DNA from: Candidatus Methanovorans sp.
GTDB taxonomy: Archaea; Halobacteriota; Methanosarcinia; Methanosarcinales; Methanosarcinaceae
Direction of reading: 5' to 3'
Assembly (NCBI GenBank): GCA_020793565.1
Contig: DQIP01000224.1
Span: 1-38,243 of the forward strand
DNA: 38,243 nucleotides
The position numbers and the translations under genes are program-made. The notes beneath the pieces are model-generated. The model was not told the origin of the DNA. It was given only the letters and a program-made list of their open reading frames with translations, and did no database searches. Of this stretch, positions 1 to 38,243 are shown in pieces. The stretch's first letter is position 1; each line of letters starts with the position of its first letter.

Positions 1-117
1 CAGCATTCATTTTTGCTTCGGGTGTTAACCACTTTTCGCCGTCAATTCCTGCTGTTCTTTCACCCTTATTCTGACAAATTACTCTTAATGCTAGTGATTT
101 AGCATGGAGCGAGTGGC
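1..117 (-). pseudogene. Group II intron reverse transcriptase fragment (edge of window)
   Basis: The minus strand encodes a stretch beginning LHAKSLALRVICQNKG and continuing through AGIDGEKWLTPEAKMNA. This is nearly identical to the N-terminal reverse transcriptase region (about 14270-14390) of the larger intron in this window. Homology stops abruptly near 115, where the coding sequence is replaced by a 40-bp dispersed repeat. The part 5' to this (the true N-terminus) is missing; the rest runs off the left edge. It is read as a truncated intron relic, not a gene. Confidence 0.8.
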
Positions 118-152
118 ATTTCTGCAATTCAAGATATGACTTTCTTGTCACA
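111..152. repeat. 40-bp dispersed repeat, copy 1
   Basis: The segment GTGGCATTTCTGCAATTCAA followed by GATATGACTTTCTTGTCACA recurs at 15079-15120 (almost identical) and, shorter and diverged, at 10019-10054. In all three places the left neighbour is group II intron sequence. From 153 to 302 nothing else was recognised. Confidence 0.75.
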
Positions 153-302
153 ACACCGCAAAGAGCGCGAAGTCCATAAATACAGATGATAAAGCCGTTC
201 TGGATTTCCAGATAACTAACATTGTGCCAGATTACTTAGAATAGTACTTCTTCTAAACAGAATTAAATCGCGCATACCTGAATAAGAGTTCACAAAAATT
301 AA

Positions 303-376
303 TGGGCCCGCTGAGACTCGAACTCAGGATCCTCGCCGTGTAAAGGCGATGTCATAGCCAACTAGACCACGGGCCC
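303..376 (-). tRNA. tRNA-Val (anticodon UAC)
   Basis: On the minus strand the sequence folds into a full cloverleaf. The acceptor stem is GGGCCCG/CGGGCCC with discriminator A, the anticodon arm is TCGCC-TTTACAC-GGCGA giving anticodon TAC, and the T-loop is GTTCGAGTC. The terminal CCA is not encoded. No intron is visible. Confidence 0.93.
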
Positions 377-438
377 GCAAATTAAGAGCAATATGCGCAC
401 CATCCTAATGTACGAAGGTGTATATATCATTTTTTGAT

Positions 439-463
439 ATGGCATTTGGTAATGTATATTATT
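439..463 (+). promoter_or_regulatory. paaK upstream region with half-site shared with the DUF4349 gene
   Basis: The 15-mer ATGGCATTTGGTAAT at 439-453 is identical to one arm (plus flank) of the palindrome upstream of the DUF4349 lipoprotein gene at 5394-5408. It lies beside an AT-rich TATA-like stretch (GTATATTATT), about 100 nt before the probable paaK start. Co-regulation is inference. Confidence 0.35.
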
Positions 464-563
464 AGTTGTCAAAAATCCATTATTTATGATAAAGAGCAAT
501 GCATTTAAACAAAGAGGCAAATCACATATTCGAATAAGTTGTGCAAAACATGGAGAATATTTT

Positions 564-1865
564 ATGGAATACTGGCAGCCAAAATACGAAACAATGGATC
601 ATGGTGAACTTAAGAAATTACAACTTAAACGCCTGAAAAAAACTGTTACCCATGTATTCAAAAATGTTCAATTCTATAACGGGAAGTTCAGGCAGCAAGG
701 TGTTGTTCCTGGTGATATCAAATCCCTGGATGATGCACCCCTTCTTCCATCGACCGTGAAACAAGATCTTCGGGATAGTTACCCGTTCGGATTGTTTGCA
801 GTCCCAAAAAAAGATATCGTGCGTATCCATGCCTCATCCGGCACAAGCGGGAAACCAACTGTTGTAGGGTACACTGCACAAGACATTGACACATGGTCTG
901 ACCTGATGGCACGGGATCTTATGATGGTTGGTGTCAGGCCGGATGATGTATTACAAAATGCTGTCAATTATGGTTTATTCACAGGTGGACTGGGTGTCCA
1001 TTACGGTGCTGAAAAATTAGGTGCTATGACTGTTCCAAGTGGTACAGGAAACACGGTCAGGCAACTTGAAATGATGATCGATTATGGTGTGACCGCATTG
1101 CACTGCACCCCTTCATATGCGCTTTATCTTGCTGAGACCGCAGAGCAGATGGATATCCTGGATAAACTGTCATTAAATATCGGGTGTTTCGGTGCTGAAC
1201 CGTGGTCATCGAATACAAGAAAGGAGCTGGAAAATGCGCTTAACATTAAGGCGTATGATTCATACGGACTTTCGGAAATGTTTGGTCCCGGAGTTGCTTT
1301 TGAGTGCAAGGAACAGGATGGATTACATATATGGAGTGATCATTTCCTTGTAGAGGTGCTGGATCATGATGGTGAACAGGTCGCAGAAGGCGAGAAAGGT
1401 GAACTTGTCCTGACATCCCTTACAAAGGAAGCGTTGCCGCTTATCAGGTATCATACCGGAGACATCACCCGTCTCCTTGAGAGCGAATGTGCATGCGGCA
1501 GGACTACCCAGAGAATCTCAAGGGTGCTTGGCAGGGCTGATGATATGCTTATTGTGAGGGGTATCAACGTGTTTCCGTCACAGATCGAAGATGTGATAGC
1601 AAAGATCCCGGAGGTTACTGAGCATTTCCAGATATTGCTGGATCGGAACCAGCACAGGATGGATGAGATCACAGTAAGGGTTGAACTTGAGGATAATGCA
1701 TTTACCGGTGAACTGAAAGACCTTGCAGCAGTGCGCAAACATGTCGAAAATGAATTGAAGGCAGTGTTGAACATCAGGACTAATGTGGAACTTGTTGAGA
1801 AGGGAACGCTTCCAAGAACTGCCGGAAAGGCGCAAAAGATCGTTGATCGGCGCAATGCATTGTGA
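564..1865 (+). CDS. paaK: Phenylacetate-CoA ligase family (AMP-forming aryl-CoA synthetase)
   Basis: Adenylate-forming enzyme of the PaaK family, which activates phenylacetate or similar aryl acids to CoA thioesters with ATP. In methanogens such enzymes are usually tied to the indolepyruvate oxidoreductase route of aromatic amino acid metabolism; no ior gene is seen here. The 433-residue product has the nucleotide loop SSGTSGKPT near residue 91, the YDSYGLSE motif near 231, YHTGD near 296, the hinge around 325-342, and a C-terminal catalytic-lysine segment LPRTAGKAQK. The frame is open from 486, but the ATG at 564 is chosen: GGAG lies 8 nt upstream and homologues begin MEYWQPKYE. The substrate cannot be read from sequence. 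Confidence 0.9.
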   Translation: MEYWQPKYETMDHGELKKLQLKRLKKTVTHVFKNVQFYNGKFRQQGVVPGDIKSLDDAPLLPSTVKQDLRDSYPFGLFAVPKKDIVRIHASSGTSGKPTVVGYTAQDIDTWSDLMARDLMMVGVRPDDVLQNAVNYGLFTGGLGVHYGAEKLGAMTVPSGTGNTVRQLEMMIDYGVTALHCTPSYALYLAETAEQMDILDKLSLNIGCFGAEPWSSNTRKELENALNIKAYDSYGLSEMFGPGVAFECKEQDGLHIWSDHFLVEVLDHDGEQVAEGEKGELVLTSLTKEALPLIRYHTGDITRLLESECACGRTTQRISRVLGRADDMLIVRGINVFPSQIEDVIAKIPEVTEHFQILLDRNQHRMDEITVRVELEDNAFTGELKDLAAVRKHVENELKAVLNIRTNVELVEKGTLPRTAGKAQKIVDRRNAL

Positions 1866-1908
1866 TTATTTTCTTGTTGTATATAATTTATAATATCTCG
1901 TATCTGCA

Positions 1909-2169
1909 ATGTCAGCAATCCTTGAATGGGACGGATTCAATGCCGATGTGTTCAAGGACCTGTTCCGGAAACAGTTCAAGAACTATGTGATGACCCATCC
2001 CTTTGACAGGCCCATGGTTGGCGAGTTACACATCAATGACTGGATGGACTTTGTGACACATGGCGAGAGGAACAATGCACCTAAACCCGGAGGTCTGACT
2101 GGAAGTATCAGAAGTGCCAATTTACCTCTCAGCTATCAGGTTTTTTCGGACCAAGTGGTGAACCGGTAA
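1909..2169 (+). CDS. Short unrecognised frame, possibly a truncated gene
   Basis: An 86-codon frame starting MSAILEWDGFNADVFKDL, acidic and aromatic-rich. Its first ~65 codons look coding, but I do not recognise the family. The last ~13 codons lie antisense to the 3' end of the mer pseudogene, so the stop is probably accidental and the frame is likely a 5' fragment cut off by a rearrangement. No convincing ribosome binding site precedes the ATG. It follows paaK by 43 nt and could have been its operon partner. Confidence 0.4.
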   Translation: MSAILEWDGFNADVFKDLFRKQFKNYVMTHPFDRPMVGELHINDWMDFVTHGERNNAPKPGGLTGSIRSANLPLSYQVFSDQVVNR

Positions 2170-2545
2170 CGATCTGGGTGACACCTGCTTTGATCAACTC
2201 ATCGATCCGGCTGATACATTCATCGGGATTTCCGCATATCGAAATCATCCACCATATCATCAGTGACCGCAGGACTGCGTCGCCAAAACCTTTCTTAAAG
2301 CCTGCGCGCACCTTTCCCACATCATCAAGCGACATTCCGTGCTTCTCGAACACCGCATCAGGCGAACCTGCAACAATAAAAGCGATCACAGGACAGGCGG
2401 CTTTCATTGCAGCATCCGATGTGTCTGCAACGGAAAAACTTGTGTAAGCACCAACATCGAACTTTGAGAAATCACGGTTCGCACTGTCTGCACCCTCTTT
2501 GATAGCACGAACGGCATATTCAAAATCACGCGGGTGGGAAGTATT
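2129..2545 (-). pseudogene. mer: Truncated mer (F420-dependent methylene-H4MPT reductase) relic
   Basis: Minus-strand translation gives HPRDFEYAVRAIKEGADS, then FDVGAYTSFSVADTSDAA, then VIAFIVAGSPDAVFEKHG and a C-terminus with AGVTQIVTGSPLGP. This is the C-terminal third of Mer, the F420-dependent 5,10-methylenetetrahydromethanopterin reductase of methanogenesis. The 5' two thirds are absent (an in-frame TAG lies just upstream at 2546-2548), and the normal last ~20 residues are replaced by a short unrelated tail. Mer is normally about 320-330 residues. A second, complete copy presumably exists elsewhere. It fixes the lineage as methane-cycling. Confidence 0.82.
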
Positions 2546-2664
2546 CTAAATGATTTTTGAGCCCTTTTTGCAAATGGTTCTGGTGTAAGAGGTTTTGTGG
2601 ATTTTCATGCAATTTTAGGAACATGCCGCCGCTTCCGCGCCGGGTGGATAGTGTGGAAATGCTG

Positions 2665-3051
2665 TTATCCATACATAATATTCATAGCTTCATTTTCTCT
2701 TTGTTTATCTTTAATGTGTTCTTGTTCCTGGTATAGATTGAAATCCCATCGAATCTGGTTTGTTCTGGCATCTCTTTGTTTTTGCTCCCTTATTATTTGC
2801 CATCTCTTTTCTTGTTCACGTCTTAGCGTGACATTTCTTGGTTCATTGTCTATATCATATTGTTTCCGCTTGATTGGGTCTGATAGGACTGAATAAGCCT
2901 CTGCGATTTCTTTAAACATTTCTTCGGCTTCTGGCAACTTGTTTTTGTCGGGATGATATAGCAAAGCCAACCTGCGGTAAGCGGACTTAATATATTTTTG
3001 GGATGCTTTCTTATCAACGTCCAATATTTCGTAATATGTTTTTTTAACCAT
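2665..3051 (-). CDS. J-domain (DnaJ-like) protein
   Basis: A 128-residue protein with an N-terminal J domain (about residues 4-70), including the HPD tripeptide at 33-35 that stimulates Hsp70 ATPase. A highly charged, probably helical tail rich in Arg, Gln and Glu follows. It lacks the Gly/Phe linker, zinc-finger and client-binding domains of full DnaJ, so it is a J-domain-only co-chaperone rather than dnaJ itself. The start ATG has no clear Shine-Dalgarno sequence. It stands alone between the mer relic and a repeat-rich gap, without dnaK or grpE nearby. The partner Hsp70 and clients are unknown. Confidence 0.8.
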
Positions 3052-3235
3052 GGGTTATTGATATTGCTTTTTTTTGGTTTCGTGCAGATTATGTGTTCTT
3101 GTTCCAGACTCAAATGAATTCAAAACACGCGGCGATGCACTTTGGTGCACAGATTGTGCGGGATTCTATAAATGGTATGACTAACAGATATTTCCATTTG
3201 GTGACCAAGCTTGTTATTTATGTATCGAAGAACAA

Positions 3236-3415
3236 GAAAATCCTCCCTACGGTCGGATTAACTCGGACTACATAATCTTATAGATTATATACAACGAGAA
3301 AATTCACCCTGAGGTCGGATTAACTCAGACTATATGTTTATAAAACATATACCACGAGAAAATTCACCCTGAGGTCGGATTAACTCAGACTACATAGTCC
3401 TATAGATTATATACT
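3236..3415. repeat. Three tandem ~60-bp units with conserved hairpins
   Basis: Three units with starts of GGTCGGATTAACTC at 3251, 3313 and 3373 (period 62 and 60). Units 2 and 3 carry a short stem CTGAG/CTCAG around that core. Each unit is followed by a second stem: ATAATCT/AGATTAT in unit 1, ATATGTTT/AAACATAT in unit 2, and an imperfect ATAGTCC/AGATTAT in unit 3. Stem bases differ between units 1 and 2 while pairing is kept. A further partial copy is at 38017-38048. There are no spacers of CRISPR type. From 3416 to 3510 nothing else was recognised. Confidence 0.8.
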
Positions 3416-3515
3416 ATAAAAAATACAAAGTTACAGTATAATTTCACAATAAACTTTTTAGTAGAGAGGAACAATTGATTTTTCAATCGAATGTATATTT
3501 GTCTTAATTGCAATG

Positions 3516-3536
3516 CCCCACAGCTCTGCTGTGGGG
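3516..3536 (-). terminator. Strong hairpin just downstream of guaA
   Basis: A perfect 8-bp stem CCCCACAG/CTGTGGGG with a 5-nt loop lies 15 nt after the guaA stop. It is not followed by a T-run. A homologous hairpin, including its TGAAACT flank, follows the response regulator gene at 22320-22345. It may therefore be a terminator or an end of an IS200/IS605-like element. Confidence 0.5.
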
Positions 3537-3550
3537 AGTTTCATTTAAAA

Positions 3551-4135
3551 TTATAACTGCACCTGTTTATACTCCTCACAAACCTCCAAAAAGTTCATGA
3601 ACAACTCTTCCCCTTTTTCCGTATGCGCAACCTCCGGGTGCCACTGCACCCCATAAATAGGTTTTTTCGGATGGCGCATAGCCTCGATCTCGCATATATC
3701 GGAACGTGCAAGTTGTATAAATCCTTCAGGCATGACCGTGACCTCATCAGCGTGTGACGCCCAGACTGAAATATTAGGACCGATACCCCTCAGGATGTCG
3801 TCCTCATCGATAACTTCGACCCCAATATCGGCGTATCCGCCATGTTCGCCTGAACCAACCTCTCCGCCGAACGTTTTTGCGATCAGTTGATGCCCGAGGC
3901 ATATTCCCAATATCGGAACATCGATCTGTTCGATATATTCAGAACTGAGACCTACGCGCTCCATTGTAGGACCACCGCTTAAAATAAGTCCGTCCGGCCC
4001 TTTATCCATAATATCTTCTACCATGGTCATGTTCGATACGATCCTTGAATCCATGTCAAGATCACGTACTGTCCTGTGTATCAGGTGGCAGAATTGTCCG
4101 TAGTTGTTTATAACCAGTATCGTTAGTTCATTCAT
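3551..4135 (-). CDS. guaA: GMP synthase glutaminase subunit A
   Basis: Class I glutamine amidotransferase subunit of the archaeal two-subunit GMP synthetase. It hydrolyses glutamine and passes ammonia to the ATP-pyrophosphatase subunit that converts XMP to GMP. The 194-residue protein has the oxyanion segment SGGPT near 53-57, nucleophile Cys79 in GICLGHQ, and His166/Glu168 in WHPE. The ATG at 4135 ([11 protein letters not shown]) matches archaeal homologues; an upstream in-frame ATG at 4165 would add ten residues and is less likely. Subunit B is not in this window. Transcription probably starts from the TATA box at 4195-4210. Confidence 0.92.
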
Positions 4136-4194
4136 AATAAGTCCCATTTTTTTGGAAAAATGCATACACCTCTGTGTGTAATAATAGAATGCAG

Positions 4195-4210
4195 GATAAT
4201 ATATATAAAA
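4195..4210 (-). promoter_or_regulatory. TATA box upstream of guaA
   Basis: On the minus strand TTTTATATATATTATC is a strong archaeal TATA element about 65 nt before the guaA start, giving an untranslated leader of roughly 40 nt. The rest of the gap to 4484 holds nothing I recognise. Confidence 0.55.
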
Positions 4211-4484
4211 ATGTTCAAACCTGCATGACTTTCAATATCTTAAAATTTAATTTGCTTGTACCTGTTCACCTTCGGGCACGCAGAGATTAAGAAGGTGCTA
4301 CAATACCAACTTTTTGCACCCTCTTGCAGCAATATATCATCACATATTTATCCTTAAGACCCAACACTTCGTATTTTAATTGTGAATATGTGCCAGATTG
4401 CTTTTACCTGAAAACATTAGCAGGAAGCCAATAAAATACCTTGGCCGAACGCCAATGAACGCACATCACAGGTCACATATAGGG

Positions 4485-5351
4485 TCATTTACGAACCCTG
4501 TTCCTGATAAATATTATGACGCCACCGCTCACTGTCACGAATATCAATATCGGAAGCACATACCCTATAAACACGATCAAACCATTAACAGTAGAGATAA
4601 AACCATTCACCGAATCCAATATTGCATTCCGCAGGCCCCATGAATGTGTAATAGGTCTCGGTTCACTCACACGCACATTGATCGTCGAAAGATCAACCTG
4701 GTCATTCAGGTAATTCAACCTGCCGGTCAGGCTCTCTATCTCACCCCGGATGCGTCCAAGTTCCCGCTCAACATCCAGCACTTCATCAACAGTTGTCGTC
4801 ATGTTCAAGATCTCCAAAAGACGCAACTCCTGCCTTTCAAGATTTCCAAGGCGGGCACTAAGATCAGTATACTCCTCTGTAACATCCCTGCCGCTTATGC
4901 TCTTTGATGTAACCGAACCAAGCATCCCGATCTCATCCATAACAGGAGTAAAGCCGGATTGCGGGATCCTTATCGTAACATAACCCGCTTTTCCCGTACC
5001 CTCGCCATAGTAATTATTATACACCGATGAACTCGAAACAAAACCGCCAGCATCCTGTGTGATGTTAATAACCATATCCACTGCAATTGAAGCATCATCT
5101 ACATCTAAAGATAGGTCTGCAGTTGTGATCACCTTTCTGGATATCGATTCTTCGACTATCTCATCGGAAGAATCACTCACAATTCCACCTGTATCTTCGA
5201 GAGAATATGCCTGGCTCTTTAAAGCAGCACCATACTCAACATTGTCATTGGCATACTGTGCCTGTCCACCTGTTTCCAGGCTCAAACAGCCAGGTGCCAG
5301 TATTGCAAACACAATCAGGATAAAAACAAAAACACCATACATTCGTTTCAT
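4485..5351 (-). CDS. DUF4349-type membrane-anchored lipoprotein
   Basis: A 288-residue cell-surface protein of the DUF4349 type. Residues 1-22 form a lipoprotein signal (hydrophobic stretch FVFILIVFAILAPGC, lipidated Cys22 expected). A structured extracellular region about 75-235 contains a Glu/Leu/Arg-rich coiled-coil segment near 165-215. A C-terminal transmembrane helix (about 260-282) ends in the basic tail RNRVRK, so the protein is held at both ends. The start at 5351 is chosen because GGAG lies about 8 nt upstream and it places the signal peptide at the N-terminus. It follows nrdG by 96 nt but has its own TATA box and a palindromic operator. The molecular function of the family is not known. 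Confidence 0.82.
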   Translation of the reverse strand: MKRMYGVFVFILIVFAILAPGCLSLETGGQAQYANDNVEYGAALKSQAYSLEDTGGIVSDSSDEIVEESISRKVITTADLSLDVDDASIAVDMVINITQDAGGFVSSSSVYNNYYGEGTGKAGYVTIRIPQSGFTPVMDEIGMLGSVTSKSISGRDVTEEYTDLSARLGNLERQELRLLEILNMTTTVDEVLDVERELGRIRGEIESLTGRLNYLNDQVDLSTINVRVSEPRPITHSWGLRNAILDSVNGFISTVNGLIVFIGYVLPILIFVTVSGGVIIFIRNRVRK

Positions 5352-5375
5352 GTCAGCACGCTCCATTGCTTGGTC

Positions 5376-5428
5376 AAATGCCATTTTAATCGAATGGCAT
5401 TTGGTAATACTCAACGAACATATAAAAA
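5376..5428 (-). promoter_or_regulatory. Promoter and palindromic operator of the DUF4349 gene
   Basis: A TATA box (minus strand TTTTTATATG, 5419-5428) is followed at the expected initiation point by an inverted repeat with 10-bp arms, AAATGCCATT (5376-5385) and AATGGCATTT (5393-5402), spacer 7 nt. A palindrome over the start site suits a repressor. One arm plus flank recurs upstream of paaK. Confidence 0.5.
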
Positions 5429-5447
5429 TTTTGGCTAAACTTCGAAC

Positions 5448-6230
5448 CTATTCGAACCTAACCTTTTCGTTACCGTGATCCTTTACCCGAATCCAGATAT
5501 TATCACGGAATTCATGCGCATGCTTTGCAAGTTCCAGGATCTCATCCCTGTCAAAAGGCAACACATCACGCATACTCTCACGCATTGAATTTTCAGGAAG
5601 ACCTTGCTGGATAACATAAGGAACATCCGTATCCTTTACATGCCCGGCAACCCATCTGGCGATCATGGAAACGTCATCAGCGCTACCAATAAGATTACGT
5701 ATCACAGTAGTCCTTATCTCAAGTTCAACATCACTGGCAGCAACAATATCAACCGTTCTCGTCACCCGATCCACGATCTCCCCCGGCATACCAACAACGG
5801 CATTATACTCACCATATCCAGTGACCTTGCCATACAGGTCAACATCATCCGGCGAAGCTTTAACGTCAATGAACAACTTATCAACCAGTCCCTCCGCAAT
5901 CAGTTCAGCCGCATGCTCCGGATAAAAACCATTGGTATGAATGCCCACAAGCAACCCGTTCTTTTTAGCAAACGCAGCAAGATGCTTCAGTGCACCCACC
6001 TGCAAAAAGGGTTCACCTCCTGAAAAAAGGACACTGCTCACAAAAGGCTTTGATTTTATGATGTCCTTCTCGATCTCTGCCGTATCAATGATATCGGTAT
6101 CTGACAGGTATTTATAGTTGTGACAATAAGGACACCTGAAAGGGCAGGCCCTGAAAAAAATAGAGATTGACACCCTGCCATGCCAATCAACAGTCGAGAT
6201 AGGGATGGTCATCCCATAATTAACCTTCAT
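5448..6230 (-). CDS. nrdG: Anaerobic ribonucleotide reductase activating protein (radical SAM)
   Basis: Radical SAM activase expected to install the glycyl radical on NrdD. The 260-residue protein carries the [4Fe-4S] motif Cys29-x3-Cys33-x2-Cys36 (CPFRCPYC), then the SGGEP motif near residue 70 that contacts S-adenosylmethionine. It belongs to the longer archaeal NrdG type rather than the ~155-residue enterobacterial form. It starts 26 nt after nrdD, in the same direction, with GGG about 6 nt before the ATG, consistent with one nrdH-nrdD-nrdG transcript. A pyruvate-formate-lyase-activase role is the alternative, but the location beside nrdD makes it unlikely. Confidence 0.9.
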   Translation of the reverse strand: MKVNYGMTIPISTVDWHGRVSISIFFRACPFRCPYCHNYKYLSDTDIIDTAEIEKDIIKSKPFVSSVLFSGGEPFLQVGALKHLAAFAKKNGLLVGIHTNGFYPEHAAELIAEGLVDKLFIDVKASPDDVDLYGKVTGYGEYNAVVGMPGEIVDRVTRTVDIVAASDVELEIRTTVIRNLIGSADDVSMIARWVAGHVKDTDVPYVIQQGLPENSMRESMRDVLPFDRDEILELAKHAHEFRDNIWIRVKDHGNEKVRFE

Positions 6231-6256
6231 CCAATCCCTTTAACCATACTTTTATA

Positions 6257-8560
6257 TCACGTCATGTCAGCTGCACTATATCGCATGCGGTCTTCCAGTT
6301 CCTGCTTCTTTGCCGCATTCCAGCCACCTACTGCCTGGATGTAGCCGGTAACTCTTGAAAGATGTTCAATATTATCTGAACCACAGTTTGAACATACAGT
6401 TTTTAATCCTGATTCAACATGGAAATCATTCATACAAACCGTCATATCCTTTGTAAATGCAAAATAACCGACCTGCGTGTTCTTTGCAATATTCATCGCA
6501 AATTCCTTCAGGCCCTTTGAATCAGGGTGCCCTTCACCCATCCAGATATGAAGAATATTTCCGCCATCCACGATAGGGAAGAACACATGCTCAGTATTGA
6601 TCCTGTCAATGATCGAAACATTCGCACCAGGGGGAACATGGGTTCCATTGGTATAATAGACCGGAAGATCACGTGTTTCCTTTACATTCTTCTTTGCAGT
6701 TTCAACATCGCCTTTAATAATAGATTCGGCATACCCTGCAAACTCTGCATGCAAAAGATCAGACACTGCAAATCTCTGGCATGTTGTTTCAGCAGGTGTT
6801 CTTGCAAGAGCTATCTCCATATCATACTTCTTGCTTAATTCCTGTGAATACATCTCCATCTCGGTCATCGCACGCACCGCAAGTTTGAACGCGTCCCTGG
6901 ATTCATGCATCTGAGCACCTGTGTGGTGCTGCACCAGCTCGTTAAGACCGACAATTCCAATCGTATACACAAGGGCATCCAGATCCACAGCAATCGAACC
7001 ACGCTTGCCTGTGATCGGATCCTTTGGCTGCTGGGTTGCAAACGGCATCCTGCCGCTTTTTATTATATTATCCATCCAGTACCGCTTGGTCTTGAATACA
7101 TCAATGGTCTGGTCCATCATATGTTTAAGTTGTGCAAACAGTTGCTGGTCATCGCCTTTTGCCCTGTATGCAGCCCTCGGGCAATTAAGTGAAACAACCT
7201 GCCATGCACCCATTGAAAAGTGCATCCCATCCTTAAAATCTAATTTATTATCGAAATTTGAATCGTCTTCAGCAGTAGCAGAGAACTGGTATGCACAGCA
7301 TTGGTAACATGAGATACCTTCTCCTGCACCCCTGTATGCCGGCAACTGGTTATCGAAGTATGGTGTTCCGTATTTTGCAGCGAGATCAAATGACATTGTA
7401 TAGAGTTCGTCATAAGTGGGAATTTCAGGGTTTGCACGGTTGAAATTCTCATCTTCCTGCATAAAGTCGGGCTCGATCGATATCTCAGGTTTCGGGAAAT
7501 TGAATGGCTTACCCCAGTAATCGCCTTCCATCATGACATTCATAATGGCCTTGAACCCGAGCCTGACCTCACGCTCAAACTCGCCATAAGTGCGGAGCTC
7601 AGCCTGTTCCCCATTCCAAACACGTCCCTTATATACTACTGGCTTGTCTTTCCAGAGTTTTGGAACCCCTGGTGACAACTGTACCGAAGAGAAAACAAGC
7701 TGGCCGCCGCGTGCAACCATCATCTGTGTCATCTCGTAAACGAACATCTGCATAAGTTGCTCGATCTCAATATATTTCATCCCCTCAAAGTATGGGGCCA
7801 TAAACGTAAGGAAGTTATAGAACCCCTGCCCGCCTGCAAAGTTAGTCTGTGCGCTTCCAAGCGCCTTGACTGCATGCAGGACCGCAACCTCTGCTTTCAT
7901 TGCCGGACCTGCTACACTTGCTTTTGTTCCGGAACCATCAGGCATAAGTCCGTAATAGAAGAAATATCTCAGGTCCCAGTCCTGGCAGAACGCACGGGTC
8001 CCGAGATACTCAAGATCATGAATGTGAATATCACCATTTAAGTGCAGGTCGGCAAGTTTCGGAGGCAGGAGCAACAGGTACTGTTCCTTTGATATTTTAT
8101 CCGCTTTCTTTTTGTGGGATGTCTCGGCATTCTCCTGAAGGTTAGCATTATCTTTTGCCTCAAATCCCGTACCTATATCTATCCTGTAAGCATCATATAC
8201 CGGAGTACCCACACGCGTCGAGATGTTACGCCATTCGACATGTCCGCGCTCAAGAAGCACGATATTAACAATTTCCCGGACAAGCGGACCTGACAGGAAT
8301 TTTAGATCCATATTGCGAATTCGTTTTTCGGTTTCTTTTGCAATGTCCTTTGCCTGTTCCATTGTAATTGCCGGCTTACCGTAGAACTGCTCGCTGAGTA
8401 CGGTTTCCTTTATAAGTTGTTCCACAACCACATTTCGATCCCATTCAACCATGTGCCCATCTGTTGTACGCACCTTAGGCATGGTAGGGATTGATTGCCC
8501 GTCAAGTGTTCTTTGCACGACATGGTGCCCTGTGAATGGATCATTATCCATTTTGATCAT
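6257..8560 (-). CDS. nrdD: Anaerobic ribonucleoside-triphosphate reductase
   Basis: Class III ribonucleotide reductase, which makes dNTPs from NTPs under anoxia with a glycyl radical. The product is 767 residues, with an N-terminal ATP-cone (about 25-120) and a catalytic ten-stranded barrel. The C-terminal RVTGY motif places the radical glycine at about residue 739, followed by GGWNAAK. The zinc region just before it reads Cys-x4-His-x8-Cys-x2-Cys rather than the classical four cysteines. The frame is open to 8599, but the ATG at 8560 is preceded by AAAGGAG at 7-nt spacing, and those earlier codons would encode the Shine-Dalgarno itself. It lies between nrdH and nrdG. Confidence 0.95.
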   Translation of the reverse strand: MIKMDNDPFTGHHVVQRTLDGQSIPTMPKVRTTDGHMVEWDRNVVVEQLIKETVLSEQFYGKPAITMEQAKDIAKETEKRIRNMDLKFLSGPLVREIVNIVLLERGHVEWRNISTRVGTPVYDAYRIDIGTGFEAKDNANLQENAETSHKKKADKISKEQYLLLLPPKLADLHLNGDIHIHDLEYLGTRAFCQDWDLRYFFYYGLMPDGSGTKASVAGPAMKAEVAVLHAVKALGSAQTNFAGGQGFYNFLTFMAPYFEGMKYIEIEQLMQMFVYEMTQMMVARGGQLVFSSVQLSPGVPKLWKDKPVVYKGRVWNGEQAELRTYGEFEREVRLGFKAIMNVMMEGDYWGKPFNFPKPEISIEPDFMQEDENFNRANPEIPTYDELYTMSFDLAAKYGTPYFDNQLPAYRGAGEGISCYQCCAYQFSATAEDDSNFDNKLDFKDGMHFSMGAWQVVSLNCPRAAYRAKGDDQQLFAQLKHMMDQTIDVFKTKRYWMDNIIKSGRMPFATQQPKDPITGKRGSIAVDLDALVYTIGIVGLNELVQHHTGAQMHESRDAFKLAVRAMTEMEMYSQELSKKYDMEIALARTPAETTCQRFAVSDLLHAEFAGYAESIIKGDVETAKKNVKETRDLPVYYTNGTHVPPGANVSIIDRINTEHVFFPIVDGGNILHIWMGEGHPDSKGLKEFAMNIAKNTQVGYFAFTKDMTVCMNDFHVESGLKTVCSNCGSDNIEHLSRVTGYIQAVGGWNAAKKQELEDRMRYSAADMT

Positions 8561-8616
8561 TTTACCCGCTCCTTTTGTATTATTTTCGAATAATTTCATC
8601 TACGTTTTTATTGTTA

Positions 8617-8868
8617 TTACAGAATATCACTGAGTGCGTCAAGGTTCACGTCCGCTCCATTGAACAGTTTTTCATATTCCATAAATTCATCACCGACCTG
8701 CAAAACCGGAGCTGTAACTGTGAATACCCCATTTACCCGTAACTCTGTCAGCGACTCTGCTGTGGACATATCTGCTACATCAAAGGATACATTATTTGAT
8801 TTTAATACTTTTTTCAGTTGCTCACATTTCGGGCAAGTTTGGGTTGTATAGATTATAATTCCAGACAT
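8617..8868 (-). CDS. nrdH: NrdH-like glutaredoxin
   Basis: An 83-residue thioredoxin-fold redox protein with the active-site CPKC at residues 12-15. It probably supplies electrons to the ribonucleotide reductase encoded next. The ATG at 8868 is preceded by AAAAGGTG at suitable spacing; a GTG nine nt upstream overlaps that ribosome binding site and is rejected. It is the first gene of the nrdH-nrdD-nrdG operon and is separated from nrdD by 56 nt. Whether it reduces NrdD directly or works through another thiol system cannot be told from sequence. Confidence 0.85.
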   Translation of the reverse strand: MSGIIIYTTQTCPKCEQLKKVLKSNNVSFDVADMSTAESLTELRVNGVFTVTAPVLQVGDEFMEYEKLFNGADVNLDALSDIL

Positions 8869-9082
8869 AATTAACACCTTTTAAATTACATAATGGTTTT
8901 TAGAATAATAAGCCACAAGAGGAGGAATGGCAGGGCACGATTTGATAAAAACATGCCCGGGCGCCATTGTTAATGTTGTGGAAATAATCCCCCGATTGTA
9001 ATACATATTAAGACATTTAGGGTTAATAACACTTTTCAATTCCATCTTTGAATACCATTTTTTTAAATGCATAATCATATAT
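8869..9082 (-). other. Long leader of the nrd operon
   Basis: About 210 nt between the candidate operator and nrdH hold no recognised riboswitch. An open frame of up to 69 codons runs through it (9090 to 8881) without a convincing ribosome binding site or recognisable protein; it could be chance or a small leader peptide. Confidence 0.3.
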
Positions 9083-9132
9083 GGTAACATATATTGTTCG
9101 TACCGGTTTTAGTGTTACCAATTATGGTAACA
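9083..9132. promoter_or_regulatory. Shared operator between nrd operon and radB
   Basis: An inverted repeat TGTTACCA-ATTA-TGGTAACA occupies 9113-9132, and an extra half-site GGTAACA lies at 9083-9089, 43 bp (about four helical turns) away. The motif lies between the divergent nrdH and radB genes and overlaps AT-rich TATA-like stretches on both strands. This is the arrangement expected of a repressor or activator controlling both transcripts. Confidence 0.6.
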
Positions 9133-9196
9133 AATGTATATTGCCAAAAGATGTATATCCTAACCTCCATTATAACAGGTAATTCCAAGACACGAG

Positions 9197-9880
9197 GTGT
9201 ACAATATAAACACACAACTTTTATCAGGATGTCAGCCGCTTGACGAACTCCTTGGAGGCGGATTTGAAACAGGAGTTGTGACCCAGATATTTGGGGAAGC
9301 GGGCAGCGGAAAGACCAATATCTGCATCCAGCTTGCTGTTGAATGCGTAAAACACGGCAAAAAAGTTATTTTCATAGACACTGAAAGTCTTTCACCTGAC
9401 AGGTTCATGCAGATCGCAGGCGAGAATGCAAAAGAGATAGCGCAGCAGATCATTATTTTTGAACCCCACTGTTTTGAAGAGCAATATGCTGCCGTAAAAG
9501 AGATCGAAAAACTCACAGGCGAGAATATCGGACTTATAATAGTAGACTCTGCGACCTCATTCTACAGGTTCGAACTGGATGATGAGGATTCAAGTATCAG
9601 GACCCGTCGTGAACTGTTCAACCAGATAGGATTGTTGCACAGTCTTGCACGCAAGCACAATATGATAGTGGTAATTACTAACCAGGTGTATACTGATATC
9701 GGTTCGGGAACATTCAAACCAATCGGGGGAAGCGGGATCGAACACATCTCAAAAACAATAATCCAGCTTGAACGCACAGAAAATAGGCGCGGTACCAGAT
9801 ATGCAAAACTGTGGAAGCACCGCTCGCGCCCAGAAGGCGAGACATGCAAATTTACCATCACTGGCGATGGTGTAAGGTAA
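9197..9880 (+). CDS. radB: DNA repair and recombination protein RadB
   Basis: Euryarchaeal RadA/Rad51 paralogue that assists homologous recombination. The 227-residue protein is a bare RecA core without the N-terminal helix-hairpin-helix domain of RadA. Walker A GEAGSGKT is at residues 33-40 and Walker B LIIVDSA at about 113-119; the length is typical. The start is awkward: the frame opens with GTG at 9197, but the best ribosome binding site, GAGGTG at 9194-9199, overlaps it and points to an ATA codon at 9206. It is divergent from the nrd operon and shares its candidate operator, linking recombination with dNTP supply. Confidence 0.92.
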   Translation: MYNINTQLLSGCQPLDELLGGGFETGVVTQIFGEAGSGKTNICIQLAVECVKHGKKVIFIDTESLSPDRFMQIAGENAKEIAQQIIIFEPHCFEEQYAAVKEIEKLTGENIGLIIVDSATSFYRFELDDEDSSIRTRRELFNQIGLLHSLARKHNMIVVITNQVYTDIGSGTFKPIGGSGIEHISKTIIQLERTENRRGTRYAKLWKHRSRPEGETCKFTITGDGVR

Positions 9881-9965
9881 ATGTCCGTGTTTCACGCTGG
9901 TTTATGTGAGTAGATGTATTGACCCCTTCCAAGTAGATATTATAGTGATGTGGATTCTGTATGAT

Positions 9966-10054
9966 CTCACTTTTTGGCGTCGTTGAGTATCTCATATTCA
10001 CAAACACCTATTGAGAAAATGGCATTTCTGCAATTCAATATATGACTTTCTTGT
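9966..10054. repeat. Group II intron scrap joined to the 40-bp repeat (copy 2)
   Basis: Positions 9966-10006 resemble 14524-14580 of the group II intron (shared GGCGTCGTTGA and ATTCACAA blocks). They are followed by the 40-bp repeat core (10019-10054), here ending at TTCTTGT. Both are degraded. From 9881 to 9965 nothing is recognised. Confidence 0.5.
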
Positions 10055-10108
10055 AGTATATAGGGGCTGTCCAATAATTACGGCATTCAATAGTATTGAT
10101 CTTTCTTT

Positions 10109-10304
10109 GTAACTATTCAGCCATACATAAACATTATCAGTAGACTGAATAATCCATAAATTGATAATTACGCACAATTGACAAATACCTTTAAAATCGA
10201 TGTGTGTAGACTCAGTATTAAAAACTGAAAAATGTAGTGCCACAAGCACAAATTCGAGGATTTTCGCCATCGGTGTCCGGTCTCAAGGATGGCTGAATAG
10301 TTAC
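10109..10304. mobile_element. 196-bp MITE with IS66-like ends
   Basis: Perfect 16-bp terminal inverted repeats GTAACTATTCAGCCAT (10109-10124) and its complement (10289-10304) are flanked on both sides by the 8-bp direct repeat CTTTCTTT (10101-10108 and 10305-10312). Ends beginning GTAA with 8-bp target duplications are characteristic of the IS66 family. There is no credible coding frame inside, so it is a non-autonomous derivative. Confidence 0.82.
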
Positions 10305-10367
10305 CTTTCTTTTTGTATTTAAATCCAGATTTAACCTTTTTTTCCTGAATTTTTGAATTGCAGGACA

Positions 10368-10566
10368 ACCTCTATAAGCTAAATATAGGATAACGCAGCA
10401 TAGATTTTTTACACAACAATGTTATTGAAAATGTTCAGTTTGATTCGACTGAGGTATATATTTCATAATGTTTGAAATACGCCGCCTGCGGCGGTATTGC
10501 TGTGCGGGGTTTTGCAATATGGACTATGCATCAAAATTTTATCGAAACCATCTATACAAATACGTT
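10368..10566. repeat. Dispersed ~200-bp element, copy 1
   Basis: It shares long blocks with 24484-24683: CGCAGCATAG, CAATGTT, the CGCCG/CGGCG hairpin near 10481-10494, TGTGCGGGGT, and an identical 3' end around ATCGAAACCATCTATACAAA. Its first ~80 bp also align with the interior of the GAGACTGTCGG MITEs (best with the copy at 37370-37500). No coding capacity is seen. The gap up to trmI ends here. Confidence 0.7.
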
Positions 10567-10586
10567 TGTATTATTTTGCCACTCCG

Positions 10587-11339
10587 TCACGTTCTTGCGA
10601 TCGTGATGAAACCAGTGTGCCCGACACGTGCTGTTGACGGACGCGTCCCCCGGTCGGAAAAAGATATCTCGCGCTCAATGCATTCAATGGTTGTAACATC
10701 CACAAAACCAGCCTCTGCCATCCTATCCCGAATTTCCTTTGTCTGCTCAAAGAACGGAGAGTATGTAACAACGAATCCCCCGGCGTGCAACACTTTTTTG
10801 ACATTCCGGATAACATCCATCGCATCGATCGTATCAAGAGTTACTACATCGAACTTCTCATCAAGGGCTGATATCTCATTCACGATATTACCGCAGCGCA
10901 CCTCTACATTATCAAGCCCTGCGCGTTCTATGTTCCTGCGCGCCACTGTAGCAAAATCATCCTTGACCTCATAACTCACAACACGTTTTGCGATAGAACC
11001 AAGATACATCGCGAGGATCCCTGAACCTGTGCCGGCATCAAGTACCGAATCCTGTTTATTCAGGCCAGTGTATGCAATGACCGAACCGATATCCTTTGGC
11101 ATCATGGGCGCGCCCGTGCGCCTGGCATACTTGAACATATCAGGCATTCGCGGTTTCTGGATAACAAAAACCTGGCCCATGTGCGATGTTATCGTATCGC
11201 CGATCTCTTTTTGCAGCAGCTCTCCAAGATCTATGATCCCGAAGTCAGAATGGAACTTTTCTTCTGATACAGTAGTAATGAATTCACGTAATTTCCCTTT
11301 ATTTGTAGTCCTAAGTAGAACTGCTTCTTCCAATCTCAT
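10587..11339 (-). CDS. trmI: tRNA (adenine-N1)-methyltransferase, TrmI-like
   Basis: Archaeal TrmI-family enzyme, which methylates A57/A58 of tRNA with S-adenosylmethionine, stabilising the T-arm. The 250-residue protein has an N-terminal beta domain and a Rossmann methyltransferase fold with motif I DAGTGSG at 101-107. The acidic motif (VVTLDTID) lies near 175. The ATG at 11339 overlaps the stop of the upstream HD-domain gene (ATGA) and has AGGTGA 7 nt before it, so translation is coupled. An upstream in-frame ATG at 11372 lies inside that gene and is rejected. Confidence 0.88.
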   Translation of the reverse strand: MRLEEAVLLRTTNKGKLREFITTVSEEKFHSDFGIIDLGELLQKEIGDTITSHMGQVFVIQKPRMPDMFKYARRTGAPMMPKDIGSVIAYTGLNKQDSVLDAGTGSGILAMYLGSIAKRVVSYEVKDDFATVARRNIERAGLDNVEVRCGNIVNEISALDEKFDVVTLDTIDAMDVIRNVKKVLHAGGFVVTYSPFFEQTKEIRDRMAEAGFVDVTTIECIEREISFSDRGTRPSTARVGHTGFITIART

Positions 11340-13177
11340 TTGTTTTTCACCTGATGTCTTGTTGTCCGGCAATACCTATCAACTTTTATTGTTACAATAT
11401 CCCGCGGTATCGAATGTTTGTTCATGATAAGATGATCCATGATCGCCGCAAACTCGTGCTTATAAGAATCTTTTAGCGATCTCGCATATTCCACACCATC
11501 GCTTGTAAGTACATATTCATATCGCTGCCTGAAACGTTCATTCATCTCATAATATCGCAGGTCCTCATCTACAATACCCATGGCAACCAGTATTTGCAGG
11601 TCCTCAAATACTTTTTCGCTATACGAAAATCCATACCTTTCGTGGAAATAGTAATCAAACAGGTTCTTTAATGTCTCTTCCATGCTAAATAGTTCCACAG
11701 TCTTGTACAGCCATGTGATATTCCGGATCCGTGGAATCGAAATATCTATATTGTCTTTCTTCTCAAAAATATTATGAACACCATAGAGAAGAAGTATCAA
11801 TCCCTCAATAGGGAGATACTGGTCACCACGAATAAACCTGATAAGTTTTGGAGAAATATCATCAACAAGTGACCGCATTTTAGATTCCATTCCAGCAGCA
11901 TCCACCACCATGTCCGGATGTGCGAATGCAGTCAATGACATCTGGCGCGATATTGCACGCACCAACCCGTTAGCAAGTGCGGATTCGTCATAGAAAAAGC
12001 CTTCGTCCTCATTGATCACAATACGAGTGTTCTTTGGAACACCTGATGCGACACTCAGGTCAATCAAAACGTCATCCAGCTCCTTTTTGAGTTCAGTTTC
12101 AAACATTTTTCTGGCAACCCCGTGGCGTGCAATGGTCGAAAGTGCCATTTTTGTTATCGGGGGAAGGGTTTTGTGTGTGAAACGAACGCGTGGACTGTAG
12201 ATCTTCCCATCGCGGATGTTCCCCATGAACTTTTTCGCATGCACACTGCCATTTGCCTTTATGAAACCGAGCAGGTCATTATCATTATATACTGTGAAGA
12301 ATTTGATGATGGCAGCAGTAACTGCATCCTTGCCACCTGTTTCTTCAATGTTGGACATTGCATCCTCAAGAGCATAGAGCAACATCACACGCGCAGACTG
12401 CGTTTTTGGATGATGTATGATCGCGGTATAATGGTGGGCGCGTGCGATAAGCATGGATTCTGCGGCTGCCAGTGCCATATCCTCATCGTAAGTGGAACCT
12501 TCAAGTGTCCCGAGCACGATTCGCTTATCTTTGATCGTCAAACTCCGGACGATCTGGTCAACATCGATCAGTCCAAGAGATACGCCCGTATGATGGGAAT
12601 CGCGCAAAAGGAAATCGATCCGGTCTGCGTCTATATCACCTGAGATGATATGTCCGAGATATGGGCAGTCAAGTGAATGCGCGTCTCCTGTTGCCATTTT
12701 TGCGATATCATTGAAGAAGGTATACGCATCGATCCCAAAATTTGCTTCAACATGCCGGCATATGTTTTTTTCGCCAGGGATTTTGTTCTTTATGATGTTC
12801 CTTGTAAATGATTCATGACCGATAACCTTTTTACCTTCAATGACCGGCTGGAATTTAGTATTTCGTTTAAGCACACCTTCAACCGCATGTGAAAGTGCAG
12901 AATGGCCCACATCATGTAACAGTCCTGCGATCCTGACCTTTTGCACTTCGTCCGGCTCAAGCCCTAGTGCATTTGCAATTATTGACGCGGTATGCATCGT
13001 ACCAATGCTGTGTTCAAAACGCGTGTGGTTTGCACCCGGATAAACTACGTCTGCGAGTCCGAGTTGCTGTATCCTGCGCAACCGCTGGACCTGACGGGTG
13101 TTTACGAGCATCTGTTCCAGTTCACTGAGTATAATCGTTTTGTGAACCGGATCATAGATTATCATGGGTTTTGGCAT
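11336..13177 (-). CDS. HD-domain phosphohydrolase, dNTPase/SAMHD1-like
   Basis: A 613-residue protein of the HD superfamily. Metal ligands are visible as His56 (RFEH), His88-Asp89 (LLHDVGH) and an Asp in DIDADRIDF around 181-189. This layout matches bacterial and archaeal dGTPase/SAMHD1-type triphosphohydrolases, which cleave dNTPs to deoxynucleoside and triphosphate. The remaining ~350 residues form the helical domain of this family and a C-terminal region I cannot assign. No Shine-Dalgarno precedes the ATG, and a TATA box sits 29 nt upstream, so the mRNA is probably leaderless. trmI follows with an ATGA overlap. The substrate is not certain. Confidence 0.85.
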   Translation of the reverse strand: MPKPMIIYDPVHKTIILSELEQMLVNTRQVQRLRRIQQLGLADVVYPGANHTRFEHSIGTMHTASIIANALGLEPDEVQKVRIAGLLHDVGHSALSHAVEGVLKRNTKFQPVIEGKKVIGHESFTRNIIKNKIPGEKNICRHVEANFGIDAYTFFNDIAKMATGDAHSLDCPYLGHIISGDIDADRIDFLLRDSHHTGVSLGLIDVDQIVRSLTIKDKRIVLGTLEGSTYDEDMALAAAESMLIARAHHYTAIIHHPKTQSARVMLLYALEDAMSNIEETGGKDAVTAAIIKFFTVYNDNDLLGFIKANGSVHAKKFMGNIRDGKIYSPRVRFTHKTLPPITKMALSTIARHGVARKMFETELKKELDDVLIDLSVASGVPKNTRIVINEDEGFFYDESALANGLVRAISRQMSLTAFAHPDMVVDAAGMESKMRSLVDDISPKLIRFIRGDQYLPIEGLILLLYGVHNIFEKKDNIDISIPRIRNITWLYKTVELFSMEETLKNLFDYYFHERYGFSYSEKVFEDLQILVAMGIVDEDLRYYEMNERFRQRYEYVLTSDGVEYARSLKDSYKHEFAAIMDHLIMNKHSIPRDIVTIKVDRYCRTTRHQVKNK

Positions 13178-13200
13178 TGTTGGAATATTATTAGTGAGGG

Positions 13201-13212
13201 ATTATATATTAA
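13201..13212 (-). promoter_or_regulatory. TATA box of the HD phosphohydrolase-trmI operon
   Basis: Minus-strand TTAATATATAAT is centred about 29 nt before the ATG at 13177, the distance expected for a leaderless archaeal transcript; no ribosome binding site is present. Confidence 0.6.
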
Positions 13213-13328
13213 GGATAGGAATTTGTTGGAACTTGTTGTTAGTAGAGTGGACGTATTTGTTTAAGTAGTTTTGATGCCGGGTTACTCGCCGAATAAGAAA
13301 GAGCGATTACTCGCTCTCCCTCTTCTAA

Positions 13329-13362
13329 GAACCGGACTTGCAATTTTCACCACATCCGGCTC
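13329..13362 (-). ncRNA. Group II intron domain V
   Basis: 34-nt hairpin GAGCCGGATGTGGTGAAAAT followed by TGCAAGTCCGGTTC. It has the catalytic AGC near the 5' side, a GAAA-type loop and the closing GTTC, as in canonical domain V. A domain VI-like stem GAGCGA/TCGCTC follows at about 13295-13315. Confidence 0.88.
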
Positions 13363-13437
13363 AAGCCTTTCATAACCCTTTTTGTATCGGGCAGCAGTTA
13401 ACAATTAAATGGCATAATTGTTTTAAGACTACACTAT

Positions 13438-14570
13438 TCATGTAAATGAACAGATGTTCATTTCAACTCTATATGTTTTAGGCTTGTTAGCCATTTTACG
13501 AGCACGCAGTTTATTTCTCCGTACTTCGAAATATTCTTTGTCAATGTAGGGGTTTTTATCAAGTTTTGGACCTCTGTGTCTCAAAATCTTTGTATCTGAG
13601 AAGAGTTTTAGTTTGTTCTTTTTCGTAGAAAATACCCAATTCCGGGTCCCTTCACGGTGCCAGTATCTCTTGACTATCCAGGACCTGGACTTTTGGGGAT
13701 GTCTCCTCTTTGTCCATCTCCACAGCATGTTCCAGACTATATGGTCCAGTTTGCCGAATGTCTCTTTGGACACCACTGATTGATGGTAATTTGTCCATCC
13801 AGTAATAATGGGGTTGAGAGCACCAATGAGGTCTTCCTGTTTCCATGCCTTACCTTTTTTGATACTTTGGTAGGATTCAGATGATGTTTGTATACAAAAC
13901 CTGCTTTGAGAAATTGATTCAGAATCGATTTGTCCATTAGGATGTTATCCTGTAACCATTCATGGTTGATGTTGTCAAAACAACCTTTGATATCTCCTTC
14001 CAGTATCCACTGAGCAGAATTTCTTCTACTTAGACAGTTGAAAGCTTGCCCACAGGCATCCTGTGCGCTTCGGAATTTCCGAAAGCCAAAGGACGCAATA
14101 TCAGCAGTGGCTTCTGCAACAGGGTTTAATGCAAGGGCATATAATGCCTGCATTGCCCTGTCGTACATAGTCGGGATACCTAAGGGTCGTTTCTTCTTCT
14201 TACCAGATTTCTCAATGAAAACTCTTTTCAATGGTTTTGCTTTATAACTCTTGTCAGATAAACTAAGAGCAGCATTCATTTTAGCTTCGGGTGTTAACCA
14301 CTTTTCGCCGTCAATTCCTGCTGTTCTTTTACCCTTATTCTGACAAATCGTTCGTACTGCTAGTGATTTAGCATAGAACGAGTGGGTTAACAAATATTGT
14401 AGTTTCTTTACTGTTTGCCATTTTCCTTTTAAAACTGCTTTTGTAATTCTGGTTTGTAGCCTGTTAATATTTTTAATGACCTTTTTCCAATTGAAAATTT
14501 TCCATTGGATTTTTGGTCTCATATCTGCAAGTCTCTCGCTTTTGGGCGTCGTTGAATTACTTACATTCAC
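13438..14570 (-). pseudogene. Group II intron reverse transcriptase/maturase, catalytic region deleted
   Basis: Translation begins at a GTG (14570) preceded by CGGAGGT at 6-nt spacing. The first frame gives the RT N-terminal blocks: AGIDGEKWLTPEAKMNA, KKKRPLGIPTMYDRAMQAL, and EGDIKGCFDNINHEWLQDNI, which is RT block 3. Near 13861-13868, after HLNPTK, the sequence jumps out of frame to KGKAWKQEDLIGALNPIITG, the start of the maturase (X) domain, and runs on to WRWTKRRHP and a basic C-terminus ending at 13438. The QGG and YADD segments (RT blocks 4-7) are absent. This is an internal deletion with a frameshift, so the protein cannot be an active reverse transcriptase. A maturase fragment could in principle still be made. 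Confidence 0.88.
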
Positions 14571-15078
14571 AAGTTTACCTCCGTTCATACAATGAAACAC
14601 CGTTGGCAAGTCTGCACCCTTTCGGGTTGAGGCAAAGTTTGAACCTCTATCCAGTCCATTACAGACTGACATTCGCTTTTTACCGTTTCCGTTACCCCCT
14701 GAGCCTTCGTCAGCCCTTGTGGGCTTCCTACCCAGATATTATTGGGAGCTCATGGGGTTTACCAAGTTCCATATCTTGAATAATTCTAAATACCTTAGAA
14801 GCCATCTTTGAGCCGAGAATCATACGTCCATTCCCTATAATGTGCGACGAGCCATTATAGTCTGATTCCATGCCTTTTTTGGCTCAAGCGTATACAGTCT
14901 GCTTTCGCTTGTTGCCGTTCACGACTCTTACGATGATTCAACTTTCGTTTCTTCTTAGCATTTGTTACCCTAGCAGATCGTCTGGATCAGACTTCCGAAT
15001 TTTTCCACGTTGTCCTGTGGGCATCACACATTTCATTACTGATAATGCATGCCACAGTAGGGTCACTCCGAATGGAGG

Positions 15079-15120
15079 GAGTGGCATTTCTGCAATTCAA
15101 GATATGACTTTCTTGTCACA
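15079..15120. repeat. 40-bp dispersed repeat, copy 3
   Basis: Same sequence as copy 1 (111-152) with no obvious change over the 40-bp core. It lies about 50 bp outside the estimated 5' end of the group II intron and is followed by a small hairpin GCCGCTTTCGGC. Homology with copy 1 ends right after CACA. Confidence 0.75.
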
Positions 15121-15160
15121 GCGCCGCTTTCGGCGTTTTCACATTGACCCACGATTCGAT

Positions 15161-16387
15161 TCACTGTGCAAGCAGCACATTTTTGTGTTCTTCAATAATG
15201 AATCGGATGAAATCACTGATATCCGACTGCCGTCCTTTTTCAAGATAGTTGAAATAATCATATTTCCTGTCAGGATCGAACGCAAATATCGGGTATCCAC
15301 CCTTTAGCAGTATAAATGAATGAATTAGTCTTGCTGCCCTGCCATTTCCGTCCTTGAATGGATGGATCGACACAAAAAGGAAGTGGAATATCGAAGCGAG
15401 TATGAGGGGGTGGGTGCAGTCTTTGTTGAGTTGACAGAAACTCACAAGTGATCTCATCAAATATTCCATTTCTTTATTGGTTGATGGCAATTTCAATTTA
15501 GAGCCAACAATTCGTTTTGTAGGTGAAGCAAAGAACATCCCGGCTTCTTTGATCAATCCGCGCATCAGTATCTGGTGAGTGGTTTTGATCAGGTCAAGGT
15601 TTAAGTCTGTATCTTTGTACACTTTAAGTATATAATCCAGGGCATCCTTCGTGTTTTTGATCTCGATGATCTCTTTTGGTGTGAGGTCTGTTGGCAGGTC
15701 ATGTATGATTCGTTCAACATCTTTGCTGGATGCAGTGTTCCCTTCTGTGACAGTTGAAGAGTAAATGTGAAGTTTGATGAGATTATCCATGATCTCTTTT
15801 GATCTGGTGATATTTTTGATGGCATCTATGTTGGTGATCGAATCCTTACAGGTGCCTTCTATATCCGGGACTGGCAAACCTTTCATTATCAGGTACCACA
15901 GGGTTACATCATTTATGAGGAACTTGAACACCATCGGTCTCTGTTTGATTACGCGAATGAACTTGTTTTTAACCAATACCTCTATATGTTTCTTGAGGGT
16001 TTTTCCGGATATTTTTGATTCATTTAATAATTCCTCACGTGAAATCTCCATGTTTTTCTGGATATGAAAGATCACAGACTCTGCTTTTGGATCCAGAATT
16101 GCATTGTGATCGATCCCTTCTTTCCTGCACCAGAGCAGGAATGAAAGGTGGTTAATAAGTGGATAGCTGTCCGGATTCAATGAGTATTCATTCGTTCTTG
16201 CACCCGACAGCGGTCTTTTTAATACAAGATCACTATTGATCAATTCCCGCATTCTTCTATACAATGTCTGGGTGTTCAGGTTTTCAAAAAGGATATTTCG
16301 CCGCAGGACATTTTCCAGGCTGTTGAACGTTGTTGGTGAGTTAAAATGCAGGTATATTAGTATATCGTATTTACCGGGTGAGGTCAT
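15161..16387 (-). CDS. Fic-family protein with N-terminal winged helices (class II AMPylator)
   Basis: A 408-residue Fic/DOC protein. The catalytic motif HPFKDGNGRAAR spans residues 342-353 with all key residues (His342, Asp/Gly-Asn-Gly anion loop, Arg). An inhibitory motif STVTEGN (Ser211 to Gly216, pattern S/T-x3-E-G) lies before the core, which makes it a class II, self-inhibited Fic. Such enzymes usually transfer AMP to target proteins. The first ~170 residues hold two predicted winged-helix regions (about 5-70 and 110-150), so it may bind DNA and regulate transcription. The TATA box lies 27 nt before the ATG, indicating a leaderless mRNA. The target is unknown; no separate antitoxin is seen. 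Confidence 0.88.
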   Translation of the reverse strand: MTSPGKYDILIYLHFNSPTTFNSLENVLRRNILFENLNTQTLYRRMRELINSDLVLKRPLSGARTNEYSLNPDSYPLINHLSFLLWCRKEGIDHNAILDPKAESVIFHIQKNMEISREELLNESKISGKTLKKHIEVLVKNKFIRVIKQRPMVFKFLINDVTLWYLIMKGLPVPDIEGTCKDSITNIDAIKNITRSKEIMDNLIKLHIYSSTVTEGNTASSKDVERIIHDLPTDLTPKEIIEIKNTKDALDYILKVYKDTDLNLDLIKTTHQILMRGLIKEAGMFFASPTKRIVGSKLKLPSTNKEMEYLMRSLVSFCQLNKDCTHPLILASIFHFLFVSIHPFKDGNGRAARLIHSFILLKGGYPIFAFDPDRKYDYFNYLEKGRQSDISDFIRFIIEEHKNVLLAQ

Positions 16388-16410
16388 ATATGGGAAATAT
16401 GGTATACTCT

Positions 16411-16420
16411 TATATATGTA
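16411..16420 (-). promoter_or_regulatory. TATA box of the Fic gene
   Basis: Minus-strand TACATATATA lies about 27 nt upstream of the ATG at 16387, and no ribosome binding site is visible between them. Confidence 0.5.
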
Positions 16421-16480
16421 CTACTGATTGGATAGTTGAGATATTCCCATTTGTGTTTTCATCTGCACACCTGATTTCCT

Positions 16481-17965
16481 TCAATCAATACAACCCAACA
16501 TCGCGTTAATGTAATCAATACTAAAATCCTTCGGGTCAAAACCTTCACATGTCATATCCTCGTACTCCGGATCACCAGGGTCTTCAAGCACATCTAAAAT
16601 ACGGTAATAACCGTAAACACCGCCGCAGTCCTCGGGCGGACAGGCACGTTTGCCCTTAATACAGGTCGGATAACACACATCCGGATCAAATGGCAAAATC
16701 TTCTCGACCAGTATCGTATGCTTCCAGGAATCGCCGAAATCATATTCATACAAAAACTTCGTTTTTTCATCTGGAACCAGCTCACCCAATGTAACAGTTC
16801 TCTCATTTATCCCGTCAAACATGCCATCTGGATCAGGTTCATCATATATTGTCCCATCTATGACAAAATGATGGAGATGTTCATCATCCCATCCCATAAC
16901 AACCTGTATAACCTGATGAAGTTTTGACAGTGTAATATCACCTGTAACCTGAATTCTTCTCCAGATGGGTGGTTTTACATAGTTAAGTGTCACCTTAAGC
17001 TGGAATACATCGACCTTCCTTGATTGTCCCGTTCCTGCTTTAAACTCCTCATTGATCGCATCATCATGCTCGCCTGGTCCCATTGGTTCCCCATATGCAG
17101 ATTCGATCGCATGCCTGCTGATCTCACCATAGTATTTGCCCATTACCTCATCGAAATCATGTTTACTATCCCAGAATTCAGGTGTGCCCAGACGTTTAAT
17201 GATTGCTGCCGGCACATCAGGCGGAGAAATATCAACTGAAAAAGACCCGGGTTTTGTTCCGCTCCAGAAATCATTGATGGACTTATCAGCAGCATCCACA
17301 TCTCCTGTAGCCTTAATCCCTGCATCCGGCACTTTTTCCGGTCCACCTGGATTTTTACCATTCATTGTACGATTCCTGCGAAGTGCCCCTGTAATCTCAT
17401 CCTGCGTCCGTCCCCTCAGGTTGAAAAGCATAAACGGATCACGGTCAAACTCTTCAGCAAGAATATAGTAAACCGCTGCAATATGTTTGCAGGGGTTTGC
17501 ACTATCAGGACAACTGCACCTGGTCTTAATATCCCTCGACGAAACCGGAAACAGGGAAACTCCGGCTGCATTGAATGCATCCTCGATATCCTGCGGCATC
17601 TCACCTGTAAGCAGTTTTGCAGCAAAAACCGCTTTTTTGGACATCGCTTCGATCGCGCTATCCCATTCATTATCCGTAAAAATATCTACTTCAATGGTCA
17701 CCGAATATGGTTTCTGGACCGAGCCCTGCGCTTTTGCCTTAACCTTTCCTGGCATAAGATCAAACTCAAGGACCTGCCCTTTCCTGGCATATCTTCTTCC
17801 ACGCTCAAGGCGATTAGTCCAGCCAAAAGATTCCAGGACACTCACCCACTGCCGGGACCACCATGTATCCCCTATGCTTCCCCTCTTGCTTTTTGCCTTG
17901 ATGCCGCCCTTCACTTCAATAGGAGTTGATGGGGTATAACCGCCCCAGTAATAGTACCTACTCAT
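16481..17965 (-). CDS. SWIM zinc-finger protein fused to a pRiA4b ORF-3-like domain
   Basis: A 494-residue two-part protein. The N-terminal half carries a SWIM zinc finger with Cys150-x-Cys152...Cys159-x-His161 (CSC...CKH), a module found in proteins that act on DNA or proteins and often partnered with SNF2 helicases. A linker of about 120 residues, poor in hydrophobics, leads to a C-terminal plasmid pRiA4b ORF-3-like domain (about 319-480) with the pattern LNYVKPPIWRRIQV, GWDDEHLHHF and YEYDFGDSWKH. That domain is known from transposon and plasmid passenger genes; its activity is not established. The ATG at 17965 overlaps the stop of the SNF2 gene by 8 nt, so the two are co-translated and probably work together. 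Confidence 0.85.
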   Translation of the reverse strand: MSRYYYWGGYTPSTPIEVKGGIKAKSKRGSIGDTWWSRQWVSVLESFGWTNRLERGRRYARKGQVLEFDLMPGKVKAKAQGSVQKPYSVTIEVDIFTDNEWDSAIEAMSKKAVFAAKLLTGEMPQDIEDAFNAAGVSLFPVSSRDIKTRCSCPDSANPCKHIAAVYYILAEEFDRDPFMLFNLRGRTQDEITGALRRNRTMNGKNPGGPEKVPDAGIKATGDVDAADKSINDFWSGTKPGSFSVDISPPDVPAAIIKRLGTPEFWDSKHDFDEVMGKYYGEISRHAIESAYGEPMGPGEHDDAINEEFKAGTGQSRKVDVFQLKVTLNYVKPPIWRRIQVTGDITLSKLHQVIQVVMGWDDEHLHHFVIDGTIYDEPDPDGMFDGINERTVTLGELVPDEKTKFLYEYDFGDSWKHTILVEKILPFDPDVCYPTCIKGKRACPPEDCGGVYGYYRILDVLEDPGDPEYEDMTCEGFDPKDFSIDYINAMLGCID

Positions 17966-20900
17966 CAAACACCGCCTCACGCTTCAATGTGAACATATCC
18001 CGCAACTGTTCAGTGGTCATTTCTGTCAGCCATCCCTCACCCGTACCGATCACATTCTCTGCAAGTGCCTTTTTGCTCTCGATCATCTCGTCGATCCGCT
18101 CCTCAAGGGTCCCGTCGCAGATAAACTTGTGAACCTGCACGTTCTTTGTTTGCCCTATGCGGAATGCCCTGTCAGTAGCCTGGTTCTCAACTGCAGGGTT
18201 CCACCACCGATCAAAGTGGAACACATGGTTTGCGCGGGTGAGGTTTAAGCCCACTCCGCCGGCTTTAAGCGAAAGGATAAATATCCGGGGACCATCCTCC
18301 TGTGAAAAACGACTGATCATCTCTTCCCTCTTTTTCTGGGATACAGCGCCATATAAAAAGAGCACCTCCTGGCCAAAAACCTCCTGGAAATGCTTTTTCA
18401 GCATTTTCCCCATCTCAGCAAACTGGGTGAAGACCAGAGCAGCATCCCCTTCGGCAAGCACCTCTTCCATCATCTCCGTAATGCGGTTCAACTTACCCGA
18501 GCGCCCGGGCAGTCTCGAACCATCGCCAAGGAACTGTGCCGGATGATTGCATAATTGTTTTAGCCTCATCAATGCCGATAACACCAGGCCTTTGCGGTCA
18601 ATTCCCGCGGAATTCTCTATTTTGTGGAGCATGTTCTTGACAACCGCCTCATAGAGGGTCCCCTGCTCTTTTGTAAGATTGCAGTGGACTTTCATCTCGA
18701 TCTTATCAGGCAGGTCTTTTATGATCGTGGGATCTGACTTCAGGCGCCTTAGAATGAATGGCTGGACAACATTGCGGAGCCGGATACCTGCTTCTTTGTC
18801 ATTATATCGTTCAATTGGCAGCGCAAATTTGCGGTGGAAATTATCCGCAGAGCCAAGATAACCTGTATTCAGGAACTCCATGATAGACCATAGTTCTGAT
18901 AGGCGGTTCTCAACAGGTGTTCCGGTCAGGGCAACACGATAACCGGCATTAAGTTTCCGCACTGCCATTGATTGCTTTGTAAACCGGTTCTTGATGTTCT
19001 GCGCCTCATCGAGTACAACAGCGTTCCATTCGACCTGTGCAAGTGTATCAATATCCCTGTGGACGAGTCCATATGTACTAATCACAATATCGTATCCTGC
19101 GATTTCAGATATGAATTCGTTTTCTTTCTTACGATTGGTCCCATGATGTACCATGACCCGTAAGGACGGAGCAAAACGCATCGCTTCCCTTTGCCAGTTC
19201 CCAACAACGGAAGTTGGGCATACCAGCAGGCTCGGCGTATCGATCCCATCATTTTTATCTTCCAGTAAGAGAGCAAGCATCTGTATGGTCTTTCCCAATC
19301 CCATATCGTCAGCCAGGCAGGCCCCGAGCCCGTACTGCCTCATAAATGCAAGCCATGAGAGCCCTTTTACCTGATAAGGTCGCAGTTCTCCTACAAATTT
19401 CTCGGGCTGCGTCAATTCTGATATTCCGGCATTGCCTGATAAACTCTCAAGAACTCCGGATATCCATCCGGATGCTGAGAATCCATTGACCGGAAGACCT
19501 GATTCGGATTCTCCCACACCCATGCCGTACCTTATGGCTTCTGAAAGCCTCATCTCTCCTGATTTCCCGTATTTGAAGAGTTTGAGAGCTGCTTTGATCT
19601 CTTCGTTTCCGACTTCCATCCATTGTCCGCGAATACGTACAAGAGGCATCTTGAGGTTTGCAAGATATTCAAATTCGTCTTCACTTATTGACTCGTCCCC
19701 AAGAGCAAGCTGCCAGTCATAGTCTATGATCGAATTAAAATTGAAGGCTCCCTTACTCGCTTTGGGGTCATCTTTTGGTTTCAGGTTCAATTTCATGCCA
19801 AGTTCCGATTTCAATGCACCTTTATTCCACCATGAAGGAATGATAACACCGAATCCGCTCTCTGTTAGCAAGGTGGCAGATTCTTTTAAGAAAGTATATG
19901 CCTGCTGGGTATTCATGTATGCAGTTTCAGGTCGTTCGCAGTGGAGACTGTCGTCAATAGGTGGGGAAATATGCGAGGCTTTGCCAAGGTCAGCAAGAAG
20001 TTTTTCCTGTGGATAATCGAACTTGTGGTTCAGGTATTGAAGTGTGCTGCCCGATTCGTTCCAGACATATTCGGCAGGCACAAGAAGACTCGGGTCATCC
20101 GATGCCTGAAGGAAATAATGCAAAGTCCATTCATCCGGTTCGACATTTCCATTTTTTTCATCATCTCTACTTTCACCGCCATCCTCATCCGTATCTTCAT
20201 TCATGAGCATGGGCGGTTCAAGACGGAAGCATGTCCTGAAATCCGATTTTTCTATGTCTTCTATCGGAGTTTTCCATGAGAGCATTCCCGTGGATAGGTT
20301 CCTGAGTTTAGAGGACGGGATTTTAATAGGCTCTCCTGTTGTCAGGGATCTCAACCATGCTTCGGACAGGCCTGCTTTTTTTGATCTGACCTGTGAGTCC
20401 GGGATCCAGTTTCGGATACAGCCGTCAATGGCTGCATTGAGGTAGTCGGATAAAAGCGCTTCATCAGATTCCGGAATATTATCAATATATGATGTGCATA
20501 CAGGCGGCATTGAGCGCGAAAGCATTGACATTTGTGTCCTGTCATCTTTTTCATTGAGTACATACTGCCACCTGGCAAAGGTTTCTGCCTTTTTTGTTTC
20601 AGATGTGACTACACCGGGAACAAAATGCTGTTTTGACAGGAGTTCTATTGCAAATTTGGAGATCTTACTCCAGTACCACAGGTCTGATCCAATGGTAATA
20701 TTATCTGTTTCCTTCCACGCTCCGGTGAATGAACTGAACAATAGTACAGCATCTTCAACCGCGATGCCCAATCCGTTTATTTTCCAGAGAACCAGCTCAG
20801 CCGTCTCGTCTGGGTTTTCGTTCTCATCTTCCCGGAGCATGTCAGGAGATGGTTGTGGATATTTAGGATACGACGGCAGCAAAAATGTTAATTCGTCAGG

Positions 20901-21131
20901 ATGTGCTTTTTCACTGACACTTTTGTAATTTTGCAGGTCAAGTGATCTGAGTATATCCAGAAGGTCTGCATCTGCTGCCTGATAATTATGAGTAGGCGCT
21001 GTTCCGGGTGCTATTTTTGGAGGGCGTCCCCTGCGTTTGAGGGGTCTGGATGAATCTTCTCCCCACAAAAAGAACTTCCCCCTATCTATCAGGGACTCGG
21101 CTGGTTTCCATGTTCCATGCAAGACGATCAT
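17958..21131 (-). CDS. SNF2-family DNA-dependent ATPase/helicase
   Basis: A 1057-residue superfamily 2 translocase of the SNF2/RapA-like group. The C-terminal half has all helicase motifs: LADDMGLGKT (motif I, near residue 610), LDEAQ (motif II), LTGTP (motif III), SLKAGGVGLNL (motif V) and QATDRAFRIGQ (motif VI). The N-terminal ~550 residues are a family-specific domain of unknown role. It is expected to translocate on DNA and remodel bound protein. The ATG at 21131 (MIVLHGTW) matches how homologues begin; a TTG at 21224 would extend it by 31 residues. It overlaps the SWIM gene by 8 nt. A MITE ends about 100 bp upstream and may have replaced the original promoter region. Confidence 0.92.
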   Translation of the reverse strand: MIVLHGTWKPAESLIDRGKFFLWGEDSSRPLKRRGRPPKIAPGTAPTHNYQAADADLLDILRSLDLQNYKSVSEKAHPDELTFLLPSYPKYPQPSPDMLREDENENPDETAELVLWKINGLGIAVEDAVLLFSSFTGAWKETDNITIGSDLWYWSKISKFAIELLSKQHFVPGVVTSETKKAETFARWQYVLNEKDDRTQMSMLSRSMPPVCTSYIDNIPESDEALLSDYLNAAIDGCIRNWIPDSQVRSKKAGLSEAWLRSLTTGEPIKIPSSKLRNLSTGMLSWKTPIEDIEKSDFRTCFRLEPPMLMNEDTDEDGGESRDDEKNGNVEPDEWTLHYFLQASDDPSLLVPAEYVWNESGSTLQYLNHKFDYPQEKLLADLGKASHISPPIDDSLHCERPETAYMNTQQAYTFLKESATLLTESGFGVIIPSWWNKGALKSELGMKLNLKPKDDPKASKGAFNFNSIIDYDWQLALGDESISEDEFEYLANLKMPLVRIRGQWMEVGNEEIKAALKLFKYGKSGEMRLSEAIRYGMGVGESESGLPVNGFSASGWISGVLESLSGNAGISELTQPEKFVGELRPYQVKGLSWLAFMRQYGLGACLADDMGLGKTIQMLALLLEDKNDGIDTPSLLVCPTSVVGNWQREAMRFAPSLRVMVHHGTNRKKENEFISEIAGYDIVISTYGLVHRDIDTLAQVEWNAVVLDEAQNIKNRFTKQSMAVRKLNAGYRVALTGTPVENRLSELWSIMEFLNTGYLGSADNFHRKFALPIERYNDKEAGIRLRNVVQPFILRRLKSDPTIIKDLPDKIEMKVHCNLTKEQGTLYEAVVKNMLHKIENSAGIDRKGLVLSALMRLKQLCNHPAQFLGDGSRLPGRSGKLNRITEMMEEVLAEGDAALVFTQFAEMGKMLKKHFQEVFGQEVLFLYGAVSQKKREEMISRFSQEDGPRIFILSLKAGGVGLNLTRANHVFHFDRWWNPAVENQATDRAFRIGQTKNVQVHKFICDGTLEERIDEMIESKKALAENVIGTGEGWLTEMTTEQLRDMFTLKREAVFDE

Positions 21132-21233
21132 GTATGGTGAATTAGGGTAGGTTTTGTTAGATAAAGGTATCCTTTTATTCCCAAAAACAACTTTTACGAT
21201 ACACCGAAGTTCTGACAGTTTCAATCCTTGTTA

Positions 21234-21362
21234 AGGACTGTCGGAAATGTAGTGAAACCGAAACAGTTTTATTAACATTTGCAAGTAAAATGCGATGTTG
21301 CGCGGTGGGGAATTTATTTAGTAAGTTCGAACCCTCCAAATATGGACTTTTTTGACAGTCTC
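21234..21362. mobile_element. GAGACTGTCGG MITE, copy A
   Basis: A 129-bp element with imperfect terminal inverted repeats (AGGACTGTCGG left, TGACAGTCTC right) and flanking 5-bp duplication TGTTA (21229-21233 and 21363-21367). It is the most diverged of four copies and sits in the upstream region of the SNF2 gene. Confidence 0.85.
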
Positions 21363-21538
21363 TGTTAGGTATCTAAATGTAAAATTGGATAAAACCCCCT
21401 ATCTCGATATGGAATACTTCGACTTGCGAAAGGTAAAAATCAGCCTTTGTAAGAAAGCCAAAATATCTTCAAATAAAAGGATGAATGCATAATATATTGT
21501 AATTCGATTTAAATAAAACTAATGCCACGTAATTAATA

Positions 21539-21648
21539 AGCTGCTGCCCGATAAGGATTATGAAAGGCTTGAGCCGGATGTGATAAAAATCGCATGTACG
21601 GTTCTTAAAGGGCTTGAGGTCGAAAACGACTTCCGACTACCCGGCGGT
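21539..21648 (+). ncRNA. Orphan group II intron 3' end (domains V and VI)
   Basis: A 34-nt domain V at 21571-21604 begins GAGCCGGATGTGATAAAAAT and closes TACGGTTC. It is preceded by CTGCTGCCCGATA and GGCTTGAGCC context shared with the intron at 13275. A domain VI stem GAGGTCG/CGACTTC follows, ending in CGACTACCCGGC. No intron 5' domains or reverse transcriptase lie beside it, so it is a relic. The surrounding gap (21363-21745) holds otherwise only AT-rich DNA and a TATA-like CTATAAATAC near 21672 that may serve the next gene. Confidence 0.8.
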
Positions 21649-21745
21649 TATAATTATTAAGATAAAAAGTCTCTATAAATACATGGAAAGATTAAAGTAG
21701 AGTGTGAATTAACACACAATCATTCATATTTGAACGTGATTTTAA

Positions 21746-22318
21746 ATGGATACACACTGGCGAGAAAAAGAATTGCTTTATGCACTGCAGGAAGGTAAAT
21801 TAACAACCAGCGAGATAGTACAACGGGTAAACATGAGCAAGGTAACTGCCTTGAAGTACCTGGAGATATTAAAAAAGAAATGCCTGGTTGATTTTGAAGA
21901 GATCGGTCCTACAAAGATATGGTTCTTGCAGACCGAAGTGAAAAAAACCAGAAAAATGATCAAGGTATTGGTTGCAGACGATGATAAAAATATCATAGAT
22001 ATAATCAGGGATTCTCTTAATCCGGATATTTTTGAGATGGTCGAAGCTTTAAATGGAAAAGAAGCATTAGGAATGGTTTTTGCGGAATCCCCTGATATCC
22101 TTATCCTGGACATCATGATGTCTGGTATGGATGGCTATAAAGTGTGTGAGGAATTAAAGAAGCAAAATGCTACAAAAGATTTACCAATTATAATATTGTC
22201 TGCTAAAACGAGTGTGGAAGATAAACTTAAGGCAATGGACATTGGTATAAACGATTATATTGAAAAGCCTTTTGACATAAGAGAGTTGGAAGCAAGAATA
22301 AAAATGGCAATGAAATGA
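21746..22318 (+). CDS. Response regulator with N-terminal winged helix
   Basis: A 190-residue protein with an unusual order: an N-terminal winged helix-turn-helix (about residues 5-60, with SEIVQRVNMSKVTALKYL as helix pair), then a receiver domain (about 72-190). The receiver shows the acidic pocket Asp78-80, phospho-acceptor Asp122 in LDIMMSGMDG, switch Ser152 and Lys174 in EKPFD. Most DNA-binding response regulators have the receiver first. No histidine kinase is adjacent, so it is an orphan. It likely binds DNA in a phosphorylation-dependent way; the signal and targets are unknown. A hairpin follows the stop immediately. Confidence 0.88.
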   Translation: MDTHWREKELLYALQEGKLTTSEIVQRVNMSKVTALKYLEILKKKCLVDFEEIGPTKIWFLQTEVKKTRKMIKVLVADDDKNIIDIIRDSLNPDIFEMVEALNGKEALGMVFAESPDILILDIMMSGMDGYKVCEELKKQNATKDLPIIILSAKTSVEDKLKAMDIGINDYIEKPFDIRELEARIKMAMK

Positions 22319-22319
22319 A

Positions 22320-22345
22320 ACTTCCCACACCAGAGATGTGGGGTA
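22320..22345 (+). terminator. Hairpin after the response regulator, homologous to the one after guaA
   Basis: Stem CCCACA/TGTGGG (22324-22329 with 22337-22342) extended by one wobble pair, preceded by TGAAACTT. The block matches the reverse complement of 3514-3545 with only a few changes. It is either a structured transcript end or the end of an IS200/IS605-type element. The remaining gap to elp3 shows only the motif TTTTGAATTGCAGGACA, also present near 10355. Confidence 0.45.
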
Positions 22346-22563
22346 TCATCATGTCCCATGCTACTTAGGGCTGCATTGGCCATATCTTATCCCAACCGCA
22401 ACAGTTTTGAATTGCAGGACATCTGTAAGATCAAAAAACGATACATTCTCCTGAAAATCGCCTGATTGGCTTTATGCCGGTTTTAAGAAAGGCTACATTA
22501 CAAGTTTTTAATATTCTTGTTTTGCGCAAGATTGATTTACACACAGGCATTAATACATTGGAA

Positions 22564-24210
22564 ATGACAAACGCGAACACGGGCGATTTCAAATCCGCTT
22601 GCAGGGAACTTCTGGAAATGGTGCTTGATGGCACAATTACGGATGAACTGCAATTAAATAAACAAAAGAAGAAAGTAAGCGGATGCTATCGACTTTCCAC
22701 CATACCAAGAAATTCCGATCTTATCAAGGCAGGTAGTGATGAAGAACAGGAGCGTACAAGGGAGTTTCTTCGCAGGAAACCTGTGCGTACAATTTCAGGT
22801 GTTGCGGTGATCGCTACAATGACCTCTCCCGCTCCTTGTCCTCATGGTGTCTGTGTGCCATGCCCTGGCGGACCGGATTCTGTGTTTGCATCGCCCCAGA
22901 GTTACATGGGTCGTGAGCCTGCAACTATGCGGGCGATCCAGAATGAATACGATCCGTACAGGCAGGTAACATCACGCCTGAAGCAATTGAAAACGATAGG
23001 GCACGATATTGGCAAGGCTGAACTTATCATAATGGGAGGCACATTCCCGGCACGATCAATCGATTACCAGGAATGGTTCACAAAACGATGTATCGAAGCA
23101 ATGAATGATTTTTATGATACGGGATGGCGCAGTAATGTTCACCCGATCGGCACAAAATATCCTTACATAACGATTGAGGATGTGCAAAAAGCTAATGAGA
23201 CCGCCAGAATCCGGAATATCGGGATCACTTTTGAAACACGGCCTGACTGGGCAAAAGAGAAGCACGTTGACAGGATGCTGGCTTTTGGTGCTACAAAGGT
23301 CGAGATCGGTGTGCAGAGTGTTTACGATTTTGTGCTGTCCGGAATCGATCGGGGGCACACTGTGAACGATACCACGGAGGCTAACCGTATACTTCGTGAC
23401 AGCGGTTTGAAGGTAGGATTCCACATGATGCCGCAACTGCCTGGCGTTGATTCAGAACGGGATCTGAGAGGTTTTGAAAAACTATTTGCAGATCCGCGAT
23501 TCATGCCGGATTATTTGAAAATATATCCGACACTTGTTACTGAAGGTACACGCCTCTATGATATGTGGGAACGTGGCGAGTACAGGGCACACGATCCTGA
23601 CAAGACGGTTGACCTTATTGCAGATATAAAATCGATTATTCCGAAATGGGTTCGGTTGCAGCGTATCCAGCGTGATATTCCGGCACAACAGATATTGTGT
23701 GGTGTTACAAAAAGTAATATCCGCCAGCTTGCAAAAAAGAGGCTACATGAAAGAGGTGGGCGATGCCGTTGTATTCGCTGTCGTGAGGTCGGGCACAGTA
23801 TATTGAAAGGTGTGGAACCGAATTCAGGTGATATCGAACTTACGGTTGAGTCATACAATTCCTGCGGCGGTATTGAGCATTTTATATCATTTGAGGATGT
23901 GAAACAGGATATCCTGATAGGGTTCTTGCGCTTGCGATTCCCAGGCTCGCCGCATAGAAGTGAACTTGAAGGTGCTGCACTTGTCAGGGAACTGCATGTT
24001 TATGGATCAATGGTGCCGGTTGGCGGGAGTGCGAAAGGAATGGATTGGCAGCATCGTGGCTACGGTGCAGAACTTCTTGCGTACGCAGAGCAGCTCGCGC
24101 GTGAAAATGAGTACAAGAAACTATCCATTATTAGCGGGATTGGGGTCAGGGAGTACTATCGTAAACTTGGGTACATGCGCGATGGTGTGTATTTGTCAAA
24201 AAAGATATAG
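22564..24210 (+). CDS. elp3: Elp3-type tRNA uridine(34) acetyltransferase
   Basis: Archaeal Elp3, which modifies wobble uridine (cm5U route) using S-adenosylmethionine radical chemistry and acetyl-CoA. The 548-residue protein has the radical SAM cluster motif Cys92-x4-Cys97-x2-Cys100 (CPHGVCVPC). It then has a radical SAM barrel to about 350 and a zinc-binding Cys cluster (GRCRCIRCREVGH) near 400. A C-terminal GNAT acetyltransferase domain contains HRGYGAELLAYAE near 500. In archaea Elp3 works without other Elongator subunits. The frame is open from 22474, but the ATG at 22564 (MTNANTGDFKSACRE) fits homologues; the ribosome binding site is weak. Confidence 0.93.
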   Translation: MTNANTGDFKSACRELLEMVLDGTITDELQLNKQKKKVSGCYRLSTIPRNSDLIKAGSDEEQERTREFLRRKPVRTISGVAVIATMTSPAPCPHGVCVPCPGGPDSVFASPQSYMGREPATMRAIQNEYDPYRQVTSRLKQLKTIGHDIGKAELIIMGGTFPARSIDYQEWFTKRCIEAMNDFYDTGWRSNVHPIGTKYPYITIEDVQKANETARIRNIGITFETRPDWAKEKHVDRMLAFGATKVEIGVQSVYDFVLSGIDRGHTVNDTTEANRILRDSGLKVGFHMMPQLPGVDSERDLRGFEKLFADPRFMPDYLKIYPTLVTEGTRLYDMWERGEYRAHDPDKTVDLIADIKSIIPKWVRLQRIQRDIPAQQILCGVTKSNIRQLAKKRLHERGGRCRCIRCREVGHSILKGVEPNSGDIELTVESYNSCGGIEHFISFEDVKQDILIGFLRLRFPGSPHRSELEGAALVRELHVYGSMVPVGGSAKGMDWQHRGYGAELLAYAEQLARENEYKKLSIISGIGVREYYRKLGYMRDGVYLSKKI

Positions 24211-24332
24211 TTGCCAATGTGTATACACATATTTGACGCAATGGTGAAATGATATTTATCTTAACAGGCTGCCCCAAAACGAATTTCCATTGCACAAATT
24301 TACCATATCTTGTCTCAATAAGACAATTACTG

Positions 24333-24733
24333 GTATCCACTTCAAATCTAAGGGTAATATACCATTTTGTGAATCGAAAGATGCTTATGCACTTGATTTA
24401 GCGATTTTGACGCCGAAATAATCCTCCGGAGGCTTCGCATTCTCAAATAACTGGCGCGAACGGTGACGTTTTCGGGATATTTCAACTTATAGAATAAATG
24501 TTGGCAACGCAGCATAGCGTTTTTACGCACCAATGTTGTTAAAAGTGTTACGTTTTGCCCGACCGATGTGTATGTGTATCTTTTATAATGTCTGGAATCT
24601 GCCGCCTGAGGCGGTATTTCTGTGCGGGGTATTGTAGTATGGTTTGCCCATCTGAATTTTATCGAAACCATCTATACAAATATATTTTAGATAATTCGAA
24701 TATGTATTTTACCCTGCTTTTTGAAGTGGATAC
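24333..24733. mobile_element. 401-bp non-autonomous element with 24-nt inverted ends
   Basis: The left end GTATCCACTTCAAA-5 nt-GGGTA (24333-24356) is mirrored by the right end TACCC-5 nt-TTTGAAGTGGATAC (24710-24733). Fourteen terminal and five subterminal bases match perfectly. No transposase frame lies between. The flanks show no clear target duplication. Its interior contains the second copy of the dispersed ~200-bp element. Outside it, 24211-24332 and 24734-24907 hold no recognised feature except a palindrome ATGTGTATACACAT at 24217-24230. Confidence 0.65.
24484..24683. repeat. Dispersed ~200-bp element, copy 2
   Basis: Homologous to 10368-10566 throughout. It contains the hairpin CCGCC-TGA-GGCGG (about 24601-24613), where copy 1 has a different but also paired hairpin. 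Its left 80 bp, beginning ATTTCAACTTATAG, aligns with the inside of the MITE at 37370-37500. Confidence 0.7.
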
Positions 24734-24907
24734 GGGATTTTCTTTTCACACTTATTGATCAGTTCTGTTAAACGCGGATAATGCATGCGAAATCTGCGTT
24801 TCGTCATAATTCAAACCAGAAGAAATTAAAATGTCTCCCATACTTGCCCGGAAATAGCATTTTCATGCTTATGGGTGTTCCGAATGGTCGTGAATACTGA
24901 TCTTATA

Positions 24908-25591
24908 TTATAATAGATACCAATCGCTATCATTCACCGTGGGTTCATCGTTTGTGCTGATGGTACGTTTTGGGTTTCCTGCTGCTGTGTTAACAGCATC
25001 TGCAAGATCCTGCAGGTAATCCTCCTGGTTCAGGCTACCGTAGATGAACTTTTTGTCTATCCGGATATTTTCTGCTATCGATTCTTTTTTTGGTACGATA
25101 TCGACATAAACATCTACAATTTCAACCGCGTTTTCCATGGCAGTCCTGAAATCACCGATACAGTACGCGATCCGGTATTTGTAATTGTCACGGGTTTTTT
25201 CCAGATAGCGTACAAGCCGCTCGGTCTCCATTTTTATGAAATCCCGTTTTATTTTTGGCACATCGCACCTGCCAAGCATGAATTTGTAATCCATGAACGG
25301 ATATTCGGTATCAAGTTCCCTTGGTGTCACACCACATGTACCAAAGACGACCACATGAACATCTTCGGATTTCAGGGCACTGAATATGACACGATCAAAA
25401 ATACGATGTGACGGGCTTTCATGATATGGTTTTTTCCTGGAGCATGGAACAAAGATACACACATCCCTGGTAGGTGCCTGGTACTCTGTGAGTATCCATT
25501 CATTGGCACGCTTCATATCCGGATGATAGATTAACTGCTCAGTATCAAGAGGCTCGTCTGAACGTTCGTTTTCAGGAATTATTAGTGTCAC
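24908..25591 (-). CDS. Stand-alone archaeosine synthase (ArcS) core-like protein
   Basis: A 227-residue protein with the motif PC-x3-KPY-x2-S-x2-H at residues 49-62, the signature of the ArcS (TgtA2) core domain that turns preQ0 at tRNA position 15 toward archaeosine. Only the core (DUF5591-like) is present; the flanking TGT-like and PUA domains of full ArcS are absent. A GTG at 25591 is proposed as start: a TATA box (25613-25622) lies 26 nt upstream, which fits a leaderless mRNA, and the residues encoded further upstream (to 25666) read through that promoter. It is divergent from a TrmB-like regulator. It may be a split ArcS subunit or a related enzyme. Confidence 0.72.
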   Translation of the reverse strand: MTLIIPENERSDEPLDTEQLIYHPDMKRANEWILTEYQAPTRDVCIFVPCSRKKPYHESPSHRIFDRVIFSALKSEDVHVVVFGTCGVTPRELDTEYPFMDYKFMLGRCDVPKIKRDFIKMETERLVRYLEKTRDNYKYRIAYCIGDFRTAMENAVEIVDVYVDIVPKKESIAENIRIDKKFIYGSLNQEDYLQDLADAVNTAAGNPKRTISTNDEPTVNDSDWYLL

Positions 25592-25612
25592 TGAATGAGA
25601 AATCCAATAAAC

Positions 25613-25697
25613 TATATATATAACTAGCGATATGGATATTATGATTTTGTACAAACTACACAACACAGGACCGATTACAATTTATATGTATACATAT
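25613..25697. promoter_or_regulatory. Divergent promoter region with palindrome
   Basis: It contains the TATA box of the ArcS-like gene (minus strand TATATATA, 25613-25622). On the other side, a perfect 14-bp palindrome ATATGTATACATAT (25684-25697) overlaps a TATA-like element about 30-40 nt before the TrmB-like gene. A palindrome there suits autoregulation by that HTH protein. Confidence 0.45.
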
Positions 25698-25726
25698 CAT
25701 TACATCATATTAACTGGTGATCAAAA

Positions 25727-26104
25727 ATGGTGAGTTCTATTCCCGAGATGCTAAGGGCAAATATCAAATGTGGCGATGTCGCAAAATGTATACTTGGACT
25801 GAAAGCACTTGACCTGGATGCATACAAATCATTGCTTGTGCATGATTCCCTGACAGCTGAAAAGCTTGGTGAATTGTTGAACCGGGAACGGAGTACAGCA
25901 TATCGTTCACTCCAGAACCTGATCTCATGTGGTCTTGTATACCGTGAAACAAGATCAATCGATGCAGGTGGATATTATTATGAATACGTGGCCATCGATC
26001 CATGTGAGATGAAGAAGATGATCCAGGCAAACATTGATGAATGGCATGGAAAAATGACCAGGCTCGTTGAGAACATCGATGAAGATATCCTGATGGACCT
26101 ATAA
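25727..26104 (+). CDS. TrmB-like winged-helix transcriptional regulator
   Basis: A 125-residue protein made up almost only of a winged helix (about residues 30-90) with recognition helix region RERSTAYRSLQNLISCGLV and wing with GGYYYEYVAI. A short C-terminal helix that may dimerise follows. It lacks the sugar-binding domain of true TrmB. The ATG follows GGTGATC with 5-nt spacing. It faces away from the ArcS-like gene across a 135-bp gap with a palindrome, so it may control itself and that neighbour. Ligand and regulon are unknown. Confidence 0.8.
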   Translation: MVSSIPEMLRANIKCGDVAKCILGLKALDLDAYKSLLVHDSLTAEKLGELLNRERSTAYRSLQNLISCGLVYRETRSIDAGGYYYEYVAIDPCEMKKMIQANIDEWHGKMTRLVENIDEDILMDL

Positions 26105-26222
26105 CACCAGTAAACCATTGGATCGCATTCCAGGATATTCCATACCTTTTTCAAATCGTAAAAATGTATTTGTTCACATGATTTTGGAAAAATGTCGATG
26201 TACAACCCATATTGCCAGATCC

Positions 26223-26244
26223 CTTGCAGCAATCACACTGCAAG
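26223..26244. terminator. Hairpin downstream of the TrmB-like gene
   Basis: Perfect 7-bp stem CTTGCAG/CTGCAAG with an 8-nt loop, about 120 nt after the stop. No T-run follows directly, so a terminator role is tentative. The gap to glyS (26105-26673) otherwise holds one MITE and no gene. Confidence 0.35.
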
Positions 26245-26312
26245 CTACGCATTCAAATCATTATAAAAATATATCTCGATCGAATAAACCTTAACATTTT
26301 TAATATTACATA

Positions 26313-26442
26313 GAGACTGTCGGAAAAGTGGTGAAATCGAAACAGTTTGATTAATATTCGCAAGTGAAACGCTATGCTGCGTAGCGAGAAATTTATTCAA
26401 CAAGTTGAAAACTCTCTAAATATGGACTTTTCCGACAGTCTC
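26313..26442. mobile_element. GAGACTGTCGG MITE, copy B
   Basis: A 130-bp element with near-perfect ends GAGACTGTCGGAAAAGT and ACTTTTCCGACAGTCTC, flanked by the 5-bp duplication ACATA (26308-26312, 26443-26447). An internal hairpin CGCTA/TAGCG sits at its centre. Probably the most recent insertion, as its ends match perfectly. Confidence 0.92.
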
Positions 26443-26673
26443 ACATAATCTATAAGATCATGCAGTCCGGGTAAATCCGGCCGTATTGAGGATTTTGTCG
26501 TAACACTGGCGTGTAAAAATGTCATGCTGCGGTTGGGTGTACCGTCGCAACGTTTGACCTATAAATAATCACCTGCCAGGATCATGCGAGCATCCCGATA
26601 CAATTAAATGTAATGGAAATATCGATGATGTATCATTCTAACGTACCGATTATTCAACTTATGAGGGCCTATA

Positions 26674-28443
26674 ATGGATAAATATGAAAAAGTTATCGAA
26701 CTGGCAAAACGGCGAGGTTTTTTATGGAACTCCTTTGAACTATACGGCGGAGCTGCAGGATTTTATGATTACGGTCCGCTTGGCAGCACACTAAAGCGCA
26801 GGATCGAGCACATATGGCGGGAATTGTATGTCATCCATGAAGGGTTAATGGAGATCGAAACCCCTACAATTGGCATAGAAGAGGTCTTTGTAGCATCAGG
26901 CCATGTAGGCGGCTTTTCTGATCCGCTATGCGAATGTAAAAAATGTGGCGAAGCATTCAGGGCAGATCATCTTGTGGATGATATCGTAGAGGTTGCAGAT
27001 GCGCTGAGCAACACCGAACTTGATGCACTTATCAGGAACAATGACATCAAATGCCCGGAATGTGGCGGTGACCTTGGTGATGCGTATGAGTTCAACCTGA
27101 TGTTCCGGACAGCCATCGGACCTGGCAGCGGCAGGGCGGGTTATATGCGTCCTGAGACCGCGCAGGGTATGTTCGTAAACTTCCAGAGACTCTTGAAGTT
27201 CTACCGCGATAAACTCCCGTTCGGGGCTACACAGATCGGAAAATCCTACCGAAATGAGATATCTCCCCGCCAGGGTGTTATCAGGCTTCGCGAATTCACA
27301 CAGGCAGAGGCGGAGATATTCATTGACCCGCGTGATAAGACACACCCGAATTTTGAGAGATTCGCAGGTACTGTACTAAACCTGTATTCGGAACATGGAC
27401 AGGAACACGGCACCACTTTGCAGGTCACTATTGGCGATGCTGTTAAACAAGGGATCATTGCCCATGAATTCCTTGCATACCATATTGCACTTACAAACCA
27501 TTTTCTCCGGCGTGTTGGCATATCTCCCGACCACTTGAGGTTCAGGCAGCACAAAAAGAATGAGATGGCGCACTATGCCATTGACTGCTGGGATGCGGAA
27601 ATTAAGACCGACAGGTTCGGGTGGATCGAGGTCGTAGGCATTGCAGACAGGACAGACTTTGACCTGAATGCACATGCAAAGACGAGCAAAACCGAACTTT
27701 CCGTGTACATAGAATATGACGAGCCAGAGATGGTCACAAGTTTTGTTGTAAAGCCAGAGATGGGAAAACTCGGACCTGCCTTCAAAGGAAAAGCAAAAGA
27801 TGTTGCGGATGCGCTTAAAGCCATGACCCGGGAAGAACTCGAACAGGACGGGATCACAGTTGTTGTGGATGGAGAGGAATTCATTGTGTCACCAGGCCTT
27901 GTAAAATTCACAGAGGAGACTGTAAAGGTCAGCGGCGAGACCGTTGTGCCCCATGTGATCGAACCGTCGTTCGGTATAGACAGGATACTTTACTGCACAA
28001 TGGAACATGCGTTCAATGAAGAAATGGTTGCAGTACATGAAGGGCGGGATGGCAAAGAGAGTAAAGATCCGAAAGAAGAGAGCCGTATCGTGTTCAAACT
28101 CCAGAGTGAAGTAGCACCTGTCCAGGTTGCTGTTTTGCCACTTATGACAAAGAGCGAGTTAATAGGACCTGCAAATAAGATCGTTGCACTGGTACGCGAT
28201 AAGGGACTATTGGTGTCATACGACGATTCCGGCACTATCGGCAGGCGTTATAGAAGAAATGATGAGATCGGCACGCCATATTCCATAACAATTGATTACG
28301 AGTCACTTGATGACAGGTCCGTAACAATACGCGACCGCGATTCCATGGACCAGGTGCGGACACCCATTGAAGGTATTGAGGACCTGATATACGAACTTGT
28401 GTACGGTGGACGTGAGTTCAAGACCGCGGGCACGCCTGTATGA
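26674..28443 (+). CDS. glyS: Glycyl-tRNA synthetase (archaeal/eukaryotic dimeric type)
   Basis: Class II aminoacyl-tRNA synthetase that charges tRNA-Gly. At 589 residues it has the usual archaeal length. Visible are motif 2 (YRNEISPRQGVIRLREFTQAE), the MRPETAQGMF segment, motif 3 (GIDRILYC), a Cys-rich zinc insert (CECKKCGEAF and CPECGG) and the C-terminal anticodon-binding domain from about 480. The ATG is preceded by GAGGG at 7-8 nt. It is monocistronic as far as can be seen, with a MITE about 230 bp upstream. The short gap to hef contains a palindrome. Confidence 0.96.
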   Translation: MDKYEKVIELAKRRGFLWNSFELYGGAAGFYDYGPLGSTLKRRIEHIWRELYVIHEGLMEIETPTIGIEEVFVASGHVGGFSDPLCECKKCGEAFRADHLVDDIVEVADALSNTELDALIRNNDIKCPECGGDLGDAYEFNLMFRTAIGPGSGRAGYMRPETAQGMFVNFQRLLKFYRDKLPFGATQIGKSYRNEISPRQGVIRLREFTQAEAEIFIDPRDKTHPNFERFAGTVLNLYSEHGQEHGTTLQVTIGDAVKQGIIAHEFLAYHIALTNHFLRRVGISPDHLRFRQHKKNEMAHYAIDCWDAEIKTDRFGWIEVVGIADRTDFDLNAHAKTSKTELSVYIEYDEPEMVTSFVVKPEMGKLGPAFKGKAKDVADALKAMTREELEQDGITVVVDGEEFIVSPGLVKFTEETVKVSGETVVPHVIEPSFGIDRILYCTMEHAFNEEMVAVHEGRDGKESKDPKEESRIVFKLQSEVAPVQVAVLPLMTKSELIGPANKIVALVRDKGLLVSYDDSGTIGRRYRRNDEIGTPYSITIDYESLDDRSVTIRDRDSMDQVRTPIEGIEDLIYELVYGGREFKTAGTPV

Positions 28444-28540
28444 CCCGGGTACAGGCAAATTCAGGTAGAATAATGGCATTAATACTTTCACTCCACTTGC
28501 CACATCTTTAAAAAGTGCCAGGTCATATTTGTGTACACAT

Positions 28541-28559
28541 ATCAGGTAAAATACCTGAT
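28541..28559. promoter_or_regulatory. Palindrome upstream of hef
   Basis: A perfect inverted repeat ATCAGGTA-AAA-TACCTGAT lies about 60 nt before the hef ATG and about 100 nt after glyS. It may be an operator for hef or a transcript hairpin of glyS; it lacks a T-run. Confidence 0.4.
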
Positions 28560-28620
28560 GCAATTCAGGTGAATTCGACCGAATGAATGATTTACTTGAT
28601 GAAAATATCTCCAATACACC

Positions 28621-30894
28621 ATGACAACCTGCATCAAACATTCACTGATAAGACCGGGTACTGTTGAGCAGAGGCTATACCAGTTGAACCTTGCAGGTAC
28701 TGCGCTTTCTGCATCCAGTCTCGTAGTTCTCCCGACAGGACTCGGTAAGACCATAATCGCTCTTTTGGTCATTGTATCAAGGCTTGAAAAGATCGGAGGC
28801 AAAGTGTTGGTATTATCACCGACAAAACCTCTTGTCGAGCAGCATGCATCCTTTTTTAAAAATACCCTCTTGCTTCCAGAGGAAGAAATACTGACATTCA
28901 CAGGCAGCCTGCTTCCTGCAAAGCGTGCAGAAATGTGGAAAACAGGGAAAGTGATCGTGTCCACACCGCAGGTTATCGAGAACGACCTGCTCACAAAAAG
29001 GATCAACCTGAATGACGTGTCACATATCACCTTTGACGAGGCACACAGGGCGGTAGGGAACTATGCATACACCTATATCGCAGAGAAATATTTTGAACAG
29101 GCAGGCAATCCCCTAATTCTCGGAATAACTGCAAGTCCGGGCAGTGACAATGAAAAGATAGCAGAGGTCTGTGAGGCACTTCATGTCCGGTCAGTGGCTG
29201 TAAAAACTGAAACTGACAGTGATGTTGCACCATATGTACACGAAAAAGAGATCGAATGGAAACGTGTCAATCTCCCTGCTGAACTGGGAGACCTGAAATA
29301 CCTGCTGGAAAAAGTGCTCGATGACCGGTTCACCAAACTTTCTGAACTCGGGTTTACCATGCAACACAATAAGAACTCCTCGAAGCGCGACCTTCTGGCA
29401 CTTCAAAAACAGTTGCAATCCAGGTTACGTGGCGACCCGAATCCTGCGATCTATGGCGCATTGTCCATACTTGCAGAGATACTAAAGGTAAACCATGCGG
29501 TGGAAGTGATTGAGACACAGGGTGTTGAAGCGCTTTCAAAATACATGGAACGGCTTGACAATGAAGCATATTCGAAAAACGGCAGCAAAGCATCCAAACG
29601 GCTTGCAGGAGACCTGAATATCAGGCAGTTAGTGCATAGTGTCAAGGAATGTACGGTAGAGCATCCTAAAATGGATAAAGTACGCGAGATCGTCAAAGAG
29701 GAACTTGACAACAATCCGAATTCGCGCGTAATAGTGTTCACCAATTACCGCGACACTGCCGAAATGGTCACAAATGCATTGTCAGGGATTAAGGGTGTGC
29801 GCCCGATAAGGTTTGTGGGGCAGGCGTCAAAATATAAGGACAAGGGATTGAACCAGAAACAACAGGTTGAGATCATTGAGAAGTTCAAGAGTGGAGAATA
29901 CAATACACTTGTTGCAACATCGGTTGCAGAGGAAGGATTGGACATTCCGGCAACTGACCTTGTGCTGTTCTATGAGCCCGTGCCTTCGGAGATCCGGACG
30001 ATCCAGAGAAGAGGGCGGACTGGCAGAAAACATAAAGGACGGGTTGTTATCCTTATTACAAAAGGAACCCGGGACGAAGCATACTACTGGAGCAGCAATC
30101 ATAAAGAGCGCAAGATGCAGTCAAATATGCGGCAGTTACAGGAGGATATGCCTGTGCACGACCCAGTAGATGGTGATCATGCCAAAACAGGTGTTCCTGA
30201 AAAGGAAGACCAGAAGAAACTCTTTGAATTCGATACCGATTCCGGGTCATTGACCGTGATCATTGACCAGCGCGAGATGAGGAGCACGGTTGCGCGTACA
30301 CTTGATTCATTGGGTGTTGATGTTGTGTTCAAGACCCTTGAGGTTGGGGATTATGTGCTAAGCGACCGGCTTGCAGTGGAACGTAAGACAGTAGACGATT
30401 TTGCAAGTTCACTTATCGATTCCAGGCGCAACATTTTCACTCAGGTATCAAATCTTGCACGCACCTATGATAAACCTGTTCTTATCATTGAAGGTGAAGG
30501 CCTGTTCACAGCAAGACAGCTTAACCCGAATGCGATTCATGGTACACTTGCTTCACTGTCCATTGATTTTGGCGTGTCCATATTCCACACGCGCGATGCA
30601 GAAGATACGGCAGCACTTATCAGGGTGATTGCAAAACGCGAGCAGATCGATGAGAGACGAGAGGTCAGCGCACACGGTAAAAAATCATCCCTCCTGCTGT
30701 CGGAACAACAGGAATATGTGATATCCTCTATTTCAGAGATCGGACCGAAAGCAGCACGCAGCCTGCTCAAGCATTTCGGATCGGTGGAAGCAGTTATGAA
30801 GGCGGGTTATGAAGATCTGCTAAATGTCAAAAATATCGGACCAAAGACCGCAGCACGAATACGGGAAGTTGTTGAAAGTGAGTATAAGGCATGA
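28621..30894 (+). CDS. hef: Hef: fused helicase and XPF/ERCC4-type nuclease
   Basis: Euryarchaeal helicase-nuclease that processes stalled replication forks, counterpart of FANCM and XPF. The 757-residue protein has an SF2 helicase (Walker A PTGLGKT at 38-44, DEAH at about 140, motif VI QRRGRTGR near 465). A linker then leads to an ERCC4 nuclease with catalytic ERKTVDD near 587 and tandem helix-hairpin-helix elements at the C-terminus (SEIGPKAARSLL and VKNIGPKTAARI). Both catalytic centres look intact. No Shine-Dalgarno sequence precedes the ATG. It converges on the mrp operon, with a strong hairpin between them. Confidence 0.96.
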   Translation: MTTCIKHSLIRPGTVEQRLYQLNLAGTALSASSLVVLPTGLGKTIIALLVIVSRLEKIGGKVLVLSPTKPLVEQHASFFKNTLLLPEEEILTFTGSLLPAKRAEMWKTGKVIVSTPQVIENDLLTKRINLNDVSHITFDEAHRAVGNYAYTYIAEKYFEQAGNPLILGITASPGSDNEKIAEVCEALHVRSVAVKTETDSDVAPYVHEKEIEWKRVNLPAELGDLKYLLEKVLDDRFTKLSELGFTMQHNKNSSKRDLLALQKQLQSRLRGDPNPAIYGALSILAEILKVNHAVEVIETQGVEALSKYMERLDNEAYSKNGSKASKRLAGDLNIRQLVHSVKECTVEHPKMDKVREIVKEELDNNPNSRVIVFTNYRDTAEMVTNALSGIKGVRPIRFVGQASKYKDKGLNQKQQVEIIEKFKSGEYNTLVATSVAEEGLDIPATDLVLFYEPVPSEIRTIQRRGRTGRKHKGRVVILITKGTRDEAYYWSSNHKERKMQSNMRQLQEDMPVHDPVDGDHAKTGVPEKEDQKKLFEFDTDSGSLTVIIDQREMRSTVARTLDSLGVDVVFKTLEVGDYVLSDRLAVERKTVDDFASSLIDSRRNIFTQVSNLARTYDKPVLIIEGEGLFTARQLNPNAIHGTLASLSIDFGVSIFHTRDAEDTAALIRVIAKREQIDERREVSAHGKKSSLLLSEQQEYVISSISEIGPKAARSLLKHFGSVEAVMKAGYEDLLNVKNIGPKTAARIREVVESEYKA

Positions 30895-31001
30895 TTCGCC
30901 ATTTATTGTTATCACTTTCCAGTAACTGACACATTTTGTCACAATGACCATTCAAAAAACAATTTGACGTGACTTTTAAATATGTGGTGAAAAACAGGAT
31001 T

Positions 31002-31048
31002 GTTCATCTGATCATACTTTCTTCTATATCAGCATGATCAGAGTGAAC
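31002..31048. terminator. Large hairpin between convergent hef and mrpG
   Basis: Arms GTTCATCTGATCAT (31002-31015) and ATGATCAGAGTGAAC (31034-31048) pair over 13 bases with a small asymmetric bulge and an 18-nt loop. On the minus strand a TTTTT run follows soon after. It probably terminates transcription from one or both sides. A simple (TTTA)n tract (about 31050-31069) adjoins it and overlaps the mrpG stop. Confidence 0.6.
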
Positions 31049-31062
31049 ATTTATTTATTTAT

Positions 31063-31407
31063 TTATTTATACGATTTTCCATATTCATCGATGATTGATT
31101 CCTTGCAAAGTTTAACACCATGCCTGTGGGCTGCACGACCGATCATGTGGGCTGCAATCGGAGCAGTGAGCAACAAGAACAAACCAACTGTCAGGGCCTT
31201 TACACCCATCGGGGTAAATCCAACCTTCAGCAGGATACTTAGCATCACACAGAATGCACCAAGTGTTCCGATCTTTGTAGTTGCATGCATACGGTTATAC
31301 ACATCCGGCAGGCGCAAAAGCCCAAGCATTCCTAAGAATACGAATATCAGGCCTATGATCAAAACGATATTGCTCAATATATCAAGAACAGTACTTATTT
31401 CGCTCAT
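31063..31407 (-). CDS. mrpG: Mrp Na+/H+ antiporter subunit G
   Basis: Last gene of the mrp operon. A 114-residue membrane protein with three predicted helices (about 5-30, 40-60, 65-90) and the family pattern FLGMLGLLRLPDVYNRMHA. It is a small structural subunit of the multi-subunit antiporter. AAGGAGTGG precedes the ATG, which overlaps the mrpF stop as ATGA. The gene ends in a run of ATAA repeats that supply several stop codons. Confidence 0.93.
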   Translation of the reverse strand: MSEISTVLDILSNIVLIIGLIFVFLGMLGLLRLPDVYNRMHATTKIGTLGAFCVMLSILLKVGFTPMGVKALTVGLFLLLTAPIAAHMIGRAAHRHGVKLCKESIIDEYGKSYK

Positions 31408-31664
31408 AATACCACTCCTTCATCAAGATATTTGGATATCGTAACCGTCCCTACAAAGGATATGATCGAGAGTACCAGTGCCACATCCATGAAAAACACA
31501 GACCCCTGTACAAATGAATAGACACCCAGCATTACCACGATCACAGTTGTCATAGCATCCACGGCAATTACCCTGTCAGGTATTGTTGGACCCATTATGG
31601 TCCTGTACACACAGGGTACCATGGCAAACACCATAAACAGCAATGCAAGATCAAGTAGATTCAT
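31404..31664 (-). CDS. mrpF: Mrp Na+/H+ antiporter subunit F
   Basis: An 86-residue subunit with three predicted transmembrane helices and the family segment RTIMGPTIPDRVIAVDAM. GGAGGC precedes the start. Both ends overlap neighbours by ATGA. Subunit F is needed for assembly and transport in characterised Mrp complexes. Confidence 0.93.
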   Translation of the reverse strand: MNLLDLALLFMVFAMVPCVYRTIMGPTIPDRVIAVDAMTTVIVVMLGVYSFVQGSVFFMDVALVLSIISFVGTVTISKYLDEGVVL

Positions 31665-32155
31665 TCAAATGCCTCCAGTGTATATTTTTCCAGGTCGTTT
31701 CTTATGGATTCCCTTATATCATCCGGATCAGATGCGTCAATACAGTGAACATAAAGCACAGATCTATCATCTGATACATCTAATGTCAGGGTTCCTGGCG
31801 TAAGTGTAATAGTATTAGCAATAGCAGTAATACCTAAATTTGTCTTTGAGTCGATCGGTACAGCAATAATTCCGGGTTTGATATCGATTTTAGGCTGGAT
31901 AACTACTTTCCCGACCGCAATACTTGCCTTGGCAATCTCAATGATCAGTATCACGAAATACTTGATCTCCTTCGGAATGCGGGCAGTGGCATCCTTGAAG
32001 GATACTTCCTTATCGAATTTGTAAAGCGACTTGAACGGTCTTATGACAAAGGGGCCAAGCACCAGTCCGAAAAGGAAGTTTAAGATCGTTACGTCGCCAT
32101 GTACAAAGCACCACAACAGTGCAAGGGGAATGGAATATAACAGATAGCGTTTCAT
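31661..32155 (-). CDS. mrpE: Mrp Na+/H+ antiporter subunit E
   Basis: A 164-residue MnhE-family subunit with two N-terminal membrane helices (about 3-25 and 58-85) and a cytoplasmic domain containing the conserved NTITLTPGTLTLDV. GAGGGTG precedes the ATG at ~7 nt. It overlaps mrpD and mrpF by 4 nt each. Confidence 0.94.
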   Translation of the reverse strand: MKRYLLYSIPLALLWCFVHGDVTILNFLFGLVLGPFVIRPFKSLYKFDKEVSFKDATARIPKEIKYFVILIIEIAKASIAVGKVVIQPKIDIKPGIIAVPIDSKTNLGITAIANTITLTPGTLTLDVSDDRSVLYVHCIDASDPDDIRESIRNDLEKYTLEAFE

Positions 32156-33693
32156 CGAACCACCCTCGTTAAGACTGCATCAATATAAGGTTGCGGGTCA
32201 ATTATCTGGGCAGCAGTTGCCTGTGCAAGGGCGATAAGCGGTTCTGCATATACCCCAAATACAATGACACCAAGTGCCAGTATGATTATTGGCATAGTAA
32301 GTAAAGGCGACAGGGCATGTGATGAATACTCACCATATTTTTTAGTATCCCGTGTCTCGCCCCAGAACATTTTCATCCATGCCCTGAACATGTAGAACAT
32401 GGTAAGGACTGCAAATAGGAGAGCAATCGCAATGGGGATATAAAATCCTTCATTAATACCTGCATCGAACAGCAGGAATTTGCCAATGAACCCACCCATT
32501 GGCGGAAATCCGGCAATGGACATTGCCCCTATTAAGAACATAGTACCCATTAGTGGTGAGCTCTTTATCATTCCTCCCATCTTATCCATATCGCGGGTGT
32601 GTGCATGATGGATTATACCACCGGATGTCAGGAATAACATAGACTTTGCAAACGCGTGGTTCACAAGATATACCAGCGATGCGGCAACCGTGTACACCGA
32701 ACCCATGCCAAGCCCAAGGAATATATATCCTATCTGGCCGACACTTGAATATGCCAGAAGACGTTTGACATCGGTCTGCCCCACTGCCGATATTGCACCG
32801 ATTATGATCGTTGCAAGAGATAGTGGGATTATAATTTTTTGGAACATGGGCAGTGTAACTGTGAACATCAGGAAAAATACACGAAGCATCCCATAGACGC
32901 CCACTTTTATTAAAACACCACTTAGCATTGCACTGATTGGTGATGGGGCAGTGGGGTGCACATCAGGTAGCCAGTAATGAAGCGGGAATAATGCTGCCTT
33001 GTTTCCGAATACAACAATAAATAATAGGGCGATCGGGTAAATATGCCAAGGTAGTGTACCTGCTGCACCCATAGCGCTTACCTTTACGGAAATATCAGCC
33101 ATGTTCACTGTTCCGACAGTTGCATAAAGTGATGCAATTGCTATCAGCATAACAATGGAACCAAGCATGCTGAGTACCAGGTACTTGAAAGTTGCTTCCA
33201 TCTTGTCAGAACTTTTTGTGACCCCGCCCTTTTCGTTTGCAACCACAAGTGCGCATGACGATAAAAGGAGTATCTCAAAGAATACGAACAGGTTGAAAAT
33301 ATCACCTGTTAAGAACGAACCTGTGAGTCCTGCCATAAGTAAATTGAACAATGAATGGTAACTGGAATTTAGTGATCTCTCTTCGATATATTCCAGCGAA
33401 TACACCAGTGATAAGAACGAGACAAAGAGCGTTAAAAGCACCATTCCTGCACTCAGCAGGTCGGCAACAAGAACAATTCCGTACTTGCCCCATTCGCCTA
33501 CTTCATACACAATAATACCATTTGTCCAGACCTGCTCAAGGAGAATGACACTCAGGACCAGCATACAAAAGGTAACAAGTACGTTCAAGGCTTTTTGCAG
33601 GGCCGGGATCGACCTCAAGAATATCATAATCGCAGCCATAAGTATGGGTATTGCGATCAGCAGTATCGGGATATGATCCATCAATGATATCAT
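32152..33693 (-). CDS. mrpD: Mrp Na+/H+ antiporter subunit D
   Basis: A 513-residue membrane protein of the complex I ND2/ND4-related family with about 14 helices, one of the two large ion-translocating subunits. It contains the lysine-bearing helix KAALFPLHYWLPDVHPTAPS and the SAVGQTDVKRLLAYSSVGQIG segment typical of the family. The ATG at 33693 is chosen over a GTG at 33699: AGGAGGT lies 7 nt before the ATG but only 1 nt before the GTG, and the ATG gives the same ATGA overlap with mrpC as at all other junctions. Confidence 0.94.
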   Translation of the reverse strand: MISLMDHIPILLIAIPILMAAIMIFLRSIPALQKALNVLVTFCMLVLSVILLEQVWTNGIIVYEVGEWGKYGIVLVADLLSAGMVLLTLFVSFLSLVYSLEYIEERSLNSSYHSLFNLLMAGLTGSFLTGDIFNLFVFFEILLLSSCALVVANEKGGVTKSSDKMEATFKYLVLSMLGSIVMLIAIASLYATVGTVNMADISVKVSAMGAAGTLPWHIYPIALLFIVVFGNKAALFPLHYWLPDVHPTAPSPISAMLSGVLIKVGVYGMLRVFFLMFTVTLPMFQKIIIPLSLATIIIGAISAVGQTDVKRLLAYSSVGQIGYIFLGLGMGSVYTVAASLVYLVNHAFAKSMLFLTSGGIIHHAHTRDMDKMGGMIKSSPLMGTMFLIGAMSIAGFPPMGGFIGKFLLFDAGINEGFYIPIAIALLFAVLTMFYMFRAWMKMFWGETRDTKKYGEYSSHALSPLLTMPIIILALGVIVFGVYAEPLIALAQATAAQIIDPQPYIDAVLTRVVR

Positions 33694-34121
33694 CCCCACA
33701 ACCTCCTGAGTTCCCGAAGATCGGTAGTTCCATATTCCTCATGGATACGGTAAGCAAGGATCAGTATGAACGCGGTTGTTGCAAGACTGATAACAATTGC
33801 GGTCAACACAAGAGCCTGAACAAGAGGGTCTACGTAATCGATATGGGTGCCAGCAGCTACAACCGGAGCCAGCACGCCATCTGCTAAAGCGTCATTGAAT
33901 ATTGTACCTGATGCACCTGATGCGCCATGTTCTCCATGTGAACCGAGAATAATCGGGACTTTTGTACCTGTAAATACACCGACAGATACGATCAGCATAT
34001 TCACTGCATGCGAAAGTACACCAAGTCCGATAATCACCTTGATGATATCCCTGCGCAGGATTAAGAACGTACCAAATCCAAAGAGAATTGCGATGGTAAA
34101 TGAAAGAAGTGTATTGTTCAT
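33690..34121 (-). CDS. mrpC: Mrp Na+/H+ antiporter subunit C
   Basis: A 143-residue homologue of complex I NuoK with three predicted helices (about 5-25, 30-50, 95-120). An insertion rich in Gly/Ser/His (about 55-80, GSHGEHGASGASG) precedes the conserved DPLVQALVLTAIVIS. AGGTGA precedes the ATG, and ATGA overlaps exist on both sides. Confidence 0.94.
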   Translation of the reverse strand: MNNTLLSFTIAILFGFGTFLILRRDIIKVIIGLGVLSHAVNMLIVSVGVFTGTKVPIILGSHGEHGASGASGTIFNDALADGVLAPVVAAGTHIDYVDPLVQALVLTAIVISLATTAFILILAYRIHEEYGTTDLRELRRLWG

Positions 34122-34534
34122 CTGTCATCACCTACATTTTTGAATATGAATAAAAGCCCACCAATTACAACAAAGTAAACGCCGATATCAAATAAACCGG
34201 CTGATACCAGTTCGATCTCACCGATGAATGGCAGGTGCACAAACTCTACAGCACTCCTGAAAAAGTTATGCCCGAAAAATATTGCCCCGAATGCAGTGAT
34301 GGATGAGAGCAAGAGACCGAATGCGAACCAGTTGGCCCAGTCCGGGTTGAAAAATGTTTTTATGTACTCAAGACCAAACACCACGTAGAGGAGTCCTATT
34401 ATAGAAGCGAACATGACGCCCCCGATAAAGCCGCCACCAGGATTATTATGGCCTGCGAGCAGCAATGAGATCGAGAACAGGATAACTAATGGTACACAGA
34501 TCTTTGTGATTGTTTTTGTAATAAGCGTGGTCAT
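34118..34534 (-). CDS. mrpB: Mrp Na+/H+ antiporter subunit B
   Basis: A 138-residue MnhB-family membrane subunit with four predicted helices and the conserved GHNNPGGGFIGG segment. AGGAGTGA precedes the ATG, which overlaps the mrpA stop. In some archaea this domain is fused or duplicated; here mrpA also ends in a related region. Confidence 0.94.
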   Translation of the reverse strand: MTTLITKTITKICVPLVILFSISLLLAGHNNPGGGFIGGVMFASIIGLLYVVFGLEYIKTFFNPDWANWFAFGLLLSSITAFGAIFFGHNFFRSAVEFVHLPFIGEIELVSAGLFDIGVYFVVIGGLLFIFKNVGDDR

Positions 34535-36900
34535 TTTTCTTCACTCCTGCTATGGATAAGATTGTATACTCCAAGCGCTGCCAGACACAGCACGGATATT
34601 TCCCCAAGTGTATCATAACCCCTGAAATCAACGATGATGACGTTGACAATGTTATGTCCGCCCGCGAGCGTCAAACTGTTTTCAATGAAATAATGCGACA
34701 GTGATTCAAAGGGTGATACAATTCCCTGGGTTGCATTGACCAGCATGATGAAAACCGTGCTTGCGATTGCAACTGAAATAATAACATCCCTGATCAAGGT
34801 GGTAGTTGGGATCTTTTCCTTGAATTTTTGCGGTATTTTCGCGATTGCAAGGAAGAAAATAATCGTTGAAAGCGTTTCAACCAATACCTGTGTCAGCGCA
34901 AGGTCAGGGGCTTTGAGGTATATGAACAGAAGACCTACCATATAACCAAGTGCAGACAATGCTATGATCGCTGGTAAATACCCTGGCAATACCACTATTG
35001 CGATTCCTGCTACAATCATGAGTAGCATAAGCAATGCTTCATATGGTGCGATATTAAAATTCAATGTCTGCGGTATGACATCAGCACCCAGTAAAATGAT
35101 CGGGATACAAACAAGAGTCACGATAAGTATCAGCACCGCGTTTATGTATGTCTTGATCGTGCCCGGTTGTGTAACAGATGATATTTTGTGGGCGTAGGTC
35201 TTAGCATTGTCAACAGCCGCATCGTAGTGATAGTTAACACTTATGCGCGGGTGACGTGCATTGAACCTGTCCTGCCAGGCAGCTATTGCATCGTATTTTG
35301 AATACACAAGTATTCCAAGGATGAATGTAACGATCGTCATGATAAGTGGTGTAGTAATCCCGTGCCACAATTTTACATGGAGGTGCACAGGCTCAAGCAG
35401 GATCCCTGATGCAGTTGGTTCAACGATGTAATGAACCGGAATGGATGGTACAAGCCCGAACAGGATTACCAGGAATGCAAGGAATGCTGCAGGGATCAGC
35501 ATAATAATGCCAGGATCGTGTATATGTTTCGGCAGGCCTTTCTTAGGCCGTTTCCCGAGGAATATGCCGTCGATCAATTTTATTGAATATGCAAATGTGA
35601 ACACTCCACCCATTATTGCTATTACGGGGATCAATATGGTATACGGCGACCCAAGTGCAGCTCCCATCTCAACTGATGATTCATAGAACATTTCCTTACT
35701 CAAAAAACCATTCAGTGGCGGAATGCCTGCCATAGAAAGGGCACCAATTACCGCTATGATGAATGTTATCGGCATTTCGCGCCGAAGACCACCCATTTTC
35801 CGAATGTCACGTGTGGCTACTTCATGTGCTATTATTCCGGCAACAAGGAACAAACATGCCTTGAATGTTGCATGGTTGAGTAAATGGAATGTTGCGGCTG
35901 TCACACCAATACCAGGATGGTGCTGTGTGGTATAACCGTACATTGTCATGATATAAGCAAGCTGGCTGATCGTGGAATATGCCAGTATGCCTTTTATGTC
36001 GGTTTGCCGGAATGCCATAAACCCTGCCATTACCATTGTGATCATGCCTGTACCGGATACAAGAATAAACCAGGCTTCTGTGCCTGAGAAGATCGGGTGC
36101 ATTCTTCCGACCAGGTAAATACCTGCCTTGACCATTGTTGCCGAATGCAAAAAAGCACTGACAGGCGTTGGGGCTTCCATGGCATTTGGCAGCCATATGT
36201 AAAATGGACCCTGTGCCGATTTTGCGGCAGCGCCTATGAAAATCAATACCAGTGTTATAAGAAAGAGGTTATGATCCTTTACGGTCTGGATCAATGCTTC
36301 GTTTTGAAGGATGGTAGGTATGTCAAAGGTGCCGGTGATCGAATGAAGGAACAGGAATCCTGCCAGCATTACCAAACCGCCTGCGGCTGTTATTATCAGT
36401 GATTTTGTTGCACCGTAGATCGATTCCGGTTTATCGCGCCAGTACCCGATAAGCATATAGGATGTGATACTCGTAAGTTCCCAGAAAATGAACAAAAGGA
36501 TCGTATTTGCAGAGAATACCATTCCCACCATTGAACCCATGAACAAAAGAAGCCACATATAGTATCTTGGCAGATCCTCTTTGTGGGACATATAGCCGTT
36601 CGAGTAAGCCATGATGAGCACGCCAATACCCGATGCCAGGAACCCGATGAGTATGCTAAGCCCGTCTATATAAAGACTGAAATCAATACCGACACTTGAC
36701 AACCATGGAACTGCATAAGATATAGGGCCATCATGAATGACGAGCGGTAGCACTGTTGCTATGAGCAGAAAACTTATAAGTGCAGTTGCAGCTGCAAGCC
36801 AGCCTACATAGTGCTTTAATATCTTTTCAGCCGCAGGAATAAGTCCTGCAACGATAAATGGCAAAAATATTGCCAGTGTAATAGCATTAAATGGGTCCAT
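34531..36900 (-). CDS. mrpA: Mrp Na+/H+ antiporter subunit A
   Basis: The largest subunit (789 residues), a complex I ND5-like proton/sodium translocator. The N-terminal ~500 residues form the 14-helix antiporter core with SAQGPFYIWLPNAMEAPTP and the QTDIKGILAYSTISQLAYI segment. A long lateral stretch and a C-terminal domain (about 600-789) related to MbhD/MbhE and the MrpB N-terminus follow. Known Mrp complexes expel Na+ in exchange for H+; in Methanosarcina acetivorans Mrp supports growth on acetate. A TATA box is centred 27 nt before the ATG at 36900, so the mRNA would be leaderless; an in-frame ATG at 36906 is the alternative. It is the first gene of mrpABCDEFG. Confidence 0.95.
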   Translation of the reverse strand: MDPFNAITLAIFLPFIVAGLIPAAEKILKHYVGWLAAATALISFLLIATVLPLVIHDGPISYAVPWLSSVGIDFSLYIDGLSILIGFLASGIGVLIMAYSNGYMSHKEDLPRYYMWLLLFMGSMVGMVFSANTILLFIFWELTSITSYMLIGYWRDKPESIYGATKSLIITAAGGLVMLAGFLFLHSITGTFDIPTILQNEALIQTVKDHNLFLITLVLIFIGAAAKSAQGPFYIWLPNAMEAPTPVSAFLHSATMVKAGIYLVGRMHPIFSGTEAWFILVSGTGMITMVMAGFMAFRQTDIKGILAYSTISQLAYIMTMYGYTTQHHPGIGVTAATFHLLNHATFKACLFLVAGIIAHEVATRDIRKMGGLRREMPITFIIAVIGALSMAGIPPLNGFLSKEMFYESSVEMGAALGSPYTILIPVIAIMGGVFTFAYSIKLIDGIFLGKRPKKGLPKHIHDPGIIMLIPAAFLAFLVILFGLVPSIPVHYIVEPTASGILLEPVHLHVKLWHGITTPLIMTIVTFILGILVYSKYDAIAAWQDRFNARHPRISVNYHYDAAVDNAKTYAHKISSVTQPGTIKTYINAVLILIVTLVCIPIILLGADVIPQTLNFNIAPYEALLMLLMIVAGIAIVVLPGYLPAIIALSALGYMVGLLFIYLKAPDLALTQVLVETLSTIIFFLAIAKIPQKFKEKIPTTTLIRDVIISVAIASTVFIMLVNATQGIVSPFESLSHYFIENSLTLAGGHNIVNVIIVDFRGYDTLGEISVLCLAALGVYNLIHSRSEEK

Positions 36901-36923
36901 GTCCATCCTAATTTAATTCCCAT

Positions 36924-36932
36924 TATTTAAAT
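36924..36932 (-). promoter_or_regulatory. TATA box of the mrp operon
   Basis: Minus-strand TTTAAATA is centred about 27 nt upstream of the mrpA ATG at 36900. MITE copy C begins roughly 50 bp further upstream. Confidence 0.5.
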
Positions 36933-36984
36933 CTTATGAAAATGTTGGAAACTACATTTCGATGTATTTGGAATTGTGGTTATT

Positions 36985-37114
36985 GAGACTGTCGTAAAAG
37001 TGGTAAAATCGGAACAGTTTGATTAATATTCCCAAGTAAAACGCTATGCTGCGCAGCGAGAAACTTATTCAACATGTTGAAAACTCTCTAAATATGGAGT
37101 TTTCCGACAGTCTC
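36985..37114. mobile_element. GAGACTGTCGG MITE, copy C
   Basis: A 130-bp element in the same orientation as copy B and closely similar to it. Ends are GAGACTGTCGTAAAAGT and CCGACAGTCTC, with flanking duplication GTTATT (36979-36984, 37115-37120). It lies directly upstream of the mrp promoter. Confidence 0.9.
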
Positions 37115-37271
37115 GTTATTAATAATTTACAGGGGACCTATATGTCAAAGTTAATGAAATAAAGGCATTACAGTGTCATTGCTCATCGATCATATGGTGT
37201 TTTGTTTCAAAATGTGGGGAAAGGTTCCGGTCGGCAAGGTGGTGGGGCTATTATCAGGTGAAACTGTGTAG

Positions 37272-37339
37272 GGCGGATATTGAAATGATCGACTTGCAGT
37301 TAATTTAGACTATGTACACCTGTTCATAAAATATCCGCC
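37272..37339. repeat. Inverted repeat of unknown nature
   Basis: Arms GGCGGATATT (37272-37281) and AATATCCGCC (37330-37339) enclose 48 bp. No direct repeats flank it. The surrounding 37121-37369 has no gene I can support. Confidence 0.4.
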
Positions 37340-37369
37340 GAAATATTCCGTAAGTTTTATTGCCAAAGG

Positions 37370-37500
37370 GAGACTGTCGAAAAAGTACATATTTCGAGGC
37401 ATTTCAACTTATGAACTAAATGTGGCACAGCGCAGCATAGCGTTTCTACATGCCAATGTTATTAAGAATGTTTAGATTTTATCACTTTCCCGACAGTCTC
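37370..37500. mobile_element. GAGACTGTCGG MITE, copy D (inverted)
   Basis: A 131-bp element opposite in orientation to copies B and C, with ends GAGACTGTCGAAAAAGT and CCGACAGTCTC and duplication AAAGG (37365-37369, 37501-37505). It shares its interior with the dispersed elements at 10368 and 24484. Confidence 0.9.
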
Positions 37501-37551
37501 AAAGGATTAAAGGTAGAAGTAATGGAATAGACTTAGACAGGAGTTTTCTAA

Positions 37552-37773
37552 TTGAAAGTTGTTGCAAACGGAGTCTTTGGGCACCAAGATGTTATCACGG
37601 AAGTGTTAGTCATGGTTGAAAAGTCGTTGAATAATATATTGCCTGACAAGATAGAAAATCGAAAGGCTGATTGGTTAGATTATATGTGGACCCTGGACTT
37701 AAATTCGAGGTATAGTGACATGACACTAGTGTCATGTCAATTATCGAGTATCGGATTATTTGACCGAAACTGA
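37552..37773 (+). CDS. Small hypothetical frame with TTG start
   Basis: A 73-codon frame that would begin with TTG, preceded by AGGAG at about 8 nt. The predicted protein (MKVVANGVFGHQDVITEVLV and on) is not recognised. Its last third contains a perfect 24-bp palindrome, so the end may be an insertion scar rather than the true C-terminus. The good ribosome binding site is the main support. Confidence 0.35.
   Translation: MKVVANGVFGHQDVITEVLVMVEKSLNNILPDKIENRKADWLDYMWTLDLNSRYSDMTLVSCQLSSIGLFDRN
37716..37739. repeat. Perfect 24-bp palindrome
   Basis: Two 12-bp arms without spacer, TGACATGACACT and its exact complement, centred on CTAG. It is inside the 3' part of the small frame. Confidence 0.7.
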
Positions 37774-38016
37774 AGAGATAACGGAGCAATTTACTGGAAA
37801 TTAAGAGAACGGAGCATCAGTTTCCGCCGCAGGCAGCACATTTCACTGCTGCCAAACCCATGACTCACAAACCATACCAAATCAGACAATTTTCATATCT
37901 GCAAATACGACACCGCTTAAAAACTGTTTTGTATTTCATATTTATAATTGTGAGAACGTGCACTGAGTGGGACTTGAGTGGATAAAAATTGCGGGCTAAA
38001 ATGACGGTCTCCATAC

Positions 38017-38048
38017 AACGAGAAAATCCTCCCTGCGGTCGGATTAAC
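38017..38048. repeat. Isolated copy of the 3236-3415 repeat motif
   Basis: AACGAGAAAATCCTCCCTGC followed by GGTCGGATTAAC matches the first tandem unit at about 3230-3262. It is a single partial copy without the second hairpin. The rest of 37774-38243 shows no supported gene. Confidence 0.65.
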
Positions 38049-38183
38049 GTACTATTATACCTTTCGATTTGATTCACTGAATAATGGTGACTCTCTTAAA
38101 AATGTCCGAAAATATGTTCCTGAATTGATACTACTTATCTGATTATTAGTACGCTACGCGCTGAGCTGAAACGTTCCGCTCTC

Positions 38184-38203
38184 GGACACCCACCAGGGTG
38201 TCC
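38184..38203. other. Hairpin near the right edge
   Basis: Perfect 8-bp stem GGACACCC/GGGTGTCC with loop ACCA, in a locally GC-richer stretch (38140-38220). It may belong to a structured RNA or an element that continues beyond the window; I cannot identify it. Confidence 0.4.
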
Positions 38204-38243
38204 TTCGCTCCACTGCTAATGAAATAAGATGATTGGGCATGGA

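Follow-up and report, generated by a model that had tools for sequence, protein, structure and literature searches.

The tandem repeats at 3233–3416 of the window (the whole 38,243-nucleotide stretch of DNA analysed here) are almost certainly copies of a mobile, structured, non-coding element that occurs 150 times or more in the 2.45 Mb genome to which the window belongs (counted with covariance model R2, which represents the first hairpin alone). Selection on the two-hairpin fold of the unit is strongly supported, and empty sites show that the unit moves whole and without target duplication, landing just 5′ of an A-rich motif, A|YNARAAA. On balance we regard the units as a non-autonomous mobile DNA element, probably of a single-strand type that is moved in trans by an IS200/IS605-like Y1 (HUH) enzyme. 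The genus of the window, which includes the MAG HMMV2, is taken here to be ANME-3; in the literature searched, no description of this element family in ANME archaea was found.

Architecture and covariation of the unit

The array consists of three head-to-tail units of 62, 60 and 62 nt (Table 1), with unit starts spaced by 62 and 60 nt, and so bears out the initial annotation, which had described three ~60-bp tandem units sharing a core and two hairpins. The core GGTCGGATTAACTC occurs without mismatch at 3251, 3313 and 3373 and with two mismatches at 38037. The initial annotation had also reported a single diverged copy 35 kb away; this copy is present, but is partial, and a full unit on the opposite strand had been overlooked. 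The array is far beyond chance, since its three units score 66–89 bits with a covariance model of the unit, at least 150 copies are present in the genome, and 101 of 120 genomes from the order lack any match to the unit model at E ≤ 1e-5.

Table 1. Units in the window, the right flank of the array and the neighbouring genes
Feature	Position	Strand	Remarks
Unit 1	3233..3294	+	62 nt; 89 bits; CAAGAAAATCC..ATATACAA
Unit 1, hairpin H1	3233..3265	+	CRAG-AA-AATYY-TC-NN-TNC-NN-TC-RRATT-AA-CTYG, conserved 2x2 mismatches
Unit 1, hairpin H2	3269..3291	+	AT-rich
Unit 2	3295..3354	+	60 nt; 66 bits; H1 3295-3327; H2 3331-3351
Unit 3	3355..3416	+	62 nt; 74 bits; H1 3355-3387; H2 3391-3413
A-rich right flank	3417..3424	+	TAAAAAAT; fits insertion-target motif YNARAAA
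Diverged full unit	26439..26500	-	47 bits, E 9e-7 (covariance model)
Partial unit	38019..38062	+	H1 only, H2 lost
Class-I glutamine amidotransferase (GuaA-like) gene	3551..4165	-	neighbour of the array
DnaJ-domain protein gene	2665..3051	-	neighbour of the array

The consensus unit is CGAGAAAATCCTCCCTNCGGTCGGATTAACTCGGACTACATAATCTTATAGATTATATACTA. Hairpin H1 begins at the 5′ end of the unit and is long, with two conserved symmetric 2x2 mismatches (consensus CRAG-AA-AATYY-TC-NN-TN(N)C-NN-TC-RRATT-AA-CTYG), and hairpin H2 is AT-rich, has a loop of ~3 nt and stops 3 nt short of the 3′ end. Units are 60–62 nt long and have no coding capacity, and their ends, CRAGAAAA and TATATACWA, do not form terminal inverted repeats. 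From the examined loci of the window's genome, 166 distinct units were extracted. H2 follows directly behind H1 at 260 of 277 H1 sites, in the same order throughout, the two hairpins being unlike in sequence; at the other 17 sites H2 is mostly decayed or truncated.

Pairing is maintained while the stem letters change. The H2 stem reads ATAATCT/AGATTAT in unit 1 and ATATGTTT/AAACATAT in unit 2, exactly as the initial annotation had quoted them, and it is retained in unit 3 with one G.T; unit 1 has a single mismatch in its outermost stem (CAAG/CTCG). The change between units 1 and 2 is a sample of a general pattern across units. Since RNAalifold alone retained just the core of H1, the named structure was counted directly in a MAFFT alignment of 68 units, in which 21 pairs were scored against 500 shuffles. 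Paired bases occupy 89.6% of cells, falling to at most 35% when the register is slid, and double-sided changes occur at 13 of the 21 pairs. Double-change cells number 100, against 32 (sd 4) in the shuffles, none of which reached 100, but these figures overstate significance because cells count sequences and not independent events. A stronger argument is reproduction in two families and across many pair types: in 42 units of the sister family, 93.3% of cells are paired, with 47 double-change cells at 9 pairs as against 15.5 when shuffled. Among 60 units, H1 alone has ten haplotypes that are Watson-Crick throughout, and its outer stem covaries as CGAG/CTCG in 77 units and CAAG/CTTG in 65, with 7 mixed. 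Both the covariation and the further copies in related genomes that the initial annotation had set as tests were thus found, and its claim of selection on structure is strongly supported by the two alignments. Covariation cannot discriminate RNA from single-stranded DNA.

The conserved mismatches differ in character between the strands. Read on the minus strand, all of them are G.A, T.T or G.T, the G.A and T.T being in tandem, and the apical loop is mostly GNA or GNNA; read on the plus strand, they are A.A, C.T and A.C. Tandem G.A, T.T and G.T are non-canonical pairs that stack. With RNA parameters, the minus strand gives the better fold, by 5 kcal/mol, in 60 of 68 units; with DNA parameters it does so in 58 of 68. 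This result is worth about five coin tosses and not 68, because the units share one consensus with five mismatch positions and are not independent replicates. This folding comparison is suggestive of the minus strand as the active folded strand.

Insertion sites and distribution

The ends of the unit are defined by sites that are empty in relatives. At one gene end, two congeners (G001 and G005) read GATAA[G/C]AAAAA|TAAAAAAAG (uninterrupted GATAA[G/C]AAAAATAAAAAAAG), and a third (G003) carries one 60-nt unit exactly at the bar, between A and T, without target duplication and with a one-base ambiguity remaining. In the window's species, a gene that runs without interruption in six of six relatives contains a two-unit array in its 3′ end, where the junction supplies a new stop codon; the alignment of locus L065 was read by eye. 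Elsewhere, a unit divides a gene within its final codons and has CGAGAAATTTG as its right flank where relatives have ATTAAATCTTG; as the two are equal in length, the CGAGAAA in this flank is probably host sequence. Further empty sites are found at loci L051 and L069. A separate intergenic repeat of ~275 nt (CCCCGC..AGCAATACCGCCGCAGGCGGCG) has copies in the window at 10307–10564 and 24397–24682 (minus strand) and in congeners, sometimes with a 62-nt unit near one end; its unit-free copies read CCCGAAAACGTC, and those that carry a unit read CGAGAAAACGTC behind it.

Of 138 arrays, 90 have a right flank that fits YNARAAA (background 0.29%) and 107 have an A as the last base of the left flank; base 3232, immediately left of the window array, is this usual A. 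Although coding sequence makes up 66% of the loci, all 186 arrays fall outside predicted genes (called with a custom codon-usage caller). Arrays contain one to four units in constant register; of the 112 in the window's genome, 71 have just one.

The orthologue of the guaA gene that neighbours the window array is without an adjoining unit in six of six congeners. Directly downstream of guaA, at 3504–3548, lies a strong, terminator-like inverted repeat (CCCCACAGC..GCTGTGGGG). On the other side, the DnaJ-domain gene and its leader (2665–3202) match G005 at four places with 90–92% identity, above the 83–87% of the adjacent guaA among congeners, which suggests that the DnaJ segment may be multicopy or recently moved.

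Units are present in all seven genomes of the genus (the window's and six others). Among 120 genomes of the order searched with model R1, 18 further genomes contain them, namely fifteen of the sister, ANME-2-type family (f2) and three of family f4; none of 18 genomes from other genera of the window's own family does (thirteen genera sampled). Outside the order, units occur sporadically in two other families of the same phylum; they score 55–61 bits, share the architecture and differ in part of their stem letters. Units with novel stems in such distant families lie at 1969–2031 of L262, 2037–2098 of L263 and 1993–2058 of L265, and one distant-family unit has TATAGGA/TCCTATA as its H2. These sequences hint that the element may be older, or more widely transferred, than the ANME lineages. 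A viral vehicle was considered and rejected, as viral contigs contained no exact match to the degenerate unit pattern. The nearest neighbour of a unit is in the same genome in 75% of cases, with 38% expected; units therefore spread within lineages. Dispersal of the motif, proposed initially from the distant copy, is strongly supported by this lineage-specific amplification and by the empty sites. Many contigs end in or near a unit, and so the element probably limits assemblies of these genomes.

Proposed mobilisation of a folded strand

Mobilisation by a single-strand, IS200/IS605-like route, which we infer, has in our estimation slightly better than an even chance of being the mechanism. The active form would be the minus strand as single-stranded DNA, TTTTYTNR|TWG-H2'-(linker)-H1'-TTTTCTYG|T. 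A transposase acting in trans, most likely an IS200/IS605-like Y1 (HUH) enzyme, would cut and rejoin this strand at a motif common to its two ends. The internal CRAG of H1, by pairing with the terminal CTYG, could act like a guide sequence. The target A|YNARAAA resembles the unit's own first bases, CRAGAAAA, and head-to-tail arrays would arise because a resident unit presents, at its start, a good target for new copies. Recognition by the enzyme would keep both stems paired while their letters drift, and compensatory changes would accumulate because selection for this recognition preserves pairing.

The ends of IS200/IS605 elements such as IS608 and ISDra2 have subterminal imperfect hairpins and insert beside a short target motif, and a tetranucleotide by the hairpin foot can pair with the element's last tetranucleotide (PMC6006769). 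Likewise, the unit's internal CRAG pairs with the terminal CTYG beside the foot of H1. Units differ in having neither tnpA nor tnpB, in the motif shared by the flanking target and their own end, and at the H2 end, where no guide is evident. No transposase or autonomous copy of the element was found, and none of the 277 H1 sites has a gene between H1 and H2. A Y1 transposase was rejected as a visible partner: PF01797 (Y1_Tnp) occurs in most genomes of the order irrespective of units, no unit was present in the examined flanks of 20 Y1_Tnp loci, of which 6 come from unit-bearing genomes, and the ends of the IS200 copies in G000 and G001 do not resemble those of the unit. The unit-rich G003, a bin that is 83% complete, gave no Y1_Tnp match, and TnpB had no match in ~0.8 Mb of examined sequence. 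A guide-target correlation was likewise rejected, since the 3′ flank (CGAG or CAAG) does not track the unit's own CTCG/CTTG.

At 37341–37720 of the window, beside the half unit at 38019, is an IS200-type Y1 transposase remnant split by a MITE-like repeat (GAGACTGTCG...CGACAGTCTC). A group II intron at 13288–15083 on the minus strand (Rfam D1D4 and D5 matches) is probably decayed, since its reverse transcriptase appears to be broken into two or more reading frames (13438–13776 and 13737–14672).

It is unlikely, although it deserves some weight, that the enzyme which moves the units is not of the Y1 (HUH) type but belongs to a new archaeal machinery inserting the folded strand at A|YNARAAA. Such a machinery would recognise the tandem G.A/T.T mismatches and the GNA loop. 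If this were true, it would be among the main sources of intergenic variation in these uncultured methanotrophs, and the units might perhaps have an RNA role too.

A structured RNA is a less probable explanation again. Units would then be transcribed, in mRNAs or as small RNAs, their hairpins would bind protein or stabilise or terminate transcripts, and spread would be secondary. The covariation in both alignments would fit, as would the better minus-strand fold with its tandem G.A and U.U and its GNA/GNNA loops. Among arrays flanked by codirectional genes, 48 have the plus strand as sense and 24 as antisense (p=0.006), but it is then the better-folding strand that is less often sense, and this bias may follow the A-rich leaders, which fit the target. 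Convergent (38) and divergent (32) gene pairs flank 70 of the 142 arrays for which both neighbours were called, tested sites differ between congeners, and no Rfam family matches at its gathering score (best sub-threshold match 16 bits, E=1). The mixed gene orientation and the absence of target duplication are the reasons for preferring a mobile DNA element with hairpins as recognition sites, which probably act in single-stranded DNA. What had been called an 'RNA or protein-bound hairpin array' is a structured hairpin array, the RNA part of the description being unproven.

Relation to known small repeats

The palindrome-associated transposable elements (PATEs) of Haloquadratum walsbyi offer the closest description. 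These archaeal, transposase-free elements lack terminal inverted repeats, have palindromes near both ends, are present in many copies without target duplication, and are just 52 bp long in their terminal-only forms; their palindromes receive insertions of other small mobile repeats (PMC3119063). Units resemble them in their near-terminal palindromes and in lacking terminal inverted repeats, coding capacity and target duplication. At L072 (2971–3246), an inverted-repeat element, GGCTGTCC..GGGACAA, sits within the H1 loop of a unit with CTAC on both sides, a further likeness. Units depart from PATEs in that their two hairpins have dissimilar sequences and their stems covary from copy to copy. 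They also assemble head to tail at a target that resembles their own sequence, and no IS605-type transposon whose ends match theirs was found.

It is quite improbable that a RAYT (TnpA-REP) drives the units as a classical REP/REPIN system. REPs are short intergenic hairpin DNAs of high copy number with compensatory hairpin changes, some tandem clusters and lineage-specific occurrence, so that size, location, copy number, stem changes and occasional clustering all fit (PMC3116915, PMC6006769). However, no associated RAYT was found, and units have an archaeal host and no conserved GTAG/GTGG foot, the tetramer beside H1' varying (GTAG, ATAG, GTAC), and their two unlike hairpins stand in direct order and form no inverted REP pair. 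The examined Y1 genes, at the 20 loci described above, have no flanking units, and in a survey of complete genomes archaeal TnpA-Y1 proteins belonged to the IS200 subclass only (PMC6006769).

Still less probable is a MITE that has terminal inverted repeats and depends on a DDE transposase for its movement: units are short, AT-rich, non-coding and palindromic in a genome that commonly carries further repeats of MITE-like type (GGCTGTCC.. and GAGACTGTCGG..), but their ends are not inverted repeats and the clearest empty site (G003 against G001/G005) shows no target duplication. Least probable of all is a minisatellite (MIRU/VNTR-like) spread mainly through recombination and slippage with incidental structure, for although head-to-tail arrays of one to four units in constant register would suit it, most arrays in the window's genome are single units, insertion is precise at a defined target (including that of the single unit in G003), and both stems covary. 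The MIRUs of Mycobacterium are dispersed intergenic units of similar length that form direct tandem arrays; the present units differ in their mobility at empty sites, defined target and covarying stems.

Taken as a mobile DNA element, the units provide evidence of hairpin-type mini-transposition in uncultured methane-oxidising archaea, with ends and target defined by empty sites. Their compensatory changes are an unusually clear sign that a folded DNA (or RNA) strand is under selection, and the guide-like outer stem would make the single-strand model directly testable.
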